DNA from: Archangium violaceum
Lineage (GTDB): Bacteria; Myxococcota; Myxococcia; Myxococcales; Myxococcaceae
Direction: 5' to 3'
DNA: 64,000 bases
NCBI RefSeq assembly: GCF_016859125.1
Contig: NZ_CP069338.1
Location: 3,808,501-3,872,500 of the forward strand
Part shown: piece after piece, positions 1 to 64,000 of the stretch
Layout: each line of letters opens with the position of its first letter
Numbering within the stretch: position 1 is the first letter of the stretch
Program-made: the position numbers and the translations under genes
Notes under the pieces: model-generated
What the model saw: only the letters and a program-made list of their open reading frames with translations
Databases searched by the model: none
Told to the model about the DNA's origin: nothing

Positions 1-2
1 AT

Positions 3-1019
3 GGCTCGCTCTGGGCCTGGGGGTTCAACTCCTCCGGCCAGCTGGGAGATGGCTCCGGTTCCAGCTACTCCGTGCAGCCGGTGCGGGTACAAGGCGTGAG
101 CGGTGTCGTGTCCGTCTCCGCGGGCGACAACCACTCGCTGGCGGTGCTGCGCCCCGAGGGCACCGTGTGGGCCTGGGGCGCCAACTACGCCGGCCAGTTG
201 GGGGATGGGACCGAGCTCGGTCGCTCCGGGCCGGTCCAGGTGCGGGGGTTGAGCAAGGCCGTGGTCGTGGTCGCCGATTATGACCACTCGCTGGCGGTGC
301 GCACGGACGGGACCGTGTGGGCCTGGGGCAACAACGCCTCCGGTCAGCTGGGGGATGGCACCACGACCCGTCGCTCCACGCCCGTGCAGGTGTCGGGGCT
401 GAACGAGGTGGTGGCAGTGAGCGCGGGTTGGTCCTTCTCGTTGGCGGTGCGCTCCAACGGGAGCGTGTGGGCCTGGGGCTACAACGGCTACGGCCTGCTG
501 GGGGATGAATCCACTCCCTACCGCTCCACACCGGCGCAGGTGCCAGGGTTGAGCGGGATCATGGACGTGGCCGCCGGTGCCTACCACGCGCTGGCGTTGC
601 GCTCCGACGGGACCGTATGGGCCTGGGGCAACAACTTCTACGGCCAGCTGGGGGATGGCACCACGACCAATCGCTTCACGCCGAGGCCGGTGCCAGGGCT
701 GAGCGGGGTGGTGGCCGTGGCCGCGGGCTCCCATCACTCACTGGCGTTGCGCTCCGACGGGACCGTGTGGGCCTGGGGCAACAACTCCTCCGGCCAGCTG
801 GGGCATGACACCTCGTCCTATCGCTCCGTGCCGGTGCGGGTGCCAGGGCTGAGCGATGTCGTGGCCGTGATGGGCGGGGGTTCCCACGCGTTGGCGGTGC
901 TCTATGACGGCTCCGTATGGACGTGGGGCTTCAACGCCTACGGCCAATTGGGGGATGGCACCGAGACCAGCCACTCCCTGCCGGTGCGGGTGCCAGGGCT
1001 GAGCGCGGATGGGACGTAG
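3..1019 (+). CDS. RCC1-repeat beta-propeller protein (5' end outside window)
   Basis: The frame is open from the first bases of the window, so the gene begins upstream. The visible part is about seven tandem copies of a 50-residue RCC1 unit, each with the signature W-A-W-G, G-Q-L-G-D and S-L-A-V/L-R. At DNA level the unit is exactly 150 bp, with the W-x-W-G codons recurring near 15, 168, 318, 468, 618, 768 and 918. RCC1 units fold into seven-bladed propellers. Myxobacteria carry many secreted RCC1 proteins of unknown role, so no specific function is claimed. It converges on the downstream gene with 25 bp between stops. Its 3' end recurs as fragments at 3.54 kb and 19.37 kb. Confidence 0.9.
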   Translation, partial: GSLWAWGFNSSGQLGDGSGSSYSVQPVRVQGVSGVVSVSAGDNHSLAVLRPEGTVWAWGANYAGQLGDGTELGRSGPVQVRGLSKAVVVVADYDHSLAVRTDGTVWAWGNNASGQLGDGTTTRRSTPVQVSGLNEVVAVSAGWSFSLAVRSNGSVWAWGYNGYGLLGDESTPYRSTPAQVPGLSGIMDVAAGAYHALALRSDGTVWAWGNNFYGQLGDGTTTNRFTPRPVPGLSGVVAVAAGSHHSLALRSDGTVWAWGNNSSGQLGHDTSSYRSVPVRVPGLSDVVAVMGGGSHALAVLYDGSVWTWGFNAYGQLGDGTETSHSLPVRVPGLSADGT

Positions 1020-1047
1020 CCATGCTGTGTACGAGATGGCCGCGTCA
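961..1047. repeat. Left border repeat, copy A (RCC1 tail plus spacer)
   Basis: The last ~60 bp of the RCC1 gene plus the ~26-bp spacer up to the TGA of the convergent gene reappear at 19366-19463 with only scattered mismatches and one indel. Identity stops exactly at the shared TAC-TGA end of the opposite-strand gene. The sequences beyond that point are unrelated: an immunity-like gene here, an AAA ATPase at 19.46 kb. A shortened third copy lies at 3542-3583. This is direct sequence evidence for a recombination border. Confidence 0.8.
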
Positions 1048-1677
1048 GTAGACGATGCAGTCGAACTTCTCGATGACGGCGCGGAGCTCTTCGGGTGTGG
1101 TCTCGAGCAGCCTGGCGGCGGCGGGAGCGTAATAGGTCAGGGCCCTGGTCGTCGGTGGGTTCTTGAGGAGCGTGTCCGGGATGATGTCGCCATGGGCACC
1201 CGGCCACTTGACGCTGCGCAGCTCTGGGGCTCGTCCAATGGGGTCCAGGATGGTGAAGCAGGGCCACTTGGGAAAGCGAAGGGTGGCGGGGTCACACCCT
1301 ATGACGCGGCAGCCATCCAGGCGGGCTTCGGTGAAGTCACAGTCCTCGATGGAGCCGTGCTGATACCACGGCAGACTCATGTATTCAGGCCAGTGGCCGA
1401 AGTCGCACCCCGTCAGCCGCCCCTTGAATCGGCAACCCTTGAGAGACGCGGCCACCCAGCTCTGGTAATTCTTCAACTCCTGCTTCACCTCGAAGGTGCA
1501 GCCGACGAACCGGGGCTGCTGGAGGCTCAGGCGCCGAGAGGACACCTTCAGCACGAGGGTACAGTCCTTCAGCAGCAGGTTGGGGCCGAGGATGTAGTTC
1601 GCCTTGTTGTCCGTCAGCTCCAACCGCTCGTTTTCGATTTCCCGGTCGTTGAAGACGATGTTACCGAGCGAATCCAT
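1045..1677 (-). CDS. Pentapeptide-like protein, probable immunity partner of the upstream toxin
   Basis: A 210-aa protein with irregular pentapeptide-like steps (such as C-T-F-E-V, C-R-F-K-G, C-D-F-G-H, C-D-F-T-E and A-R-L-D-G), which suggest a short right-handed beta-helix. It has no signal peptide, so it should be cytoplasmic. It lies 17 bp downstream of the SitA-like toxin gene on the same strand, the usual position of the sitI immunity gene in sitA-sitI operons. The family does not match an immunity type I can name. The immunity role is inferred from position only. The stop codon coincides with the shared left border repeat. Confidence 0.6.
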   Translation of the reverse strand: MDSLGNIVFNDREIENERLELTDNKANYILGPNLLLKDCTLVLKVSSRRLSLQQPRFVGCTFEVKQELKNYQSWVAASLKGCRFKGRLTGCDFGHWPEYMSLPWYQHGSIEDCDFTEARLDGCRVIGCDPATLRFPKWPCFTILDPIGRAPELRSVKWPGAHGDIIPDTLLKNPPTTRALTYYAPAAARLLETTPEELRAVIEKFDCIVY

Positions 1678-1694
1678 CGCCGCCCTTTTCTCTT

Positions 1695-3383
1695 TCAGAA
1701 GGTGAGCATCCGGAAGAACTCGCCCGCCATGCGCCTGCCATGGCGCGCCAGATTCGAGTCCGTGCCGGAGAGAATCTCGTACCGGGTGCCCGTTACCGGG
1801 TCAATGACGTCGACGCCCTTTCTCAGGCTGAAGTCGTAGAGATGCTGGAACTGCTCTTTCACCTTCACTTGCACGAAACGCCCCCGGGCCTCGCGTTCCA
1901 GCAGCCGCGCCAGCCAGTACTCACCGTTCTTCCTGGCCTTTTCGATGGCGGCGATCTCTCTATTCGTGAGCCTATGTGGCCCCCACTCTTTCGCGGCCTG
2001 GGTGATGGCTTCCTGGAGCATGTCCCCCACCTTGTCCTCGGAGGGGATATCCGCGGCCGATTTGCCGCGTGGCAGGTGCCAGCGTTGGCCGTCACTGAGT
2101 TGCACCTGCCGGTTGCCACCTCGGTGACGGATGACGGTCTCGGAGGCGCGGCCCCCTGGGGCCTGTCCCCCACCACTGCCCGTCCCCTTCTTGAGCAGCA
2201 CCACGGCCAGGGGGCCCTGTGGTGAGGTGGCCACCGTTTCCACCGCCGCCACGGCCCTGGTCAGGGCCGCCTCCGTCGCGAGCGCCGTCTCCACGACCTC
2301 CACGCGTCTCATGACAGCACCGCCGCCCTGCGCGTCGAACTGCGCTCGCGCGAGGTTGAAGCCTGGAAGCGACTTCATCCGAGGCAACACCTGCCCGAGC
2401 GTGTGCCCGCCGAGGGTAGCCACGGCGAGAATCAGGGCTCGTGCCGCATCCTCGCCCAGCACCTTGCCGAACTCCTCACCCGCCGCGCGCAGTTCCTCGA
2501 AGGTGGTGGCATGGTGCGCTGTGTCAGCCAGGCGGGCCCACCCGTCCATCAGTCCGTACACCGTCTGGAGGCCCAGGTAGCCGATGAGGAGGAGGGTCAT
2601 GCCGGCCGCCAGGGCCTTGGTCGTCGGCTCGGGCACCACCCACATCATGCAATAGAGGGCCACCATCCAGACGACCATGGAGACGAGCGCTTGTGTGTCC
2701 AGCAACTCGCGTCCCAGGGCCTCGTGTGTCTCGTCGAGCACGGTGCCAAGAGACAGAGCCAGGGCCAGCGTGCGCCGGTCATCCGTGCGCAGATAGCTGT
2801 CGTCGTCCAGCAGTCCCAGACAGTCGCCACCGCTCTGGTGTGCACACCACCGGAGGTACTTCTCCTTGAGGGCTGCTTCGGCCCGGGGGGTGAGGACAAC
2901 CGGGCCCTCCTGTCGCTCGGGTATCCAGGTGAGGCCCTCGCCGCGGTAATGCTCCAGTTTCCAGTAGCCCGTCACGGATACCCTGGAGTCCTCAGGTGGC
3001 GTGTCCAGGAGGCTGAGAAGCGCGTGGGCGGCCTGCCGTGGCGTCTTCCTCTCCAGCCGCACGTCACGGGAGAGGCGTAGGAAGGCCTGTTGGAACTCGG
3101 CCCTGGGAATGGGCACCGGCCGGGTGGCGACGGCACCGGGTTCCATGAAGTCCACCACGTAAACGGTGGCGGACTCGAGGCCGGGTTCAGCCGAGGCGGC
3201 CTCACGCGCCTTGGGCGCGGGTGGGGGCGTGAGCGAGCCATACCCGTAACCGACGAGGCGGTTGCCGTGCGGGGCGCTCGTGGTGCAGGCCGACTGGAGG
3301 AAGAGGACGAGGAGAAACCAGCCGCCTGGCAGGGGATGCCGCCGAGCGCCAGATGGGCGCGAGCCAACACGAGGGGTGGTCAC
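1695..3383 (-). CDS. SitA-like polymorphic toxin lipoprotein
   Basis: About 562 aa from a GTG at 3383, which has a GGAG 7 bases upstream; the longer frame to 3458 runs through the promoter repeat and was not used. A basic N-terminus, a hydrophobic run and the lipobox L-Q-S-A-C give a lipoprotein signal. A central region with hydrophobic helices (near T-K-A-L-A-A-G-M and T-L-G-G-H-T-L-G) resembles the shared scaffold of myxobacterial SitA proteins. The C-terminal ~150 aa (H-R-G-G-N-R-Q-V, then I-L-S-G-T-D-S-N-L-A-R-H-G-R-R-M) is a probable nuclease-type toxin domain. Known SitA toxins pass between kin cells by TraA/B outer membrane exchange and kill recipients lacking the cognate SitI. The subfamily and toxin activity here are inferred. 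Confidence 0.72.
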   Translation of the reverse strand: MTTPRVGSRPSGARRHPLPGGWFLLVLFLQSACTTSAPHGNRLVGYGYGSLTPPPAPKAREAASAEPGLESATVYVVDFMEPGAVATRPVPIPRAEFQQAFLRLSRDVRLERKTPRQAAHALLSLLDTPPEDSRVSVTGYWKLEHYRGEGLTWIPERQEGPVVLTPRAEAALKEKYLRWCAHQSGGDCLGLLDDDSYLRTDDRRTLALALSLGTVLDETHEALGRELLDTQALVSMVVWMVALYCMMWVVPEPTTKALAAGMTLLLIGYLGLQTVYGLMDGWARLADTAHHATTFEELRAAGEEFGKVLGEDAARALILAVATLGGHTLGQVLPRMKSLPGFNLARAQFDAQGGGAVMRRVEVVETALATEAALTRAVAAVETVATSPQGPLAVVLLKKGTGSGGGQAPGGRASETVIRHRGGNRQVQLSDGQRWHLPRGKSAADIPSEDKVGDMLQEAITQAAKEWGPHRLTNREIAAIEKARKNGEYWLARLLEREARGRFVQVKVKEQFQHLYDFSLRKGVDVIDPVTGTRYEILSGTDSNLARHGRRMAGEFFRMLTF

Positions 3384-3422
3384 GGTGCATCTCCAGGCGC
3401 GACACGGCGTGCAATCCGTCGC

Positions 3423-3466
3423 TCCGGAATCACACGGAAGCGCGGGTGCGTCCGTCAAGCCACCGG
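3423..3466. repeat. Right border repeat, copy A
   Basis: A 44-bp segment, including GGAATCACACGGAAG and CGTCCGTCAAGCCAC, is repeated at 20089-20132 with about four or five mismatches. In both places it lies just upstream of the gene payload whose other end is the RCC1 tail, and it carries the putative promoter. Confidence 0.75.
3429..3458 (-). promoter_or_regulatory. Sigma70-like promoter in right border repeat, copy A
   Basis: Reading the minus strand, TTGACG (3458-3453) is followed after 18 bases by TGTGAT (3434-3429). The predicted transcript would start near 3421 and give a leader of about 38 nt before the toxin GTG. The same hexamers and spacing are conserved in copy B in front of the AAA ATPase gene. 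This is inference from sequence. Confidence 0.5.
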
Positions 3467-3541
3467 GTAGGCCGAGGGCTGGAAGATGTAGCGCGTAGGT
3501 TGTGAGCCGAACGGAAATGGCCTCGGGCCTGGACTTCGCAC

Positions 3542-3673
3542 GCCGGTGCGGGTGCCAGGGCTGATCGCGGAGGGGAAGTAGGAAAGGTGCTCGAGAACCT
3601 GCTTCGCACGCGCTCTCGGAGCACCTTCGACCTCGAGCACCTCCACTTCGAAGGCGTAAGGATCATCGATGTC
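3542..3673. pseudogene. RCC1 tail fused to 3' end of AAA ATPase gene (copy C fragment)
   Basis: Bases 3542-3580 repeat the end of the RCC1 gene with the spacer deleted. Bases 3578-3673 repeat the last ~90 bp of the ATPase gene at 19461-19991 (minus strand, ending E-H-L-S-Y) with one visible mismatch. The ATPase part stops abruptly at 3673, where the DUF6431-type element begins. It is a third, truncated representative of the cassette locus, and its near identity to the 19.5 kb copy implies a recent duplication. Confidence 0.75.
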
Positions 3674-4510
3674 CAACAGCAGCTGGCGCTGCTCGGGGGT
3701 GAGAGCCAGGGCACGGCCCTTATCGCCACGCGCGGTGGGCAAAAGCCCCGGCAGGCCCTGGCGCTTGTAGGCGTAGTACCACCGCTCCAGGGTGGGCACC
3801 GAGAAGCCGCGTGTGGCCTGGGCACCTGGAGGGCGGAAACGCTGCTGGCTGAGGGTCAGCAACGCCGCGCGTAACTGCCCCTTCTCCAACTGAGCCTGGG
3901 TGAGGGCGCCCAGCACGCCGTGGCGGAACACCGCCACCGCTTCGGCGTGGGACTTGGGGGTGAGGCCTTCCATGTGTGGACTTCTCCCGCGCCCGCCAGT
4001 CGTCGGCCTGAAGTGGCCACACGCCGCCCGGCGCGCTTCCCACCCGGCTGGCCAGGGACGCACCCGGGACAGCAGCCTGCGCTCCTCCACCGCCTCCACC
4101 CACTTCAGTGGCGTACGCCAACGCCGGGCCGAGGTGGCCCCCACGTGTACCCAGGGGCTGACGCGCTCACGCACCGCCGCCAGCCCAAGCCCCACCACGG
4201 CCCACAACGCCAGCGTCCACGCCACCGCCGCCAACGAGTACAGCCTGCGCGTCCACACCTCCCACGGTGCCACCGTGCACGTGGCCCCGCACGCCTGGCA
4301 GCGGTAGCGCCGCACCCGCACCTCCACCTGTCTCGGTGTCCCTCCCGGCTCCTCCGGCCCCAACACCTGCCGACTGCGCGTGCCGTGCCCGTGCAGCACC
4401 ACCCGCCCGCCCACCGGCCGGCTCGCCGCACCACACCCGGGGCACCACCCCGGCCTCACCGCCTCCACGTCCGGTGGCCCCTGCTCCCAACTCTTGACTG
4501 GCAGCGCCAC
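3674..4510 (-). pseudogene. Truncated IS-type protein: DUF6431-like zinc domain plus HTH
   Basis: Reading leftward from a possible GTG at 4510, the product has a CPGC...C-Q-A-C zinc-ribbon-like N-terminus as in DUF6431 proteins, a hydrophobic stretch, and then a helix-turn-helix region (S-V-P-T-L-E-R-W-Y, G-L-P-G-L-L-P) typical of IS481/Mu-type transposase N-termini. No DDE domain follows. At 3673 the frame runs straight into the AAA ATPase fragment, so the transposase is cut off. An uninterrupted frame through this junction exists but is chimeric and should not be annotated as one gene. Confidence 0.6.
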
Positions 4511-4567
4511 CCGGATGATTTCTCGGCTGCTCCGCTTCTCTTTCTCCACTGTCTGCGCGGAGCCCTG

Positions 4568-5178
4568 GCCCCGCTTTGAGTACGTGGTGCGCTTCCGCCA
4601 GCGAATCATCGTCACCAGCGCCCAGGGAGAGCGCCGGAGTGCGGCTGAGTGGGTGCCGACCTCAGGCCACCTGCGCAAGCTCAAAGGCGCACGCGTCACG
4701 GCCGATGAGGTGGAAGTCGCCGCGGTGGTATGCGTGAAGAAGAAGGGCATGAAGGAGCCCTGGTGTCTGGCCTCCAGCCTGGGAGAAGCGTCCGGAGCCG
4801 AGGTGGTGGCGCTCTACGGCGGGAGATTCACCATCGAGGAGAGTTTCAGGGACGTGAAGGATTTGCGCTTCGGCATGGGCCTGTCCTCCTTCCGAATCGC
4901 CCAGACGGACAGGCGTGACAGGCTCCTGCTACTGAGTGCCTTGGCATGTGCCCTGCTGACGCTGCTGGGGGCTGCTGGCGAGAGCCTCGGCATGGAGCGC
5001 GACCTCAAAGCCAATACCTCCAAGAAGCGCACCTACTCCCTCTTCCGCCAGGGCTGCATGTACTACCAGGCTCTGCCCAACATGCCCGAAGCCCAGCTGC
5101 GGCCTCTCATTGAACGCTTCGCCCAACGCGTCTGCGAGCAGCTCGTTTTCCGTGAAGCCTTTGGCCTTTATGAGGGGA
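4568..5178 (+). pseudogene. IS4-family transposase, 5'-truncated
   Basis: About 200 codons corresponding to the C-terminal part of an IS4-type DDE transposase. The signature Y-(2)-R-(3)-E-(6)-K is present as Y-G-G-R-F-T-I-E-E-S-F-R-D-V-K-D, carrying the third acidic catalytic residue. The domain with the first Asp is missing, and the left end abuts the opposite-strand DUF6431 fragment. The family's usual end (F-R-E-A-F-G) is reached at ~5160. The frame continues without a stop into the IS91-like tail and the next lipoprotein, but those parts are unrelated. Confidence 0.75.
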
Positions 5179-5179
5179 T

Positions 5180-5410
5180 GCCTCAGGGCCAGAGCAGCAG
5201 GCGCTGTGGGAGTGACGCACGGCAGAGGGATGCTCTCTCTGGCGGAGCCCAAGGCGACCGGTCGCCTGCGCAGGGGTGGGGTGTGCCTGGAGCGCGACGA
5301 GCGGGCCTCCTCGGGGTCCTGCACCGTTCAATACGTGTCGCGCGGCCCTCCTGGACGACCACCTACCCCGGCCCTCGCCCGCAACAGGGCTCCCATGCCG
5401 CCTATACTCA
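5180..5410 (+). mobile_element. IS91-type transposase tail remnant, copy 1
   Basis: This stretch shares long near-identical blocks with 12183-12318 (CAGAGCAGCAGGCGCTGTGG onward) and with 18262-18346 (GTGTCGCGCGGCCCTCCTGG onward). The other two copies also encode an R-R-L-D-W-A-G-L-L motif and a C-P-R-C zinc ribbon typical of IS91 transposase C-termini. Only the terminal part is left here. No intact coding frame belongs to it. Confidence 0.55.
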
Positions 5411-5450
5411 GATGAGAGTGATATTGGGTTCATCCAGGAAGGAATTTTCA

Positions 5451-6101
5451 ATGCACCATGTGCTGCGCGCCTCTGTGATGCTAGCGTTTTTCGCGGGCTT
5501 GGGTTGTCAACAATCACCTGACCCGTTGCCCTCGAAAACGTCTGGGGCCGGGAACACCGCTCCGCCAGCGCGGGCGTCCAAGCCGGAAGATCCGCGGATC
5601 GAGGGGATTCGCGCGAGGTATCAACAAGTTCAGGCCGATCAGGGCCTGAAGAAGAGCGAATTCGACCTGACGTGCAAAGGTGGCGAGGGCAGCGGCAGGG
5701 TCCGGCTGTTCGAGAAGAACGGGGCGGTCCAAAAAGCAGAACTAGAGTTCATTCCACCAGGGCACGGCGAAGACTTGTACCTGTTCTTCTATGATCAACG
5801 CGAGGTCGTCTTCGCTCTGTATGAGATGAAGACCTGGGAATTCACCAGTGGGGGCACTCCAGATAAACCAGCGACCCGAGACGGTGTGACGCAGGTTCGT
5901 TATTATTACCACAACGGCGATTCGATCCGCTGCATCAAGAAGAAAGCGGAGGGCCCCACGGACAAGCTTGATTCTCTGCTGGAGCAGGCGCTCACTGAGC
6001 CGGATGACTGTTCCAAGGCGGGTAGAATTCAGAAGCTCGCGGCATCGGCACTGCTTGGTTCGCGGGCGAAAGAGGAGCTGGCAGACCAGCTCTGTCCGTA
6101 G
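5451..6101 (+). CDS. Hypothetical lipoprotein
   Basis: A 216-aa protein from an ATG with a purine-rich AGGAAGGAA upstream. The N-terminus (H-H-V-L-R, a hydrophobic run, then A-G-L-G-C) looks like a lipoprotein signal, followed by a Pro/Ser-rich linker. The rest is a soluble alpha/beta protein with two or three Cys residues and no recognised domain. The same frame is open upstream into IS remnants, so the start rests on the ribosome site and signal peptide. No operon partner: remnants lie on both sides. Confidence 0.65.
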   Translation: MHHVLRASVMLAFFAGLGCQQSPDPLPSKTSGAGNTAPPARASKPEDPRIEGIRARYQQVQADQGLKKSEFDLTCKGGEGSGRVRLFEKNGAVQKAELEFIPPGHGEDLYLFFYDQREVVFALYEMKTWEFTSGGTPDKPATRDGVTQVRYYYHNGDSIRCIKKKAEGPTDKLDSLLEQALTEPDDCSKAGRIQKLAASALLGSRAKEELADQLCP

Positions 6102-6306
6102 AGCCACCCCCTCGGCCAGGCGCGCCGTATCGAGGATGGAGGTGACGAGTTCGTTCATCCGGTCGAGCTGGCGGAGGATCGCCTCGGTGCGCTTCTTCTC
6201 CTCGGGGGAGCCTTGCTCCCCTGCTTGCGCAGCAGCAACTGGGCGTTGAGCCGCGCGGAGCTCTGGGGGGTCTTGATCTCATGGGCCACCCAGTTGAGCA
6301 TCTCTC
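6100..6306 (-). pseudogene. Histidine kinase fragment (H-box region)
   Basis: On the minus strand the phosphoacceptor motif W-V-A-H-E-I-K-T-P is followed by a dimerisation helix (A-R-L-N-A-Q-L-L-L-R-K-Q). After a frame shift near 6230 the helix continues as E-A-I-L-R-Q-L-D-R-M-N-E-L-V and D-T-A-R-L-A-E-G. There is no ATPase domain or sensor domain. This is a decayed piece of a sensor kinase, adjacent to a receiver fragment on the same strand. Confidence 0.65.
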
Positions 6307-6369
6307 CGCGCACGGCGCTGCCGGGACGGGCCGCGCGGTCCCCGCGGTCATGGCCACCTCGCGTGGCTC

Positions 6370-6547
6370 CGAAGCGGGACGCGAGCGCAACACCTTCAGC
6401 ACTGCGGCTTCGAAGGTGTCGAGATCCACGGGCTTGGAGAGGAAGGCATCGGCCTCTTCCAGCCCGTGGGGGTGCGCGGCGCTCAAGAGCAGGATGGGGA
6501 CCGTGTTTAAAAGCGGGTCGGCCCGCAGCGTCCGGAGCAGCTCCACC
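6370..6547 (-). pseudogene. Response-regulator receiver fragment, copy 1
   Basis: Minus-strand reading gives the C-terminal half of a receiver domain: L-L-R-T-L-R-A-D-P, then I-L-L-L-S-A, then F-L-S-K-P-V-D-L, where the Lys is the conserved receiver lysine. The same ~175 bp is repeated almost exactly at 15417-15593, where the phosphoacceptor region (S-D-H-M-M-P) is also preserved. Here the sequence breaks off at 6547 into unrelated DNA. Confidence 0.65.
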
Positions 6548-6552
6548 CTCTC

Positions 6553-6727
6553 CCAGCTCGCTCACGCGCCCATCAACCAGCTTGCGCGTCAACACGGGTG
6601 GATTGTCCAGCTCACCGATGCGCCGCTCGACCTGGACAACCCCGCCCACCTGGACGCGCTCAAACGGGCCTACGAGCGCTTCCCGGAGATCGGCGGGCGC
6701 TCGGTATCGCCGGTGCCGCCCCCTTGA
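6553..6727 (+). pseudogene. Unidentified gene 3' fragment
   Basis: A plus-strand frame ending at 6727 reads like a real C-terminus (V-Q-L-T-D-A-P-L-D-L-D, A-L-K-R-A-Y-E-R-F) but has no start of its own. Its first ~45 bp (6553-6600) recur at 15753-15800 next to the second receiver fragment, so fragment and receiver piece were duplicated together. The family is not recognised. Confidence 0.4.
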
Positions 6728-6805
6728 GGTACACGCCTGCCCATGCCGCCCACCCATGGGGGGCGCGGTAGGGGACCAGGCCTGTTGGCTCTGTGGTGGC
6801 GCACA

Positions 6806-7291
6806 TCAGCCGCTGCACTCGATGGCGTCGACGTCGACGAAGTACCCGGACGAGGCCGGATTCTTGGCATCCAGGGTCTTGATCGTCACGTTGAAGTTAC
6901 CCCTGTACCCCACGTAGTAGCCGCCTGGCACCAGATGGGTCTTCCGCTGAAGGGTCTCCGAGTACCCGTCGTAGGTGCCGATCTTCACACCATTGAGATA
7001 GACCTCGAACATGCCGCGATTGTAGGCCTTGGTGTAAAAGAACTGGAAGGCCTGTGAATCCAAGCAGGTGAACGTCGCGACCGAGCCGGGAATCTGCGTC
7101 AGGTGGAGCGTCCCGTTGTACGCATCGGAATAGGGACCGCCCGCGAAGAGAGCCCACCCGTTGCTGTAGAGCCAGTACGAGTACGTATCGTCATACACGC
7201 CGCCCGCCTGTGCGGCTCCCGCGCCGAGCGTGGCGGAGAGGAGGGTGACACCCAGAACGGTCCGGAGACCCGATTTGAGATTTGAACGCAT
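6806..7291 (-). CDS. Secreted beta-sandwich protein
   Basis: 161 aa with a clear Sec signal peptide (basic start, hydrophobic core, A-A-Q-A cleavage site near residue 29). The mature part alternates short beta strands with aromatic residues (N-G-W-A-L-F, F-Q-F-F-Y, V-Y-L-N-G-V-K-I, F-V-D-V-D-A-I-E). This layout is typical of small jelly-roll modules related to carbohydrate-binding domains in myxobacterial secreted proteins. It is a single domain with no enzyme attached, so an extracellular binding or matrix role is a guess. The last strand motif ends with a Cys that may pair with the Cys in T-C-L-D. Confidence 0.7.
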   Translation of the reverse strand: MRSNLKSGLRTVLGVTLLSATLGAGAAQAGGVYDDTYSYWLYSNGWALFAGGPYSDAYNGTLHLTQIPGSVATFTCLDSQAFQFFYTKAYNRGMFEVYLNGVKIGTYDGYSETLQRKTHLVPGGYYVGYRGNFNVTIKTLDAKNPASSGYFVDVDAIECSG

Positions 7292-7458
7292 GTTTGAACC
7301 TCGGTGGGAAAAGGGTTTACCGCAATGGGGCGCAACCTGTTTCGCGCCTCACGAATAAAGACGTGATGTCTATTTTTTCTTACCAACCCCCAACGTCAGA
7401 CGGACGAAGAAACCAGACCGCGCTGGCTCCGGCCGGGCTCCGACTCCTCTGGGGCCCG

Positions 7459-7692
7459 CTATTTCTTACGTACGAGCTCTCCTCGCTTGTCAGAGCTCGA
7501 GTCCGGAGCCCTGAGCTCATTGCTACCAGGCTGTCCTCCCCCACTCCCCGGAGGATTCTCCCCGACCTGGCTGTCCTTGAGGCCACTGCCCACGGGCTTC
7601 GGCTTCATCACCGAAGGACGCGGAAGGAAGGAGTCGTCCTGCTTCTGGGAAGCCGATGAGGAAGTCCGTGACGCAGGAGGTGCTTCTGGCAT
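7459..7692 (-). CDS. Small polar protein downstream of CHAT gene
   Basis: 77 aa from an ATG at 7692 with an excellent GGAG six bases upstream; a longer start at 7740 lacks one. The product is rich in Ser, Pro, Gly and Lys with no hydrophobic core, probably unstructured, ending in R-K-K. It lies 71 bp downstream of the CHAT gene on the same strand and probably in the same transcript. The family is not recognised. A disordered partner next to a caspase-like protease might be a substrate or activator, which is speculation. Confidence 0.5.
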   Translation of the reverse strand: MPEAPPASRTSSSASQKQDDSFLPRPSVMKPKPVGSGLKDSQVGENPPGSGGGQPGSNELRAPDSSSDKRGELVRKK

Positions 7693-7762
7693 GTGTGTCT
7701 CCTGGTGTGAGTCGAGATGCTTCACCAGAAGAGACGGCATCCACGTGATTTCTTACGTGGGC

Positions 7763-10693
7763 TCATTCGTAGAGCAGGACACCCTCGAGCCACCGCCGAC
7801 CCTTGCCCTCGGCGAGCCACTGGCGCCGCTCGTCCCTGAGAGCCGAAGCGGGTGAGCTTCCCTGGCGGATCCTCTCCCGGACGGCGTTGAAGAACCCGGC
7901 CGCCTCCAGGTCCGGAATTTCCTCGGTGGCGGCCATCACCGCCCGTGCTCCCGCCTGGATGAAGGCCGCGGGCAATCCCGATGGCTCGTGGAGGATGTAG
8001 GCGCCGCGCGCAGCCCGGCAGGCGGCCAGCACCACCAGTGGCGCTCCCTCCAGGTGCTGCACCCGGATGTGCCCCGCGCCCAGCTCGTCACTCGAGCCCT
8101 CCTTCGCGAGCACGAGATAGGAGAATCGTGACGAAGTGATGATGCCGTGGGTCACCAGATCGATGTCCGTTGCATCCCGCATGGCCGCGAGCACCCGGGA
8201 AGGTGTCGCCTCCGTGCCCATGAGCACCCGCCGCTCCTCATCCGGGCCAAAGACCGCGCTCCAGGCGTTGAGCTGCCCCAGGGCCCGCACACGCTCGGGA
8301 GAGAGCGCCACGTCCTTCACCACGAGGTGGACACTCCGCCCTACCCGGGGTGAGGGAGCGGGCCCCGCGCGCAGTCTGTAGCTCCAAGCCATGTCCGCTG
8401 GTAGCAGGCCCGGCCGATCCATCAGGGGAGGTCGGACGAATGCCTCCACCTTCTCACACCCTTGGAGCGCGGCGAGGGCCTCGCCAGGGACGAAGCCATG
8501 GAGGTTCTCCGGCAGCCGGGTCCGGCGCGCTCCTTCGTGGTAGCCCAGGAGCTGCCCCGCGGCCCCCCGGACGATGAGCAGGCTCCGCTCGCTGTCCTCG
8601 GTCGCGGCGACCAGACACCGCCCGGGCAGGGGACTGCCCTGCTCCCGGCCGAACAGCTCCAGCGCCGCGCCATGCTCGCCAGCCTTGCCCGCGTCGAAGA
8701 TGAGCGACGTGAAGGTATAGGCCCTGAGCTTCTGGGCATCCGTGTCCCGGGCCAGGAGGTCACCGGACTCCAGCCCCTGGAGCACCTCCTCGAGCAGAGC
8801 GCGGCCCTTCTGGCGATCCCGCTCGATGATGAACCGGCCCAGGGAATGCCGCAGCATCAAGCGCTGGACCTCCGTGGTGCTGGCGGGCGCCTCCGCGATC
8901 GCCCGGTGGAGCGCGGCCTCGTCCCCGGGAGCGGGCTTCTGCCGCGAGAGGTCCGCGAGCGCCAGCGTCCCGACGAACGTCAGGGGAAGACCGGTGGCCA
9001 TCGCCTGATCGAACTCCGCACGTGCCAGATCGAAACGAAGCTCAGTCAGCGCGACGTGCGCCAGGCTCTGGTGGGCGAACCGCTCGTATTCCTTGTTCCC
9101 CTGGAATCGAGCGAGGAGCTCCGCGAAACATGCCCGTGCGAGCGGCGCATCGTTCCGGAGCCGCGCGCTCTGTGCGAGGTGGCCCAGCGCGAGAGCCTCC
9201 TTCTCCCGGTTGTTCGCCGCGCGGGCCTGCCGCCAGGCCTGCTCCGCGAGCGTCCACGCCTCATCCAGCCGCAACTGCTTGGATTGGATTCCGGCGAGCT
9301 CCATCCGGATGAGCTGACAACGATACTCGATGGGCGTGGTGGCGCAGAGCGCGAGGGCCCCCAGGAGCGTCTGCCGGGCCTCCTCCTCCTCCCCTCGCGC
9401 CACCTGGGCCGCCGCGCGCTCCTGGGCGGCGAGGAGCCGGAACCAGGGATCCTGGCTGGCCTCGGCCCGAGCCTCGAACGCCTCGAGATGGCTGCCCACG
9501 GCCCTGGCGTAGACGAGCACGCCCAGGAGCAGATCATCCTCGGGGGAGCGGAGCAGTTGCGCGATCAACGCCTGGACCCTCTCGGGCGGCAGCGTGCCCT
9601 GACGAAGCTCACCATAGGCCCGCGCCAGGGGCGCCCGGCGCGCGAAGTCGCTCGCGGCGATGCGCTCGACGTACCGGGCCAGAACGTTCCCGCCTCCGGC
9701 CTGGTGATCGAGCTCTCGTGCCAGGGGTAGGAGTGCCAGGACCTGCTCCCGGGAGGTGCGGGTGCGGACCGCGTCGTAGAAGTACAACCGGAGGATGGGG
9801 GCGCGCTCGGCGAGAATCTCGGAGGAGAGCGGTGTGCCGTCCGTGGCGAGCGCCTGCCCCGCGCTCACGATGGCCTTCCAACGCAGGATGCGTGCCTGTT
9901 CCGCCGCGCTGAGCGCCTCGGCGCGCTGGCGTGCTTCCTCCGCCCACCCGGGCTCTCCCCGCTGGGCGAGCTCGCGGAAGAGACGGGCCGAAGGCGCCAG
10001 GAGGTCCAACTCCCTCAGGGCGAGGGCCTTGTTCCAGAGCGCCTGGGGGAACGTGGGGTCCTGGTCGAGCGCGCGATCCAGGTGCCGGAGCGCCTCCTCG
10101 GGAGCGCCCTTCAGGAGGAAGGCCGTGGCCCGGAGGGTCTCGTTTTCCGGAGTGCTCGGGAGGGGCGCGAGGTAGGCCAACGCCTGCTCCACCAGGCTCT
10201 TGTCGTTCCTCGCGAGGAGGGCGGCGGCCAGCCCCGCGGTATCACCGTTCCGTTCGAGCTTCGCGAGTGCCTCGAGAGGAAGCTGCGCGCCCTGCGAGGA
10301 CTCTCCCATCCTCCGGGCCGCCAGGGGCCGGTGGTGATCGGCAGCCGCGATGGCCAGGCGCATCTCGAGCCGTCGCTTCGGCTCACGCATCAACCACGGG
10401 TCGGCCCACGAAGCCCCGGACCTCACGAAGACAGCAACGGCGAGGAGCGCGGCGCAGGCCGCTCCCGCGAGGGCCACCACGCGCCAACGGGAGACGACGC
10501 GGCGGGGGGGAGCGAACAGCGGAATCGGCCGCTGCTCCACGTAGCGCGAGGCCATCATCTCGAGCTGCAGGAGGTTGCCCAGCTCGACCTTGCAGCGGAT
10601 GCAGTCCAGCAGGTGCTCACGAAAGGCCTCCGCCTCGTCGGGAGCCAGCTCTCCATCCGCGAAACGCTCGATTCGTTCACAGGGCGCGGACAT
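7763..10693 (-). CDS. Anti-sigma zinc finger / TPR / CHAT caspase-like protein
   Basis: 976 aa. Residues 1-40 form a zf-HC2-type anti-sigma finger (C-E-R-I, then H-L-L-D-C-I-R-C). A single membrane helix follows at about 72-90, with TPR-like helical repeats across roughly 165-700. The CHAT peptidase domain covers about 790-976 and carries the dyad His849 (L-V-T-H-G) and Cys892 (L-A-A-C-R). The ATG overlaps the stop of the ECF sigma gene (TGATG), so the pair is translationally coupled. The N-terminal finger should hold the sigma factor at the membrane, and the periplasmic TPR/CHAT part may sense or cleave a signal protein. zf-HC2 anti-sigma and CHAT are established families; the mechanism here is inferred. 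Confidence 0.85.
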   Translation of the reverse strand: MSAPCERIERFADGELAPDEAEAFREHLLDCIRCKVELGNLLQLEMMASRYVEQRPIPLFAPPRRVVSRWRVVALAGAACAALLAVAVFVRSGASWADPWLMREPKRRLEMRLAIAAADHHRPLAARRMGESSQGAQLPLEALAKLERNGDTAGLAAALLARNDKSLVEQALAYLAPLPSTPENETLRATAFLLKGAPEEALRHLDRALDQDPTFPQALWNKALALRELDLLAPSARLFRELAQRGEPGWAEEARQRAEALSAAEQARILRWKAIVSAGQALATDGTPLSSEILAERAPILRLYFYDAVRTRTSREQVLALLPLARELDHQAGGGNVLARYVERIAASDFARRAPLARAYGELRQGTLPPERVQALIAQLLRSPEDDLLLGVLVYARAVGSHLEAFEARAEASQDPWFRLLAAQERAAAQVARGEEEEARQTLLGALALCATTPIEYRCQLIRMELAGIQSKQLRLDEAWTLAEQAWRQARAANNREKEALALGHLAQSARLRNDAPLARACFAELLARFQGNKEYERFAHQSLAHVALTELRFDLARAEFDQAMATGLPLTFVGTLALADLSRQKPAPGDEAALHRAIAEAPASTTEVQRLMLRHSLGRFIIERDRQKGRALLEEVLQGLESGDLLARDTDAQKLRAYTFTSLIFDAGKAGEHGAALELFGREQGSPLPGRCLVAATEDSERSLLIVRGAAGQLLGYHEGARRTRLPENLHGFVPGEALAALQGCEKVEAFVRPPLMDRPGLLPADMAWSYRLRAGPAPSPRVGRSVHLVVKDVALSPERVRALGQLNAWSAVFGPDEERRVLMGTEATPSRVLAAMRDATDIDLVTHGIITSSRFSYLVLAKEGSSDELGAGHIRVQHLEGAPLVVLAACRAARGAYILHEPSGLPAAFIQAGARAVMAATEEIPDLEAAGFFNAVRERIRQGSSPASALRDERRQWLAEGKGRRWLEGVLLYE

Positions 10694-11244
10694 CAGTTCT
10701 CTCCCAGCTGGATGAGGGGGTCGAGCAGTTTCCGGAGCCTCGAGCGGGCATCATGGAGCCGCTTGGCTACGGTGCCCTCCTGGATGCCGAGCTCCTCGGC
10801 GATCTCCTTGTACTTGCGGCCCCGGGCATGCAGCTCGAAGGTGGTGCGCGCGGCCGGGCTCAAGGCCTGCACGGCCGAGCTGAACTGCTCGTCGGAGACG
10901 CGCTCATAGAGGGGTCGGGCGGGGGGCTCGGGATCGACCGCGAGCGCCTGCCGGGCCAGCTCCGAGGCGCTCCGCTCCCGGGTGCGCTGCTTGCGGAGCT
11001 GGTCGTAGAAGCAATGCGTGAGGGTGGTGACGAGCCAGCTGGCACAGATGTTGTCATCGGGCAGCTGGGAGACCTTGCCGAAGGTGCTCAGGAAACGAAC
11101 GATCGTCTCCTGGGTGAGATCCTCGGCATCGGCCGGATTGCGACAGAGGGCGCTGGCCTGGGCGAGCAGCCATCGCCGTTGTCGGGCGACTAGCGCATGC
11201 AACCGCCGAGCAACTGCCTCATCGGCATCTGAAGGGACGGTCAT
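10693..11244 (-). CDS. ECF-type RNA polymerase sigma factor
   Basis: 183 aa. Region 2 contains N-P-A-D-A-E-D-L-T-Q-E-T, the typical -10 recognition and core-binding helix. Region 4 contains L-S-P-A-A-R-T-T-F-E and a helix-turn-helix (Y-K-E-I-A-E-E-L-G, E-G-T-V-A-K-R-L). An ATG at 11244 is used; a GTG two codons earlier is possible, and neither has a strong ribosome site. It is first in an operon with the CHAT anti-sigma protein, with a one-base stop/start overlap. It probably transcribes its own operon, but the promoter consensus could not be read with confidence. Confidence 0.9.
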   Translation of the reverse strand: MTVPSDADEAVARRLHALVARQRRWLLAQASALCRNPADAEDLTQETIVRFLSTFGKVSQLPDDNICASWLVTTLTHCFYDQLRKQRTRERSASELARQALAVDPEPPARPLYERVSDEQFSSAVQALSPAARTTFELHARGRKYKEIAEELGIQEGTVAKRLHDARSRLRKLLDPLIQLGEN

Positions 11245-11250
11245 TAGCAC

Positions 11251-11819
11251 TCACGAGAGAGGCGTGGAGCGGTGTGCCTCTTACCCTCGGAGAGCCAACC
11301 TCTTCAAATCAGTATGTTCTCCTCGACAGTTGATACCGACCCCGCCCCTGCTCGTCATGTCCGCCGCCATCCGCCGGCACCAGTCTCGCCCCACCGGATT
11401 CCATGACACGCCCGGGTAACGACACGCCCACCCACTCACCTGTCTCCGATTGAAAATGGAAAATCAGTAAAAAACTCTTTACTTTGATAAAATCAGACTC
11501 CTCGGGTAGGATGACCTGCGACGCTGGCCACCCCGTCGGCGATCTCCTCGGCCCCTCTGCACCTGCCCCCCTCAGCAGCGCCCCAATTTCTCCTATGCTC
11601 CGCAATCCCGGCCCGGTCGGATTGTCAGCCCGCCCAGGTCTCTCAGGAGTGCACATAGGCCAGGATCGTCCTCACGGCCTCTTCCTTCGCGGCAGAGAGC
11701 GAGAGTCGTGGCGGCCGGGTCGGAGATCGACCGTCGCCCGGAGTGGGTCGACGCTCAACGGGGGTACGAGGCGCGGCTGCTGGACGTAGCGGAGGAGTCG
11801 CGGCGGCTCATGGAGGAGC
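11251..11819. other. Non-coding / remnant stretch upstream of the sigma operon
   Basis: No supported gene. It includes an AT-rich patch at about 11445-11500 with a small inverted repeat (AGTAAA...TTTACT), the most likely place for the sigma operon promoter. Around 11649-11715 a minus-strand frame ends like a real C-terminus (S-A-A-K-E-E-A-V, A-Y-V-H-S, stop), and at 11710-11840 a plus-strand frame does the same (W-V-D-A-Q-R-G-Y-E). Both lack starts and families, and are probably fragments. Confidence 0.4.
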
Positions 11820-12015
11820 AAGCTCAAAGCTCATGGGGCTGACGTATAGCCCAGTGACGAGTGCCGCCTCTGGCGGTTGTAGAAGACCTCGATGTACTCG
11901 AAGAGCGCCGTGCGGGCCTGCTCGCGCGTGACGAGTCGCTGGTATAGACGAGCTCCAGCTTCAAGCTGCTGAAGAAGCTCTCCACCACGGCGTTGTCCCA
12001 GCAGTTCTCCGCAGC
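11820..12015 (-). pseudogene. IS3-family integrase (OrfB) C-terminal fragment
   Basis: Minus-strand reading gives [16 protein letters not shown], the signature around the third catalytic acid of IS3-type OrfB. A frame shift follows, then R-R-H-S-S-L-G-Y-like sequence in another frame near 11850. Only ~65 codons remain. It abuts an IS91-type remnant on the other strand. Confidence 0.75.
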
Positions 12016-12034
12016 GGCGGACCCGAGCGAGGAG

Positions 12035-12318
12035 GAGGCACCCGCTGCAGATGCGGCAGCTCGGGCCATGTGCCGGAAGTGTCAGCGCGCCCGGAGGCTG
12101 GATTGGGCGGGGTTGCTACACAAGTCGTTCGCAGTGGACGTCTTCTCCTGCCCGAGATGCTCCCACCCCAGGCACCTGCCAGGGGGCCAGAGCAGCAGGC
12201 GCTGTGGGAGTGACGCACGGCAGAGGGATGCACTCTCTGGCGGAGCCCAAGGCGACCGGTCGCCTGCGCAGGGGAGGGGTGTGCCTGGAGCGCGACGAGC
12301 GGGCCTCCTCGGACGACC
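12035..12318 (+). mobile_element. IS91-type transposase tail remnant, copy 2
   Basis: Encodes R-R-L-D-W-A-G-L-L, then S-F-A-V-D-V-F-S-C-P-R-C, the conserved zinc-ribbon end of IS91 transposases, and continues into the repeat block shared with 5180 (CAGAGCAGCAGGCGCTGTGG...). The zinc ribbon is cut after the first C-x-x-C. No start and no catalytic Tyr region are present. Confidence 0.65.
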
Positions 12319-12906
12319 CTCTCCCTCCTCCCTTTTCGCCGGGCTTGCTGATGGAATCCTGGCCACGCCCGGGGGCCTCTCCATCATTCTGCTTGCTCAC
12401 CCAGGCCCACTTCTCCCTCATCCAGCGTGCTCGGTAACACCAGGCGCGCAACCGCGGCTATTTCTGGTCCCCCAAGCAGGGGCGAGACCGGAGCCGGAGG
12501 AGAGCCCGTCCTTTACTCCCGAAGTACCTCCAGCTGCGCGGGCGGGTGCGTGCGCACCCTCTTCTCTGGCGGCGACCATCGGAAGCGCTGGGGGTGGAAA
12601 CTTTCGAGCGGGCCTTTCGCAGATGCCTCTCGCGGAAATCTCCCCGGTGTGTGGGGGGGGCGGTCCAGGGACCATTCAGAGTCCCCCCAGGTCCACTACG
12701 GGCCAACTCCGGGCCACTCCGAGGAAGAGGCAGGGTCCCGCCGCTGGCGGGCAGGCGCTGGCGGCACGAGCAAGAGGCATCCCCGGGTCTCCGTGTCATT
12801 GACATGCTGGAGTGAACACCGGAACCGTCCGTCCCCCGACTCCCGTAGGAATTCGGCTTGCTGAGCAGGCCTGGGGCCGCTGAGATGTGCACAGCCGGAG
12901 GGGCTC
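12319..12906. other. Stretch with no supported gene
   Basis: Several short frames cross this region on both strands, but none has a ribosome site, signal peptide or recognisable domain. It lies between an IS91 remnant and an intact porin gene and is probably degraded mobile DNA. A purine-rich GGAGG at its right end (12897-12901) serves the porin start. Confidence 0.4.
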
Positions 12907-14001
12907 TTGGAGAGAAACCTCGTAGCCTTGGCCATCTGCCTGGCAGCGCTGGTGAGCGGCCCTGTGCAGGCGCAGGAGGATACGGTGGAGCGCCAGACGG
13001 TCGCCTCCCGTGATCTCTCTCCCTCGGTGAGGGTGGTGGAGACCGAACAGGTGACGGTGGCCCTGGGGGCGTTGACCCAGATTCAGCTGGCGCCGCTCGC
13101 CTCCCGGGGGGTGGATGCGGAGGGGGGAGATGCCGCCACCGCGCCAGGGTTTCGGATCCGAAGGGCGCGCCTGGGAGTGAGCACACTCATCGGCCCCCGC
13201 GTCGAACTGCTGCTCACTGCCAACCTGCTCGAAACGGACCCCGAGATCGAGGGGACGATCGCTGACGCGCAGCTCGCGTTCGAGATCTGGAAGGGGCTGG
13301 AGGTCGCGCTGGGGACGCTCAAGCCACCCTTCTCCCGCTCGGCCCTGGCGCCTTCGAGCCAGCTCTCGATGGTGGAGCGCCCCTTCACCGTGACCGAGCT
13401 CACGCCGGCGCGCAGGCTGGGCCTGGTGCTCGGGGGCAAGCTTCCTGGAGACCGTCTGACCTATCTCGTGAGCGTGATGAACGGGACACCGGGCTTCGCC
13501 ATGGCAAATCTCGACCGGGGGGTGATGTTCGGGGCGAGAGTGGAGCTCGCCCCCTGGACCTTTCCCTCGCCGCAGGAGCTCTCGGGGAGCGGGGTGTCCT
13601 TCGGGCTGAGCGCGTTTCGACAGGAGGGCGGGAACGACCCTGGCGAGGGCCTCTCGGCGGACCTGCTGGGGGTCTGGCGGGGAGCCAGCGCGCTCGTGGA
13701 GGTGATCTGCGCCCGGGGCCGGACCGGGGATTCCCCAGACCGGTGCGGAGGATACCTCGAGCTGGGGTATGCCTTCCCCGTCTGGGGCCGCCCCGTCCAA
13801 GTCGTGGCCCGCGGCGAGCTCTTCGATGGCGACCGGGTGCGCCGGGATGAGCAGGATCTACTCCTGCTCAGCGGCGGGCTGAACGTGCCGCTGGTGGAGG
13901 AACATCTGCGTGCGCAGCTCCAGTACCTCGCCCGCCGCGAGCGCTTCGGCGCCCGTGAGCGAACCGAGGGACTGGTGCTGGCCTTCCAGGGAAGCTTCTG
14001 A
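12907..14001 (+). CDS. OprO/OprP-type outer membrane porin
   Basis: 364 aa from a TTG at 12907 with GGAGG five bases upstream. Signal peptide with cleavage after V-Q-A (residue ~22). The mature part is made of amphipathic strands (F-R-I-R-R-A-R-L-G-V, L-L-L-T-A-N-L, V-E-L-A-P-W) and ends in Phe, the outer-membrane barrel signature. The order F-R-I-R-R-A-R near the start and R-G-V-M-F-G-A-R in the middle fit the phosphate-selective porin O/P family. Substrate is not predictable: many members are not phosphate-selective. It stands alone between IS remnants. Confidence 0.75.
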   Translation: MERNLVALAICLAALVSGPVQAQEDTVERQTVASRDLSPSVRVVETEQVTVALGALTQIQLAPLASRGVDAEGGDAATAPGFRIRRARLGVSTLIGPRVELLLTANLLETDPEIEGTIADAQLAFEIWKGLEVALGTLKPPFSRSALAPSSQLSMVERPFTVTELTPARRLGLVLGGKLPGDRLTYLVSVMNGTPGFAMANLDRGVMFGARVELAPWTFPSPQELSGSGVSFGLSAFRQEGGNDPGEGLSADLLGVWRGASALVEVICARGRTGDSPDRCGGYLELGYAFPVWGRPVQVVARGELFDGDRVRRDEQDLLLLSGGLNVPLVEEHLRAQLQYLARRERFGARERTEGLVLAFQGSF

Positions 14002-14046
14002 GCCTCCCCCGCTTCCGTGGACACCACCGGTGTGATGGAAGGGTGT

Positions 14047-14121
14047 TCGATGGCTGGGAGTGGAACCCCGAGTTCAAGGCCGGTGCGGTGAAGCTGGTAC
14101 TGGAGGAGGGCAGGCCCATCG
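14047..14121 (+). pseudogene. IS3-family OrfA N-terminal fragment
   Basis: Reads W-N-P-E-F-K-A-G-A-V-K-L-V-L-E-E-G-R-P-I-A, the start of the helix-turn-helix of IS3 OrfA proteins. It breaks at about 14121, where an opposite-strand IS66 fragment begins. Confidence 0.65.
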
Positions 14122-14370
14122 CCTTGCCGATGTCACTCAGAGTCTCGTAGGTGCTCAGCCCGTCCACCATGAGGATTCCGCCAAAATCCTGGAGCATGTT
14201 GCGCGCGGCCTCGGTGTCCCGGCCCTCCTGTATCCGGTACACCACCGCGTCCGGAGCGCACAGCGCCCAGGCGTGCCTGCGCGTCTGGCTCTTGCTGCCT
14301 GGCAGCGGCCAGCGCGTCTCGTCCCCGCCCAGAATCTCCCGCGTCAGCAGCGCCGCGTGCCGAGAGGGTG
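14122..14370 (-). pseudogene. IS66-family transposase central fragment
   Basis: Minus-strand reading gives L-G-G-D-E-T-R-W-P, then H-A-W-A-L-C-A, then M-V-D-G-L-S-T-Y, matching the DDE core of IS66 TnpC (the first and second acidic residues in D-E-T-R-W and V-D-G). Both ends are missing. It is joined to the IS3 OrfA fragment on one side and to the RAYT gene on the other. Confidence 0.7.
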
Positions 14371-15261
14371 TCAAAGAATTCGAGCGACGCGACCCGGCAT
14401 GACACGCGGAGGGAAGGAGTAGAGCGGAAAGGGGGCCGAAAAGTCCCCCCGCTGCCACCGAGCCGCCGCCTCTCGGAACACCGCGATGAAGGCACGGTAC
14501 TGCTCGCGCAACTCCCTCAGCGCCTGGCGCGTGGAGGCATGCCCCAACGGCCGCGGGCTACGTTTGAGATGCTCGGGCCGGGTATGCGGGTGCTGGGGTG
14601 CGCGAGCCTCGGATTCCACCTCCTCCACCAGTCCCCGCACCGCACGCTGCCGCCCCTCCTCCCCCAGCCCTTCCCAACACGGCAGTGGCGCCACCTCCAA
14701 CTCCACCGGCTCGGCCCACTCCTCCGCGAAACGCCCCTGTGCTCCTGCCATGTCCTCGCTGCCCCGCCTGCTCCAGCGCTTCGTCCAGCTGAACCACTGG
14801 AACAGTCGCCGCGCTGGCCCTGATAGCTGTGGCAGACACGTGAGGCCCGGCCACTCGGCGCTCCTCTCCACCAATCCCTCCTTCACTCCATGGGCCAGCA
14901 CGTAGCGAAGCCGGCCCACCATCGCCTCATTGTCCAGCACCGGCTCCGCCGAGTAACGCCTCTCCCAGAAACCGCCGCTCCAGTCCACCAGCCTCCCTAC
15001 CTTCCTGGACAGATTGGAGCGCAAGTACTGCATGAAGGAGGCGAGCGCGGCACCCCACACCAGCAGGTGGAAGTGATTGGATGCGAAGGTGAAGGCGTGC
15101 AGCCGTATGGTGCCGGAACTCTGCTGGACGGCTCGCGCCAGCACGCCTCCCACTACCTCGTTCACCTCCGCGCTCGGGCGCAGCAACAGCCGTCCCTGGA
15201 AGCACCTGGACGTGACGAAATAGAGACCCTCCTCCTGGAACATCCTCAACGGCCAGCCCAT
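14371..15261 (-). CDS. REP-associated tyrosine transposase (RAYT, Y1 family)
   Basis: 296 aa from the ATG at 15261 before G-W-P-L-R-M-F; an in-frame extension upstream exists but does not resemble the family. The Y1/HUH fold is shown by F-V-T-S-R near the start, the metal-binding S-N-H-F-H-L-L motif at about residue 85, and a downstream F-W-E-R-R-Y region that could hold the catalytic Tyr. The C-terminal third is a charged extension ending G-D-F-S-A-P-F-P. RAYTs are single-copy domesticated transposases that move short palindromic REP sequences in trans. Two identical-arm palindromes elsewhere in this window could be such targets. Confidence 0.8.
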   Translation of the reverse strand: MGWPLRMFQEEGLYFVTSRCFQGRLLLRPSAEVNEVVGGVLARAVQQSSGTIRLHAFTFASNHFHLLVWGAALASFMQYLRSNLSRKVGRLVDWSGGFWERRYSAEPVLDNEAMVGRLRYVLAHGVKEGLVERSAEWPGLTCLPQLSGPARRLFQWFSWTKRWSRRGSEDMAGAQGRFAEEWAEPVELEVAPLPCWEGLGEEGRQRAVRGLVEEVESEARAPQHPHTRPEHLKRSPRPLGHASTRQALRELREQYRAFIAVFREAAARWQRGDFSAPFPLYSFPPRVMPGRVARIL

Positions 15262-15416
15262 CCCCATCCCCTGCGTACGGTCCGCCGGGCCAGGATGCAC
15301 CCCGTGGGCCAGCTCCAAGTCCTCGGAAAGAATCGAGGAGCGGTCGGTTACCCGTCCACGCCCAGTTCCGTTCTGGCTCAAGACCCCCGTTGCGAGTCCT
15401 TTGACACTACCTTCCT

Positions 15417-15640
15417 GAAGCGGGACGCGAGCGCAACACCTTCAGCACTGCGGCTTCGAAGGTGTCGAGATCCACGGGCTTGGAGAGGAAGGCATCGGCC
15501 TCTTCCAGCCCGTGGGGTGCGCGGCGCTCAAGAGCAGGAGGGGGACCGTGCTTAAAGCGGGTCGGCCCGCAGCGTCCGGAGCAGCTCCACCCCAGTGCGC
15601 CGGGGCATCATGTGGTCGCTCACCACAGTGTCCTCAACCA
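15417..15640 (-). pseudogene. Response-regulator receiver fragment, copy 2
   Basis: Minus-strand reading includes S-D-H-M-M-P with the phosphoacceptor Asp, then T-G-V-E-L-L-R-T-L, and ends with the F-L-S-K-P-V-D-L lysine region. Small indels break the frame near 15517 and 15555. Bases 15417-15593 are almost identical to 6370-6547. The piece to the right (15753-15800) also repeats 6553-6600, so this locus is the less deleted of two copies. Confidence 0.65.
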
Positions 15641-15821
15641 CCAGGTCTCCTCCTCCTGATGCCTTGCATGCGGCGGGCCGCCACTCTCCCGGGTGGCGGC
15701 TCGTCGCCTTCCCATCACCCGCCGTGGTGAACCTCCACCGGCGTGATGCCCATCACCCAGCTCGCTCACGCGCCCATCAACCAGCTTGCGCGTCAACACT
15801 CATGGACACATCCGGGAGGGA

Positions 15822-15968
15822 ATGCACGGACCGCTGGGGCTGATCGGCACCATCCTCGGCGCCAGCTTCGGCGCGTTCATCGGCCCGGTGGCGGCCGTCG
15901 TCGGAGGTGTCGTCGCGGCGCTCTTCGTCTTCATCGGGCGCACCGGGAGAGACGCACCTCCGCACTGA
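15822..15968 (+). CDS. Small glycine-zipper membrane protein
   Basis: 48 aa with one long hydrophobic segment rich in spaced Gly/Ala (G-L-I-G-T-I-L-G-A-S-F-G, V-V-G-G-V-V-A-A-L), ending in a short polar tail. A purine run lies just upstream, though close to the ATG; a GTG start 12 codons earlier is possible. It resembles small hydrophobic GlsB/YmgE-like proteins, but the match is only in composition. It may be a real gene or a chance frame in remnant DNA. Confidence 0.35.
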   Translation: MHGPLGLIGTILGASFGAFIGPVAAVVGGVVAALFVFIGRTGRDAPPH

Positions 15969-16299
15969 TTCCACCGGCGCCATGGACTATGCGTCATCGG
16001 GCCCGGCTGTCGTGACGTGTTCCTCGTCTTGTGGCAGGTCATCGGTATCGTGAACCACGGTGCCTTCGAGCCAACGAAGATGTGCTCGGTCGGGCGGAGG
16101 GTGGGCGCATCGACGAGGGTTCCCATGGCGACGTGAACGAACTGGCCCTCGCGGACGATTGGCGGCGAGCCCCGGAGCGGGGGCCACCGCGTTCGGGGAG
16201 GTGATCCCAGGCAGCGGTTGCACACAGACCAGGTCCCCTTCGCCCCTCCCGGACGAAGCATCCGGTGAGTCTACGCCAAGGCGGGAACGGATCAGCGCC

Positions 16300-16905
16300 T
16301 CACTCGGGCGTCGGAGGGCGGATGCTCTCGGTCGCGGAGGCGGGGGACGCATCGCCGTCGAGCATGCGCGTGGGACCGGGGACCTCATCCTCGTAGCGGG
16401 GATGGCCCGTGCGGTGCTTGAACCACCACCGCCCATCCTTCTTGACGAACTCATCGGTATACGTGCCGATGATGCGCAGGCCTCGGCCGGTGTCCATGAA
16501 CCGGAGCAGCTCGACCAGCGTGGAGCGCGCGGAGGCGTGCTCCGGCCCCTGCACGTGGATGGCGGTGGCGGAGACCGTGTACGACACCACGTCCACCTTG
16601 TCGGAGTTCCGCGCGAGAAATGCCCTGATGGCCTCGCGCCCTTCGATGCGCCACGCCGTGGGCGGCCGTCGCTCCCAGACCGCGTCCTCCGTGAACATGG
16701 CCATGAGCGCTGTCCAGTCCTGATGATTGATGGCATCACTCGACCGGTCGAGGAGCTCCCGGATGGCGACCTGCTCCATCAGCTCGGCGGTCGGCCCCAC
16801 ACCACTCACCGACCGAGTCTCGTGCGCGCCGCCATGAGCGCATCCCGTGCAGTCGAAGGTCATCAGGGATGTCACCAGGCACCGCAGCGCAGCTTGGATT
16901 CTCAT
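16300..16905 (-). CDS. SnoaL/NTF2-like lipoprotein
   Basis: 201 aa from an ATG at 16905 with GGAGAG four bases upstream. The N-terminus has a basic start, a hydrophobic run and a Cys (D-C-T-G-C) fitting a lipoprotein or secretory signal. From about residue 45 it shows the SnoaL_4/NTF2-like cone fold: I-R-E-L-L-D-R-S, D-W-T-A-L-M-A-M-F-T-E-D-A-V-W, F-V-K-K-D-G-R-W-W-F-K-H-R. Family members include small dehydratases, isomerases and ligand-binding proteins. No catalytic assignment is possible. It is divergent from a LysR gene with a 103-bp intergenic region, so LysR control is likely. Confidence 0.75.
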   Translation of the reverse strand: MRIQAALRCLVTSLMTFDCTGCAHGGAHETRSVSGVGPTAELMEQVAIRELLDRSSDAINHQDWTALMAMFTEDAVWERRPPTAWRIEGREAIRAFLARNSDKVDVVSYTVSATAIHVQGPEHASARSTLVELLRFMDTGRGLRIIGTYTDEFVKKDGRWWFKHRTGHPRYEDEVPGPTRMLDGDASPASATESIRPPTPE

Positions 16906-16919
16906 GGTTCTCTCCAGAG

Positions 16920-16944
16920 GTGTCGAAAGAGGAAGTCGAGACAC
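16920..16944. promoter_or_regulatory. Candidate LysR binding site
   Basis: The divergent intergenic region carries an inverted repeat GTGTC-N15-GACAC. LysR-type regulators usually bind spaced dyads in exactly this position. This is a suggestion from symmetry and location only. Confidence 0.35.
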
Positions 16945-17008
16945 CATGCGCTGGTGGATGACATCAGTGCAGCGAATTGTTTTCGGCGATTTGTTGAGTC
17001 GTGCTTAG

Positions 17009-17962
17009 GTGACCGCCGTGTCCGCCTTCGAAACACGCCACCTGTTGCTGCTCGTCGCCCTCGAAGAGACCGGGAGCCTGAATGCAGCCGCCCGGCGGCT
17101 GCACCTCACGCCTTCAGCCCTCAGCCTGCAGCTCCGCGACCTGGAGGAACGGCTCGGCGGTGCGCTCTTCCAAAGGAGGTGGAGGCGCCTGGTGGCGACG
17201 GCCGCGGGGCGCCATCTCACCGAGGTCGCCCGCTCCGTCCTGGGGGAGCTGGGCCGCGCGGAAGCGGAGGCACGCCGGCTGCTGAATGGCGCCACGGGGA
17301 CGCTGCGACTGACGACGGCCTGCCATCATTCCTACCGCTGGCTTCCCGACCTCCTGAAGGACTTCGCACGGACCTGTCCCGACATCGAAGTCACGGTGGT
17401 CCCCGAAGCGGCGGCCTCGCCTTGCGAGTGGATTGTCCAAGGCACACTGGATGTCGCGCTCGTCGCGGGAGAAATCAGGAACGCTCCACGCGTCCGCCTG
17501 GAGCCGCTGTTCCGGGACGAGCTGGTTGCGCTGGTCGGCAGGGGGCATCCCTGGTGCGCGAAGAAGGCGGTCGAACTCCGCGCCTTCGCCGATCAACACG
17601 TCTGGGCCGAGGCGGGAACGTTCCATCGCGACAGCCTCGTCGCGCGCGCGTTCGCCGAGGCGGGCAGCATCCTCCCCCGCCGGGTGACGGCCCTTCCCCT
17701 CACGGGCGGCGCGCCCCTGGAGTTGGCACGCGCCAACCTGGGCATCACCCTCGCCCCACGCTGGTCCGCGGAACCGGCCCTCGCCAACGGGGAGCTGCAC
17801 GCGGTGAGCCTCGGTCCGAAGGGCCTCTGGCTGGATTGGTCGGTGGCCACACGCGCGGAGGAGCCAGAACCTCCGCTGGAGGCCTTTCTCGCCGCGCTGC
17901 GCCTGCATCACCCCCGCGCCCGGGAGCCCGTGGCGCAACGCTCACGCCGACGTCGTTCTTGA
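17009..17962 (+). CDS. LysR-family transcriptional regulator
   Basis: 317 aa from GTG 17009; the GTG at 17018 has a better placed purine run and may be the true start. The winged helix-turn-helix is clear: L-E-E-T-G-S-L-N-A-A-A-R-R-L-H-L-T-P-S-A-L-S and L-E-E-R-L-G-G-A-L-F. The effector domain follows from ~90 (L-R-L-T-T-A-C-H-H-S-Y, D-V-A-L-V-A-G-E). The N-terminal sequence is close to MetR-type members, but the inducer is unknown. It is divergent from the SnoaL-like lipoprotein gene, its likely target. Confidence 0.85.
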   Translation: MTAVSAFETRHLLLLVALEETGSLNAAARRLHLTPSALSLQLRDLEERLGGALFQRRWRRLVATAAGRHLTEVARSVLGELGRAEAEARRLLNGATGTLRLTTACHHSYRWLPDLLKDFARTCPDIEVTVVPEAAASPCEWIVQGTLDVALVAGEIRNAPRVRLEPLFRDELVALVGRGHPWCAKKAVELRAFADQHVWAEAGTFHRDSLVARAFAEAGSILPRRVTALPLTGGAPLELARANLGITLAPRWSAEPALANGELHAVSLGPKGLWLDWSVATRAEEPEPPLEAFLAALRLHHPRAREPVAQRSRRRRS

Positions 17963-18059
17963 ACCTACGCCGCCTGCCGTCCCGATTCCCCTGGCAACGG
18001 TGGCGCGGGCGAAGGCCGCACGTGCGCCTTCTGCGTCAACCTCACGCCCATCAGCACGA

Positions 18060-18350
18060 GCACTCTCCGCAGCGGCGGCCCCGGGCGAGGAGGAGGCACC
18101 TGCGTCAGATGAGGCAGCTCGGACCATGTGCCGGAAGCGTCAGCGCGCCCGGAGGCTGGATTGGGCGGGGTTGTTACGCAAGTCGTTCGCAGTGGACGTC
18201 TTCTCCTGCCCGAGGTGCGGAGGAAGGCAGCGGGTGCTGGCGTACCTCACCCAGGGCACCGTCCAATGCGTGTCGCGCGGCCCTCCTGGACGACCACCTA
18301 CCCCGGCCCTCCCCCGCGACAGGGCTCCCATGCCGCCTATGCTCCCGAAC
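18060..18350 (+). mobile_element. IS91-type transposase tail remnant, copy 3
   Basis: The longest of the three copies. It encodes [18 protein letters not shown], the complete first zinc knuckle C-P-R-C-G-G-R-Q and the following V-L-A-Y-L-T, then the Pro-rich end shared with 5180-5410. Upstream coding sequence is absent. It joins the opposite-strand N-terminal gene fragment at ~18350. Confidence 0.65.
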
Positions 18351-18439
18351 GGGAGCACGGAGCCATGCTTGCGAAGCAGGAGCAGGCCCGCTTCCCTGGC
18401 CACGTGTAGTGCCTTCTTCAGCAACTCTTCGTTGTTCAT
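18347..18439 (-). pseudogene. N-terminal gene fragment cut by IS91 remnant
   Basis: From ATG 18439 the minus strand reads M-N-N-E-E-L-L-K-K-A-L-H-V-A-R-E-A-G, a credible helical N-terminus, for about 31 codons. It then enters the IS91 tail repeat at ~18347. The family is not recognised. Confidence 0.35.
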
Positions 18440-18541
18440 CGCGCCATCCAGGAAGAGGGTGGAGGAGATTCCTCGGGTGTGGACATGGATTGAGGGCGCG
18501 GGGGTGTAGCACCGTGTCCTCGCTCCGTCACGTCGCGCCCG

Positions 18542-19066
18542 TCAACGGATGGTGACGTCGAAGCGCTTGGGAAGCTCGTTCTCATCGAGCACCTGCGCCC
18601 TCAGGAACTCGATGGCGATCCGTGCTCCCGGTTGCCAGTAGGGCTCGTCCTGCTCGTTCGCCCACAGGCAGCCCTGCATCTTCTCGAGCTGGAGGAGCCG
18701 GAACTCGAGCTGATCGTAGCCTTTGTCCGAGGTGAGGTTGTCGTCGATCTCCACGGTGAGCTGGGGCTGATAGGGCCCGAGGTAGACGGTTGTCAGCGTC
18801 CGGTTGGAATAGATGGCGAAGAGCGATTCGCCCACCACCATGGGACTCAGGTTGAACTGAAACTGTACGGAGGAGCGTCCTTTGTCACTCAGGACATACC
18901 GATGGAGTTGGTCGAAATGGGTGCGCGCCGCCTCGAGTTGCTTCTGGGTGAGTTTCTGGCATTGCATCATGTAGGAAGCCTCGAATCCGTACTTGAGCGC
19001 GAAGACTCCTGCCGCCGCGAAGATGAATCCAGCGGCCACGAGTGGGTATCTGGGGCGCTTTGGCAT
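18542..19066 (-). CDS. Single-pass membrane protein of unknown function
   Basis: 174 aa. The N-terminus has K-R-P-R-Y followed by one hydrophobic helix (residues ~8-26) and a soluble domain of ~145 aa with alternating strands (Y-L-G-P-Y-Q-P-Q-L-T-V-E-I) and C-L-W-A near the end. Its ATG overlaps the stop of the preceding gene (TGATG), which fixes the start and implies an operon. It stands in the accessory region beside cassette copy B. No family recognised. Confidence 0.6.
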   Translation of the reverse strand: MPKRPRYPLVAAGFIFAAAGVFALKYGFEASYMMQCQKLTQKQLEAARTHFDQLHRYVLSDKGRSSVQFQFNLSPMVVGESLFAIYSNRTLTTVYLGPYQPQLTVEIDDNLTSDKGYDQLEFRLLQLEKMQGCLWANEQDEPYWQPGARIAIEFLRAQVLDENELPKRFDVTIR

Positions 19067-19368
19067 CAGGAGGGCGATGATCTGGGGGTGAAGACGTGCA
19101 TGCCGGCACTGAGACCCTCGGGTGTCTGTCCGGTGCTGGGGAACTCGATACCACCCGCCTTGCGCCAGAGCGCGTATCCGCTCGTGCCTTCCTTGACGGC
19201 ACCCGAGAAGAGTCCATCGGCGAGGCCGGGATGGGGAAGGGCCTGGTGTTCGGGTGGAAGCTCGATGACCTGCCCCTCCTGCGTCTTGCGAGCTTCCTTC
19301 AACGCTTCGGAGAGGGCGAGGGATGTGCTTTTTTCTCGCAGTCCAGCCCGGTGAAGAAGAGATGCGGG
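19066..19368 (-). pseudogene. 3' part of a gene truncated by the RCC1-tail border
   Basis: About 95 codons (S-L-A-L-S-E-A-L-K-E-A-R-K-T-Q-E near its start, A-L-W-R-K-A-G-G-I-E-F-P later) with a stop that overlaps the next gene's ATG. At 19366-19368 the frame enters antisense RCC1 sequence, so the natural N-terminus is missing. The product could still be made from a start in the junction. Family unknown. Confidence 0.45.
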
Positions 19369-19463
19369 GATGGCACCGAGACCAGCCACTCCCTGCCGGT
19401 GCGGGTGCCAGGGCCGAGCGCGGAGGGGACGTAGCCACGCCGTGCAACGGCATGGCCGTGTCA
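19366..19463. repeat. Left border repeat, copy B (RCC1 tail plus spacer)
   Basis: Bases 19366-19434 repeat the last ~70 bp of the RCC1 gene including its stop. The spacer to 19463 repeats the 26-bp spacer of copy A, with one indel, up to the TAC-TGA end of the opposite gene. The body of this RCC1 copy is deleted: its left edge abuts the truncated gene at 19066. Confidence 0.8.
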
Positions 19464-19991
19464 GTAGGAAAGGTGCTCGAGAACCTGCTTCGCACGCGCT
19501 CTTGGAGCACCTTCGACCTCGAGCACCTCCACTTCGAAGGCGTAAGGATCATCGAGGAGGAGTTCCTTCAGCTTCTCGTCGACAGCCAGGCGCAGCTCCT
19601 CGTCGTCCGAGGCGGAGAGCGCGATCCGGTCCGGCCGCTCGATCCCGACCAGGACGATCAAATCGAGCTTCTGGAGGGCTCCGCGTATGCGCGGGAGCCA
19701 CGCGTCAAGGTCGAACGCGTCGCGGTCCTCGTGGGCCAACAGGTATCCGATGAAGTCCACCGGACATCGGTCGAACAACACGTCGCGAGGACCCTCGTCC
19801 AGGTTGGCGATGGACCGTGCGAGCTGCTCTTCGAAATCCTCGACCGACGGGGTCTCCGCGAACCCGTACCCCTCTTCTTCCAGCTGGTGGTACGGCTCAT
19901 CCACCGTCACATAGGAGGGGAGGCGGTCGGACAACTCGTCGATGAGAGTGGATTTCCCCGCGCGATGAGTACCGGATACAGCGATTCGCAT
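19461..19991 (-). CDS. Small AAA-type P-loop ATPase/kinase (cassette payload B)
   Basis: 176 aa from the ATG at 19991. It opens with a strand and Walker A motif (R-I-A-V-S-G-T-H-R-A-G-K-S-T), then E-P-Y-H-Q-L, a D-R-C-P-V-D-F motif and a later hydrophobic strand (L-D-L-I-V-L-V-G-I-E) followed by R-P-D-R-I, matching AAA_28/NadR-kinase-like P-loop proteins. The substrate is unknown. It occupies the same place between border repeats as the toxin/immunity pair of copy A. It may be a defence, immunity or nucleotide-phosphorylating function, which is not provable here. Its 3' end is duplicated at 3578-3673. Confidence 0.75.
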   Translation of the reverse strand: MRIAVSGTHRAGKSTLIDELSDRLPSYVTVDEPYHQLEEEGYGFAETPSVEDFEEQLARSIANLDEGPRDVLFDRCPVDFIGYLLAHEDRDAFDLDAWLPRIRGALQKLDLIVLVGIERPDRIALSASDDEELRLAVDEKLKELLLDDPYAFEVEVLEVEGAPRARAKQVLEHLSY

Positions 19992-20088
19992 GAATGAGCG
20001 CTCTATCAGTTGCACCGATACGGCGTCAGCCTGGAAGACGAACACCTCCGAGTTCCCCACCGGGACAGACGGCGTCGCGAGCCATCCC

Positions 20089-20132
20089 TCTGGAATCACA
20101 CGGAAGAGCGGGTTCGTCCGTCAAGCCACTGG
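20089..20132. repeat. Right border repeat, copy B
   Basis: 44 bp matching 3423-3466 with few mismatches. It marks the upstream end of payload B and contains the putative promoter. Confidence 0.75.
20095..20124 (-). promoter_or_regulatory. Sigma70-like promoter in right border repeat, copy B
   Basis: Minus strand: TTGACG (20124-20119), 18-base spacer, TGTGAT (20100-20095), identical in hexamers and spacing to copy A. Predicted start near 20087, about 96 nt before the ATPase ATG. Confidence 0.5.
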
Positions 20133-20136
20133 GGAA

Positions 20137-20334
20137 TCACCAGCGATGCGGGGTGAAGAGGCAGTCGATGGGCCCGCTCAGCGTTCTACAGCATTCGAAG
20201 GGAACGGTGAGCCTGCTTTGCAGCCAGTTCTCATCGGCCCAATAGCTGGAGTCCGCATTGAAGATGAGCTTTCCTCCGAGCCTCTGGAGGACGATGTTCT
20301 CTCCGTTGAAGAGGCGGTGGAGGAAACGGAACAT
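20137..20334 (-). CDS. Small hypothetical protein or gene 3' fragment
   Basis: 65 aa if started at M-F-R-F-L-H-R-L-F. The sequence is gene-like (I-V-L-Q-R-L-G-G-K-L-I-F, E-N-W-L-Q-S-R-L, F-E-C-C-R) but there is no clear ribosome site, and the frame is open upstream into the kinase remnant. It may be the C-terminus of a gene fused to that remnant. Its stop lies 5 bp from the right border repeat. Confidence 0.35.
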   Translation of the reverse strand: MFRFLHRLFNGENIVLQRLGGKLIFNADSSYWADENWLQSRLTVPFECCRTLSGPIDCLFTPHRW

Positions 20335-20925
20335 GACGGCCTGGAGGGGAGGGCGCGCTACTCGAGGTGTTGCCCGTCGCTCCCTGCTGCGCGTTCTTCC
20401 GCTACCACCACGCCGAGCCCCAACCCCGCTCCCAGCATCCACCCCGAACCCGCGAGGCCTCGCCGCGGGTGTGCCCCGGTGGCTGGGACCTCCGCTCCTT
20501 CCCTTCTCCTCTTCCTCAGGGAGGACGCTCCCGTCGCGAGCCTCACGAGGGGCGCGGGAAGTGTCACCCGCTTCGTGGGGAAGGCCGGCCTCTGGATGCG
20601 TCTCCCTGGTGCTTCTCCCTCCCGCCTGGCTGGAAGTTCCTCCCACTCGAAGAGGCTCGCCTCCCACTGGGCCCGTCCGCCGAAGGCCGCCGCCGCCATC
20701 AGCGCGTCATGCAGCTCGGCGCCGTCCCGGTAGCGCTCCTCCGGCCTCTTCGGCGGGTGCTCGTTGGACGGCGATCGCGAATCCCAGCAGGTCCTCCAGC
20801 CGCTCGGGCGGGAAGGGGTAGTGCCCCGTCGCCGCGCGGTACGGGCTCACCCCCAGCGCGTACAGGTCATCCGCGGCGCCCACCTCAAAGGACACGCGGC
20901 GCGAGATGACGTAAGAAGTCTCCCC
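20335..20925 (-). pseudogene. Serine/threonine kinase C-terminal remnant
   Basis: Minus-strand reading across at least two frame changes gives the end of a Hanks-type kinase: D-D-L-Y-A-L-G-V, then T-G-H-Y-P-F (C-lobe), R-P-E-E-R-Y, A-L-M-A-A-A-A-F-G, W-E-A-S-L-F-E-W-E, and a juxtamembrane/helix region (M-L-G-A-G-L-G-L-G-V-V-V). The N-lobe and catalytic loop are missing. It faces the plus-strand kinase-fold gene that starts at 20930. Confidence 0.6.
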
Positions 20926-20929
20926 CGTG

Positions 20930-21967
20930 ATGAGCTTCCTGCACGAGCTGCCCCCCGTCCGTCGTTTCCGCCTCCCCTTCACCCGGCGCCGCCACTTCTT
21001 CGCGTTGGGGAGCCTCGTCTACGAGGCCCTCGGCTCGCTGGGGGCTCGCGAGACGGAGGAGCAACTCATGCTCGCCCGGTTCGAGCACGTCCCGGGCCCC
21101 GAGGGCCTGTGTGTCATCGAGCGGCTGCACCGCTCCGTCGACAGCCGCCGGCTCCGGGAGCTCGTGTGGGAGGCGAAGCACGCCCTGGGCCTGACGCACC
21201 CCGGTCTGCTCCAGATGCGTCAGTTCGTCCTCCTCCCGCAGCGGTCCCACCTGGAGCGGCCCTACGCGGTGCTCGAGTACGTGGGGGGCCGCTCCCTGGC
21301 CTCGGTGCTGAAGCTCTCCGCGGTGTTGGAGCGCAAGCCGCTGTCGGTGGCCGCCGCGTGTGACATCGCCGCGCAGGTGGCCGATGCCCTCGAGCACCTG
21401 CACACCCGGTCGGACTCGCGCGGGTGGTGCTGGGCGCTCGGTCACGGGGACATCTCCCCCTCGCTCATCTGGCTCTGCCCCGACGGCCGGGTGAAGCTGG
21501 TGGGCTTCGGCACGCGCGCCTCCCGGCGGGTGGGGCGCTACGAGCGCCGCAGGGAGTGGACGGACCTGTGCCGGGCTTCTCTGTACGCCCCCTCCGCCCC
21601 GCGCTTCCGGGAGCTCCCGGCGTGCCGCGTGGACCTCTACTCCCTGGCGGTGGTGCTGCTGGAGATGTTGGTGGGCCAACCACTTTGGGGGCTCGACTCC
21701 GCCTCGACGTGGAGGCATGGCCTGCCCCCGGAGGAGGTGGACCGGCGGTTGCGTGGGCTCCGGCTGCCGTCGGGGCTGGGGGACGTGATACGTGACGCGC
21801 TGCGTTGCGAGCCCTCGGGGCCGGTCTCCACCGCCGCGGGGCTTCGCGAGGCCCTGCGCCCCCATATCCGGGAGGGCCGAGGGGTGGCCACGGAGCTGGG
21901 GTGGCTGGAGCGCGAGGTCACCTGGCGGGTATCCCCGTGGGAGGCCAATCCCCTGTCCGCCGCCTGA
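20930..21967 (+). CDS. Kinase-fold protein lacking canonical catalytic residues (pseudokinase)
   Basis: 345 aa from ATG 20930 (GTG 20927 also possible). The whole kinase fold can be traced. A glycine-loop region (L-G-S-L-G-A-R-E) is followed by C-V-I-E-R-L-H where V-A-x-K is expected, so the ATP-binding Lys is absent. The hinge reads A-V-L-E-Y-V-G-G. The catalytic loop is G-H-G-D-I-S-P-S-L, with HGD for HRD and Leu for the metal-binding Asn. V-G-F-G stands in place of DFG. The C-lobe continues with D-L-Y-S-L-A-V-V-L-L-E-M. It is soluble with no membrane helix. Its role is probably binding or scaffolding. It is divergent from a real-kinase remnant. Confidence 0.7.
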   Translation: MSFLHELPPVRRFRLPFTRRRHFFALGSLVYEALGSLGARETEEQLMLARFEHVPGPEGLCVIERLHRSVDSRRLRELVWEAKHALGLTHPGLLQMRQFVLLPQRSHLERPYAVLEYVGGRSLASVLKLSAVLERKPLSVAAACDIAAQVADALEHLHTRSDSRGWCWALGHGDISPSLIWLCPDGRVKLVGFGTRASRRVGRYERRREWTDLCRASLYAPSAPRFRELPACRVDLYSLAVVLLEMLVGQPLWGLDSASTWRHGLPPEEVDRRLRGLRLPSGLGDVIRDALRCEPSGPVSTAAGLREALRPHIREGRGVATELGWLEREVTWRVSPWEANPLSAA

Positions 21968-22099
21968 GAAGCCGGAATTCCGGCCCGGGAGCGCTTGCGG
22001 GGTTCGACGGGAAACCCGTTTTGAATTAGGCTTTGTCCAAAGCTGTCAGACGGGGGAGGTCTGCCTTTGACACCGCGTGGGTATCGCGAAGAGGAACTC

Positions 22100-22648
22100 G
22101 TGGCGAACCGTGCTTCGGTGCTGTTGAGCGGAGGCACGGAGGACGAGCGGCGCACGTGGGCGGCGGCGGCGGCGAGGAACTTTTTCCAGGAGGGCCCGTT
22201 GGTGGAGGTCCGCCAGACCGAGCAGGTCGGCGAGGCCCTCAAGAAGACGCGCGGGGTGGTGTTCATCCCCGACGTGGCGCGCATCAGCTTCATCGCCCAG
22301 GGGCTCATCGTCCGCTGCCTCCAGACGCAGGAGGAGCGGCCCAAGATCGTCGTGGGCCTGTCGGGCGCCGTGGAGCACGCGCGCAGCCGGGGCACCCTGC
22401 GTGAGGATCTGCTCTACCGCCTGCACCTGGCGCAGGTGGACCTCTCCGTGGACGGCATGCGCGAGGTGATTGCCCAGCGCCGCGCGCAGCTCGCCGCCGA
22501 GGAGGCCGCCCGCAAGGCCGAGGCCGAGCGGCTCGCCGCCGAGAAGGCCGCGAAGATGAAGGCCGCCGGCATCTCGGTGAAGAGCGCGTCGCGCATGCGC
22601 AGCAAGGTGGCCCCTCGCGCCACCTCGCCCAAGGTCACGCGCAGGTAA
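22100..22648 (+). CDS. NtrC-like AAA-derived protein without P-loop, basic coiled tail
   Basis: 182 aa from GTG 22100, chosen because AGAGGA lies about six bases upstream; a TTG 33 bases earlier has none. Residues ~5-115 follow a sigma54-activator AAA core (R-G-V-V-F-I-P-D-V-A-R-I, L-I-V-R-C-L-Q, R-G-T-L-R-E-D-L-L-Y-R-L) but lack a Walker A motif and the GAFTGA loop. The Walker B position reads F-I-P-D. The C-terminal ~70 aa is an Ala/Glu/Lys-rich helix (E-E-A-A-R-K-A-E-A-E-R) with a very basic end. It cannot be a normal sigma54 activator. It may act as an adaptor or regulator; this is inference. Confidence 0.6.
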   Translation: MANRASVLLSGGTEDERRTWAAAAARNFFQEGPLVEVRQTEQVGEALKKTRGVVFIPDVARISFIAQGLIVRCLQTQEERPKIVVGLSGAVEHARSRGTLREDLLYRLHLAQVDLSVDGMREVIAQRRAQLAAEEAARKAEAERLAAEKAAKMKAAGISVKSASRMRSKVAPRATSPKVTRR

Positions 22649-22671
22649 CGGGCGCGCGCGGGGCGGGCGCC

Positions 22672-23160
22672 TCAGTCGTGCTTCTGCCCGCGCTTGGCCT
22701 TGAAGCCTTCCTTCCGTGCCGCGGCGCGCTTGGGCGCCGTGGCCGACGCCGTCGTCTTGCGTCCCTGGCTCCGGGTCCGGCGCTTCGGCGCTTCGGCGTC
22801 CGCCTCGACGGAGACCTTCAGGGGATTGCGGGCCGGCCGCGCCTTCTTGATGCGCTCCTGCACGGCCTGCGCCTCCTCCAGCACGCGCTCCGCGGTGGCC
22901 TGCGCCTGCTCGCGCACCGGCGAGGGCATGGGCTCCACTTCGGGCCGCGCGGGGACGGGACGGGCCAGCTCCGGCTCTTCCTGGAGCTTCACCCGCGCCA
23001 CCCGCACCACCTGCTCCTGCCTGGGCAGCAGCTCCTGGAGCCGGTCCATCACCTTCACCGCCGTGATGGTGCCCTCCACCACGTACCGCACCCCCTCGGT
23101 GCCCATCCGCACCGCCGCTCCCTTCAACCTGTCCACCAGGCGCGTCGCGTTCGTCACCAT
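22672..23160 (-). CDS. Small basic helical protein
   Basis: 162 aa from ATG 23160, which has GGGAAGGG six bases upstream. The N-terminal ~60 aa forms amphipathic helices (T-R-L-V-D-R-L-K-G-A-A-V, V-M-D-R-L-Q-E-L-L). The rest is Pro/Glu- then Lys/Arg/Ala-rich (K-R-R-T-R-S-Q-G-R-K), histone-H1- or AlgP-like in composition and suited to DNA or polyanion binding. No defined family. It is convergent with the preceding gene, 24 bp between stops. Confidence 0.65.
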   Translation of the reverse strand: MVTNATRLVDRLKGAAVRMGTEGVRYVVEGTITAVKVMDRLQELLPRQEQVVRVARVKLQEEPELARPVPARPEVEPMPSPVREQAQATAERVLEEAQAVQERIKKARPARNPLKVSVEADAEAPKRRTRSQGRKTTASATAPKRAAARKEGFKAKRGQKHD

Positions 23161-23305
23161 GTGCATCCCTTCCCTATGGCCGTGTCTTTCCGGCCAAGGT
23201 ATGCACGCGCCTCGCGGTTGGGAGCACCGCGTCATGGGCGGCCTCGCCCCTGCCTGCCTGTCTGTCCGCTCCCCTCCCCGTGGGGTGATGGCCGTGTCGG
23301 GGAGG

Positions 23306-23956
23306 CTACTCGCCGCTGCGCACCAGCCGCTCGGCGTCGCGCCGCAGCCGCTCCACGTCGTCGTCGTGCTCGCTGTTGTAGTAGCCGCGGATTTCGCCGG
23401 TGCGGTCCACCAGCACGAAGTGCGAGCCGTGGAAGATGCTGGCGATGTCGTTCTCGTCATCGCCCTCGCGGCCCATCGCCATCTTGAAGCCGCCGACGAC
23501 GGTCTGCTTGAGCTGCTCGTAGTCGCCGGTGAGGAAGCTCCAGCGGGCGGGGTCCGCGCCGTGCTTCGCGGCGTAGGCGGTGAGGCGCTCGGGGGTGTCG
23601 TACTTCGGGTCCACCGAGAAGGAGACGAGCGCGAGCTCGCCGCCGATGTCCGCCGTCTGCTTCTGCAGGCGCGCCATCTTCTGCGTGAAGACGGGGCAGA
23701 TGGTGGGGCAGCGGGTGAAGATGAAGTTGGCCACCCAGGGGCGGCCCTCGAGCTGCTTCAAGCCGAAGGGCTGGCCGTCCTGGCGCGTGAAGGAGAAGGC
23801 CGGGAGCCGGCCGTAGCGCTCCAGCGTCTCCTGCCGGGGGCGCAACAGGCCCACCACCAGCGCCAACAGGCACGCGGCGGAGGCCAGGGCCACCCACAGG
23901 AAGCGGTTCGCGGAGCGCGGCGCGGGGACGGACGAGGTCTGGACGTCGGTGGACAT
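23306..23956 (-). CDS. SCO1/SenC-family copper chaperone-like protein
   Basis: 216 aa. One N-terminal membrane anchor (W-V-A-L-A-S-A-A-C-L-L-A-L) is followed by a thioredoxin-like domain. The copper-site motif C-P-T-I-C is present (F-T-R-C-P-T-I-C-P-V-F), along with the distal His in F-H-G-S-H-F-V-L-V-D. Proteins of this family deliver copper to the CuA site of cytochrome c oxidase or act as thiol reductases at the membrane. No oxidase gene is adjacent, so the partner is elsewhere. Confidence 0.9.
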   Translation of the reverse strand: MSTDVQTSSVPAPRSANRFLWVALASAACLLALVVGLLRPRQETLERYGRLPAFSFTRQDGQPFGLKQLEGRPWVANFIFTRCPTICPVFTQKMARLQKQTADIGGELALVSFSVDPKYDTPERLTAYAAKHGADPARWSFLTGDYEQLKQTVVGGFKMAMGREGDDENDIASIFHGSHFVLVDRTGEIRGYYNSEHDDDVERLRRDAERLVRSGE

Positions 23957-24155
23957 GGGGTAAGGGTCCGACTGCTAACGGATGCGCCGGGGATGCACAA
24001 GGCCGCGCGTCCCCGGGCCGCTTCCTTCCTCCCCGGGCGGCTTCACGCTCCCCCGGGTGTTCGCTACTCCTACCTCGGAGAGGTCTGCGCCGAACAGTCC
24101 GGGTGCCCTCGCGAGCGGCGGTCGGAGCGCTCTGGTAAGCCTGGAGTCCTCATCC

Positions 24156-27098
24156 ATGGCCAAACTCGAGACGCCAAGAACTCCGACTGGGGGGCCGGAG
24201 CCGCGGGGCCCTTCGGGGTTCGATCCGCTCCTCGATGGCGTCACCGACGGCATCCTCGTGGTGGATGGGGCCTGGCGGCTGGTGTGGCTCAACGCCGTGT
24301 TCGAGCGGCTGCTGGGCCGCTCGCGCGAGCAACTGCTGGGGCAGGAGCTGTGGACGGCGCTGCCGGAGGTGGCGGAGAGCGCCTTCGCCCCGGCCTGGCG
24401 CCGCGCCATGGAGGTGCGCACGCTGGTGTCGCTGGAGGAGTTCTTCGGGCCCGCGGGCGTGTGGCTGGAGGCGCGGGCGTTCCCCTCGGGCGAGGGGCTC
24501 GTCGTCTTCAGCCGGGACGTGACGGAGCGGCGGCTGGCGGAGAACGAGCGGGTGCGGCTGTTGTCCTCGGAGCAGGCGGCGCGCACCGCCGTCGAGGACG
24601 AGCGCGCCCGCTTCCAGGAGATGCTGATGCTGGCGCCCGCCTCCGTCTGCATCACCCGGGGCCCCGAGCACCGCTTCGTCTTCTCCAACCTCCTGCACCG
24701 GCGCTTCCATGGGAGCCGGGACATGGTGGGCCAGGCCGCGCGCGAGGCCCTGCCCGAGCTGGAGGGCCAGGGCGTCTTCGAGGTGATGGACAAGGTGTAC
24801 ACCTCCGGCAACCCGTACGTGGGGCGCGCCCGGTCGGTGAGGGTGCCGCGTCCGGGCACCGCGCAGTCGGAGGAGATGTACTTCGACATCGCCTACCACC
24901 CGCAGCGCGACGCCGCCGGGCGGGTGGAGGGCGTGGCCATCTTCGCCTACGACGTGACGGACCTGGTGCGCTCGCGCCGCACCGCGGAGGCGCTGGCGCG
25001 AGACCTGGGCTACAGCGAGGAGCGCTTCCGCTCGCTGGTGACGGCGACGTCGGACATCATCTGGGCCACGCCGCCCTCGGGCGAGTTCGTCGAGGAGCTG
25101 CCGGGCTGGAGCGCCTTCACCGGGCAGACGCGCGAGGAGCTGCTCGGCTGGGGCTGGTTGGACGCCGTGCACCCGGAGGACCGGGAGCGCACCGTGCGGG
25201 CCTGGGAGGAGGCGCTCTCCACGCGCACGCCCTTCCACCTGGAGCACCGGTTGCGCCACCTGGATGGGACGTACCGCCACATGCTGGCGCGCGCGGTGCC
25301 GGTGCTGGAGGAGGACGGCTCGGTGCGCGAGTGGGTGGGCGCCCACCGGGATGTGACCCGCCAGCGCCAGGGCGAGGCCGAGCTGGAGCGTCTGCTCGCG
25401 CGCGAGCAGCGCCACTCCGTGCAGTTGCAGGGGTTGGCCAGCGCCGCGCTCGTCATCAGCGAGGCGGACTCCATCGAGCACGTGCTCAAGGCCATCACCG
25501 AGCAGGCCCGCGAGGTGATTGGCGCGCACCAGGCCTTCACCAGCCTGACGTTGGAGGGGAACTGGGCGCGGGCCATTCATGCCTCGTCCGTGTCGGACAG
25601 GTATGCCGCGTGGCGGGACTGGAGCGAGCCGCCGGAGGGCACGGGCATCTACTCGTGGGTGTGCCGGCTGAACCTGCCCATGCGGCTGACGCAGGCGGAG
25701 CTGGAATCGCACCCGGCCTGGCGTGGCTTCGGCCGGCACACGACGAAGCATCCGCCGCTGCGGGGCTGGCTGGCGGCGCCGCTGGTGGGGCGTGACGGGC
25801 GCAACCTGGGCCTCATCCAGCTGTCGGATCGCCACGAGGGCGACTTCAGCTCCGAGGACGAGGCCATCCTCGTGCAGCTGGCGCGCATGGCCTCGGTGGC
25901 CATCGAGAACACGCGGTTGATGGCGGAGACGCAGGCGGCCAACCGCGCCAAGGACGAGTTCCTCGCGGTGATGAGCCACGAGCTGCGCACGCCCCTGACG
26001 GCGGTGCTGGGTTGGACGCAGATGCTGCGCAGCCGGCAGAACGACGCGCGGGCGGTGGAGAAGGGGCTGGCCGTCATCGAGCGCAACGCGCGCACGCTGG
26101 CGCAGCTGATTGAAGACGTGCTGGACGTGTCGCGCATCATCACGGGCAAGCTGACGCTGCACCGGCGGGGCGTGGAGCTGGTGGGGGTGGTGCAGGCGGC
26201 GGTGGAGGTGGTGCGGCCGCACGCGGAGCAGAAGGGGGTGTCGCTGTCGCTCGAGGTGGACGTGGGCGGCAGTGGCACGGCGATGCTGGTGGGGGACCCG
26301 GGGCGGTTGCAGCAGGTGTGCTGGAACCTGCTGGTGAACGCGGTGAAGTTCACTCCGGCGGGAGGGCGGGTGCTCATCCGGGTGGACCGCGACGAGCGCG
26401 AGCTGCGGGTGCGGGTGACGGACTCGGGGAAGGGGATTCGCGCGGACTGGCTGCCGCACCTCTTCGAGCGCTTCTGGCAGGCGGATGGCTCGGCGACGCG
26501 CGAGCACGGCGGGCTGGGGTTGGGCCTGGCCATCGTGCACCACCTGGTGGGGCTGCACGGGGGGAGCGTGCGGGCGGAGAGCGCGGGGGAGGGGAAGGGC
26601 GCCACCTTCACGGTGCTGCTGCCGGTGCCGGCGGTGTTGCCCGAGGTCCGCACGGAGGCCCTGCCGGGCGCGGAGGCCCAGGTGCCGGGCGTGAAGCTGG
26701 ACGGGGTGTCGGTGCTGCTGGTGGAGGACGCGGCGGACGCGCGCGAGTTGATCGCCCTCATGCTGCGCGAGCGGGGCGCGGTGGTGGACACGGCGAGCAC
26801 CGCGGCCGAGGCGATGGAGCGGCTGAAGGTGGCGATGCCGGACGTGCTGGTGTCGGACATCGGCCTGCCGGGGGAGGACGGGCACGCGCTGCTGAGGAAG
26901 GTGCGGGCCTGGGCCGAGGCGAGTGACCAATGGGTGCCAGCGATTGCGCTCACGGCGTACGCGGGCGCGGAGGACGCGCGGCGGGCCTACCGCGCGGGCT
27001 TCCAGGTGCACCTGGCCAAGCCGCTGGAGCCGGCGACGCTCATCGAGGCGGTGGCGCGGCTCGCCGGGCGCGACGACGCGGGCGCGCGGACGGGGTGA
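24156..27098 (+). CDS. Hybrid sensor histidine kinase (3 PAS, GAF, HisKA, HATPase, receiver)
   Basis: 980 aa from the ATG at 24156. Domains in order: PAS ~20-125, PAS ~150-270, PAS/PAC ~285-410 (W-L-D-A-V-H-P-E-D), GAF ~425-585, HisKA with S-H-E-L-R-T-P and phosphoacceptor His608, and HATPase with N box (N-L-L-V-N-A-V-K-F), G1 (D-S-G-K-G-I) and G2 (G-L-G-L-G-L-A-I-V). The C-terminal receiver is at ~855-975 with Asp901 (V-S-D-I-G-L-P-G) and Lys in L-A-K-P-L. No membrane helices, so it is cytoplasmic; the ligand is unknown. It probably phosphorelays internally and then to an unlinked partner, as is common in myxobacterial orphan kinases. Confidence 0.92.
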   Translation: MAKLETPRTPTGGPEPRGPSGFDPLLDGVTDGILVVDGAWRLVWLNAVFERLLGRSREQLLGQELWTALPEVAESAFAPAWRRAMEVRTLVSLEEFFGPAGVWLEARAFPSGEGLVVFSRDVTERRLAENERVRLLSSEQAARTAVEDERARFQEMLMLAPASVCITRGPEHRFVFSNLLHRRFHGSRDMVGQAAREALPELEGQGVFEVMDKVYTSGNPYVGRARSVRVPRPGTAQSEEMYFDIAYHPQRDAAGRVEGVAIFAYDVTDLVRSRRTAEALARDLGYSEERFRSLVTATSDIIWATPPSGEFVEELPGWSAFTGQTREELLGWGWLDAVHPEDRERTVRAWEEALSTRTPFHLEHRLRHLDGTYRHMLARAVPVLEEDGSVREWVGAHRDVTRQRQGEAELERLLAREQRHSVQLQGLASAALVISEADSIEHVLKAITEQAREVIGAHQAFTSLTLEGNWARAIHASSVSDRYAAWRDWSEPPEGTGIYSWVCRLNLPMRLTQAELESHPAWRGFGRHTTKHPPLRGWLAAPLVGRDGRNLGLIQLSDRHEGDFSSEDEAILVQLARMASVAIENTRLMAETQAANRAKDEFLAVMSHELRTPLTAVLGWTQMLRSRQNDARAVEKGLAVIERNARTLAQLIEDVLDVSRIITGKLTLHRRGVELVGVVQAAVEVVRPHAEQKGVSLSLEVDVGGSGTAMLVGDPGRLQQVCWNLLVNAVKFTPAGGRVLIRVDRDERELRVRVTDSGKGIRADWLPHLFERFWQADGSATREHGGLGLGLAIVHHLVGLHGGSVRAESAGEGKGATFTVLLPVPAVLPEVRTEALPGAEAQVPGVKLDGVSVLLVEDAADARELIALMLRERGAVVDTASTAAEAMERLKVAMPDVLVSDIGLPGEDGHALLRKVRAWAEASDQWVPAIALTAYAGAEDARRAYRAGFQVHLAKPLEPATLIEAVARLAGRDDAGARTG

Positions 27099-27106
27099 GG
27101 CGCCGT

Positions 27107-28008
27107 TGAAGCTGACGGACCGCGAGCCGGAAACCCTCCAGTCCATCTGTCACCCGAAGAAGCTCCAGGAGTGCGAGCGGCAGTGCCGAGAAGCCCTGGA
27201 GGAAGACGGGTGAGGAGACGGCTCCTGGTCGCGGTCGTGGCGGGGCTGCTGCTGTCCGCGCCGCTCATGGCCCTCCTCGCCAGCAACTGGCTCGTGCCGC
27301 TCACGCGCCTGTCTCCCGCGCGGGAAGAGGCGGTGCCGATGCTCTCAGTGACTGTGAGCCCCCTCTCGCCTGCGTCTTCGACAAGAAGGTCCAGGGGCTC
27401 TACTGCGCCGACAGTGATTGTGTGACGGATTCCCAATGCGGAGAGGGCTTCGCCTGCGGGGCCCAGAGCACCTGGGGCGGCGAGCTCCTGAGGCGATGCG
27501 CGCTGGAGGGAGATCGGCGGGAAGGCGAGGGCTGCGAGCCGCTGTCGGGAACGCATGCGAGCGCCTGTGCTCCGGGATTGCTCTGCAACGATTGGTGTGG
27601 GCGGCCCTGTCAGCCAGAGGTGACGGGGAGCTGCTCCGAGGGCTTCTTCTGCCTGCCCTCGGGAGGGAGGTCCCGACGGCTCCTCCTGTCTTCCCACGTG
27701 CGAGGCGCGAGGCTGTCCTCCTGGTCAGGCCTGTATCCGCTCCAGCCAGGGCGCTTCGGTCTGCGCCGTGGTCCATGGGACGAACTGCCAGCGGTCCCCC
27801 TGCCCCGAGGCGCACGTCTGTGAGACGCGCGCCCCGCCGGAAAGGGCGGGAAGGGTCTGGATGCGGTGTGAGCTCCTGTGCTCGAACGACGGCGTTGCGT
27901 ACGCGCCTGTCACCCGGACTCTCCGGGCTCCTGCGGGCCGGGCGAGAAGTGCGAGCGGCTCCGGGACGGCACGCGCTGGGCCTGTGTGTTCGACGAGGAG
28001 GTTTGAGA
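27107..28008 (+). pseudogene. Cys-rich anchored protein gene broken by several frameshifts
   Basis: A short frame (27107-27213, ends E-A-L-E-E-D-G) overlaps a GTG at 27210 by four bases. From there R-R-R-L-L-V-A-V-V and a hydrophobic anchor are read. The rest must be pieced together from three frames: A-D-S-D-C-V-T-D-S-Q-C-G-E-G-F-A-C-G, then C-S-E-G-F-F-C-L-P-S, then G-T-N-C-Q-R-S-P-C-P-E-A-H-V-C, then C-G-P-G-E-K-C-E-R-L and C-V-F-D-E-E-V before TGA at ~28008. The repeated C-x4-6-C modules look like the Cys-rich lipoproteins common in myxobacteria. At least three indels are needed, so it is a decayed gene or the sequence has errors here. Confidence 0.6.
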
Positions 28009-28182
28009 AACCGCTGGGGGGATCCCGCTCTCCGAGTGCGTCCGCTCCCGTTTTTCCGGGCCCGTTCACGCACTGAAAGCGGAACGCGCCGGTTTTTTTC
28101 GGGGCCCACGCAACCATTTCTCATCCGCTGCGAGAATGGGTCCAGAGATTCAGGCCCCCCCTCCTCCCCCCCGGAGCCCACC

Positions 28183-30228
28183 GTGAGCACCTATTCCGTT
28201 CGTCGTGGCGACACTCTGTCCGAGCTCGCCAAGAAATTCCGTACCTCGGTGGACGCGCTCGCCAAGAGCAACAACATCAAGAACCCGAACAACATCCAGG
28301 TCGGCCAGAGGCTCAACGTCCCCGGCGGCTCGAGCACCCAGGCCAGCGGCTCGTCCGCCAAGAGCTACACCGTGCGCTCCGGGGACACCCTCGGTGAGAT
28401 CGCCAAACGCTTCGGCACCAGCGTGAACACGCTCGCCAAGGCCAACAACATCAGCAACCCCAACCGCATCTTCGTCGGGCAGAAGCTCAACGTCCCCGGC
28501 GGCTCGAGCACCCAGGCCAGCGGCTCGTCCGCCAGGAGCTACACCGTGCGCTCCGGGGACACCCTCGGTGAGATCGCCAAGCGCTTCGGCACCAGCGTGA
28601 ACACGCTCGCCAAGGCCAACAACATCAGCAACCCCAACCGCATCTCCGTCGGGCAGAAGCTGACCATCCCCGGCGGCGGGGGCTCCTCGACCTCCAGGCC
28701 TGGCAACTCCTCCGACGGCTTCGATCCCACGCCTTCCACGGGGGGCTCCGGTGGTACGGGCGGCGTTCGCGGCCCCGTGCGCGATGATGACGGCCGCACG
28801 TTCAACGTCTCCGCCGACGGCACCCCCAAGTTCCGTCAGGGCGATGCGCAGTGGGGCGGCCGCGCCCTGGGCTCGGGCAGCAGCATCTCCGCCGCCGGCT
28901 GCGCCATGGCGTCCACCGCCATGGCCATCAGCAAGATCTCCGGCCAGGTCATCAACCCGGGCGAGCTGGACGCGTACCTGGACAAGAATGGTGGTTACTC
29001 GGGGAACGCCATCGTCTGGGGTCAGGCCGCCAGGATGGCGGGGCTCGGCGCCAGCAAGCCCGGCTGGAGCCTGGGCACCATCAACAAGCAGATCGACGCC
29101 GGCCGCCCCGTCGTCATCGGCGTGGACTACAAGGCCGGCTCCAACGGTGGCGGCAACGGCACCGACCACTGGATTACCGTCACGCACCGCAAGGGCGACA
29201 CCTACTACGCCAATGATCCGGCCACCGGCGAGGAGATCGCCCTCAAGCTCCAGGGCAACCGGCTCGTGGGCGGGCCCAAGGGCTACAAGAGCACCGGCGA
29301 GCTGGTGACGTTCTCCGGTGGCAACCCCAACCCGGGCACGGCGCCGGCCGGCGGCGGGGCTCCGGTGGTCTCCAACCCCTCCACGGGTGGCGGCTCCCTG
29401 AATGGCGTGAGCGTGCCGACCGAGACCCTGCGTCGCGGTGAGAGCGGCGAGGCGGTGAGGAAGCTCCAGTCCGCCCTGGTGAAGGCGGGCCACATGACCC
29501 AGGCCGAGATGAACACCGGCCCGGGCACCTTCGGGCCCAAGACCGAGTCGGCCCTCAAGGCGTTCCAGCGTGCCCATGGCCTCTCGGCCGACGGTGTCTA
29601 CGGTGCCAGGACGCGCGCCGCCTTCGAGAAGCTCGGCGCCAAGGCCAGCGGCTCCTCCGGCCCCGGCCCCGTTGTCGGCCCGACCGAGCCCGGTGGCTCC
29701 TCGGGCGGCGTGTCGCTCGCGCAGCTGCGGAAGATCATGCCCAACCTGTCGCAGGCCAAGGCCGAGCAGTACCTGCCCCACCTCAACAGGGCCATGGCCG
29801 AGGCCGGCATCAACACCCCCAAGCGCCAGGCCGCCTTCCTCGCGCAGCTCGCGCACGAGAGCGGTGAGTTCCGCTACATGGAGGAGATCGCCTCCGGCGC
29901 CGCCTACGAGGGCCGCAGGGACCTGGGCAACACGCAGCCGGGCGACGGCGTGCGCTTCAAGGGCCGTGGTCCCATCCAGCTCACCGGCCGCGCCAACTAC
30001 CGCGCCGCGGGCCAGGCGCTGGGAATCGACCTGGAGAACAACCCCAAGCGCGCCGCCGATCCGGACGTGGGCTTCCGCACCGCCGCCTGGTTCTGGAACA
30101 GCCGCAACCTGAACAGCTACGCGGACGCGGGCAACTTCCGCGAGGTCACCCGCCGCATCAACGGTGGCTACAACGGGCTCGCCAGCCGCGAGGCCTACTA
30201 CCATCGCGCGCTCGGCGTGCTCAGCTGA
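28183..30228 (+). CDS. Modular cell-wall hydrolase: LysM x3, C39-like peptidase, PG-binding, GH19
   Basis: 681 aa from GTG 28183 with GGAG six bases upstream. Three LysM domains (~2-46, 61-106, 120-165), each with Y-x-V-R-x-G-D-T-L and linked by Ser/Gly spacers, bind glycan. Next is a C39-like papain-fold peptidase with Cys240 (A-G-C-A-M-A), His329 (T-D-H-W-I-T) and a downstream N-D-P. A PG_binding_1 domain (~425-490) follows, then a GH19 chitinase/lysozyme-type domain (~510-681) with A-H-E-S-G-E (Glu559) and F-K-G-R-G-P-I-Q-L-T-G-R. No Sec signal is visible, so export may use another route, or it acts as an endolysin-like protein. Likely cleaves both peptide and sugar bonds of peptidoglycan, for example in predation. 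Confidence 0.85.
   Translation: MSTYSVRRGDTLSELAKKFRTSVDALAKSNNIKNPNNIQVGQRLNVPGGSSTQASGSSAKSYTVRSGDTLGEIAKRFGTSVNTLAKANNISNPNRIFVGQKLNVPGGSSTQASGSSARSYTVRSGDTLGEIAKRFGTSVNTLAKANNISNPNRISVGQKLTIPGGGGSSTSRPGNSSDGFDPTPSTGGSGGTGGVRGPVRDDDGRTFNVSADGTPKFRQGDAQWGGRALGSGSSISAAGCAMASTAMAISKISGQVINPGELDAYLDKNGGYSGNAIVWGQAARMAGLGASKPGWSLGTINKQIDAGRPVVIGVDYKAGSNGGGNGTDHWITVTHRKGDTYYANDPATGEEIALKLQGNRLVGGPKGYKSTGELVTFSGGNPNPGTAPAGGGAPVVSNPSTGGGSLNGVSVPTETLRRGESGEAVRKLQSALVKAGHMTQAEMNTGPGTFGPKTESALKAFQRAHGLSADGVYGARTRAAFEKLGAKASGSSGPGPVVGPTEPGGSSGGVSLAQLRKIMPNLSQAKAEQYLPHLNRAMAEAGINTPKRQAAFLAQLAHESGEFRYMEEIASGAAYEGRRDLGNTQPGDGVRFKGRGPIQLTGRANYRAAGQALGIDLENNPKRAADPDVGFRTAAWFWNSRNLNSYADAGNFREVTRRINGGYNGLASREAYYHRALGVLS
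28318..28668. repeat. Tandem DNA repeat encoding LysM 2 and 3
   Basis: A unit of about 174 bp starting near GTCCCCGGCGGCTCGAGCAC is repeated back to back (28318-28491 and 28492-28668) with only a handful of differences. LysM 1 is clearly diverged from them. The second and third modules are a recent in-frame duplication. Confidence 0.8.
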
Positions 30229-30424
30229 TCCACTCTCTTTTCGGCACGGCTCTCCCCCTTTTCCCAGACGGGGGGAGACCCGAGGACCGCGTCCGTGACC
30301 CGGGCGCGGTCCTTCGTTTCTTCAGGGGTCCGGGCACGGGCGCCATGAGCCGCTCCTCGCTGTACATCCAGAAGCCCTCGGGCAGCTCCATCAGCGTCAG
30401 GTACAGACACGTCAGCCCCACCAT
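30221..30424 (-). CDS. Small hypothetical protein
   Basis: 67 aa from an ATG that overlaps the stop of the preceding small frame (TGATG). The N-terminal half is plausible (T-C-L-Y-L-T-L-M-E-L-P-E-G-F-W-M-Y), but the C-terminal half is Arg/Pro-rich and reads through the hydrolase terminator hairpin, which lowers confidence. No family recognised. Confidence 0.35.
   Translation of the reverse strand: MVGLTCLYLTLMELPEGFWMYSEERLMAPVPGPLKKRRTAPGSRTRSSGLPPSGKRGRAVPKREWIS
30283..30322 (+). terminator. Hairpin terminator after the hydrolase gene
   Basis: AGGACCGCG (30283-30291) pairs with CGCGGTCCT (30305-30313) around a 13-base loop, followed by TCGTTTCTTC. It lies 55 bp past the hydrolase stop and is a plausible intrinsic terminator. 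Confidence 0.6.
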
Positions 30425-30582
30425 CACAGGAACGCGTCCACCTCCGCGGCCGTCACCCCCGGGTCGAGCAGCGGTTTCAGCCGCTCGCGCACGGGAATGG
30501 GCCGGGATTCCACGGCTGGCAGGGAGGGGACCGACCCGGTGCCTTCATGGGCGGCGGGCGGAACTTGCTGGAGGCGTTCCAT
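30424..30582 (-). CDS. Small hypothetical protein, upstream partner
   Basis: 52 aa from the ATG at 30582 with GGAAG six bases before it. The end (R-E-R-L-K-P-L-L-D-P-G-V-T-A-A-E-V-D-A-F-L) looks like real helical protein. It is coupled to the next small gene by a one-base overlap, which is the main reason for listing both. Function unknown. Confidence 0.35.
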   Translation of the reverse strand: MERLQQVPPAAHEGTGSVPSLPAVESRPIPVRERLKPLLDPGVTAAEVDAFL

Positions 30583-30770
30583 GGCGGCTTCCGAGACCAG
30601 TGCGGAACCCGGGCCGGGAGACACCCCTGGCCGTCCGCTCCTCGCCTCGCGGGCGATGCCCGACACTTCCGGCCGCCAGCCGAGCGGACAGCCAGAGGGT
30701 GAGGCACCGCGTGAAGCCCGTGAGCACCCTCCGACTCATAAGGACCCTCGTGCAGACGGAGAGAGCCCCC

Positions 30771-31196
30771 ATGGCGATGGAGCGAGCGCAGCGTTTCGTG
30801 GACGCACTGGCGAAGTTGGAGGAGAGCGGCGACCTGGAGCCCCTCGTGGAGCTCTTCAGTGATGACGCGCAGGTGAGCAACGTGGCCGCCCACCGCACCT
30901 TCCACGGGAAGGACGGAGCGCGTCAGTTCTGGCGCGAGTACAAGGGCATGCTGCGCCAGGTGAAGTCCACCTTCCGCAACATGATCGAAGCGGGTGACCG
31001 CGTGGCGCTGGAGTGGGAGTCCAACGGCACCGCGCACAACGGCGCGGCGGTGGACTACGGGGGTGTCTCCATCGTCGAGTGGGATGGCGACCGCATCGCG
31101 CGTTTCTACGCGTACTTCGACCCGCGGGTGCTGGGCCTGGAGCTGTCGCAGGGCAACGCGAGGCGCTCGGAGGCACCAGCCACCGCGCCAGCCTGA
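30771..31196 (+). CDS. NTF2-like/SnoaL-like small protein
   Basis: 141 aa from ATG 30771 with GGAGAG upstream. The cone fold is visible: Q-R-F-V-D-A-L-A-K-L-E, L-V-E-L-F-S-D-D-A-Q-V, F-W-R-E-Y-K, V-A-L-E-W-E-S-N-G, I-V-E-W-D-G-D-R-I-A-R-F-Y-A-Y-F-D. Soluble, no signal peptide. Family members range from ketosteroid-isomerase-like enzymes to binding proteins. It stands alone and converges on the CBS gene across a palindrome. Confidence 0.75.
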   Translation: MAMERAQRFVDALAKLEESGDLEPLVELFSDDAQVSNVAAHRTFHGKDGARQFWREYKGMLRQVKSTFRNMIEAGDRVALEWESNGTAHNGAAVDYGGVSIVEWDGDRIARFYAYFDPRVLGLELSQGNARRSEAPATAPA

Positions 31197-31204
31197 GCCG
31201 ATGC

Positions 31205-31227
31205 TCCCTCTCCCGAGGGGAGAGGGA
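31205..31227. repeat. REP-like palindrome 1 / bidirectional terminator
   Basis: CCCTCTCCC-GAG-GGGAGAGGG (arms 31206-31214 and 31218-31226), between two convergent genes. The same nine-base arms occur at 39274-39294. It may end transcription from both sides and could be a target of the RAYT at 14.4 kb. Confidence 0.55.
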
Positions 31228-31260
31228 AAGTTGTCAGCGCATGTCCCCAGACCGAGGGAA

Positions 31261-32424
31261 CTAGTAGAGCCGGCTCCAGAACGAGCGCCGCGCCGAGATG
31301 CGGTCCAGCGCCTCCTGCAGCTCCTCGTCGTAGTCGGCGCGCGTGGCGATGTCCGCCATCGAGATGATGCCCGCCAGCCGATCATCCCGCTCCACCACCG
31401 GGACGCGGCGCACCTGGCGGCGGCCCATCAGCGCGATGATGCTGTGGATGTCCTCGTCCGGCGTCACCGCCTCCACGTCGTCCGTCATGATGTCCCGGGC
31501 GACCATGTTGTCCGGCGGCCGCCCCTCGGCCAGGGTGCGGATGACCAGGTCCCGGTCCGTGAGCACGCCACACAGCCGCCCGCGCTCGTCCACCACGGGG
31601 ACGATGCCGCAGTCCTCTTCCTTCATGACGCGCGCCACCTCGCGCAGGCTGCTGTCGAGGTGCACGCCCTTCACGTGGCGCGTCATGATTTCCCGGGCCG
31701 TCAGCGGCTCGCGCTTCCAGCGGCTCCGGCGCCGCGTCTCGTCACGCGAGGGCACCGGCTGGCCCATGCCCACCAGCCCCGAGTACACCTCACCCGTGCC
31801 TCCCCGCTGCCCCGGGCGATCCTCCCACTCCCGCTCCTCGTGCCGCCGCTGCTCGTAGCCGCCGCGCACCTCGCGGGACACGCGCTCTCCACCCCGCGGG
31901 CCGCGTTCCTCGTCGACGGACCGTTGCGGCCCGGTGCCGGTGCGCTCCCACTCACGGTACTCCCGGTGCGGCTTGTCGGCGTCCAGCGAGTGGTACCGGT
32001 CCTGCTCGCCCATCCGCGGCCCCGGTCCCATCCCGGCGGCATCATCCACCGCGCGATCATCCCGGCCATAGGGGCCCTGGGGGGCGGGGTGGGCGCGCTC
32101 CACACGCTCGGCGGAGCGGCGCCGGCCGAAGAGGTGGTGCCGCTGGGGGCCCACGTCGTCGCGCGTGTCGTCCTGGGGCGGAGGGCCTCCCTCCTCGGTT
32201 CGCGGCTGGGCCATGCGAAGCTGGGCGGCGCGGTGGAAGCGGCCCTGGCGCACCTCGGGGGGCTCGTCCCGCTCGTTGCTCCAGCCGGTGACGTCGGACT
32301 CGGAGCGCTCGCGGGAGCCCGGCGGGGCCTCCGCGGCGCGGCGTTCGCGCTCGCGCTCTCCAGCGTTGGGCATGCCACTGGGAATGCCATTGGACCGGCC
32401 ATCCTCGGTGTGTCTCTGAGCCAT
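31261..32424 (-). CDS. CBS-pair protein with long charged N-terminal region
   Basis: 387 aa from ATG 32424, with a strong AGGAGG eight bases upstream. The first ~245 residues are low complexity, full of Arg, Glu, Asp, Pro and Gly, and probably disordered. Residues ~250-370 form two CBS motifs: L-T-A-R-E-I-M-T-R-H-V with C-G-I-V-P-V-V-D, and V-A-R-D-I-M-T-D-D-V with R-R-V-P-V-V-E-R-D-D-R. CBS pairs bind adenine nucleotides and act as energy sensors; no attached enzyme is present. The disordered part may hold a partner. Confidence 0.85.
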   Translation of the reverse strand: MAQRHTEDGRSNGIPSGMPNAGERERERRAAEAPPGSRERSESDVTGWSNERDEPPEVRQGRFHRAAQLRMAQPRTEEGGPPPQDDTRDDVGPQRHHLFGRRRSAERVERAHPAPQGPYGRDDRAVDDAAGMGPGPRMGEQDRYHSLDADKPHREYREWERTGTGPQRSVDEERGPRGGERVSREVRGGYEQRRHEEREWEDRPGQRGGTGEVYSGLVGMGQPVPSRDETRRRSRWKREPLTAREIMTRHVKGVHLDSSLREVARVMKEEDCGIVPVVDERGRLCGVLTDRDLVIRTLAEGRPPDNMVARDIMTDDVEAVTPDEDIHSIIALMGRRQVRRVPVVERDDRLAGIISMADIATRADYDEELQEALDRISARRSFWSRLY

Positions 32425-32593
32425 GGGTGGGACCTCCTGCGGTCGGAAGTAGTGCCCAAGGCTCGGCACGGGCCCGGCTTCGTCCAAGGGCCCGGGTGGG
32501 TGGAGCGCACCCTCCTGTCGGCCCGAGGGCATGGCCCCCCTCACCGGATGACAGCCACCGGACACCCGGACTGCCCGGTGGCCGACGCCGCGC

Positions 32594-33712
32594 TCACGAG
32601 GGCGCGAGCGCCTCGCCCAGGCGCACCAGGCCGCCGAAGTCCTCCAACTCGCCACCGGCCTCGGGAGCGGCCACCGCCACGGCGCCCGCGGGCAGCTTCT
32701 CCTCGAGCCGCGCGAGCATGCCCCGGTGGGCCTCGGCACGGGCGCGCTCCTGGTCGGCCAGGCGGATGAGCGCCTCCACCCCGTGGCGCGCCGTGTGGTC
32801 GTCCTCCACGTGCCGCAGCAGCGCCTCGGGGGACGACAGCCCGTCCTCGCGCGCCCAGCTGCGGTTGAGCACGTAGCCCGCGAAGGGCAGTCCCCGCTCG
32901 TGCAGCATGTCCCGGAAGAAGGCCGCCTCGTCCAGCGAGGCCGCCTCCGGCGACGTCACCAGCAGGAAGGCCGAGTCCGGCGAGGACAGCCGCGAGCGCA
33001 GCCGATCCGCGCGCAGCCGGATGCCCGAGAACAGCCCGCTGAAGGCGCCCAGGAAGGCCCTCATCTCCTGGGTGAAGCCCTCGCCGAAGATGCTCCCCAG
33101 CACGTTGCCGAGCAGCTGTGACGTCTTGCGCCACAGCCGGCCCCCGCGTCCCTTCTCCTCCGGGAGGAAGAGCGAGACGATGCGATCATCCAGGAAGCGC
33201 GCCAGCCGGCCCGGCGCCTCCAGGAAGTCCAGCGCGTGGCGGCTCGGCGGCGTGTCCAGGACGATGAGCTCGTAACGGCCCTCGTCCAGGAAGTTGTCCA
33301 GGGCCTCGGCCGCGGCGTACTCCTGCATGCCCGCCACCAGGTCCGACAGGAAGCGGTAGAGGCGGTTCTCCAGGATGGTGCGCGCCGCCTCGGGCGTGGG
33401 AGACAGCCGCCGCACGAAGCGCTCGAAGACGACGCGCGGGTCCAACATCCACACGTCGAGCTGGCCCGGGCCGGGCTCGCGGCCCTCGTAGAGGCGCTCG
33501 GGGGGAATGGCGGTGGGCTCGGGGCCGCCCTCGGGCATGCCCATGGCCTCGGCGAGCCGCCGCGCCGGATCGATGGTGAGCACCAGCACCTTGCGGCCCG
33601 CGCGCGCCGCGGCCACGCCCAGCGCCGCCGCCGTCGTCGTCTTTCCCACGCCACCCGCGCCGCACAGCACGAGGACGCGCTTGTCACGCAGCAGCGACTG
33701 GAGGTTGCTCAT
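32594..33712 (-). CDS. ArsA/Get3-family ATPase, second of a pair
   Basis: 372 aa. It begins L-V-L-C-G-A-G-G-V-G-K-T-T (deviant Walker A with the intradimer Lys position), followed by D-P-A-R-R-L-A-E-A switch I and L-I-V-L-D-T-P-P-S (switch II/Walker B). The C-terminal half has E-A-A-S-L-D-E-A and G-Y-V-L-N-R, as in ArsA proteins. Its ATG overlaps the stop of the upstream paralogue by four bases (ATGA). Paired ArsA-type ATPases are known in actinobacteria as a two-subunit complex; no arsenite pump gene is near, so resistance is unlikely to be the role. Confidence 0.88.
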   Translation of the reverse strand: MSNLQSLLRDKRVLVLCGAGGVGKTTTAAALGVAAARAGRKVLVLTIDPARRLAEAMGMPEGGPEPTAIPPERLYEGREPGPGQLDVWMLDPRVVFERFVRRLSPTPEAARTILENRLYRFLSDLVAGMQEYAAAEALDNFLDEGRYELIVLDTPPSRHALDFLEAPGRLARFLDDRIVSLFLPEEKGRGGRLWRKTSQLLGNVLGSIFGEGFTQEMRAFLGAFSGLFSGIRLRADRLRSRLSSPDSAFLLVTSPEAASLDEAAFFRDMLHERGLPFAGYVLNRSWAREDGLSSPEALLRHVEDDHTARHGVEALIRLADQERARAEAHRGMLARLEEKLPAGAVAVAAPEAGGELEDFGGLVRLGEALAPS

Positions 33713-34710
33713 GACCGGGCTCCGGCGCGCCCGGGAGAGGGCGCTTCAGGGGAAGCGGGGGTGGGACGTGCGAGGTACGTGGCGATCCGCTCCACCAGCT
33801 CCCTCCCCGTGACGGGCAGCTCGGGAACGGTGAGGAGCGGGGCCGGGAGGTTTCCCGCCAGCCGGGCCTGCGCGTCACGGGCCCGGTCCAACCGCCCCAG
33901 CGCGCGCTGTCCCAGGTGCGGCCCGTGGGTATCCAGCAGCCGCTCCACGGCGGCCCGGCCATCCGGAGAGAAGGGATTGTCCGGCATGCGGTTGAGCACG
34001 CCCGCGGCGATGGGGATGCGGTGGCGCTGGATGGCGGTGGACAGCTCCAACGTCTCGCTCACCGGCAGCGGCTCCGGCAGGGTGACGAGCAGGGCGCCCG
34101 TGAGATGGGGGTCCCTCAGCAGCGTCAGCCCCTCGCGCACCGCGCGGCCAATGGGCCCCACGGGCATGACGGACAGCAGCGTGTCCGGGAGCGCGGCGAT
34201 GGCGAGCGCGTGGCCGGTGGCCGGCAGGTCCAGGATGCACAGCGGGTAGAGGGGAGTGCCATCCGGCCGGGTGCGGCGGATGAAGTGGAGCATCTGGTAG
34301 AGGATGCCCATCTCCCGGAGCGCGGGGGCCGCCTCGAGGAAGCGGCGCAGGGCGCGGGTGCGCATGGCGGCGTCGGCCATCAAGCGAATGGGCAGCACGT
34401 CCTGGAGGAAGAGGCGCTGGCCCTCGATGGGGGACAGGCGGACGAAGGAGAGGCCCGGAGACACCTCGGTGACATGAGCGCCGGAGGCGCGCGTTCCCAC
34501 CAGGGCGGCCAGCGGCGAGGGGACGTCCTTGTCCTCGGGGGCCACCTCCACCTCGGCGAGCAGTACCTTGCGGCCCGCGGTGACAGCCGCCCTCGCGAGC
34601 GCCGCCGCCAGGGTCGTCTTGCCAACGCCTCCCTTCCCGGAGACGAGCAGTGCCCGCCTTTCCCACAGTGCGTCCAGCAAGGCCGTCGCCCCTCCCGTCG
34701 TGCAGGACAT
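33709..34710 (-). CDS. ArsA/Get3-family ATPase, first of a pair
   Basis: 333 aa. L-L-V-S-G-K-G-G-V-G-K-T-T is the deviant Walker A. The switch II region reads L-C-I-L-D-L-P-A-T-G-H-A. Unlike its partner it lacks the D-P-A-x-R switch I form (V-E-V-A-P-E-D-K instead), so the two are diverged subunits rather than copies. ATG 34710 follows a poor ribosome site. Overlaps the second gene by four bases, so the products are made in fixed ratio and probably form a heterodimer at the membrane or cytosol. The 80-bp gap to the gene on the right holds no other feature. Confidence 0.88.
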   Translation of the reverse strand: MSCTTGGATALLDALWERRALLVSGKGGVGKTTLAAALARAAVTAGRKVLLAEVEVAPEDKDVPSPLAALVGTRASGAHVTEVSPGLSFVRLSPIEGQRLFLQDVLPIRLMADAAMRTRALRRFLEAAPALREMGILYQMLHFIRRTRPDGTPLYPLCILDLPATGHALAIAALPDTLLSVMPVGPIGRAVREGLTLLRDPHLTGALLVTLPEPLPVSETLELSTAIQRHRIPIAAGVLNRMPDNPFSPDGRAAVERLLDTHGPHLGQRALGRLDRARDAQARLAGNLPAPLLTVPELPVTGRELVERIATYLARPTPASPEAPSPGRAGARS

Positions 34711-34790
34711 GAAGTCTTAACGACGCGACCCCCTTCCGACAAGGGAACCCCCCGGCAACGCGTCACCAGGTGGGCAGGGGCGAGCGTCCG

Positions 34791-35474
34791 TTACTGCACG
34801 GGCCAGCGGGCGGCGATTTCCTCGCACGCCCGTTGGACGTCACACAGACGGCGCGTGCGGGCCCTGGGCGGCTGGTACTCGCGCCCGGCGAACACGTCCA
34901 CCACGCGCACCAGCTTCGGGTCCACCGGCCCCAGGAGCGACAGGTGCTGCTCGGTGAACGCCTGCAGCAGCGTGGCGATGTACTGCCCGGAGCGCTCGTC
35001 CAGCGGGTGGTGCTTGGAGAAATACAGCTTCATCACCCCCACCTTGTTGTTGCCATGACGGTCCACCGTCTGCAGGACCATCTGGGGCCAGACGCGGATG
35101 GAGACGCCGGCGATCTCCAGCGCGGGCGGCTCATGGCCCACTTCGCTGGCCACCACGTCGTGAAGACCCAGACGCGGGTGGAGCTGGCGGTAGTACTCGA
35201 TGGCCTCGATGCACAGCTGGGCGCGGTGCGCGTCGAACCCATGCGCGAACACGGTGGTGGCGAGCCGGTGCTGGTGCTGGCGCAGGAGGGCCTCGTCCTG
35301 GCCGCGGCACAGGAAGTCGGTGATGGCCTGGGAGGCCTCGGGATAGCGCAGGTACTGGGGGTCGGGCGGGTGCTTCTGGTTGTCGATGAGGCGCTTGCGC
35401 AGCGCGGGCGTGGCCGTGAGATAGCGCCCCAGCTTGTTCACGGAGACGTGAGGTGACTCCCTGGGTACGTCCAT
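34791..35474 (-). CDS. Conserved-looking hypothetical protein
   Basis: 227 aa from ATG 35474 with GGGAGG six bases upstream, an excellent start. Soluble, mixed alpha/beta; N-terminal helical part (L-T-A-T-P-A-L-R-K-R-L-I-D-N), then strands I-A-G-V-S-I-R-V-W-P and K-V-G-V-M-K-L-Y-F-S-K, and L-V-R-V-V-D-V-F-A-G near the end. The spacing of acidic residues before V-M-K-L-Y-F-S-K would allow a PD-(D/E)XK nuclease-like fold, but this is only a thought. It lies upstream of the ArsA pair on the same strand with an 80-bp gap. Confidence 0.65.
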   Translation of the reverse strand: MDVPRESPHVSVNKLGRYLTATPALRKRLIDNQKHPPDPQYLRYPEASQAITDFLCRGQDEALLRQHQHRLATTVFAHGFDAHRAQLCIEAIEYYRQLHPRLGLHDVVASEVGHEPPALEIAGVSIRVWPQMVLQTVDRHGNNKVGVMKLYFSKHHPLDERSGQYIATLLQAFTEQHLSLLGPVDPKLVRVVDVFAGREYQPPRARTRRLCDVQRACEEIAARWPVQ

Positions 35475-35639
35475 GAGGTGCCTCCCTGATGCGTCGTGAT
35501 GTACAGACATTAACGGAGGGGTCTGACATGGACGGGAGGCTGGGAGCCGACGCGGGGCACTCGTCCACACGGTCCAGCCCCTCGCGCTTTGTCGCTGGGT
35601 TGATGGGGGCGCCAAAACTCCCGCGCTGGCGTCCCGTCT

Positions 35640-35870
35640 ACGCCCGCGCTGTGGTGGATGCGATCGCGGCGATGGGCGAAACGGCTCGTCAGCTCCCGCG
35701 CGTGGGCCTGGGCGGCTGTGTCGGGGCGGAACTATTGGAATCAGGGCCTGGCGCTACCTCTTGTGGGAGAGCGTGCAGGCGCAGGGCGGCCACATCGAGG
35801 CGGAGAGCTTGTCGGGGCGGGGGGACGTTTCGCGCGTGGACATGCCTTGTCGATCCTGGGGAAGTAAAGG
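35640..35870 (+). pseudogene. Sensor kinase C-terminal fragment
   Basis: Near 35770-35830 a plus-strand frame reads A-Q-G-G-H-I-E-A-E-S-L-S-G-R-G, the G3/F-box end of a HATPase domain. The final strand is lost by frame shift (it should continue T-F-T-L-S-L-P). Sequence to the left is out of frame and not identifiable. The rest of 35475-35903 holds no gene. Confidence 0.45.
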
Positions 35871-35903
35871 ACCCCTCGCCTTTACGTCGCGCCAGCTGAG
35901 CGT

Positions 35904-36636
35904 TCAGATGTCGCGAATGGTCCAGCCGTACCAGAAGCTTTGGGTGAGATACGTGTGATCGGGACCTGCGGATCTGTTGTGCTCCTGACCGTGTCGGTCG
36001 ATGAAGATCATGGTGTCCATGAAAGAGAGATGCTGCACGTGTAGCGCTGGTTTGTTGGCCAACCTTGCTACGACACGCATCGTCTGCCGCACCCGCTTGT
36101 AGGTGCTGTGTCCGATGTCGACTACCAGGTCAGCAGTCGCACTTCCGAGGGGCTGACGGTAGTCCTCATTGAGCATTTCACCACAGATGAGGACGATGAT
36201 CCGAGTACCTGCGATATCAACGATACGCTTGCGATGAGCCATTGCTGGCGCGGTGCCGGTATGCGCACTGATGATGGAAAGCTGTTGCCAGGGGCCGTGC
36301 AGGGTTCCATCGCGGGTTACTGCGAATCCGAAAAAGGGGATGGCCTCGTTCTTGACCATTGAGGCTGGGATGCCCTCCTTGAGAACGGGTGGCCATACCA
36401 CATCGACACCGGCGATGAGCGCGACGCCGTGCGCCTGGGCTGCCTTCTGTGCATCTGCGATGAGCCGGTCGCGATGCTTGTTATCTCTCGCTGACCAGAA
36501 GCCGGCGGGTAGTACGACTACATCGCAGTTTTTGGTCTTGGCCTTCATGAGCAGGGCGTGCGCGTTGAGTGCGAACACGCTCTGACCTGGGCTCACGGAA
36601 GCCATCGCTCGAGATCACGGTTTGCAGCACCCTCAT
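35904..36636 (-). pseudogene. Carbon-nitrogen hydrolase-like gene with a frameshift near its start
   Basis: The body reads as a nitrilase-superfamily protein: V-V-V-L-P-A-G-F-W, H-G-V-A-L-I-A-G-V, A-H-R-K-R-I-V-D, and the nucleophile region I-V-L-I-C-G-E-M-L. The active-site Glu usual in L-P-E is replaced by Ala. The best start is the ATG at 36636 with AGGAGG eight bases upstream, giving R-V-L-Q-T-V-I-S-S-D-G-F. This needs one frame change at ~36590 to join S-P-G-Q-S-V-F-A-L-N. The alternative is a 233-aa protein from the weak ATG at 36605. Either a real frameshift or a sequence error. Confidence 0.6.
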
Positions 36637-36701
36637 TTGGGAATCCTCCTGCGGAATGCGCTGTGGGGCTGGCGCTGGTCATGCACGTGGAGTCGCTCGC
36701 C

Positions 36702-37190
36702 TCAATGCTCGGTACTCTTCTTCCGGTTACGGAGAGCCAGCAGTTCGCGTTCCACGAGACGGTCCTTGTCCCGTCCCAGGTGGCGCTTGACTGCGATGAG
36801 GTCGTCCAGACTGATGATTTGGCATGGACGTCCGTAGACATCCAGGGTGACTGCTCTGGATGCGACTTCCGCATAGCTCCCGACGGGTGGAACCTCGGAG
36901 AGCAGGTCGAGGCGTCCCAGGTCGGTCAGCAGGTATAGATTGCGATTCTTCGCGAGCTCGGCGGGGGACTCAGTAACGGGTCGTTTGGGAACGGCGAGCG
37001 CGTAGCGGGGATGATGCGGTGCGAGCACGGCGAGCAACCGGGCGAGGTTTTCTTCGGAGAACGGCGCGGTGACGTCGCAGTCCACCGTGAAGGTGGCCGA
37101 GCCGTGAGCAATGGCGGCGACGCCCCCTATGAGAACGAACTCCACCTTTGCATCGAGGAGCAGACGGAGGAGCTCAGGGGTCTGCTGCAT
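36702..37190 (-). CDS. Nucleotidyltransferase (AbiEii/DUF6036-like)
   Basis: 162 aa from ATG 37190, AAGGA upstream. The minimal NTase signature is present: L-I-G-G-V-A-A-I-A-H-G-S then T-V-D-C-D-V, with further R-L-D-L-L and S-L-D-D-L-I-A-V-K-R motifs typical of AbiEii/DUF6036 proteins. Such enzymes are often toxin-like NTases acting on tRNA or proteins, or kanamycin-NTase relatives. It overlaps the upstream small gene by 17 bp, suggesting a two-gene toxin-antitoxin-type unit, which needs testing. Confidence 0.78.
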   Translation of the reverse strand: MQQTPELLRLLLDAKVEFVLIGGVAAIAHGSATFTVDCDVTAPFSEENLARLLAVLAPHHPRYALAVPKRPVTESPAELAKNRNLYLLTDLGRLDLLSEVPPVGSYAEVASRAVTLDVYGRPCQIISLDDLIAVKRHLGRDKDRLVERELLALRNRKKSTEH

Positions 37191-37380
37191 CGTCGGCGTC
37201 CTTGGGCCGCAGGGCTTCGTACAGCTCGGTCATGCGCTGGAGTTGTTCGAGCCGCTCGGTCGGCGTGAGCCGGAGATTCTCCTCGAGCAAGGCCACGTCC
37301 ACACCTGCGTCAATCGCCGCATCCCAATCTGGCCCGTAGCTCGGGAAGGCCTTCCGTAAGATTTCTCGCGGATCGTCCAT
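37174..37380 (-). CDS. Small helical protein upstream of the nucleotidyltransferase
   Basis: 68 aa, acidic and helical (D-W-D-A-A-I-D-A-G-V-D-V-A-L-L-E-E-N, T-P-T-E-R-L-E-Q-L-Q-R-M). No zinc or DNA-binding motif. Its 3' end overlaps the nucleotidyltransferase start by 17 bp, so translation is coupled. Position and size fit an antitoxin or adaptor; this is inference. Confidence 0.65.
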   Translation of the reverse strand: MDDPREILRKAFPSYGPDWDAAIDAGVDVALLEENLRLTPTERLEQLQRMTELYEALRPKDADDAADP

Positions 37381-37439
37381 GCGGGAAGTTTAAGCCGGAT
37401 CGTGCGCGGACGCAGGTTCGTCGAGGGGCCTCCCGTTCA

Positions 37440-38099
37440 TCAGCCCCTGGGCTCCGGCTGCTGGCCGTACGTCTTGAACTTCTCGAGCACGCGGGCCATC
37501 TCCGCCTTGTCCAGCAGCACGGGCTCGCCCACCTGGAGCGCGCGCCAGTACATGGCCGCCAGCGTCTCCACCTCCACCGCCAGCTTGTAGGCGCCCTCCA
37601 GGTCCGCGCCCAGGGCGAGCATGCCGTGGTTCGCCAGCAGGCACGCCTTGCGTCCCTCCAGCGCCTCCACCGCGTAGCGCGACAGCTCCTCCGTGCCGAA
37701 CGTGGCGTACGGCGCGCACCGGATGTCCTCGCCTCCCGCCTTCGCCACCATGTAGTGGAAGGACGGAATCGGCCGGCGCACGCACGCGAGCGTCGTGCAG
37801 AACATCGAGTGCGCGTGCAGCACCGCCCCCACCTCGGGCCGCCCGGCCAGGATGTCCCGGTGGATGCGCCACTCGGACGATGGCTCGCGCCGGCCCTCGT
37901 GGCTGCCGTCGAGGCGCATCAGGACGATGTCCTCCGGCACCAGCGTGTCGTAGTCCATCCCCGTGGGCGTGAGCAGGAAGCCGCCCTCCACCCGCTGGCT
38001 CAGGTTGCCGCTCGTGCCCTGGTTCAGCCCCGACGCGTTCATCTTCCGCGCCGTCGAGATCATCGCCTCGCGCAGCGCGAGGTGCCCGGGCCCGCTCAC
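37440..38099 (-). CDS. FucA-type class II aldolase, probable 5-methylthioribulose-1-phosphate aldolase
   Basis: 219 aa from GTG 38099, which overlaps the mtnA stop by four bases (GTGA). It closely follows E. coli L-fuculose-1-phosphate aldolase: [35 protein letters not shown] and V-L-E-K-F-K-T-Y-G. The catalytic Glu76 and zinc ligands His95, His97 and His158 all sit three positions after FucA Glu73, His92, His94 and His155. Encoded with mtnP and mtnA, it fits the Ald2 enzyme of the DHAP shunt, which splits methylthioribulose-1-phosphate into DHAP and methylthioacetaldehyde. MtnB dehydratase shares the fold and is the alternative. Confidence 0.8.
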
Positions 38100-39211
38100 G
38101 TTCCCGTCCCACGCACGGGCCGCCGCTCGGGGAAGAGCGACAGCAGTCCCTCGGTGGAGGCAGCGCACACCCCGCGCTCCGTGACGAGCGCCGTCACCAG
38201 CCGCGCCGGCGTCACGTCGAAGCCGTAGTTGGCCACCGGGCTCCCCTCCGGCGTCACCCGCACCGTCACCACCTCGCCCGAGGGCAGCCGCCCGCTGATG
38301 TCCGTGAGCTCGCGTCCATCCCGCTGCTCGATGGGGATGTCGCGCACCCCGTCCTCCAGCGTCCAGTCGATGGTGGGCGAGGGCAGCGCCACGTAGAAGG
38401 GCACTCCGTTGTCCTTCGCCGCCAGCGCCTTGAGGTACGTGCCAATCTTGTTCGCCACGTCGCCTCGGGCCGTGGTGCGGTCCGTGCCCACGATGCACAG
38501 GTCCACCTCGCCGTGCTGCATGAGGTGGCCTCCCACGTTGTCCGCGATGACCGTGTGCGGCACGCCGTGCTGCCCCAGCTCCCACGCCGTCAGGCCCGCG
38601 CCCTGGTTGCGCGGACGCGTCTCGTCCACCCAGACGTGGAGGGGGATGCCCTTGTCATGCGCCAGGTAGAGGGGCGCGAGCGCCGTGCCCCAGTCCACCG
38701 TGGCCAGCCAGCCCGCGTTGCAGTGCGTCAGCACGTTCACCCGCCCCTGACGGCCCTTGCTCGCCCACGCCGATGCGATGAGCCCCAGCCCGTGTTCGCC
38801 AATGGCCCGGTTGATGGCCACGTCCTCGTCACACAGGGCCGCGGCCCGCTGGTACGCCGCCGCGAGCCGCTCGGACGGGGAGAGCGGGCGCAGGGCCTGG
38901 CGCATCTCGTCGAGCGCCCAGCGCAGGTTCACCGCCGTGGGCCGCGTGGCCTGCAGTTGCGTGCACGCCCGCTCGAGCGCCACGTCGGAGGCGTCCCCGC
39001 GCAGCGCCAGGCACACCCCGTAGGCCGCCACCGCCCCGATGAGCGGCGCCCCTCGCACCTGCATGGAGCGGATGGCGTGCGCCGCCTCGTCGAGCGTCGT
39101 GAGCCGCAGCGTCACGAATGCGTGGGGCAGGCGCGTCTGATCGATGATGCCGACCGACCAGCCGTCGGTTTCGATCCAGATGCTGCGCATCGGCTTTCCG
39201 TGGACCTTCAT
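38096..39211 (-). CDS. mtnA: S-methyl-5-thioribose-1-phosphate isomerase
   Basis: 371 aa from ATG 39211, with GAGGAG four bases upstream. Converts methylthioribose-1-phosphate to methylthioribulose-1-phosphate in methylthioadenosine salvage. The family signature is complete: V-R-G-A-P-L-I-G near residue 52, catalytic Cys164 in T-H-C-N-A-G, Asp244 in V-G-T-D-R, and V-A-N-K-I-G-T-Y. Length matches the family. It is the middle gene of mtnP-mtnA-aldolase, coupled to the aldolase by overlap and separated from mtnP by 110 bp containing a palindrome. Confidence 0.95.
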
Positions 39212-39272
39212 GGGGCTCCTCGCGAGGGGTGTGCGGGATGGGGAACACGGGAGGACCCAGACCCTCACCCCG

Positions 39273-39295
39273 GCCCTCTCCCGGAGGGAGAGGGA
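39273..39295. repeat. REP-like palindrome 2
   Basis: CCCTCTCCC-GGA-GGGAGAGGG (arms 39274-39282, 39286-39294) in the mtnP-mtnA gap, preceded by CCCTCACCCCGG. Arms are identical to the palindrome at 31206. In the mRNA it would form a strong hairpin that may stabilise or attenuate the transcript between the two genes. Confidence 0.55.
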
Positions 39296-39321
39296 GGGTT
39301 GGTTGCACAGCGGGAGCGTGG

Positions 39322-40206
39322 CTAGCGCTTGAGGACCCGGCCGGCCACCGCGTCCAGCCGTGCGAGGATCGTGGGGTCCCTCACCTCGGGGGCGGTCATC
39401 AGCGCATGGTCGAGCGCCGTCTGGCAGCCCTGGCGGCAGGGGCCCGCGTGCTTGCCCAGCAGCGGCACCACGCTCTTCACCAGCGCCCGGGCCTTGCCCG
39501 CGTTGGCCATCAGCACGGAGACGACCTGGTCCACGGTGACGGCGTCGTGGCCCGGATGCCAGCAGTCGAAGTCCGTCACCATCGCCACCGTCGCGTAGCA
39601 GAGCTCCGCCTCCCGGGCGAGCTTGGCCTCGGGCATGTTCGTCATGCCAATCACGCTGCACCCCCAGCTCCGGTACAGCTCGCTCTCGGCGAGCGAGGAG
39701 AACTGGGGCCCCTCCATGACGAGGTACGTGCCGCCGCGCTTCGCGGAGATCTCGAGCCCCTGGCAGCTGCTCATCAGCGCGTCGCCCAGCCGCGAGCACA
39801 CCGGCTTCGCCATGGACACGTGGGCCACGCAGCCGGTGCCGAAGAAGCTCTTGGTGCGCGCGAAGGTGCGGTCGATGAACTGGTCCACCACCACGAAGGT
39901 GCCCGGCGGCAGGTCCTCGCGCAGGCTACCCACCGCGGACACGGAGATGACGTCCGTCACGCCCACCCGCTTGAGCGCGTCGATGTTGGCGCGGAAGTTG
40001 ATGTCGGAGGGCGAAATGCGGTGCCCCCGGCCATGGCGGGGGAGGAACACCACCTGCGTGCCCTCGAGTGTGCCGAAGCACAGCTCGTCCGAGGGCTCGC
40101 CGTGGGGCGAGGACACCTTGCGCCAGGAGACGTCCTGGAGGCCGTCGATTTGGTAGAGGCCGCTGCCTCCGATGATGCCGATGACGGGAGGGGACGGGTG
40201 CGCCAT
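39322..40206 (-). CDS. mtnP: S-methyl-5'-thioadenosine phosphorylase
   Basis: 294 aa from ATG 40206 with GGAG six bases upstream. Phosphorolyses methylthioadenosine to adenine and methylthioribose-1-phosphate, the first step of salvage. Family motifs: [10 protein letters not shown] at the start, [42 protein letters not shown] and M-V-T-D-F-D-C-W. These match MTAP-type class II purine phosphorylases. First gene of the mtn operon. Confidence 0.95.
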
Positions 40207-40397
40207 GGGGAGCTCCGGGGGGACGGGAGGGACAGGGCTCCACTCTTCCCTCCGTCCTTCATGGAGGCAACAGTGAAGAGGGCGGGGCGCTCCTGTCCCG
40301 TTCCGGACGGAGACCCTGCACTCGAGGGCACCTGTCACCCGGAGCGCCGGGAGCCGACCTTCTCCCTGGCCCGTCCGTCGGCGCGGAGGTGTGGCAC

Positions 40398-40598
40398 ATG
40401 GACCCGGAGCTCGCGGAGTCGCTCGTGTGGACATGGGAGCGGCCGCCCGCCCCGCTCGGGACCGGCGCCAGGGAGGACGATGACTTCCTCCCCCTCGCGT
40501 CAGGGGCCGATTTCCCGGATGGGAATGATCCGCTGGCGCACCGCGTCCGCGAGGAGCCCCCGCTGGAGCCCCCGACTCAGCTCGACGGGACGGCGTAG
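40398..40598 (+). CDS. Small acidic hypothetical protein
   Basis: 66 aa from ATG 40398 with GGAGG eight bases upstream. Acidic, Pro-rich, no signal peptide (D-P-E-L-A-E-S-L-V-W-T-W near the start). Divergent from mtnP with ~190 bp between starts; its last ~22 bases overlap the convergent next gene. No family recognised. Confidence 0.45.
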   Translation: MDPELAESLVWTWERPPAPLGTGAREDDDFLPLASGADFPDGNDPLAHRVREEPPLEPPTQLDGTA

Positions 40599-41062
40599 CA
40601 GGCGCGGATGCGCGTGGCGGCGGAGGCGAGCCCGGCCTCCAGGAACCGCTCGGCGGCCCACGCGGCCGCGGGCTGCATCGTGGCGGTGACGACGAACGGC
40701 GAGGCCAGCGGCGCGAAGTGGCGGATGACGCTCATCATCATCCTCACCGCGGGGGACTGGATGACGTACGCCGTGCCCAGCAGCCACTGGCGCAGCAGCG
40801 GCTCGTGCTCGCTCAGCCAGTCGATGTAGCGCTGGCGCAGCTGCGTCGAGGGCATGTGCACCTCACGCGCGTCGATGATGCAGACGTGCGGCTCGCGCCG
40901 CTCCAGCCATACCCGGCGTTCCTCCAGGTATGCATCCAGGTCCCGAATCGTGCCGGTCCGGCCGAACTTCACCACCAGCAGCGGCCACAGCCCGCCGTCG
41001 ATCGTGGCGGGCGAGGGCTCGCCGCCAGGGGCCACGAATCGGGTGTTGAAGGACAGAGCCAT
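40577..41062 (-). CDS. Hypothetical protein, STAS-like size and layout
   Basis: 161 aa from ATG 41062 with AGGA close upstream. Sequence alternates strands and helices (L-L-V-V-K-F-G-R-T-G, H-V-C-I-I-D-A-R-E-V-H, P-F-V-V-T-A-T-M-Q-P-A-A-A-W). The central C-I-I-D-A-R strand followed by a helix resembles small STAS-fold or DUF proteins of myxobacteria, but no confident family. Single gene. Confidence 0.6.
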   Translation of the reverse strand: MALSFNTRFVAPGGEPSPATIDGGLWPLLVVKFGRTGTIRDLDAYLEERRVWLERREPHVCIIDAREVHMPSTQLRQRYIDWLSEHEPLLRQWLLGTAYVIQSPAVRMMMSVIRHFAPLASPFVVTATMQPAAAWAAERFLEAGLASAATRIRACYAVPSS

Positions 41063-41188
41063 TCCGTCCTGGGGGTTGATGGGGTTGAATATAAGCAAGG
41101 GTGGGCAGATGTACCGCAATTCCGCGCGGATGTTGAGTGGAATGCGATGGTAAAGGGAAGGGCCCACGCGCGCACGGAGCTGCCTGAG

Positions 41189-42097
41189 ATGAACTTACGG
41201 TGCCAATCATGTGGTGCGGAGCTGGTGGTGGCGGAAGATTTGCGTACCACTGTATGTCCTTACTGTGCGGCGCCCTCGGTGGTGGAGCGGCCCCCGAGCG
41301 TGGATAGGCCGGCGCCCACCTTCACGCTGGGCTTCGCGCTGACGCACCAGTCGGCGGGCGAGCGGGTGAAGAGCTGGCTGCGCACGCGCAACCCGTGGAG
41401 CCACTCGGGGCTCAAGAAGGCGTCGCTGCAGGAGGTGCGGGGCGTGTACGTGCCAGCGTACCTCTATAGCGCGCTCGCCTCGTCCCGGTACAGCGCCTCC
41501 ATCGGTGAGAACTACACCGAGACGGAGACGTACACGACGACGGAGAACGGGAAGACCGTCACGAGGACGCGCACGGTGACGAAGACGGAGTGGCGCCCGC
41601 TGCGGGGCGAGCTCGACGAGTACGTGCCGGACGTGCTGGTGACGGCCTCGCGCGGGCTGACCAACGTGGAGATGGAGGCGCTGGAGCCGTTCGACCTGCG
41701 GGTGCTGGCGCGCTACGAGCCGGCGCTGGTGGCGGGGTGGGTGGCGGAGGAGCCGTCGCTGTCGCGGGACGAGTGCCTGAAGCTGGCGCGCGAGGAGGCG
41801 CTGGCGCGGGTGGGCCGGCGGCTGGAGGCCTTCATGCCGGGGGACTCGCACCGGAACCTGCAGCACGACACGCATCTGGGATTGGAGTCGCTGGACGTGT
41901 GCCTGGTGCCGGTCTGGGTGCTGGCGGCGCGCTACGCCCCGGACAAGCCACCGCTGCGGGTGGTGGTGAACGGGCAGTCGGGCGAGGTGTATGGGAAGGC
42001 GCCCATCTCCTGGGTGAAGGTGTTGCTGACGGTGCTGGTCGTGGCGGCGCTGGGGCTGCTGGTGTACCTGCTGATGGGCCAGGGAGGCCGGTCATGA
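41189..42097 (+). CDS. Zinc-ribbon protein with C-terminal membrane helix, first of a pair
   Basis: 302 aa from ATG 41189. N-terminal zinc ribbon C-Q-S-C-G...C-P-Y-C, then a long soluble domain (V-P-A-Y-L-Y-S-A, a Thr-rich E-T-E-T-Y-T-T-T loop, V-T-A-S-R-G-L-T-N-V-E). A single hydrophobic helix near the end (V-L-L-T-V-L-V-V-A-A-L-G-L-L-V-Y) makes it tail-anchored. The zinc ribbon is of the kind seen in PriA-like or TFIIB-like fingers but no nuclease or helicase is present. Overlaps the next, related gene by four bases. Confidence 0.72.
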   Translation: MNLRCQSCGAELVVAEDLRTTVCPYCAAPSVVERPPSVDRPAPTFTLGFALTHQSAGERVKSWLRTRNPWSHSGLKKASLQEVRGVYVPAYLYSALASSRYSASIGENYTETETYTTTENGKTVTRTRTVTKTEWRPLRGELDEYVPDVLVTASRGLTNVEMEALEPFDLRVLARYEPALVAGWVAEEPSLSRDECLKLAREEALARVGRRLEAFMPGDSHRNLQHDTHLGLESLDVCLVPVWVLAARYAPDKPPLRVVVNGQSGEVYGKAPISWVKVLLTVLVVAALGLLVYLLMGQGGRS

Positions 42098-43062
42098 CGG
42101 CGGTGGTGGTGGCGGGGTGCGAGCGGTGCGGGAGCGCGCTGGAGGAGGGGGACCTGCGCTGCCCCATCTGCGGGCTGGCGGCGGATGCGCTCCGGGCGCG
42201 GGGCCTGGTACCGGTGAAGGAGCGGGCGAAGGTGGTGCGGTGCGACACGTGCGGGGCCTCGCTGGAGTACTCGGCGGAGGTGAAGGCGCCGCGGTGCGCG
42301 TTCTGCGCGTCGGTGATGCACGTGGAGATGACGGCGGATCCGCTGGAGCAGGCGGAGGCCTTCCTGCCCTTCACGGTGGAGCCGGCGGTGGCGCGCGAGG
42401 CGCTGGGGCGCTTCCTGTCGGAGAAGCGCTTCTTCCGGCCGTCGAACCTGGCGACGGCGGCGGCGCTGGAGTCGCTGCGGCCGATGTGGTGGCCGGCGTG
42501 GGGCTTCAGCGCGGGAGCGCGGGTGAGCTGGGCGGCGGACTCGGACGCGGGGAGTGGCCGCTCGGCCTGGGCGCCGCACGCGGGGCAGGCGGACATGACG
42601 TTCGAGGACATCCTCGTGTCCGCGTCGCGGGGATTGAAGGAGCGCGAGTGCAAGCAGCTGGCGGGCGCGTACTCCCTGACGACCCAGGAGCGCGAGCCAC
42701 GAGGGCCGGAGGACGCGCAGGTGGAGCGCTTCGACGTGACGCGCTCGGGGGCGCGGCGGCAGATATTGGCGGGGGTGGAGGCGGAGGCGCGCGAGCGGGT
42801 GGAGCGCGAGCACATTCCAGGCAGGCGCCATCGCAACGTGCACGTGGCGGTGATGCTCTCCAGCCTGGAGACGAAGCGCTACGCGCTGCCGGCGTATGTG
42901 TTGGCCTATCGGTACCGGGACAAGCTGTACCGGGTGGTGGTGCACGGCCAGGACGCGGGCGTGGTGCTGGGCGACGCGCCGGTGTCGGTGGCGAAGGTGG
43001 TGCTGGTGGTGGGCGCGGTGCTGCTGGTCTTGGTGGCGCTGGTGTTGCTCTTCGCCCGCTGA
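42094..43062 (+). CDS. Zinc-ribbon protein with C-terminal membrane helix, second of a pair
   Basis: 322 aa; its ATG overlaps the previous stop (ATGA). Two zinc knuckle pairs (C-E-R-C-G...C-P-I-C, then C-D-T-C-G...C-A-F-C), a soluble domain with the same V-S-A-S-R-G-L-K-E motif as its neighbour (V-T-A-S-R-G-L-T-N there), Y-V-L-A-Y-R-Y and a tail helix of Val/Leu. The two genes are diverged paralogues and probably form one complex facing the cytoplasm. Function unknown. Confidence 0.72.
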   Translation: MTAVVVAGCERCGSALEEGDLRCPICGLAADALRARGLVPVKERAKVVRCDTCGASLEYSAEVKAPRCAFCASVMHVEMTADPLEQAEAFLPFTVEPAVAREALGRFLSEKRFFRPSNLATAAALESLRPMWWPAWGFSAGARVSWAADSDAGSGRSAWAPHAGQADMTFEDILVSASRGLKERECKQLAGAYSLTTQEREPRGPEDAQVERFDVTRSGARRQILAGVEAEARERVEREHIPGRRHRNVHVAVMLSSLETKRYALPAYVLAYRYRDKLYRVVVHGQDAGVVLGDAPVSVAKVVLVVGAVLLVLVALVLLFAR

Positions 43063-43085
43063 ATCGCTCGGGGGGGGGGCCGGAT

Positions 43086-44102
43086 TCAATCCTCGCCCGG
43101 TGCGCGCCGTGACAAGCGGCGCCAGTCAATCTGGAGGACCTCCCCCAACGTGAGCGAGTCCGTCTCGCCCAGCGTGGTTGTCTGGATTCTCGCGGGGCCA
43201 CGCCAGGTGCCATTGGTGCTGACGGTGTCGATGGCCAGCACGTCCCCTCCCATGCGGACCAGGAGCAGGTGCACGCGCGAGACATGGTCGAGCTCGGCCA
43301 GCGGGATTCCGCAGCGCTCGTAGCGGCCGAGCAGCACGCCCTGCTCCAGGCGGGAGAGCGAGATGCGGTGCTCCTCCGACTTCCGCTCGACCACCAGCCT
43401 CAGCGAGGCCCAGGCATCCTCGGGCTGCTCGTTCTCACCGAGCATCAGCAGCGGGCCCACGCGGGTGATTCGCGTGTGGTACTCCTGGCCGTCCGGCCGC
43501 AGCGGGCGCCTGGAGTGACGGAAGCGGGACCCGGTCGGGGTGCGCTGGTCGACGAAATGGCGCGGCGGGAGTGCCTTCCAGGCCTGTTCGGCTCGAGCCG
43601 GCCAGGGGGACTCGTGGGCGCCGCGCGTGGGCACGAAGAGGAGCGCGTACTCGCCCACGGCGGCGTAGAGCGTGCCCTGGGCGATCACCGCCGCGTTGGG
43701 CTCTCCGTCCTCGGTGAGGAAGGGCTGCTCGGTGTTGAGGTCCCAGAGCCGGGTCTCTGGAGTGGCATCGGGGGACTCGGACCACACGTGCACCGCGAGC
43801 TGCCGCAACGAGATGGTATCGGACGGGAGCCGGAGCCCGCAGCTGGTGTGCCGGCCGATGATCAACGACTGGCCGGCCGCGACGAGCACGGCCTCCACCA
43901 CGCGCGCGGAGCCATCCACCGCGGCCACGAGCATCGCAGGACGTCGGGCGAGGCGGGCCAGCTTGCTCATCCGTTCATAGGCCGCGAGGAAGGCCTCGTG
44001 CGCTCCGAGCGGGGACGGGACACGCGCCAGGTCTTTCGCTCTGACGACGCGCGTCCGTTCGTTCTCGCTCGAGCGCCTGAAGATGCCCGTGTTCAGGAAC
44101 AT
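43086..44102 (-). CDS. Protein with two FHA-like domains
   Basis: 338 aa from ATG 44102, AGGA eight bases upstream. The first FHA-like segment (~75-160) contains L-I-I-G-R-H-T-S-C and later the D-L-N-T-E-Q-P-F turn. The second (~250-325) has L-L-G-R-Y-E-R-C, V-S-R-V-H-L-L-L-V and D-T-V-S-T-N-G-T, the classic G-R / S-x-x-H / N-G residues for phosphothreonine binding. Soluble. Likely reads Ser/Thr kinase signals, abundant in myxobacteria. No kinase is adjacent. Confidence 0.82.
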   Translation of the reverse strand: MFLNTGIFRRSSENERTRVVRAKDLARVPSPLGAHEAFLAAYERMSKLARLARRPAMLVAAVDGSARVVEAVLVAAGQSLIIGRHTSCGLRLPSDTISLRQLAVHVWSESPDATPETRLWDLNTEQPFLTEDGEPNAAVIAQGTLYAAVGEYALLFVPTRGAHESPWPARAEQAWKALPPRHFVDQRTPTGSRFRHSRRPLRPDGQEYHTRITRVGPLLMLGENEQPEDAWASLRLVVERKSEEHRISLSRLEQGVLLGRYERCGIPLAELDHVSRVHLLLVRMGGDVLAIDTVSTNGTWRGPARIQTTTLGETDSLTLGEVLQIDWRRLSRRAPGED

Positions 44103-44230
44103 GGCGATGATCCTACCAGACCTCGCGGTGCCTCTCGTGCCCCGGACTGTGGACGCCGATTTCGAACTTGAGTGAGACTTCGCGAAGTGAGAATCCGGTC
44201 CGCTGCCGGACAGAGCGGCGCGAGGACGTC

Positions 44231-45037
44231 ATGCGATTGAACTGGCTCAAACTCGGACCTGTTTCCCTGCTCCTGCTTGCGGCTTGTACGGGGTTCCCTT
44301 TCTTTGGGAGATCTCCAGGTCGTGAGGCCAATGAGAACGCAGGAGGCGCGGGTGTGCGGGTTCCTCCGCGTACCGTGATGGAGGTTCAAGACATCCAATA
44401 TGATGGATGGACCCTCTCGGTACGAGTTCTGGTCAGCCCCGAAGGAGGCCAACTCCGCCTGGACAGGCGGCTCATTCCGAGCATTGACGTGGATATCACG
44501 CGCGTCTCGGAGTGTGAGCACGGGTCCGTGGCGTCCATCCATGCGGATGTTTTCGCTCCGTTGGCTCGTTCTGAGAATCTCATGGTTCTCAATCCTGGCT
44601 ACTGGTACGGCACCACGGTGCGATTCGGACTGTTCGATGAGCACTTCACCGGACTCGGACCGGAGTGCGTCGAGGCCGACATCTCTCTTCGGTCATTTGA
44701 CCACCAGTTCGTCGCTCGCCATCGCATCCGTGCCGTGCGTCCCGCCTCCATGGATGGGGGCACGCAGGCGGATGGGGGCACGGAGGAGCCCGCCTCTTCG
44801 CAGGATGCTAGTGCGGGTGCGCTCAAAACGATTCATGCGGCCAAAGCGGGCCTCCTCGGTAGGTTCCACCTGGAACCGGTGGTCCCTGGGACTCGCATTG
44901 ATATTCGGGTCTCTCGTAGGGGGCGGGTGCGCAACTTCCCCTTCACGCCCGCCAGGGACACCGATGAAAACGAGCTGTCCCTCATCGGTGGAGTTGCCCA
45001 CACTCGAGGAGTGTCTCGAGGAAGCGTCCGGGATTGA
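44231..45037 (+). CDS. Lipoprotein paralogue 1, with lost stop codon
   Basis: 268 aa from ATG 44231 with GAGG five bases upstream. Signal peptide and lipobox L-L-A-A-C, then T-G-F-P-F-F-G. The first ~195 residues match the product of 45389-45994 almost domain for domain (V-P-P-R-T-V-M-E-V-Q-D-I-Q-Y, L-G-P-E-C-V-E-A-D, R-A-V-R-P-A-S-M-D-G-G). That paralogue stops just after P-D-A-G-S-L. Here the stop is lost and the frame runs ~70 codons into the next gene's DNA in another frame. The tail is probably meaningless. Function unknown. Confidence 0.65.
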   Translation: MRLNWLKLGPVSLLLLAACTGFPFFGRSPGREANENAGGAGVRVPPRTVMEVQDIQYDGWTLSVRVLVSPEGGQLRLDRRLIPSIDVDITRVSECEHGSVASIHADVFAPLARSENLMVLNPGYWYGTTVRFGLFDEHFTGLGPECVEADISLRSFDHQFVARHRIRAVRPASMDGGTQADGGTEEPASSQDASAGALKTIHAAKAGLLGRFHLEPVVPGTRIDIRVSRRGRVRNFPFTPARDTDENELSLIGGVAHTRGVSRGSVRD

Positions 45038-45398
45038 CGACGAGTTCCTCATGAGTTGCGTGCGCCGGCAATGCCGCGACATCACGGTGACGTGCAGCGA
45101 ATGGAGCCGGAGGGAGTGCAAGGCGCAGAGGGAGAGTCCTGACCGTCCCCTGCTTGCGTTTACACTCACGATCTGGCACGGGACGCTCCATCGTTTTTAT
45201 CCAGTCAAGGAAACCCACTGGTGTGAGGAACCAGCATCGCGTGAGTGCGTCATCAAGGCCGTCATGCACGAGCTGGCGCATTCTTGTGGCTGGGACCACG
45301 GACAAGGGCAGAACGTTCCCGGGAATGAACCTGAGCGAGAGCCCCTCCGTGAGTGTGCATGTGTTGACGAGAACGACGCGAGGACGTCATGCAAATGA
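44835..45398 (+). CDS. Lipoprotein with HExxHxxGxxH metalloprotease-type motif
   Basis: 187 aa from ATG 44835 (44805 also possible; neither has a strong ribosome site). Basic start, hydrophobic run and G-G-G-C lipobox. The mature part has many Cys residues (V-R-R-Q-C-R-D, V-T-C-S-E-W) and near residue 150 the zinc motif M-H-E-L-A-H-S-C-G-W-D-H, a full HExxHxxGxxH. This is the metzincin-style signature, though the whole protein is short. It lies between two paralogous lipoproteins and its stop overlaps the start region of the second. They could be protease and inhibitor or envelope-complex partners; inferred. Confidence 0.65.
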   Translation: MRPKRASSVGSTWNRWSLGLALIFGSLVGGGCATSPSRPPGTPMKTSCPSSVELPTLEECLEEASGIDDEFLMSCVRRQCRDITVTCSEWSRRECKAQRESPDRPLLAFTLTIWHGTLHRFYPVKETHWCEEPASRECVIKAVMHELAHSCGWDHGQGQNVPGNEPEREPLRECACVDENDARTSCK

Positions 45399-45994
45399 CC
45401 CGTCTCGGATTTGGAACTGCCTCCCTGCTTCTGCTGGCAGCCTGTACGGGGTTCCCCTTCTTCGGGAAGAAATCTCCATCATCCCCGGGCCGTGGGGCAG
45501 TCAAGGACACAGGAAGACAGGGTGTACAGGTTCCTCCGCGTACCGTGATGGAGGTTCAAGACATCCAATATGACGGATGGACCCTCTCTGGACGAGTTCT
45601 GGTCAGCCCCGAGGAAGGTCAACTCCGCCTGGACAGGCGGCTCACTCCAACCATTCATGTGAAAGTGAATTACGTCTCGGATTGCACGTATGGCGCTGTG
45701 GCATCCATCAGAGCGGATATCATCGCGCCTTTGGCCCGCCCGGAGGATCTCCTCGTTCTTGAGCCTGGCTACTGGTACGGCTCGACCGTGCGTTTCAGGT
45801 TGTTCGGTGAGCACATCACCGGGCTTGGACCGGAGTGCGTCGAGGCCGACATCGCTCTTCGGTCATTTGACCACCAGCTCGTCGCTCGCCAGCGCATCCG
45901 TGCGGTGCGTCCCGCCTCCATGGATGGAGGTACGCAGTCGGATGAGGGCACGCCGGAAGAGCCCGCCCCTCCGCCGGATGCTGGCTCTCTCTGA
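45389..45994 (+). CDS. Lipoprotein paralogue 2
   Basis: 201 aa from ATG 45389; the 20 bases before it, including GAGGACGTC, repeat those before paralogue 1, fixing the start. Lipobox L-L-A-A-C. Contains the same beta-rich domain (Y-D-G-W-T-L-S-G-R-V-L-V, L-G-P-E-C-V-E-A-D-I-A-L-R). It overlaps the end of the metal-motif lipoprotein by ten bases. Family not recognised. Confidence 0.7.
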   Translation: MQMTRLGFGTASLLLLAACTGFPFFGKKSPSSPGRGAVKDTGRQGVQVPPRTVMEVQDIQYDGWTLSGRVLVSPEEGQLRLDRRLTPTIHVKVNYVSDCTYGAVASIRADIIAPLARPEDLLVLEPGYWYGSTVRFRLFGEHITGLGPECVEADIALRSFDHQLVARQRIRAVRPASMDGGTQSDEGTPEEPAPPPDAGSL

Positions 45995-46056
45995 CGAGGG
46001 TGATGCCGGTCACGAGCTTCTTTGCAATGCGGCCCGGCTCGCGGTAGCGAGTCGGC

Positions 46057-47178
46057 ATGCGGATTCCGGACTTCAAGCTCGAGCGTTACTTCGCGAAGTG
46101 GGAGTTCAACGCGCCGTACCTGCTGTGCTCCTCCGACATCGAGGGCTGGAGGATGAGCGACGTGCTCGCGCTGGCGGACGCGGACGGGCGCGAGCGGTGG
46201 GAGCGGTTGTCGCTGGGCTACACGGAGACGGCGGGTCTGCCGGCGCTGCGCGAGGAGCTCGCGAAGCTGTACCGCGGAGTGGGGCCGGAGCAGGTGCTGA
46301 CGTTCGCGGGAGCGCAGGAGGCCATCTTCATCCTGATGAACGTGTTGCTGGGGCCCGGGGACCACGCGGTGGTGACGTGGCCGGGGTACCAGTCGCTGTA
46401 CGAGGTGGCGAGGGCGACGGGCGCGGAGGTGTCGCTGCTGCGGCTGCGCGAGGAGGACGGCTGGAAGCTGGACCTGGAAGCGCTGAAGCGCGAGCTGCGG
46501 CCGAACACGAAGCTGGTGGTGACGAACTTCCCGCACAACCCGACGGGGGCGCTGCCGGACGCGGAGACGTGGAAGGGGCTGTTCGCGCTGGCGGAGGAGC
46601 GAGGCGCGTACGTGTTCGTGGACGAGGTGTACCGGCTGCTGGAGTACGACCCGCGTGACACGCTGCCCGCGGCGGTCGAACTGTCCGAGCGGGGGCTGAG
46701 CCTGGGGGTGATGTCGAAGGCGTTCGGCCTCGCGGGGCTGCGGGTGGGGTGGCTGGCCATTCGCGACGCGGCGCTGCTGGCGCGGTGCGTGGCATTCAAG
46801 GACTACACGACCATCAGCAACTCGGCGCCGAGCGAGGTGCTGTCCCTCATCGCCCTGAGGGCGAAGGAGCGGGTGCTGGCGAGGAGCCGGGACATCCTGG
46901 CCCGCAACCTGGCGGTGCTGGACGACTTCTTCGCCCGGCGGGCGGACCTGTTCCGCTGGGTGCGCCCGAAGGCGGGGAGCGTGGCCTTCCCGAAGCTGCT
47001 GGGCTCGCTGCCGGTGGCGGAGTTCTGCCAGCGGCTCGTGGAGAAGGAGGGCGTGCTGCTGCTGCCGGGAGACGTGTATGACTTCCCGGGCAACCACTTC
47101 CGCCTGGGGCTGGGCCGCACCAACATGCCCGACGCGCTCGCGAGGCTGGAGCGTTTCTGCGAGACACTCGGGCGCTGA
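46057..47178 (+). CDS. Class I/II PLP-dependent aminotransferase
   Basis: 373 aa. Fold type I aminotransferase: T-F-A-G-A-Q-E-A-I (phosphate cup), N-F-P-H-N-P-T-G, D-E-V-Y-R-L, S-K-A-F-G-L-A-G-L-R-V-G-W with PLP Lys221, and R-L-G-L-G-R near the end for substrate carboxylate. The N-terminus (I-P-D-F-K-L-E-R-Y-F-A-K-W-E-F) is typical of the capreomycidine-synthase-like / uncharacterised subgroup rather than aspartate aminotransferase. Amino acid substrate unknown; no biosynthetic cluster around it. Confidence 0.88.
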   Translation: MRIPDFKLERYFAKWEFNAPYLLCSSDIEGWRMSDVLALADADGRERWERLSLGYTETAGLPALREELAKLYRGVGPEQVLTFAGAQEAIFILMNVLLGPGDHAVVTWPGYQSLYEVARATGAEVSLLRLREEDGWKLDLEALKRELRPNTKLVVTNFPHNPTGALPDAETWKGLFALAEERGAYVFVDEVYRLLEYDPRDTLPAAVELSERGLSLGVMSKAFGLAGLRVGWLAIRDAALLARCVAFKDYTTISNSAPSEVLSLIALRAKERVLARSRDILARNLAVLDDFFARRADLFRWVRPKAGSVAFPKLLGSLPVAEFCQRLVEKEGVLLLPGDVYDFPGNHFRLGLGRTNMPDALARLERFCETLGR

Positions 47179-47309
47179 TTCTCCAGGAAGTTCACGGAGA
47201 CGGTCCCGGTTGGGAGTAGGGTAGGGCCCGGGAGGCGCGCGCCGGAGTGGTTTCCGAGCGAGCGTTCCCTCTCACCGCCGCCAAGGCGGCACGCATTACC
47301 GGAGCATTT

Positions 47310-48248
47310 TTGGATACGAAGAAAGAACACCGCATCGCGCTGTTCCTCGATTTCGAGAACCTGGTGACGAACACCGGGTTCACCGCCGCCAACTTCGACC
47401 TGCAGCCGGCGATGGATCGCCTGCTCGAGCGGGGCAAGGTGGTCTTCCGTCGCGCCTACTGCGACTGGTCCCGCTTCAAGGAAGCCAAGGGCAACCTGCA
47501 CGAGTTCGGCGTCGAGCTCATCGACGTGCCGCCCTCGACGCGCTCGGGGAAGAACGGGGCGGACATGCGCCTCGTCATCGACGCGCTGGAGCTGTGCTAC
47601 GCGCGCGAGCACATCGACACCTTCGCCATCGCCTCGGGCGACAGCGACTTCTGCCCGCTCGCGTACAAGCTGCGCGAGAATGGCCGGCAGCTCATCGGGC
47701 TCGCGGTGAAGGAGGCCACCAGCCCCCTCTTCGTGAAGGCCTGCGACGAGTTCATCTACCTGCGGCCCCGCACCCGCGCGGAGAAGGACAAGGAGAAGGA
47801 GAAGCGCGCCCACGAGAACGAGGAGGGCTCGCGAGGCCGCAAGCACGGCAAGGGGCACGGGGCCGGTGAGCGCCAGGGCAAGGAGCAGGCGAACGGGCAC
47901 AAGGGCAAGGCCGAGACGCAGAAGGCCCAGGTGCCGGAGAGTGTCGTGGAGGTGGTGCAGCGTCTGCTCGCGCGGACCACGGGCTCGCTCAACCCGTCGG
48001 CCATCAAGGAAGCCATCGTCCGCAAGGAGCCGGACTTCGACGAGCGCGACCACGGCTTCTCGTCCTTCGCGAAGCTGCTGGCGGCCCTGGAGCAGGAAGG
48101 GCTGCTCAAGCGCGTGCAGCAGGGCCGGCAGTGGTACGTGGTGGGGCCCGAGTCGGCGCCCGAGCCGCAGCCTCGCGGCCGGGGCGCCCGCGCCCAGGAA
48201 GAGGAAGACGAAGAGGAAGTCTACCCGGACCCCGTCGACGACTTCTGA
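47310..48248 (+). CDS. NYN-domain (PIN-like RNase) protein with LOTUS/OST-HTH domain
   Basis: 312 aa from TTG 47310 with GGAG five bases upstream; a GTG at 47247 is an alternative without a good site. The NYN domain (~5-155) has acidic positions F-L-D-F-E-N-L, N-G-A-D-M-R-L-V-I-D and S-G-D-S-D-F. A Lys/Glu/Gly-rich linker follows, then an OST-HTH domain (~205-275: L-N-P-S-A-I-K-E-A-I, F-S-S-F-A-K-L-L) and an acidic tail. NYN-LOTUS proteins (LabA/MARF1-like) are predicted RNases with an RNA-binding tail. Confidence 0.85.
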   Translation: MDTKKEHRIALFLDFENLVTNTGFTAANFDLQPAMDRLLERGKVVFRRAYCDWSRFKEAKGNLHEFGVELIDVPPSTRSGKNGADMRLVIDALELCYAREHIDTFAIASGDSDFCPLAYKLRENGRQLIGLAVKEATSPLFVKACDEFIYLRPRTRAEKDKEKEKRAHENEEGSRGRKHGKGHGAGERQGKEQANGHKGKAETQKAQVPESVVEVVQRLLARTTGSLNPSAIKEAIVRKEPDFDERDHGFSSFAKLLAALEQEGLLKRVQQGRQWYVVGPESAPEPQPRGRGARAQEEEDEEEVYPDPVDDF

Positions 48249-48264
48249 GCGGCGCTCGGGCGGA

Positions 48265-48765
48265 CTACTTGCCCTGCTGCTTCTTCGAGTGGGCCTCGAT
48301 GCGCTCCTTGAAGTCGGGCAGCAGGTCGTTGGGGATGGGCACCGAGAGGTTGTACTGAGCGATCTTCCAGGTGCCCCCGCTCTTCACGAGCACGCCCGAG
48401 CCTCGCGCCGGGCCCATGTTGGTCGTGGAGAGCGCCTCGTCGAACCACGCCACCGCGCCGTCCTTCGAGAAGCTCACGTGACGCGACACCGCGGTGAAGC
48501 TCCACGCCTCGCCCTTGGTGAAGTAGGGCCTGGCCCAGGCGCGGAACTCGTCCCGCGTCCATCGCTCGGTGGGGTCCGTGCCCAGGTAGACGGCGTCCGG
48601 CGTGAAGTAGCCGAAGTAGCGGGCCTCGTCCGCCTGGGACGCGGCCTTGTGCCAGTCGTCGAGCACGGCGTTCACCGCGGCCGTGGGCGTGGCGGGCTTG
48701 GTGGGCGTCCTGGCCTCGGGTGTGGCGGCGAGGAGGGTGAGACAGAGCAGGGTGACGGTAGACAT
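48265..48765 (-). CDS. Secreted NTF2/DUF4440-like protein
   Basis: 166 aa from ATG 48765 (48774 possible). Short signal peptide (T-V-T-L-L-C-L-T-L-L-A-A). The mature domain is a SnoaL_3/NTF2 cone fold: V-N-A-V-L-D-D-W-H-K-A-A, Y-F-G-Y-F-T-P-D-A-V-Y-L-G, W-F-D-E-A-L-S, W-K-I-A-Q-Y-N-L. Third NTF2-like gene in this window. Convergent with the NYN gene. Role unknown. Confidence 0.75.
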   Translation of the reverse strand: MSTVTLLCLTLLAATPEARTPTKPATPTAAVNAVLDDWHKAASQADEARYFGYFTPDAVYLGTDPTERWTRDEFRAWARPYFTKGEAWSFTAVSRHVSFSKDGAVAWFDEALSTTNMGPARGSGVLVKSGGTWKIAQYNLSVPIPNDLLPDFKERIEAHSKKQQGK

Positions 48766-48899
48766 GGGCACCATGTGTGCGCGCGGGGCCCTCCGGGTCA
48801 AGTCGGCAACCCACGCCCCGTGACATCTCCAACCCCTTGTGGAAGTCGTGGCGCGATGCGCTATAGGGAGTTTCCACGCTTCAGACCGGGGGGACTCCC

Positions 48900-49520
48900 G
48901 TGACATCCGCAATCCAGCCGCGCTCGAACAGTGACCTGGCCGCTGGCCGCTTCGGCCAGCGCCGCTACATGATCCGCCGCAAGTTCTTCAAGCTCTTCGG
49001 TGGCGCCTTCCACATCTACGACGAGGCGGGCAACGTCGCCTTCTACTCGAAGATGAAGGCCTTCAAGCTGAAGGAGGACCTGCGCGTCTTCACCGGCGAG
49101 GACATGCAGGAGCAGGTGCTCTCCATCCAGGCGCGCAACATCCTCGACATCAGCGCCACGTACGACGTCACGGATCCCCAGACGGGCCGGAAGGTGGGCG
49201 CGCTGCGCCGCAAGGGCCTCAAGTCCATCCTTCGTGACGAGTGGCTCATCCTGGATGTGAACGACCAGGAGGTGGGCACCATCCAGGAGGACAGCATGCT
49301 GCTGGCCATCGTGCGGCGCTTCCTCACCACCCTGGTGCCGCAGACCTTCCAGGGCGCGGTGGGCGGTGCGCCGGTCTTCACCTTCCGGCAGCACTTCAAC
49401 CCCTTCATCCAGAAGATCTCCCTGGACTTCTCCGCGGATACGTCCGGCCGGCTGGACCGCCGCCTGGGCATCGCGGCGGCGATCCTCCTGTGCGCCATCG
49501 AGGGCCGTCAGCAGGGCTGA
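48900..49520 (+). CDS. LURP-one/scramblase-like beta-barrel protein
   Basis: 206 aa from a GTG at 48900 after a G-rich ribosome site. Antiparallel strand pattern of the Tubby-like/LURP-one/phospholipid scramblase family: Y-M-I-R-R-K-F-F-K-L, A-F-H-I-Y-D-E-A-G, F-Y-S-K-M-K-A-F, L-R-V-F-T-G, then a C-terminal hydrophobic helix (I-A-A-A-I-L-L-C-A-I) that could insert in the barrel. Bacterial members are of unknown role, possibly lipid-binding. Stands alone. Confidence 0.72.
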   Translation: MTSAIQPRSNSDLAAGRFGQRRYMIRRKFFKLFGGAFHIYDEAGNVAFYSKMKAFKLKEDLRVFTGEDMQEQVLSIQARNILDISATYDVTDPQTGRKVGALRRKGLKSILRDEWLILDVNDQEVGTIQEDSMLLAIVRRFLTTLVPQTFQGAVGGAPVFTFRQHFNPFIQKISLDFSADTSGRLDRRLGIAAAILLCAIEGRQQG

Positions 49521-49532
49521 GGCCCCCGGGGC

Positions 49533-51134
49533 TCACTTCTCGCGCAGGATGAGGAGCCCGCGCCAGGAGTCCACCGCGTAGATGAAGCCGTCACCGGGGA
49601 CGCGGATGCCGAAGGCCCCGGCGAAGTAGGCGCCCGTGTCCGCTTCGGTCGCGCGGTAGGTGTTGTAGTGGGCCACCTGGGTGGGCCGCGTGGGGTTGGA
49701 GACGTCCAGCACGCGCACGCCCTCCTGGTACCAGGCGATGTAGAGCTTCTTGCCCACCAGCACCATGTTGTGGATGGAGAACTCGGGGCGGAGCTGGAAC
49801 TCGCCAATCTTCACGATGCGCGCGGGGTCGGTGATGTCGAGTACGCGCAGGTGCTCGCCCGGGCCCTCGCCGCCCTCGAAGGCGATGGTGCGGCCCCCGA
49901 AGGTGCCCACCGCGTTGTGGTGGGCGTACTGGAAGCGGTAGGTGAAGTTGCCGAGTGTGCGCGGGTCGCTCGGGTTGCTCACGTCCGCCACGAAGAAGCC
50001 AAGGTCGGAGCCGCTGAGGTAGAGCCGGTCGCCGATGGCGAACATGTCGTGCGGCATGGCGCTGTTGGGCATGTAGCGGCTGAGCTCGAGGGGTTGGGTG
50101 GGGGTCGTGATGTCGAAGAGGAGGACGCCCTGCTCGAGATCCGCGGCGTACAGGCGATCGCCATCGACGAAGACGGTGTGGACATCGCTTCTCCCGCCAG
50201 GCAGGTTGCGCACCATCCGTGGATCGGCCGGGTTGCTGATGTCGAAGACGAGCACGCCTCGGGCGGCGCTGGCGACATAGAGCGCGTCGCCCTTGGCCCA
50301 CACCCCGTTCCAATAGTCGTCGTTCTCCATCTGGATGGTTTTCACCTTCACGGGAGCGGACTTGTCGCTCACGTCGAAGACGGTGAGGCCGCCCGCCCCC
50401 TTCCCGATGTTGGTGCCGGTGACGGACACCACATAGGCGTGGCCCTTGGTGACGTAGATGTCCACCGGGAGGCCGATGTCCACGTGGTTCTCGGAGACGA
50501 GCTCCAGGCCCGAGGCCTCTGCCTCACCGGCGCGCCACACCGCCCGTTGGGACTTGAAGGTGCTCAGTGTGGAGACCTTCCCGTTGTTGCAGGTGGCCTG
50601 GCAGCCGGTGAACTCGGGAGCCTGGGGCGCCTCGCACGTGGCGAGCATCACGCGGCGTACGGTGCCAATGCCGGTGATGCTCTCCGTGGCGTAGAAGCGG
50701 GCGTTTCCATCACTCGCCTGCTCGGTGATGGGTTTGTTGCCGAGGTACTGGGTGCCGCCGTCGTTGCCGAGGCGGAGCGAGGTGGCGGCGAAGAAGGGGG
50801 TGCTCTGGTTCGTGCGGGTGGTCAGCATGAACAGGCCATCGGTGCTCGCGTTCGCGAGCGACTCGCGGTTGCAGGCCGACAGGTCGAAGATGTCGAAGTC
50901 GTCGGGGCAGGGGGCTCCGGTGGTCGCGGTGAAAGAGCAAGAAGCCAAGGGGCCCGTGTACGGCCACGTGTTGCCGTTCTCCTCGAGTGGGACGTAGCTC
51001 CCATCCCACTCGCCGCCCGTGCTGGCGTCGGGCGTGGAGGCGTCGGGGGTGGACCCGGACGGCGAGGAGGTGCAGGCAGTGAAGGTGAGGGCGCTGGCGA
51101 GCAGCTGGGCCCAGGGGATGCGATTCCAGGTCAT
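49533..51134 (-). CDS. LVIVD-repeat beta-propeller lipoprotein
   Basis: 533 aa from ATG 51134 (ATG 51167 possible). Lipobox T-F-T-A-C near residue 20, then an Asp/Thr/Pro/Ser linker and a Cys-containing N-domain. From ~230 there are at least six LVIVD-type propeller units, each with G-D-x-L-Y-V/L, L-x-V-F/L-D-I-S/T-N/D-P-x-x-P. The repeats build a propeller on the cell surface or periplasm; myxobacteria have many such proteins. No catalytic motif. Function unknown. Confidence 0.82.
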   Translation of the reverse strand: MTWNRIPWAQLLASALTFTACTSSPSGSTPDASTPDASTGGEWDGSYVPLEENGNTWPYTGPLASCSFTATTGAPCPDDFDIFDLSACNRESLANASTDGLFMLTTRTNQSTPFFAATSLRLGNDGGTQYLGNKPITEQASDGNARFYATESITGIGTVRRVMLATCEAPQAPEFTGCQATCNNGKVSTLSTFKSQRAVWRAGEAEASGLELVSENHVDIGLPVDIYVTKGHAYVVSVTGTNIGKGAGGLTVFDVSDKSAPVKVKTIQMENDDYWNGVWAKGDALYVASAARGVLVFDISNPADPRMVRNLPGGRSDVHTVFVDGDRLYAADLEQGVLLFDITTPTQPLELSRYMPNSAMPHDMFAIGDRLYLSGSDLGFFVADVSNPSDPRTLGNFTYRFQYAHHNAVGTFGGRTIAFEGGEGPGEHLRVLDITDPARIVKIGEFQLRPEFSIHNMVLVGKKLYIAWYQEGVRVLDVSNPTRPTQVAHYNTYRATEADTGAYFAGAFGIRVPGDGFIYAVDSWRGLLILREK

Positions 51135-51239
51135 GAACGAGCGGCTCCCGAGGAATGGGACGCGCATCGTTTGGAGGGAACGCTCCCGGCGCAAACCGGG
51201 GCCCCATCCGGCAAGTGTCAAGACGCGAGGGGTTGAATC

Positions 51240-53192
51240 CTACCGGGCGGCGTCGGGACGGAAGCGCCGCTCGATGCGCGAGCGCAGCAGCTCGAGGACT
51301 TCCTTCTCGGACGTGCCTGCCTCAGGGTCCAGCACCAGCTTGATGGCGCCTCTGCCGATGAGCACCTCGGGCTCGAGCGTCTTGCCGGCCTGGACGAGCC
51401 GCAGGTGCGCGGGGTTCAGCTCCACGCCGTAGGGCTGGAGGTACAGGTCCACGAAGCGCTGGAGGAGCTGGGCGGCGGTGAGGGCCTCGCGCTCCTCGGG
51501 GAGGAACTGGAAGCCCACGGTGGTGCCCGCGAGCCGCAGGCCCTGCTCGACGACGGTGCGCAGCCGCAGCGCATGGGGCAGCAGGGCCTCCTGGCCCTCG
51601 GAGCGGCTGTAGAGCCAGTAGCTCTTCTGCACGTGGGCGCACAGGGGGCACAGCATCCCGTTGAGCTCGTCGAGCCCGCGGGTGCGCAGCAGGTGCTGGA
51701 GCAGCACCTCCTCGCCGCAGCGCTTGCACTGCTCCTGGGGGCCGATGACGGCGAGCACGGAGCGGCCCCGCTCGGCCACGTCCTCGCGTTGGAGCGCCAG
51801 CGGTACGGCGGCGAGCAGCTCGGCGTCGCGCAGTTGGAGGCCGAAGCGGACCTCCTTCTTCATCACGCGCATGCCAAGCTCCAGGTGGCGCGGCAGCCGG
51901 GTGAGGGCCTGATCAAAGGAGGGCGCCTCCGGCATGTCGAGCTCGCGCAGCAGCTCGTAGCGCTCGGCCCAGGCCTCGCTGGAGTCGAGCCCCGGAGGAG
52001 GGCGGCCGGCGGCCTCGGCGAAGAAGGCCATGAGGGTGAGGGCGACCTGCCAGGGCTCCTGGGAGACGGTGTCCTCGAGACGGCGGGCGAGCTCGCGCGC
52101 GGCGGGCGTGGCGCGTTGGCGCTCGAGGCGGAGCACGCCCTGGCGCACCAGGGGGCTCTCCAGCACGGGATCGAAGGCGCGGAGCTTGCGGCCCTTGCCG
52201 CTCTCGGCGAGCGTGGACATGCGCTTGTTCCTCGAGGAAGTGAGTGTGCGCGCGGCGCGCTCGAGCTGGCGCATGCGGGCGCGCGCGTCCTGGGCGAGTC
52301 CGTGCAGCTCCTCTTCCATCTCCGCGCGCGTCTCGGCGAGGTAGTCACGGCCCTCGGCCTCTCGGCGGCGGGCCTCCTCGTAGAGGCGGGCGGTGGCGGT
52401 GGAGCGCAGGTTCTCGCGCTGTTGGCGCAGGGTGTTCGCGGCGGTGGAGAGGATGTGGATGCGGCGCTCGAGGTGCGCCAGACGCTCGTCATCGGTGAGC
52501 GAGTCCGCGGCGGTGTCGCCCGCGCCCACCTTGGCGGCGATGAGCTCCAGCGTGGTGCGATCGCCCGCCTCGTAGGCCACGTTGACGCGGGCCATGAGGG
52601 CGTCGAGCCGCGTGCGCTCCTCGTCCGACTGCGCGAGGTCCGGGTGGAGCAGGCGCGCCAGCCGGCGGTGGAGCCGCTTGAGGGCCACGGCCTCGTCCTC
52701 GCGCTCGGCGAGGAGCTCCTCTTCGGAGGGCTCATCATCCTCAAGGGACTCGTCGTCCGCGAAGTCATCCGCGTCCTCGTCGTCGAAGGGGTCCTCCCTG
52801 TCCTCGGCCGTGTGGGCGCGGCGCTCGGAGACGGGAGGCCGCGAGGTGCGCTCGGACTTCCGCGGCGAGGGCTCCGACGATGGCGGGAGGACGGGTTGCT
52901 CGAGGCGGCGGGTGAGGGCGGAGGCGGCGTCCTGGAGGTTGCGGAGCCGGCGCAGGAGGCGCTCGGAGCGGCTCACCTCCTCGGAGGGGGCGGCGAGGGC
53001 GTCCTCGTAGGCGCGGGCGAAGCGTTCCAGCGCGAGGCCGAGCGAGTCGAGCTCCGTGTCGAGTGCGTCGATCTCCGCGAGGAGCTGCTTGAGGCGCAGC
53101 TCGGCACGGCGCAGCGGTGACTCCTCGGGAGGAGGCGCGACGCGGAGCAGGGCCGACTCGGGAGCGAGCGGTGCTGTCGACGAGGAGGACAT
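51240..53192 (-). CDS. J-domain-like protein with acidic region and zinc finger
   Basis: 650 aa from ATG 53192; an upstream extension lacks protein-like sequence. N-terminal coiled coil (~20-75), an acidic stretch (~130-165, D-D-E-D-A-D-D-F), then L-K-R-L-H-R-R-L-A-R-L-L-H-P-D-L-A, a J-domain helix II with the HPD motif that activates DnaK. A long coiled coil (~245-330) follows, then a zinc finger C-K-R-C-G...C-P-L-C near 540. Soluble. Probable DnaK co-chaperone with unknown clients. Stand-alone gene. Confidence 0.75.
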   Translation of the reverse strand: MSSSSTAPLAPESALLRVAPPPEESPLRRAELRLKQLLAEIDALDTELDSLGLALERFARAYEDALAAPSEEVSRSERLLRRLRNLQDAASALTRRLEQPVLPPSSEPSPRKSERTSRPPVSERRAHTAEDREDPFDDEDADDFADDESLEDDEPSEEELLAEREDEAVALKRLHRRLARLLHPDLAQSDEERTRLDALMARVNVAYEAGDRTTLELIAAKVGAGDTAADSLTDDERLAHLERRIHILSTAANTLRQQRENLRSTATARLYEEARRREAEGRDYLAETRAEMEEELHGLAQDARARMRQLERAARTLTSSRNKRMSTLAESGKGRKLRAFDPVLESPLVRQGVLRLERQRATPAARELARRLEDTVSQEPWQVALTLMAFFAEAAGRPPPGLDSSEAWAERYELLRELDMPEAPSFDQALTRLPRHLELGMRVMKKEVRFGLQLRDAELLAAVPLALQREDVAERGRSVLAVIGPQEQCKRCGEEVLLQHLLRTRGLDELNGMLCPLCAHVQKSYWLYSRSEGQEALLPHALRLRTVVEQGLRLAGTTVGFQFLPEEREALTAAQLLQRFVDLYLQPYGVELNPAHLRLVQAGKTLEPEVLIGRGAIKLVLDPEAGTSEKEVLELLRSRIERRFRPDAAR

Positions 53193-53579
53193 GCGAGGTG
53201 GCGGGGGTTCCCCCAGCAGGGTAGCCGATGGCGGGGTGATCGCTCGTAAATATCCCGAATGCAAGCGAACGCCCGCCTGCCCTGGGGGCGGGCTTTCGCG
53301 CCCGGTCCAGGGGGCGGAGCGGATCAAGTGTGCTGCATGCCGCGTGCACGAGGGGCCGGTCCTGCTCCGCGTTTCGCTATCGAGTTCGCGGACCGGATGA
53401 AGGTCCAGGCCGCGGATGGCAATGGGAGGCACCACGTGTCGTGGACAGCCATGGACGCCGCGTCCCCGGGGTGTCCGCCAGGGCGGGAGACCCTTCGAGG
53501 GGACGTACGTGGAGACGTGCGCCGAGGGCGTCATTCGCCTCCGGGGCGGTTCGGTTCGAATCAACCAAGGAGCGGCGTC
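53193..53579. other. Long intergenic region with hairpin
   Basis: No supported gene. A G+C hairpin at about 53272-53294 (GCCCGCC...GGCGGGC) followed by TTTCGC could be a terminator for a lost gene. The right end carries AAGGAG for the next, broken, gene. Confidence 0.4.
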
Positions 53580-54003
53580 ATGGTGTTGGTGGATGTGCTG
53601 GAGGAGTACCAGGACGAGGCGGCCTTCCGGTGGGTGCAGTGGGAAAGAGCCCTGGTGGCACCGGACTTCACGCTGGCGGAGACGGCGGAGCGCGAGGAAC
53701 GGCTGCTGGCGCGTCTGGAGGACGCGGACGCGCTCGACACCGTGGGGCGCCCAAAATGGCGAAAGTCGAGTCTGAGGAGGCGCCGCGGATTACGGCCGCG
53801 GCCCACGCGCTGCTGGCGCTGGGAGAGGTGGCGGAGGTGCTGGTGCGGCTGCGAGGGGCGGAAGCGCCAGCCCGTGCCGCCATTCTCCGGGCGTTGGGGG
53901 TGAGTTGCTGAAGCTGGAGGACACGGCCCTGCGGGCCGGAGCGCTGGAGGCACTGGCCTTCCGCCAGGAGGCGCCCGCCGAGGTGCTGGTGCGTTTCTTC
54001 AGA
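53580..54003 (+). pseudogene. TIGR02270-like HEAT-repeat gene, frameshifted and truncated
   Basis: Starts at ATG 53580 with AAGGAG seven bases upstream and reads V-L-E-E-Y-Q-D-E-A-A-F-R-W-V-Q-W-E-R-A-L, the typical start of the myxobacterial TIGR02270 family. At ~53755 the frame shifts to continue A-A-H-A-L-L-A-L-G-E-V-A-E-V-L-V-R-L. At ~53910 it shifts again to L-E-D-T-A-L-R-A-G-A-L-E-A-L-A-F. HEAT-like repeats end abruptly near 54003. Only about a third of the usual length remains. Family members sit near DUF2169/PAAR genes, none of which is here. Confidence 0.65.
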
Positions 54004-54269
54004 GTTTTCTGCTCGGGCTCTCCTCGTCACCCTGACTGGTTCTTATCAGGGCGCCTTCGACATCAATCCCAAGAGCGGGTGTGGAGGTGCGCGCGCGTGA
54101 CAAGGCCCAGCAATTGCTCCTCGAGGAGATCATCAACGACTACGAGCAGCAAGAGGCTCGAGTTGCTCGACTCCCATGGCCCCGAGGCGCTTGAGGCCGC
54201 CCTGTCCACCGCGCTCTCCCGCGGTGCCATCGGCGCCGAGTCCGTCGGCCCACCGCTGTAGTACCAGGG
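54004..54269. other. Remnant stretch
   Basis: A plus-strand frame near 54080-54170 (A-Q-Q-L-L-L-E-E-I-I-N-D-Y-E-Q-Q-E) is gene-like but has neither start nor recognised family. Otherwise nothing. Confidence 0.3.
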
Positions 54270-54923
54270 TCAGGTACCCAGCTGTTCTTGAGCGCGTGGG
54301 CGCGCTGCCCCGGTCAGCCCAGGCAGTCCGTGGACGAGCGTGGAGACGAGCGTGCTGGTGAGCGGCTCCGCGGGCGTGCCCTGGAACCCCGAGCAGGCGA
54401 GCTTCAAGCTCACGATGCCGTGCACCCCGGCCCACACCATCTCGGCGAGCTGTCGTGAGTCGGCGTCCTTCGCGAGCTTGCCCCGGGCCTTGAGCTCCTC
54501 GAACGGACGTACCAGCTGCTCGAACGCCCGCATGCCCAGGTCTTCATGGCCCTCGCCGAACAGCGCGCTGTTGAGCTTCGGGTCCTCCATGAAGACGAGC
54601 CGGTACGTCTCCGGGTGCTCCAGGCCGAAGCGCACGTAGGCCTGGGCGAGCGCGTTCAGCTGCTCCAGCGGCTCCTCGATGCGGGCCGTGGGTGTGAAGT
54701 ACTCGAGCAGCTGCTGGAAGCCGCGCACGCTCAGCTCCCGTGCGATGTCCTCCCGGCTCTCGAAGTGCAGGTAGAGCGTCGCCGGGGCGTACTCGATGGC
54801 GTCCGCGAGCTTCCTCATGGACAGCGCGCCGAAGCCCTCGCGCACCACGATGTCCCGCGCCGCGCCCAATATCTTCTCGCGCAGCTCCGCCCGCTGCCGC
54901 TCCTTCCTCTCCGCAGTCCCCAT
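54270..54923 (-). CDS. TetR-family transcriptional repressor
   Basis: 217 aa from ATG 54923; a longer frame to 54980 overlaps the operators and is not used. N-terminal TetR helix-turn-helix: I-L-G-A-A-R-D-I-V-V-R-E-G-F, S-M-R-K-L-A-D-A-I-E-Y-A-P-A-T-L-Y-L-H-F. The C-terminal domain (A-Q-A-Y-V-R-F-G-L-E-H-P, W-A-G-V-H-G-I-V-S-L) is the WHG-type ligand domain. Divergent from an epimerase gene; two palindromes lie between them, so it most likely represses both. Confidence 0.9.
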   Translation of the reverse strand: MGTAERKERQRAELREKILGAARDIVVREGFGALSMRKLADAIEYAPATLYLHFESREDIARELSVRGFQQLLEYFTPTARIEEPLEQLNALAQAYVRFGLEHPETYRLVFMEDPKLNSALFGEGHEDLGMRAFEQLVRPFEELKARGKLAKDADSRQLAEMVWAGVHGIVSLKLACSGFQGTPAEPLTSTLVSTLVHGLPGLTGAARPRAQEQLGT

Positions 54924-54966
54924 ACGCGAAGTGTAGGCCTTGACTCCCTGAGCGGCAATCATTAAA

Positions 54967-54993
54967 TGAACGTCGTTCACTGAACGGTGTTCA
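54967..54993. promoter_or_regulatory. Tandem TetR operators
   Basis: Two 13-bp dyads one base apart: TGAACGTCGTTCA (54967-54979) and TGAACGGTGTTCA (54981-54993). The first is a perfect palindrome around its centre; the second has one mismatch. They lie 44 bp upstream of the tetR start and 34 bp upstream of the epimerase start, where a bound repressor would block both promoters. Confidence 0.75.
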
Positions 54994-55027
54994 CAAAGCG
55001 CCCGCTGTTCGGGACCGGGAGAGAAAC

Positions 55028-56035
55028 ATGAGCGAGCAAGGCAAGGTGGCGTTGTTCGGAGCGTCGGGTGTCATCGGGCAGAGCGTGGTGCAGGCGCTGA
55101 GGGCCCAGGGGCGGGAGTTCCGGGTGGTGGGCCGCTCGATGTCGTCGCTGCGGAGGGAGTTCGGCTCGGACCCACGGGCGGAACTGGTGACGTGGAATCC
55201 GGAGGACCCGGCCTCGGTGCGCGCGGCGGCGCGGGGTGTCCACACCCTCATCTACCTGGTGGGACTGCCCTATACGGACTTCCGTATGCACCCGGTGCTG
55301 ACGCGCCGCACGCTGGAGGGTGCCATCGCGGAGGGCGTGAAGCGTCTGGTGCAGATTGGGACGCTGTACTCGTTCGGCCGCCCGCGCGCGGAGCGGGTGA
55401 CGGAGGAGCATCCGCGCGAGCCGCACACCTTCAAGGGGAAGATGCGCAAGCAGCAGGAGGACCTGGTGCTCGAGGCGGGGGCGTCGGGCGCCATCCAGAC
55501 CACCATCCTCCGGCTGCCGGACTTCTATGGGCCGAACGTGGAGCGCAGCTTCCTGCATGGCGCCTTCCGCGCGGCGCTCGACGGCAAGCACGCCCAGCTC
55601 ATCGGGCCCATCGACAGACCCCACGAGTTCGTCTTCGTGCCGGACGTGGGGCCGGTGGTGACGGCGCTCATGGACGAGCCTCGGGCCTATGGGCGGACCT
55701 GGAACCTCGGGGGCGCGGGCATCACCACGCAGCGGGAGCTCGCCGAGCGCATCTTCGCCGAGGTCGGCCGGCGTCCGAAGCTGATGGTGGCCAACCGCCC
55801 CATGCTTCGCGTGCTGGGCCTGTTCGACCCCGTCCTGCGCGAGCTGTTCGAGATGCACTACCTGCTCACGGAGCCGTTGATCGTGGATGACTCGGCGCTG
55901 CGAAGCCTGCTGGGTGAGGTGAAGAAGACGCCCTATGCGGAGGGCATCCGGCTCTCCCTGGCGGCGATGCGCGAGCAGGATGCGGCCGCGCGCCGGAGCC
56001 CCGCCCCGGTGTCTGCCTCGCACACTCCAGCCTGA
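55028..56035 (+). CDS. NAD(P)-dependent epimerase/dehydratase-like SDR protein
   Basis: 335 aa from ATG 55028 with GGAGAG four bases upstream. Rossmann start V-A-L-F-G-A-S-G-V-I-G-Q, then L-I-Y-L-V-G-L-P-Y, I-G-T-L-Y-S-F-G, a K-x-x-Q-E position in place of the usual Y-x-x-x-K (K-M-R-K-Q-Q-E), and L-R-L-P-D-F-Y-G-P. An atypical extended SDR: the catalytic Tyr is not obvious, so it may be an NmrA-like or binding form. Controlled by the divergent TetR; substrate unknown. Confidence 0.8.
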   Translation: MSEQGKVALFGASGVIGQSVVQALRAQGREFRVVGRSMSSLRREFGSDPRAELVTWNPEDPASVRAAARGVHTLIYLVGLPYTDFRMHPVLTRRTLEGAIAEGVKRLVQIGTLYSFGRPRAERVTEEHPREPHTFKGKMRKQQEDLVLEAGASGAIQTTILRLPDFYGPNVERSFLHGAFRAALDGKHAQLIGPIDRPHEFVFVPDVGPVVTALMDEPRAYGRTWNLGGAGITTQRELAERIFAEVGRRPKLMVANRPMLRVLGLFDPVLRELFEMHYLLTEPLIVDDSALRSLLGEVKKTPYAEGIRLSLAAMREQDAAARRSPAPVSASHTPA

Positions 56036-56111
56036 TGTCTGGCCAGGGTCACGTGCATGCCCGCGCCGCTCGGCCTATGCTCTCTCCTCCACCGGCACCT
56101 GGAGGAGTCCC

Positions 56112-56330
56112 ATGGCGGGGAGAGACCCCAACCGTCGCATCTACGGCACGCAGCCCCTGCGCCGCGTGGGCAGTGGTCAGGACCGTTTCGACAAGGAGGC
56201 CCTCGAGGGCCCCCTGGAGTCACCCACGTCCTCGGTGCGCGAGCAGCGCCAGTTGAACGCGCCGCTCAACCCCGAGCGCAAGAGCTTCGCCGCCAGCCTC
56301 GAGCGGCTCGCGACCCAGAAGAAGAAGTAG
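56112..56330 (+). CDS. Small charged hypothetical protein
   Basis: 72 aa from ATG 56112 with GGAGGAG four bases upstream. Hydrophilic, ends in K-K-K; contains G-R-D-P-N-R-R-I-Y-G-T-Q and N-P-E-R-K-S-F-A-A-S-L. No signal peptide. The good ribosome site makes it credible. Convergent with the next gene, 4 bp between stops. Confidence 0.55.
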   Translation: MAGRDPNRRIYGTQPLRRVGSGQDRFDKEALEGPLESPTSSVREQRQLNAPLNPERKSFAASLERLATQKKK

Positions 56331-56334
56331 CGCC

Positions 56335-56670
56335 TCAGTGCCCGTCCGGCCGCTTGTCGGGGTAGGCCGACCAGTAGCTCTCGGGGAGCGGATTCGTGCC
56401 GAGGTCGCTGCGCACGCCGTCGCCGTCGGGAATCGCTCCGACGCCGCCGTAGGCGACCTCCTCCTGGGCATGGTGGGCGCAGTCCTTGTGGAACGCGTCG
56501 CACTGTTTGCGGAACGCGTCGTCGCTCTCGTCGTCGGGACGCTGGTGGGCGCCCTGCTGCTCGCGAGTGGGCTGGCCCTCGGGTTCTTCCTTCTCGTGCC
56601 TCACATCCGTGGGGCGTCCGAACATGTCCTCGGCGGGCTGCGGTGGTGGACGTGGGTCCTGGTTCGCCAT
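56335..56670 (-). CDS. Small hydrophilic hypothetical protein
   Basis: 111 aa from ATG 56670 with CGGAGG nine bases upstream. Very polar (Q-D-P-R-P-P-P-Q-P, D-D-E-S-D-D-A-F-R-K), with a His/Cys patch C-D-A-F-H-K-D-C-A-H-H in the middle that might bind a metal. Mostly disordered. No family recognised. The 130 bp to its right holds no gene. Confidence 0.55.
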   Translation of the reverse strand: MANQDPRPPPQPAEDMFGRPTDVRHEKEEPEGQPTREQQGAHQRPDDESDDAFRKQCDAFHKDCAHHAQEEVAYGGVGAIPDGDGVRSDLGTNPLPESYWSAYPDKRPDGH

Positions 56671-56798
56671 GATGGAATACCTCCGAGAAATAACGGTCAT
56701 GGCGCGACCGCCTGGCGGCAACCGGGGTTCGCCGTCAGGCGGGAGGGCAGGCGGGGCGCGGAGCGGCTCCCTCCACCCCGCTTCCCTTCCCGCCTTTC

Positions 56799-57830
56799 TC
56801 AAGGAGGAGACGTCCGGGCGGTGGGGCCGAGCCGCGGGCCGGGCCAGAAGCGCGTCTTGAGGACCTTGTCGGCCGAGGCCAGTCGCTTGTGCTGCTTCAA
56901 GTCGTAGACGCGCGCGGACCCGGCGCTGGAGACGAGCAGCACATCGTCGCGCACGTAGAGCTGGAAGCAGGCGTCGGCGGGGAGCGCGAGGCGCTCGGGC
57001 TCGGCGAGCTTCGCGCCCTCGTACCAGCGCAGGGGCATGCAGGAGGTGGGCTCCTCGGCGTACGTCTTCCAGGAGAAGAGCGGGCCGCTCGCGGTGGGCG
57101 CGACGCCCCACTCGCCGTTGTCGCCGGAGCGCTTGGAGGGGACGGCATTGCCGAGCGCGGCCATGTCCATGCTGCCGCGCTCCACCTCTCGCGTCACGGG
57201 CAGGGCCTCGGGGCCCAGGAGCGTGGTGGTGGGGCCGAGCATCCGCGTGGCGTCGAGCACGTGACTGCCGGCGCCCTCGCCCTCGTAGGCCGTCTCCTTG
57301 GACTCGAGCAGCCGCCAGCCCTCGCCATCATGGAGGAAGGCGCGGGCCACGGCGGGTTGCGTGGGCTCCTGGGGCATGCCGGGGGACACGAGCGCGATGG
57401 GGTGGCCCTCGGCGTCGAAGCCCAGGTCCGTGGTGTCGCCGGGGCGGGGCAGCGCGAGCTCCACGCCCTGGCCGGAGGCGAAGTCCACCACCCACGCGCG
57501 CTCGGGCGCCTCGGAGTGGGGCGAGAGCAGGACGGCACCCTTGCTCCCATCATGGCTCCAGGCGAGCTCCGCCCGCTCGCACGCGCCGTCGAAGGTGAAG
57601 AGCTCCGCGCGGACTCCCTCGAGCCCCAGCCGTACCCACCGGCAGCGCTCGGGTGGCACGGGCTCGAGGAGGGAGAGGCTGAGGCCCGTGAAGCGGATGT
57701 AGCCCGGAGTGGAAGCCGCCGAGGACTCCGGCGCGGGCGCGGGAGTCGGCGGGGGCTCGGTGGGGTGGGATCTGCACGCGCTCAGGAGGAACGCGGCGCA
57801 AAGGAGGCTCGGCGGACCGAGTCGGCGCAT
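56799..57830 (-). CDS. Lipoprotein of unknown function
   Basis: 343 aa. Lipobox L-L-S-A-C near residue 19 and a Pro/Ala/Ser linker follow. The mature domain alternates strands with Trp/Gly turns (W-V-V-D-F-A-S-G-Q-G, W-G-V-A-P-T-A-S-G-P-L-F-S-W, L-Y-V-R-D-D-V-L-L-V-S-S) like an irregular propeller. No enzyme motif. Shares its strand with the AmpG-like gene, whose stop is 69 bp from this start. Confidence 0.68.
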   Translation of the reverse strand: MRRLGPPSLLCAAFLLSACRSHPTEPPPTPAPAPESSAASTPGYIRFTGLSLSLLEPVPPERCRWVRLGLEGVRAELFTFDGACERAELAWSHDGSKGAVLLSPHSEAPERAWVVDFASGQGVELALPRPGDTTDLGFDAEGHPIALVSPGMPQEPTQPAVARAFLHDGEGWRLLESKETAYEGEGAGSHVLDATRMLGPTTTLLGPEALPVTREVERGSMDMAALGNAVPSKRSGDNGEWGVAPTASGPLFSWKTYAEEPTSCMPLRWYEGAKLAEPERLALPADACFQLYVRDDVLLVSSAGSARVYDLKQHKRLASADKVLKTRFWPGPRLGPTARTSPP

Positions 57831-57899
57831 GGGTGCTCCGGGTTGGGAAGCAATCTGGAACCTTGGCAGACCGGAGCCGTGCGGGGAACCCCTTGACGC

Positions 57900-59201
57900 T
57901 CAGGGCGTCGCGGCGGGGGTGGGCGTAGCAGCGGCCGAAGTAGGCGCGGGTATGGGCGCGGGCTCCTCTTCCACGGGGGCGATACCGGCCTCCGGACGCA
58001 GGAAGGCGAGCAGCACGAGCGCGGGCGCGGCGAGCGCCACGGTGAAGCAGAAGTAGGCGGGCCAGCCGAAGCGCTCGATGAAGAAGCCCGCGCCCGAGGA
58101 CAGGAAGCGCCCGCCCAGGTTGGAGAGCGCGGAGAGCAGCGCGAACTGGGTGGCGCTGAATCGCTTGTTGCACAGCGCCATGGTGTAGGCGCCCATGGCG
58201 GTGGTGGCCATGCCGCCGCACAGGTTGTCCACGGAGATGGCCGTGGCGAGCACCCAGTAGTTCTTCCCCACCACCGCGAGCCCCAGGTACGTCAGGTTGG
58301 TGAGCGCCTGGAGCGCGCCGAAGACGTAGAGGCTGCGGCGCATGCCCAGCGACACCATCAACGCTCCACCGATGAGCCCTCCGGCGATGGAGGCGATGAG
58401 CGAGGGCACCTTGCTGATCCACCCGATCTCCGTGTTGGTGAAGCCCAGCTCGACGAAGAAGGGGCCGACGATGGGAGGACCGGCGAAGGCCTCGCCCAGC
58501 TTGTAGAGCACGAGGAAGACGAGGACGGCAACGGCGCCCTGGCGGCGGAAGTAGTCGACGAAGGGGTTGACCACGGCGTCGCGCAGGTTGCGCGGGGCGC
58601 GGCCCTCGGGCTCGGGGGCGAGCAGGGTGGCCACCATGCCCACGACCATGAGCGAGGCCATGATGAGGTACGTGCGCTTCCAGCCGAAGGAGTCCGAGAA
58701 GGTGAGGGCCAGGGGGCTCGCGGCGAGGATGCCCAGGCGGTAGCCGGTGACGAAGGTGGCGACGCCGAAGCCGCGCTCGCTGGCGGAGAGGATGTCCGTG
58801 CGCCAGGCGTCGGAGACGACGTCCTGACTGGCGGCGAGGAAGGCCACGAGCGTGGCGATGCCGGCCATGGTGAGCGGGGACTGTTTGGGGTCCACGAAGG
58901 CCATGGCGGCGATGGCGGCCATGAGGCCCAGCTGCGACACGAGCAGCCACCCGCGGCGTCGGCCCAGGAAGGGCAGGGCGAAGCGGTCCATCAGCGGCGC
59001 CCAGATGAACTTGAGCGAGTAGGGCAGGCCGACCAGACCGAAGGCGGTGATGGTCTTGATGTTGAGCCCCTCGTTTTTCATCCAGATGGTGAGCGTCCCG
59101 CCCACGAGGAGCAGGGGCAGACCCGAAGAGAATCCGAGCGTGATGAGCAGCCAGACGCGAGGACTTTTGAGGACCTGGAGGAGCGAGGGCTTGGAAGACA
59201 T
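57900..59201 (-). CDS. AmpG-like MFS transporter
   Basis: 433 aa from ATG 59201 (GTG 59213 possible). About twelve membrane helices. AmpG-type features: V-W-L-L-I-T-L-G-F-S-S-G-L-P at helix 1, G-L-P-Y-S-L-K-F-I-W-A-P-L-M-D-R after helix 2, R-R-R-G-W-L, D-V-V-S-D-A-W-R and I-V-G-P-F-F-V-E-L-G-F. AmpG imports GlcNAc-anhydroMurNAc peptides for wall recycling. The C-terminal tail is Pro/Ala/Thr-rich. No recycling enzymes nearby. Confidence 0.85.
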   Translation of the reverse strand: MSSKPSLLQVLKSPRVWLLITLGFSSGLPLLLVGGTLTIWMKNEGLNIKTITAFGLVGLPYSLKFIWAPLMDRFALPFLGRRRGWLLVSQLGLMAAIAAMAFVDPKQSPLTMAGIATLVAFLAASQDVVSDAWRTDILSASERGFGVATFVTGYRLGILAASPLALTFSDSFGWKRTYLIMASLMVVGMVATLLAPEPEGRAPRNLRDAVVNPFVDYFRRQGAVAVLVFLVLYKLGEAFAGPPIVGPFFVELGFTNTEIGWISKVPSLIASIAGGLIGGALMVSLGMRRSLYVFGALQALTNLTYLGLAVVGKNYWVLATAISVDNLCGGMATTAMGAYTMALCNKRFSATQFALLSALSNLGGRFLSSGAGFFIERFGWPAYFCFTVALAAPALVLLAFLRPEAGIAPVEEEPAPIPAPTSAAATPTPAATP

Positions 59202-59381
59202 GGGCTGGGGCACAGAATACAGGTCCGCTCGGGGAATCCATCTGGTACGTCGAGGGCACGAGCCGCGCAGTGTCCGCCCGGCTGCTGTGCGAGCCCGCGG
59301 GTGTCCGCTATCTCGCTAGGGACATGACGGGGTCCTGGCCTATCTTGCGCCGCCGTTTACCCCCCCACCCCGAGGTACACC

Positions 59382-59996
59382 ATGAAGCTCTACGAGCACC
59401 CGTTCTCCTCTGCCGCGTTCAAGGTCCGCGCGCTCATCCACGAGCTCGGCCTGCCCGTCACCCTCATCACCGTCGACATGATGAAGGGCGAACACAAGTC
59501 TCCCGAGTTCCTCGCCAAGAACCCCAACGGCAAGGTGCCCACGCTCGAGGACGACGGCTTCTTTCTCTGGGAGTCCAACGCCATCCTCTGTTACCTGGCC
59601 GCGAAGAAGCCCGAGAGCGGACTGCTGCCCGTGGACCCCAAGGGCATGGCTCAGGTCCAGCAGTGGCTGCAGTGGCACGCCACCACCTTCGCTTCCTCCA
59701 CCGGTGAGGTGATGTTCGAGACGATCTACACGAAGATGATGGGCCGCACGAAGGACGAGGCGAAGTATGCCGCCGGCCTGGAGAAGGTCCGCCGGGAGCT
59801 CGGCGTGCTGGAGAAGGCGCTCGCCGGCCAGGAGTACCTCTGCGGCAGGCTCACCCTCGCCGACTTCTCCCTCGTCTCCTGCCTGCATATGCGCGCCCCC
59901 ATGGGCGTGGACCTCGAGGCCTTCCCCCACGTGAAGGCCTGGGTCGCTCGCATGGAGTCGCGCGAGAGCGTCCGCAAGTCCCTGCCCCCGATGTAG
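59382..59996 (+). CDS. Glutathione S-transferase family protein
   Basis: 204 aa. Thioredoxin-like N-domain: M-K-L-Y-E-H-P-F-S-S-A-A-F-K-V-R, with the Ser/Ala segment where the catalytic residue lies, then N-P-N-G-K-V-P-T-L and W-E-S-N-A-I-L. The all-helical C-domain has L-C-G-R-L-T-L-A-D-F-S (the N-capping box). Theta/beta-like in style. Conjugates or reduces electrophiles using glutathione or a similar thiol. Alone on its strand. Confidence 0.88.
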   Translation: MKLYEHPFSSAAFKVRALIHELGLPVTLITVDMMKGEHKSPEFLAKNPNGKVPTLEDDGFFLWESNAILCYLAAKKPESGLLPVDPKGMAQVQQWLQWHATTFASSTGEVMFETIYTKMMGRTKDEAKYAAGLEKVRRELGVLEKALAGQEYLCGRLTLADFSLVSCLHMRAPMGVDLEAFPHVKAWVARMESRESVRKSLPPM

Positions 59997-60008
59997 TCAC
60001 CAGGGGCC

Positions 60009-60031
60009 GGGGGGGCGGTCGACCCCCCCTT
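60009..60031. terminator. G7/C7 hairpin between convergent genes
   Basis: GGGGGGG (60009-60015) pairs with CCCCCCC (60023-60029) around CGGTCGA, then TT. It sits between the GST stop and the stop of the next convergent gene and can end both transcripts. Confidence 0.55.
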
Positions 60032-60047
60032 GGAGCCGGGCCGCGCT

Positions 60048-60668
60048 CTAGTCGCGGCGACGGTTGTCGCGACGGTCCTCACGCTTCTCGTGACGGTCCT
60101 CGCTCAGCTCCTGCTTCGTCTGCTGTGCCTCGTCCCGAGCGACCTGCACGAGCTGCGCGATGAGGTTGCGCTGGCGCTGCAGGTCCCTCGCGTTGCGGCT
60201 GCCCATGACCCGGTTCAGCTCCCGGGCGATGGCCGCCCGCGTCCTCAGGGTGGCCGCCTCGACGGCCGCGTCCCGCTGGTCGTCACGCCGGTCGCGGCGG
60301 TCGTCCATCCCCGGACGGCCCCAGCCTCCCCGGTTCTCCTCCTGGCTGCTGCGCCGCACCTCGCGCTGGTCGTCCCTCATCTCGCTCCGGCTCTCGGCGA
60401 ACTCCTGGCGCAGCAGGTCGCGCAGCTTCGCCTCCACGCCAGACATCTCACGCTCGTCCTGCCGCGACCACGCCCGGTCGAAGCGCGCCAGCGTGTCCTC
60501 CAGCTCGGCCACATCGCGCCTGTCGTCCTTGAGCTCGCGCTTGTCCTGACGGACTTCCTGGCGGTTCTGCGCCTGCTCGTGGGGCCGGCCCCACTGGGCA
60601 CTGGCCGCGCCGGCGGAGAGAAGGACGGTGGCGATGAAGGCGGAAGAGAAGCGGTTCATGGTGTTCAT
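60048..60668 (-). CDS. Periplasmic charged helical protein (Spy/CpxP-like), copy 1
   Basis: 206 aa. Signal peptide ending A-S-A near residue 24, then a mature chain of Arg/Asp/Glu-rich helices (Q-E-V-R-Q-D-K-R-E-L-K-D-D-R-R-D, L-L-R-Q-E-F-A-E-S-R), with a G-G-W-G-R-P-G-M linker and R-R-D-N-R-R-R-D at the end. No Cys or His. Layout resembles periplasmic helical chaperones or metal-stress proteins. A nearly identical copy lies at 62480-63100, and the upstream DNA is duplicated as well. Confidence 0.72.
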   Translation of the reverse strand: MNTMNRFSSAFIATVLLSAGAASAQWGRPHEQAQNRQEVRQDKRELKDDRRDVAELEDTLARFDRAWSRQDEREMSGVEAKLRDLLRQEFAESRSEMRDDQREVRRSSQEENRGGWGRPGMDDRRDRRDDQRDAAVEAATLRTRAAIARELNRVMGSRNARDLQRQRNLIAQLVQVARDEAQQTKQELSEDRHEKREDRRDNRRRD

Positions 60669-60745
60669 CCTCTGGGGTCTCGGATGCCGGTTGTCGCCAA
60701 CACCGGTTCTGACGGGAGGCGTCGGGCTTTATTCGAGCCCGGAGC

Positions 60746-61378
60746 TCAGGGACTGTAGCCGCCCATCTGCTGGCGCATGGCCTCGTTCTGCTCGAGCAGC
60801 TTCTCGCGCTCCTGCGAGATGAGTTCCCGGGCCCGAGGCTTCTGCGCTTCGGTCAGTTGCGTCTCCGCCTCGTTGTAGGCGCGGGTGTCGTTGTCCTGCA
60901 TCTCGCGCAGGGCGGACCGCACCTGCGCCATCCGCTCCTTCCTCTCCTCCTGGCTCAGGCCGCCCCCACCATCCGGGCCGCGCATCCCCCGGCCCATGCC
61001 TCCTCCCATTCCGCCGCCCATTCCCCGGCCCATTCCGCCGCCCATGCCTCCGCCCATGCCTCCGCCCATGCCTCCGCCCCTGTGTCCTCCACCCGGGTTC
61101 CTTCCGCCCTCGCCGCGCCGCGGGAGGGACTCCTCCACCTTCTTCTTCAGGGGGGCGTTCTCCTCCTGGAGCTGCTGCTCCCGCTTCTCCAACCAGGCGA
61201 CCTGCTCGGAGCTCAGGGTCAGCTCATCGCGGTGCTCGAGCAGCACGGCCAGCGAGGACTTCATGGGGAGGGGCTTCCGAGCGGCATCCCCGGACGCGCG
61301 CTCGGAGGAGGAGGACGAAGCGCAGGCGGAAAGCGACAGAGCCAGACACATCCACAGCGGCGACATCTTCCGGTGCAT
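60746..61378 (-). CDS. Lipoprotein with Gly-Met repeat and Spy-like helices
   Basis: 210 aa from ATG 61378 with GGAG seven bases upstream. Lipobox S-L-S-A-C. A first helical pair (L-T-L-S-S-E-Q-V-A-W-L-E-K-R-E) resembles CpxP/Spy. Next comes a run of G-G-G-M units (~100-135) with several Met at four-residue spacing, then L-S-Q-E-E-R-K-E-R-M and a further helix. The Met-rich segment could bind Cu(I) or Ag(I), as in other Met-motif proteins. Inferred only. Confidence 0.7.
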   Translation of the reverse strand: MHRKMSPLWMCLALSLSACASSSSSERASGDAARKPLPMKSSLAVLLEHRDELTLSSEQVAWLEKREQQLQEENAPLKKKVEESLPRRGEGGRNPGGGHRGGGMGGGMGGGMGGGMGRGMGGGMGGGMGRGMRGPDGGGGLSQEERKERMAQVRSALREMQDNDTRAYNEAETQLTEAQKPRARELISQEREKLLEQNEAMRQQMGGYSP

Positions 61379-61654
61379 TCGGGTGCTCCAAAGCGAGAGA
61401 CTGCTCCGCGAGCCCGTTGCATCCCGAGAGGTGGACTCGCGATCGTACCCGCCACGGTGCGCACCACCCATGTCAGCCAGATGAACGGATGGTTACGAAA
61501 GATTTCCCGGTGCAAGTGCGGCGGAGCCGCCCTTTAACCTTCGGGCGGCTCCGGGGTATTCAGGACCGGTTCCTCGCGCTCGGACCGAAGCCATATGGAG
61601 AAGTGGCATGAGTCGTGTCAGTGGCTGCTTCGGCGGCAGATACGGAGACGCATC

Positions 61655-62473
61655 ATGAGTCCTCGATGGTTGGTCTGTCTTGTTCTGGGTCTGGCGAACC
61701 CGGCCGTTCATGCGCAGACGGCCCCGGTCGCCACGTCGGATTCCGAGTCCGCCGGAGACGTGGATGCGGATGGGGAGCTCGTGCCCACGGCCCCCTCCGC
61801 TCCTCCACCGCTTCCCAAGGAGACGCCGACGGCGCGTCCCTTCACCGATGCGGTGTGGACCTCGGGCCATTGGTACTGGGATGACGGTCAGTGGCGCTTC
61901 AAGCCGGGAGCGTGGATCGCGAAGATGCCGGGCTACCAGTTCGTCAACGGCTACTGGCGGCAGGACGGTGATGTCTGGCGTTGGGTCTCGGGCGGATGGG
62001 CGCGTTCCGGCTCGATGGAGGTGGAAGTCCCCGTCGAGCTGACGAGTGAGGAGCTCACGACGACCCAGGCCCCTCCCCAGCTCAAGGTGGAGACCCCGCC
62101 GCCCGCGCCCGCTCCAAACCTCACGTGGGCACCCGGATACTGGTACTGGTCCGGCACGCAGTGGACCTGGATTGGAGGGAGCTGGGTTGCGCCGCCCCGG
62201 CCAGGTCTCGTCTTCGTCTCTCCGAGATGGGTGAAGCGAGGGTCCTCGTGGGTCTTCGTCGTCGGCGGATGGGCCGTGCGTGGCTCGGTCCGGGTCGTCG
62301 TCCCGGAGTACCGGCACGCGAGCGTCGTCGTGAGGTGGGGACATCCCCACTACTTCTTCCACACGTGGCGGCGCTACCCGGTGGTGCATCACCACCATCA
62401 TAGGGGCTGGTCAGCGCCCGTTCGCCATCATGACCCTCGAGCGCACCGTCGGGATGGCCGGCATCACCGGTAG
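61655..62473 (+). CDS. YXWGQ/WXXGXW-repeat secreted protein
   Basis: 272 aa from ATG 61655 with GGAG seven bases upstream. Signal peptide to A-V-H-A (residue ~20), a Pro-rich linker, then repeats of the type W-T-S-G-H-W-Y-W-D-D-G-Q-W, F-V-N-G-Y-W-R-Q-D, W-A-P-G-Y-W-Y-W-S-G-T-Q-W and W-V-G-G/V-V-G-G-W. The C-terminus is His-rich (V-V-H-H-H-H-H-R). The repeat belongs to the BcpO-related YXWGQ family of cell-surface proteins. The His tract suggests metal binding. Confidence 0.75.
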   Translation: MSPRWLVCLVLGLANPAVHAQTAPVATSDSESAGDVDADGELVPTAPSAPPPLPKETPTARPFTDAVWTSGHWYWDDGQWRFKPGAWIAKMPGYQFVNGYWRQDGDVWRWVSGGWARSGSMEVEVPVELTSEELTTTQAPPQLKVETPPPAPAPNLTWAPGYWYWSGTQWTWIGGSWVAPPRPGLVFVSPRWVKRGSSWVFVVGGWAVRGSVRVVVPEYRHASVVVRWGHPHYFFHTWRRYPVVHHHHHRGWSAPVRHHDPRAHRRDGRHHR

Positions 62474-62479
62474 CGCGCT

Positions 62480-63100
62480 CTAGTAGCGGCGACGGTGGTC
62501 GCGACGGTCCTCGCGCTGCTCGCGACGGTCCTCGCGCAGCTCCTGCTTCGTCTGCCGCACCTCGTCCTGGGCGATGTGGATGAGCTGCACGATGAGGTTG
62601 CGCTGGCGCTGCAGGGCCCACTGGCTGCGGCTGCCCATGACCTGGTGCAGCTCCCGGGCGATGGCCGCCCGCGTCCTCAGGGTGGCCGCCTCGACGGCCG
62701 CGTCCCGCTGGTCGTCACGCCGGTCGCGGCGGTCGTCCATCCCCGGACGGCCCCAGCCTCCCCGGTTCTCCTCGTGACCGCTGCGCCGCACCTCGCGCCG
62801 GTCGTCCCTCATCTCGCTCCGGCTCTCGGCGAACTCCTGGCGCAGCAGGTCGCGCAGCTTCGCTTCCACGCCGGACATCTCACGCTCGTCCTGCCGCGAC
62901 CACGCCCGGTCGAAGCGCGCCAGCGTGTTCTCCAACTCGGCCACATCGCGCCTGTCGTCCTTGAGCTCGCGCTTGTCCTGACGGACTTCCTGGCGGTTCT
63001 GCGCCTGCTCGTGGGGCCGGCCCCACTGGGCGTTGGCCGCGCCGGCGGAGAGGAGGACGGTGGTGATGAGGGCGGAAGAGAGGCGGTTCATGGTGTTCAT
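62480..63100 (-). CDS. Periplasmic charged helical protein (Spy/CpxP-like), copy 2
   Basis: 206 aa, same length as copy 1 with about 10% changed residues, mainly near the C-terminus (Q-W-A-L-Q-R-Q for A-R-D-L-Q-R-Q). Signal peptide ends A-N-A. Same strand as copy 1, about 2.4 kb away. Stops only 7 bp from the convergent YXWGQ gene. Both copies being intact suggests a recent duplication under selection or too recent to have decayed. Confidence 0.72.
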   Translation of the reverse strand: MNTMNRLSSALITTVLLSAGAANAQWGRPHEQAQNRQEVRQDKRELKDDRRDVAELENTLARFDRAWSRQDEREMSGVEAKLRDLLRQEFAESRSEMRDDRREVRRSGHEENRGGWGRPGMDDRRDRRDDQRDAAVEAATLRTRAAIARELHQVMGSRSQWALQRQRNLIVQLIHIAQDEVRQTKQELREDRREQREDRRDHRRRY

Positions 63101-63178
63101 CCTCTGGGGTATCGGAGGTCGGTTGTCGCCAACACCGGTTCCGACGGGGGGAGGCGGGATTTATTCGAGCCCCGACCT
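62480..63178. repeat. ~700-bp direct duplication of 60048-60755
   Basis: Covers the whole Spy-like gene and ~75 bp of upstream leader (GTCGCCAACACCGGTT, TTTATTCGAGCC in both). High identity also in the non-coding part shows that promoter and gene were copied together. Confidence 0.85.
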
Positions 63179-63271
63179 ACACCAGCGGGAGCGATCCGGT
63201 GTTCACCTCGGGTATGCTTCCATTCCACCGGGCTGCGTGCGGGGGGGCCGGTCGACTAGGGTGGTCATCTC

Positions 63272-64000
63272 ATGGCGGAGTGTCTCCTCAACATCGACCT
63301 GGGCGAGCTTCCAGAAGAGGACGAGCGGCTCTACACGTACGCGCAGGTGGCGAACATCGCCTGTGGCGGACACGCGGGCGACGAGCACTCCATGCTCCGG
63401 GCGCTCGAGGCGTGCGCTCGCCACGGAACGCGGGCCGGGGCTCACCCCTCCTATGAGGACCGGGAGAACTTCGGGCGCCAGGAGGTACGGGTGGCCCCGG
63501 AGGTGCTGCGCGGCCAGGTGGCCACCCAGTGCGCCCGGTTGATGACGCTGGCCACCGACGTGGGCGTGCCCGTGCGCCACGCCAAGCCCCACGGCGCGCT
63601 CTACCACTCGGCCAATCGCGAGCCCGCGCTCGCTCGTGCGGTGGTGGACGGTGTCGTCGAGTCGCTGGGCACGGGCATCACCTTCATCGGCCCGGGCTCG
63701 GGGGCGCTGCGCGAGGCGGCCCGGGCGGCGGGGTTGGCCTACGCGCGCGAGGGCTTCGCGGACCGGGGGACGCGGCCGGATGGTTCGCTCATTCCTCGAG
63801 GGCAGCCGAGCGCGGTGCTGACGGACTCCACGGTGGCGCGGGAGAACGCGCTGCGGCTGGCCCTGAGCGGGACGGTGGACACGCTGTGCGTGCACGGGGA
63901 CTCGCCGGGCGCGGTGGAGATGGCGCGAGAGGTCCGCGCGGTGCTGGACGTGCTGTCGCTGCGCACCGAGCCCCTGGGCGAGGGCGCGCTGCGGCTCGTG
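63272..64000 (+). CDS. pxpA: 5-oxoprolinase subunit A (LamB/YcsF), apparently fused to subunit B; 3' end outside window
   Basis: At least 243 aa from ATG 63272. YcsF/PxpA motifs: N-I-D-L-G-E near the start, N-I-A-C-G-G-H-A-G-D, G-A-H-P-S-Y-E-D-R-E-N-F-G-R, H-A-K-P-H-G-A-L-Y and F-A-D-R-G, T-L-C-V-H-G-D-S-P. With PxpB and PxpC this hydrolyses 5-oxoproline using ATP. The PxpA domain ends near residue 230, but the frame continues without a stop into T-E-P-L-G-E-G-A-L-R-L-V, which looks like the first strand of PxpB. The window ends there, so the fusion is likely but not proven. Confidence 0.85.
   Translation, partial: MAECLLNIDLGELPEEDERLYTYAQVANIACGGHAGDEHSMLRALEACARHGTRAGAHPSYEDRENFGRQEVRVAPEVLRGQVATQCARLMTLATDVGVPVRHAKPHGALYHSANREPALARAVVDGVVESLGTGITFIGPGSGALREAARAAGLAYAREGFADRGTRPDGSLIPRGQPSAVLTDSTVARENALRLALSGTVDTLCVHGDSPGAVEMAREVRAVLDVLSLRTEPLGEGALRLV

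Follow-up and report, generated by a model that had tools for sequence, protein, structure and literature searches.

The window, by which we mean the whole stretch of 64,000 nucleotides analysed, contains two copies of a gene for an exported, Arg/Asp-rich protein (RD), and the sequence comparisons reported here indicate that RD is probably part of an envelope-directed myxobacterial ECF regulon that appears to be undescribed, its locus having been duplicated around two inserted genes. The RD leader likely carries an ECF-sigma promoter of the form GAAT-N16-CGTC, from which the gene would be transcribed. In the open-access literature no title or opening part of an abstract describing such a regulon was found; subscription journals were largely uncovered by this search, and the RD family is nameless and hence unsearchable by name.

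The duplicated RD locus

Two near-identical RD genes, whose products share 88% identity, flank a Gly-Met Spy-like lipoprotein and a YXWGQ protein with a His tract, as the first-pass annotation had described, and the duplication of about 700 bp that it had proposed to include the leader was also confirmed (Table 1). The direct repeat pairs 60042-60341 with 62474-62773 at 92% identity and a spacing of 2432, and the alignment runs on to about 60740/63172, spanning the complete RD gene and its leader. Position 60740 is also the point at which DNA homologous to the Spy-like gene of the sister genome G003 starts.

Table 1. Features of the RD locus, in window coordinates
Feature	Position	Strand	Remark
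Glutathione S-transferase (GST)	59382..59996	+	lies left of the one RD gene in sister genomes
Duplicated block, left copy (RD gene and leader)	60042..60740	-	repeat alignment
RD-A, Arg/Asp/Glu-rich exported protein	60048..60668	-	206 aa; signal peptide, then predicted four-helix bundle
ECF-type promoter motif of RD-A (TCGAATAAA-N13-CGTC)	60711..60736	-	between Spy-like stop codon and RD-A start
Spy/CpxP/CnrX-like lipoprotein	60746..61378	-	disordered Gly-Met linker; upstream without this ECF motif
Perfect 10-bp GC-rich inverted repeat	61523..61552	.	divergent Spy-like/YXWGQ intergenic region
YXWGQ/WXXGXW-repeat exported protein	61655..62473	+	His-rich tail; most of promoter gone
Duplicated block, right copy (RD gene and leader)	62474..63172	-	repeat alignment
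RD-B, second RD copy	62480..63100	-	206 aa; 88% identical to RD-A
ECF-type promoter motif of RD-B (TCGAATAAA-N13-CGTC)	63143..63168	-	
LamB/YcsF-family gene (PxpA-type)	63272..64000	+	PF03746 208 bits; runs off window; right neighbour in sister genomes

The Spy-like gene and RD-A are oriented leftward and the YXWGQ gene rightward, converging on RD-B; these orientations, together with the separate promoter motifs of RD-A and RD-B, rule out a single transcription unit for the four-gene cluster. No sigma-70-like promoters were found across 59990-63280, and a structured RNA in the leader was rejected on its folding z-score of -0.43.

Both sister genomes, G003 and G005, show the order GST-RD-LamB/YcsF with one RD gene, and RD-A and RD-B are the only two matches to the RD protein in the 12.68-Mb own genome, also when the family alignment is used. 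The single RD gene of the locus would have been doubled, its copies now lying on either side of a segment with which the Spy/CnrX-like lipoprotein and an additional YXWGQ gene came in. The latter originates from a paralogue, its product being 83% identical to that encoded at G000:C1:10400157 in the own genome (L111), 6.5 Mb away, with 89% nucleotide identity over 61614-62429. Upstream of the window YXWGQ gene the motif is absent, and 60 bp are missing in comparison with L111, across the spacer and the -10 element; by this alignment the window copy has lost its ECF promoter. With two RD copies carrying the ECF promoter, the dosage of RD would be doubled, the inserted YXWGQ copy being without that promoter.

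That this arrangement merely arose by chance through duplication and insertion, has no functional meaning and leaves the RD copies to drift is a possible but rather doubtful account. It is favoured by the occurrence of 26 amino-acid differences from only 37 nucleotide differences between RD-A and RD-B, 18 of the 26 lying within residues 152-206, and by the RD-Spy-YXWGQ-RD arrangement having been seen in the own genome only. However, open frame, signal peptide and promoter motif are all intact in both RD copies, and the YXWGQ copies returned a dN/dS of 0.23-0.28. For RD-A and RD-B the dN/dS was 0.88 (NG86) or 0.42 (YN00), values that do not firmly establish constraint on both copies.

The promoter motif and the genes behind it

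GAAT-N16-CGTC was present upstream of RD in 21 of 31 homologues, both window copies included, against a shuffle expectation of 0.12. The 31 were counted from loci L031-L063 after exclusion of L050, L055 and L063, which showed no tblastn match at 1e-6; the homologue listing had 40 matches, most of which were retrieved, G008:C312 (contig end), G055:C92, G030:C109 and G029:C18 being left out. L047 was counted as a motif miss, its start codon having probably been called too far upstream, and L055, outside the 31, carries GAAT-N16-CGTC upstream when inspected by eye. Neither this motif nor an alternative, GCAAC-N16-[GT]GTT, preceded RD in three homologues; since seven of the 31 carry the alternative instead, RD is not tied to one sigma factor.

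At loci separate from RD, a TGAATA form of the motif was found upstream of YXWGQ genes in 12 of 15 cases (shuffle expectation 0.0). The misses were the window copy, L097 and the own-genome paralogue L111, the last of which has GAAT-N16-CGTC upstream and is the 13th of the 15 genes. The Spy-like gene gave no GAAT-N16-CGTC match in the 160 bp upstream. The shared regulation suggested for the cluster therefore stands at family level for RD and YXWGQ, but does not reach the Spy-like and YXWGQ genes of the window, which are without the motif. Its envelope-stress-like character is supported for RD and for YXWGQ at the native locus, since these two families have an ECF-type promoter in common with many exported proteins and, as a close variant, with a sigma/anti-sigma operon.

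Genome-wide searches returned seven sites for GAATAAA-N12-14-CGTC in the 12.7-Mb own genome against 0 in the reversed control, 46 for AATAAA-N13-CGTC over 10 genomes against 5, and 76 for TGAATAA-N14/15-[AC]GTC over 13 genomes against 6; in all 13 genomes of the last search one lipoprotein family lay behind the motif. The second motif, of the GCAAC type, gave 26 matches over 12 genomes against 7 in the control. Several of its matches in the genus of the window precede no exported gene. Among the genes behind the GAAT-type motif, which lie at a median distance of 41 bp, 72 of 84 were scored as exported as compared with 216 of 520 background genes, by an in-house hydrophobicity rule that allows alternative starts. 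This rule misses some genes (the Cys-rich family) and passes many background genes, and the criteria for calling the background genes were slightly different (a minimum of 100 aa and a stronger coding score). The 84 genes derive from 95 motif sites; for 11 of these no ORF was scored in the next 330 bp, although three of the 11 (L112, L114 and L117) do have a YXWGQ gene there. A single site, L141, stems from a locus retrieved for the sigma factor and the others from the GAATAAA, AATAAA and TGAATAA searches.

The candidate sigma factor

Among the seven GAATAAA-N12-14-CGTC sites of the own genome, one lies before a sigma gene (the L109 type, G000:C1:10502631-10503305), whose product is SigR/SigH-like, with TIGR02947 (SigH_actino) as best NCBIfam match at 177.9 bits, below the cut-off of 251.55. 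The adjacent gene encodes an anti-sigma factor that scored 41.4 bits for zf-HC2 (cut-off 22.2) and 47.4 bits against the RsrA model, below the cut-off of 62.5, and in which inspection by eye suggests a transmembrane stretch. A promoter GAATA-N15-NGT[CA] (AAATA in one) occupies the same position before the sigma operon in 18 of the 19 nearest orthologues, against an expectation of 0.05, the count covering the closest 19 of 30 loci and leaving out 11 more distant ones, three of which were not located. When CGT[CT] was required, 11 of 27 sigma loci had an upstream match, some at other positions. The sigma factor would thus be autoregulated, and since its own promoter has nearly the same form as that of RD, it is the likeliest reader of the RD motif. 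The AATAAA search reached the sigma operon in two of 10 genomes (G000 and G008), and none of the 76 TGAATAA sites had a recognised sigma gene behind it.

The operon resembles Streptomyces SigR-RsrA and Corynebacterium SigH-RshA in its best match, its adjacent zf-HC2 anti-sigma and a GGAAT -35 element, the GAATA element being mostly preceded by G. A promoter GGAAT-N18-19-GTT is given for SigH of C. glutamicum in PMC10012870. Here, in contrast, the -10 element is GTC rather than GTT, the spacing is slightly shorter, the TIGR02947 score falls under its cut-off, the genes behind the motif mostly encode exported proteins and the anti-sigma shows its apparent transmembrane stretch. We take RpoE1 of Myxococcus xanthus to be a candidate link to the L109-type factor. 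RpoE1 is described as an ECF sigma factor involved in motility (PMC6791715).

A different ECF sigma factor could read the motif, the SigR/SigH-like one merely having a similar promoter; this is unlikely in our assessment, even if the own genome holds 21 matches to the L109-type factor, itself included. Differences do exist in the nucleotide preceding GAAT and, in many cases, in the -10 element: RD promoters have C, T or A ahead of GAAT/AAAT, a place mostly taken by G in the promoter of the sigma itself, and many sigma promoters end in TGTC. On the other hand, the spacing and core elements of target and sigma promoters agree, and the sigma gene behind an exact own-genome site is the SigR/SigH-like one. 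With this SigR/SigH-like factor as the preferred reader, an envelope or redox signal would release it from its apparently membrane-anchored zf-HC2 anti-sigma, and the released factor would transcribe RD, the native-locus YXWGQ gene and a set of other exported proteins.

Proteins of the locus and their regulatory context

RD proteins form a family of exported, extremely charged, predicted four-helix bundles common in Myxococcaceae. The RD model (pLDDT 83, pTM 0.74) gave structural-comparison rows of up to Z 11.1, led by designed bundles, and a best Foldseek E-value of 0.11, again for a designed protein; the modelled fold is generic and points to no function. Searches for a named family returned only sub-threshold Pfam and NCBIfam matches, such as DUF4148, and no PDB sequences at E up to 1. 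Among named genomes the single-protein search found no relatives and a narrower family alignment found 9 loci. Metal handling, which the Met and His tracts of the cluster had suggested, was rejected for RD, as both copies are without Cys and the homologues conserve no Cys, His or Met. A relationship to Spy was also discarded, the RD model being a different, generic bundle. Most likely, RD would act as a soluble periplasmic factor protecting proteins or the envelope.

The Spy-like protein has the lipobox LSAC and a Gly-Met linker, some 50 residues long and disordered, that is common to its homologues L065 and L066 and missing from other paralogues. Structural comparison of its model (pLDDT 71; Foldseek E only 1.5) placed CnrX, STV and CpxP in the top 11 of 21 rows at Z 7.3-9.8; the CnrX row reached Z 9.8 (3.4 A, 107 aligned), helical folds readily scoring high, and that of CpxP, at Z 7.3, was tied with the best unrelated row (7.2). 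Six of 11 homologues matched LTXXQ (PF07813) with E-values no higher than 0.01, the lowest being 8.5e-6; L118 scored 22.5 bits against a cut-off of 24.3. The window protein itself gave no Pfam match at 0.01, Metal_resist (PF13801) scoring 15.6 bits (E 0.019, cut-off 29.2). The fold order and the LTXXQ matches of the homologues thus favour the Spy-like identity originally proposed, within the Spy/CpxP/CnrX superfamily, although the window protein differs as a lipoprotein with a disordered linker and without an LTXXQ match of its own. The metal ligands of CnrX are provided by HxxxH, which is absent here, His occurring only at 2, 49 and 99.

The YXWGQ protein matched PF12779 (WXXGXW) at 28.7 bits, above the cut-off of 18, and differs from other such repeat proteins in a His/Gly/Arg-rich C-terminal tail including HHHHH. 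Its start is most likely the ATG at 61655, where the signal peptide MSPRWLVCLVLGLANPAVHAQ begins.

A single module of all four genes, selected together for metal handling or protein quality in the periplasm, is very improbable: all four proteins look exported, the Spy-like one resembles CnrX and CpxP, YXWGQ tails are His-rich in most orthologues and the RD and YXWGQ families have one promoter class in common, but two of the genes lack the ECF motif, RD lacks conserved metal ligands, the Spy-like protein lacks HxxxH, and the match lists for 58 other genomes, many of them in hundreds of contigs that may separate neighbours, never place two of the families within about 15 kb of each other. The nearest pair elsewhere was RD and YXWGQ in G012. 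A conserved four-gene operon or module was accordingly rejected, the sister genomes having a single RD, and the expected co-occurrence and the undescribed system of these four found no support.

For the Myxococcaceae as a whole, it is an evenly balanced proposition that an undescribed envelope-directed ECF regulon exists, with promoter TGAATAAA-N13-CGTC, a conserved SigR/SigH-like sigma whose anti-sigma is a membrane protein with a zinc finger, and outputs that are mostly exported proteins of no known function, namely RD, YXWGQ, a conserved lipoprotein, an 'AEARFGKR' protein and a Cys-rich protein; RD would be a core effector, also recruited by a second ECF sigma (GCAAC-N16-GGTT) in other lineages. 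Many myxobacterial sigma factors are without known targets. Some 55-65 sigma factors are reported to be encoded in myxobacteria (PMC7694542). With a motif predictive of a coherent group of exported proteins, and with nearly the same motif before a sigma operon, an orphan regulator would become a pathway testable in tractable laboratory species. Several protein families of no assigned function, among them the YXWGQ repeats and the RD bundle, would likewise gain a regulatory context.

Gene order and origin of the duplicated block

The genome of the strain is a single contig of 12.68 Mb, with the window at 3,808,501-3,872,500, and a search of its whole length with the Arg/Asp-rich exported protein (RD) returned RD-A and RD-B and no other match. 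The two genes are contained in the two copies of a direct repeat about 700 bp long and encode proteins of 206 residues each, which are 88% identical. Eighteen of their 26 differences fall within residues 152-206, clustering in the C-terminal 55 residues (window 60048-60215 versus 62480-62647), and gene conversion of the remaining part of RD, or selection on the C-terminal end, could possibly explain this pattern. A perfect 10-bp GC-rich inverted repeat occurs at 61523-61552, where the Spy-like and YXWGQ genes diverge.

Window features and loci of families and sites found behind the promoter elements
Feature	Window position	Strand	Loci	Genomes
GST gene	59382-59996	+		
RD-A	60668-60048	-		
Spy-like lipoprotein	61378-60746	-		
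YXWGQ protein	61655-62473	+		
RD-B	63100-62480	-		
LamB/YcsF gene	63272 onward	+		
Lipoprotein family (MNARLLAAFLCL..GCIIVD..GDVTFLWTFA)			L107, L158, L176, L208, L209, L213, L215, L226, L231, L234, L241, L245, L259	
'AEARFGKR' family			L104, L157, L173, L180, L181, L192, L216, L219, L224, L243, L260	
Second-element loci			L279, L274, L285-L287, L288-L299	G016, G002, G004, G010, G009, G030

In the sister genomes G003 and G005 a single RD gene (-) stands between the GST (+) and LamB/YcsF (+) genes (L035, L036). In G004 (L031:8423-10503), RD and LamB/YcsF are separated by the two genes of a PtuA/PtuB (Septu) anti-phage pair, matched at 482 and 247 bits, so insertions have entered the GST-LamB/YcsF interval in more than one species. 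Further RD genes, more diverged, are frequent elsewhere in the sister genomes (RD matches: two in G001, three in G002, two in G003 and three in G004) and absent from the window's genome. The window YXWGQ gene has a second copy at 10,400,157 of its own genome, with 83% protein identity and 89% DNA identity over 61614-62429. The best Spy-like homologue (69%) lies at a different place in G003, the homology beginning at 60740, exactly where the RD block ends. One RD gene of this locus has thus given rise to two, on either side of a Spy-YXWGQ segment with relatives of its parts elsewhere; the sequence of these events is inferred. Another Spy-like homologue, L124 (G001:C1:7301158), seems truncated after about 80 residues.

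The first-pass annotation had suggested that the four genes may form one system, a view to be dropped if they did not co-occur in other genomes, and as far as physical clustering goes this was the outcome. Among 58 other genomes (E <= 0.001, own genome subtracted) RD was matched in 25, Spy-like in 21 and YXWGQ in 23, several of these matches being weak, and no physical clustering was observed. Even the nearest pair sharing a contig, RD and YXWGQ in G012, is about 15 kb apart in match lists read by eye, an adjacency reading limited by the fragmentation of many of these genomes. Of the 147 genomes searched across the class, 85 have RD at E <= 1e-10, 79 of them from the same family as the window (own genome counted).

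Putative promoter elements and a candidate sigma factor

A scan of the region for sigma-70-like promoters gave no hit. Comparison of leaders showed that (T/C)GAATAAA-N13-CGTC is constant in most of the nearest RD homologues, and its general form, [AG]AAT-N16-CGT[CT], occurs upstream of 21 of 31 homologues (shuffle expectation 0.12), beginning 33-93 bp ahead of the start codon. This first element is rare genome-wide and exceeds the reversed control, with 7 sites versus 0 in the own genome and 46 versus 5 over 10 genomes; the TGAATAA form gave 76 versus 6 over 13 genomes. In form and spacing it resembles ECF promoters; according to passages of PMC10012870, Corynebacterium glutamicum SigH recognises GGAAT-N18-19-GTT.

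The TGAATA form was also detected upstream of 12 of 15 YXWGQ orthologues. The window YXWGQ gene lacks 60 bp relative to the other own-genome copy, so that the motif spacer and -10 are gone; the other copy retains GAAT-N16-CGTC, with TGAATC instead of TGAATA. The motif results therefore place RD-A and RD-B inside the motif-defined set and the window YXWGQ and Spy-like genes outside it. Upstream of the Spy-like gene, window 61440-61515 resembles by eye the corresponding region of homologues L065 and L124 (CGNAAC and following bases), and is possibly another type of promoter.

One first-element site of the own genome lies 135 bp ahead of the gene for an ECF sigma (G000:C1:10502631-10503305); the gene after it encodes an anti-sigma in which a zf-HC2 domain was matched and a transmembrane stretch was read by eye. 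The best NCBIfam match of the sigma is SigH_actino, below the model cut-off. The protein is highly conserved (89-97% identity across 17 loci, L126-L142), and all 59 genomes gave some match, a few having distant ECF sigmas only. Of the 19 nearest orthologues, 18 have GAATA-N15-NGT[CA] (AAATA in one) in the sigma's own promoter, all at the same position, some with a CGTC -10 and others with TGTC; the stricter CGT[CT] pattern occurs upstream of 11 of 27 orthologues (expectation 0.76), in some elsewhere in position. Because the sigma operon carries this kept GAATA-type promoter, the SigR/SigH-like sigma is proposed, short of proof, as the regulator of the first element.

Seven of the 10 RD homologues lacking the first element carry GCAAC-N16-[GT]GTT upstream (expectation 0.01), leaving 3 of 31 with neither. 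This second element gave 11 sites versus 0 in the control in G030, and 26 versus 7 over all 12 genomes. Its CGCAACYT-N13-GGGTT form precedes some RD homologues, several lipoprotein genes and one ECF sigma gene (L279 in G016; Sigma70_r2, 64 bits). Judged from these sequences, RD in other lineages appears to be under a second class of ECF sigma.

Genes behind the first element and the encoded proteins

Ninety-five distinct first-element sites were collected. For 84 of them an ORF was scored no more than 330 bp away, the median distance being 41 bp. Exported proteins or lipoproteins were encoded by 72 of these 84 genes versus 216 of 520 background genes, as assigned by a crude rule and with the background genes called in a slightly different way. 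Grouping by similarity returned the MNARLLAAFLCL lipoprotein family (13 sites, a single one per genome in the TGAATAA search of 13 genomes), the exported 'AEARFGKR' family (11 sites, 10 genomes), RD (10 sites), YXWGQ (7 sites, and 3 more with an ORF overlooked in the scoring), an exported Cys-rich protein (5), a second lipoprotein family (3) and the sigma operon (3). No Pfam match was found for the first two families in the single member scanned of each (L158 and L104). Smaller groups include two sites before genes for a TolC-type outer-membrane efflux protein (PF02321 in the one scanned) and one before the gene for an MlaC protein (PF05494), and some sites precede cytoplasmic-looking genes (e.g., L162, L191, L248).

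The Spy-like protein was modelled with helices at 42-48, 57-84, 143-174 and 180-205 and a disordered Gly-Met linker (pLDDT 71), and its structural matches were headed by CnrX, STV and CpxP; the Gly-Met repeat is present in homologues L065 and L066 and absent from the other paralogues. YXWGQ tails contain 2 to 14 His within the last 60 residues, excluding loci cut inside the gene. Mature RD consists of 47-48% charged residues and has no Cys, and the residues invariant over the 31 homologues are Asp, Glu, Arg, Leu, Ala and Gly. Its AlphaFold2 model shows two hairpins forming four long helices (pLDDT 83, pTM 0.74), a common fold by structure comparison, and its halves align weakly to each other (hhalign 90.8%, possibly by compositional bias). 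No sequence match of RD to any solved structure was found.

No account of the first-element regulon was found among the open-access papers listed, including passages of PMC7406223, PMC6791715, PMC10012870, PMC7694542 and PMC8999054. In the likeliest reading, an envelope-directed ECF response of Myxococcaceae has RD among its outputs, and this strain carries the RD gene in duplicate. We tentatively favor, with low confidence, a role in which RD would act as a soluble, highly charged periplasmic bundle protecting envelope proteins or membranes.
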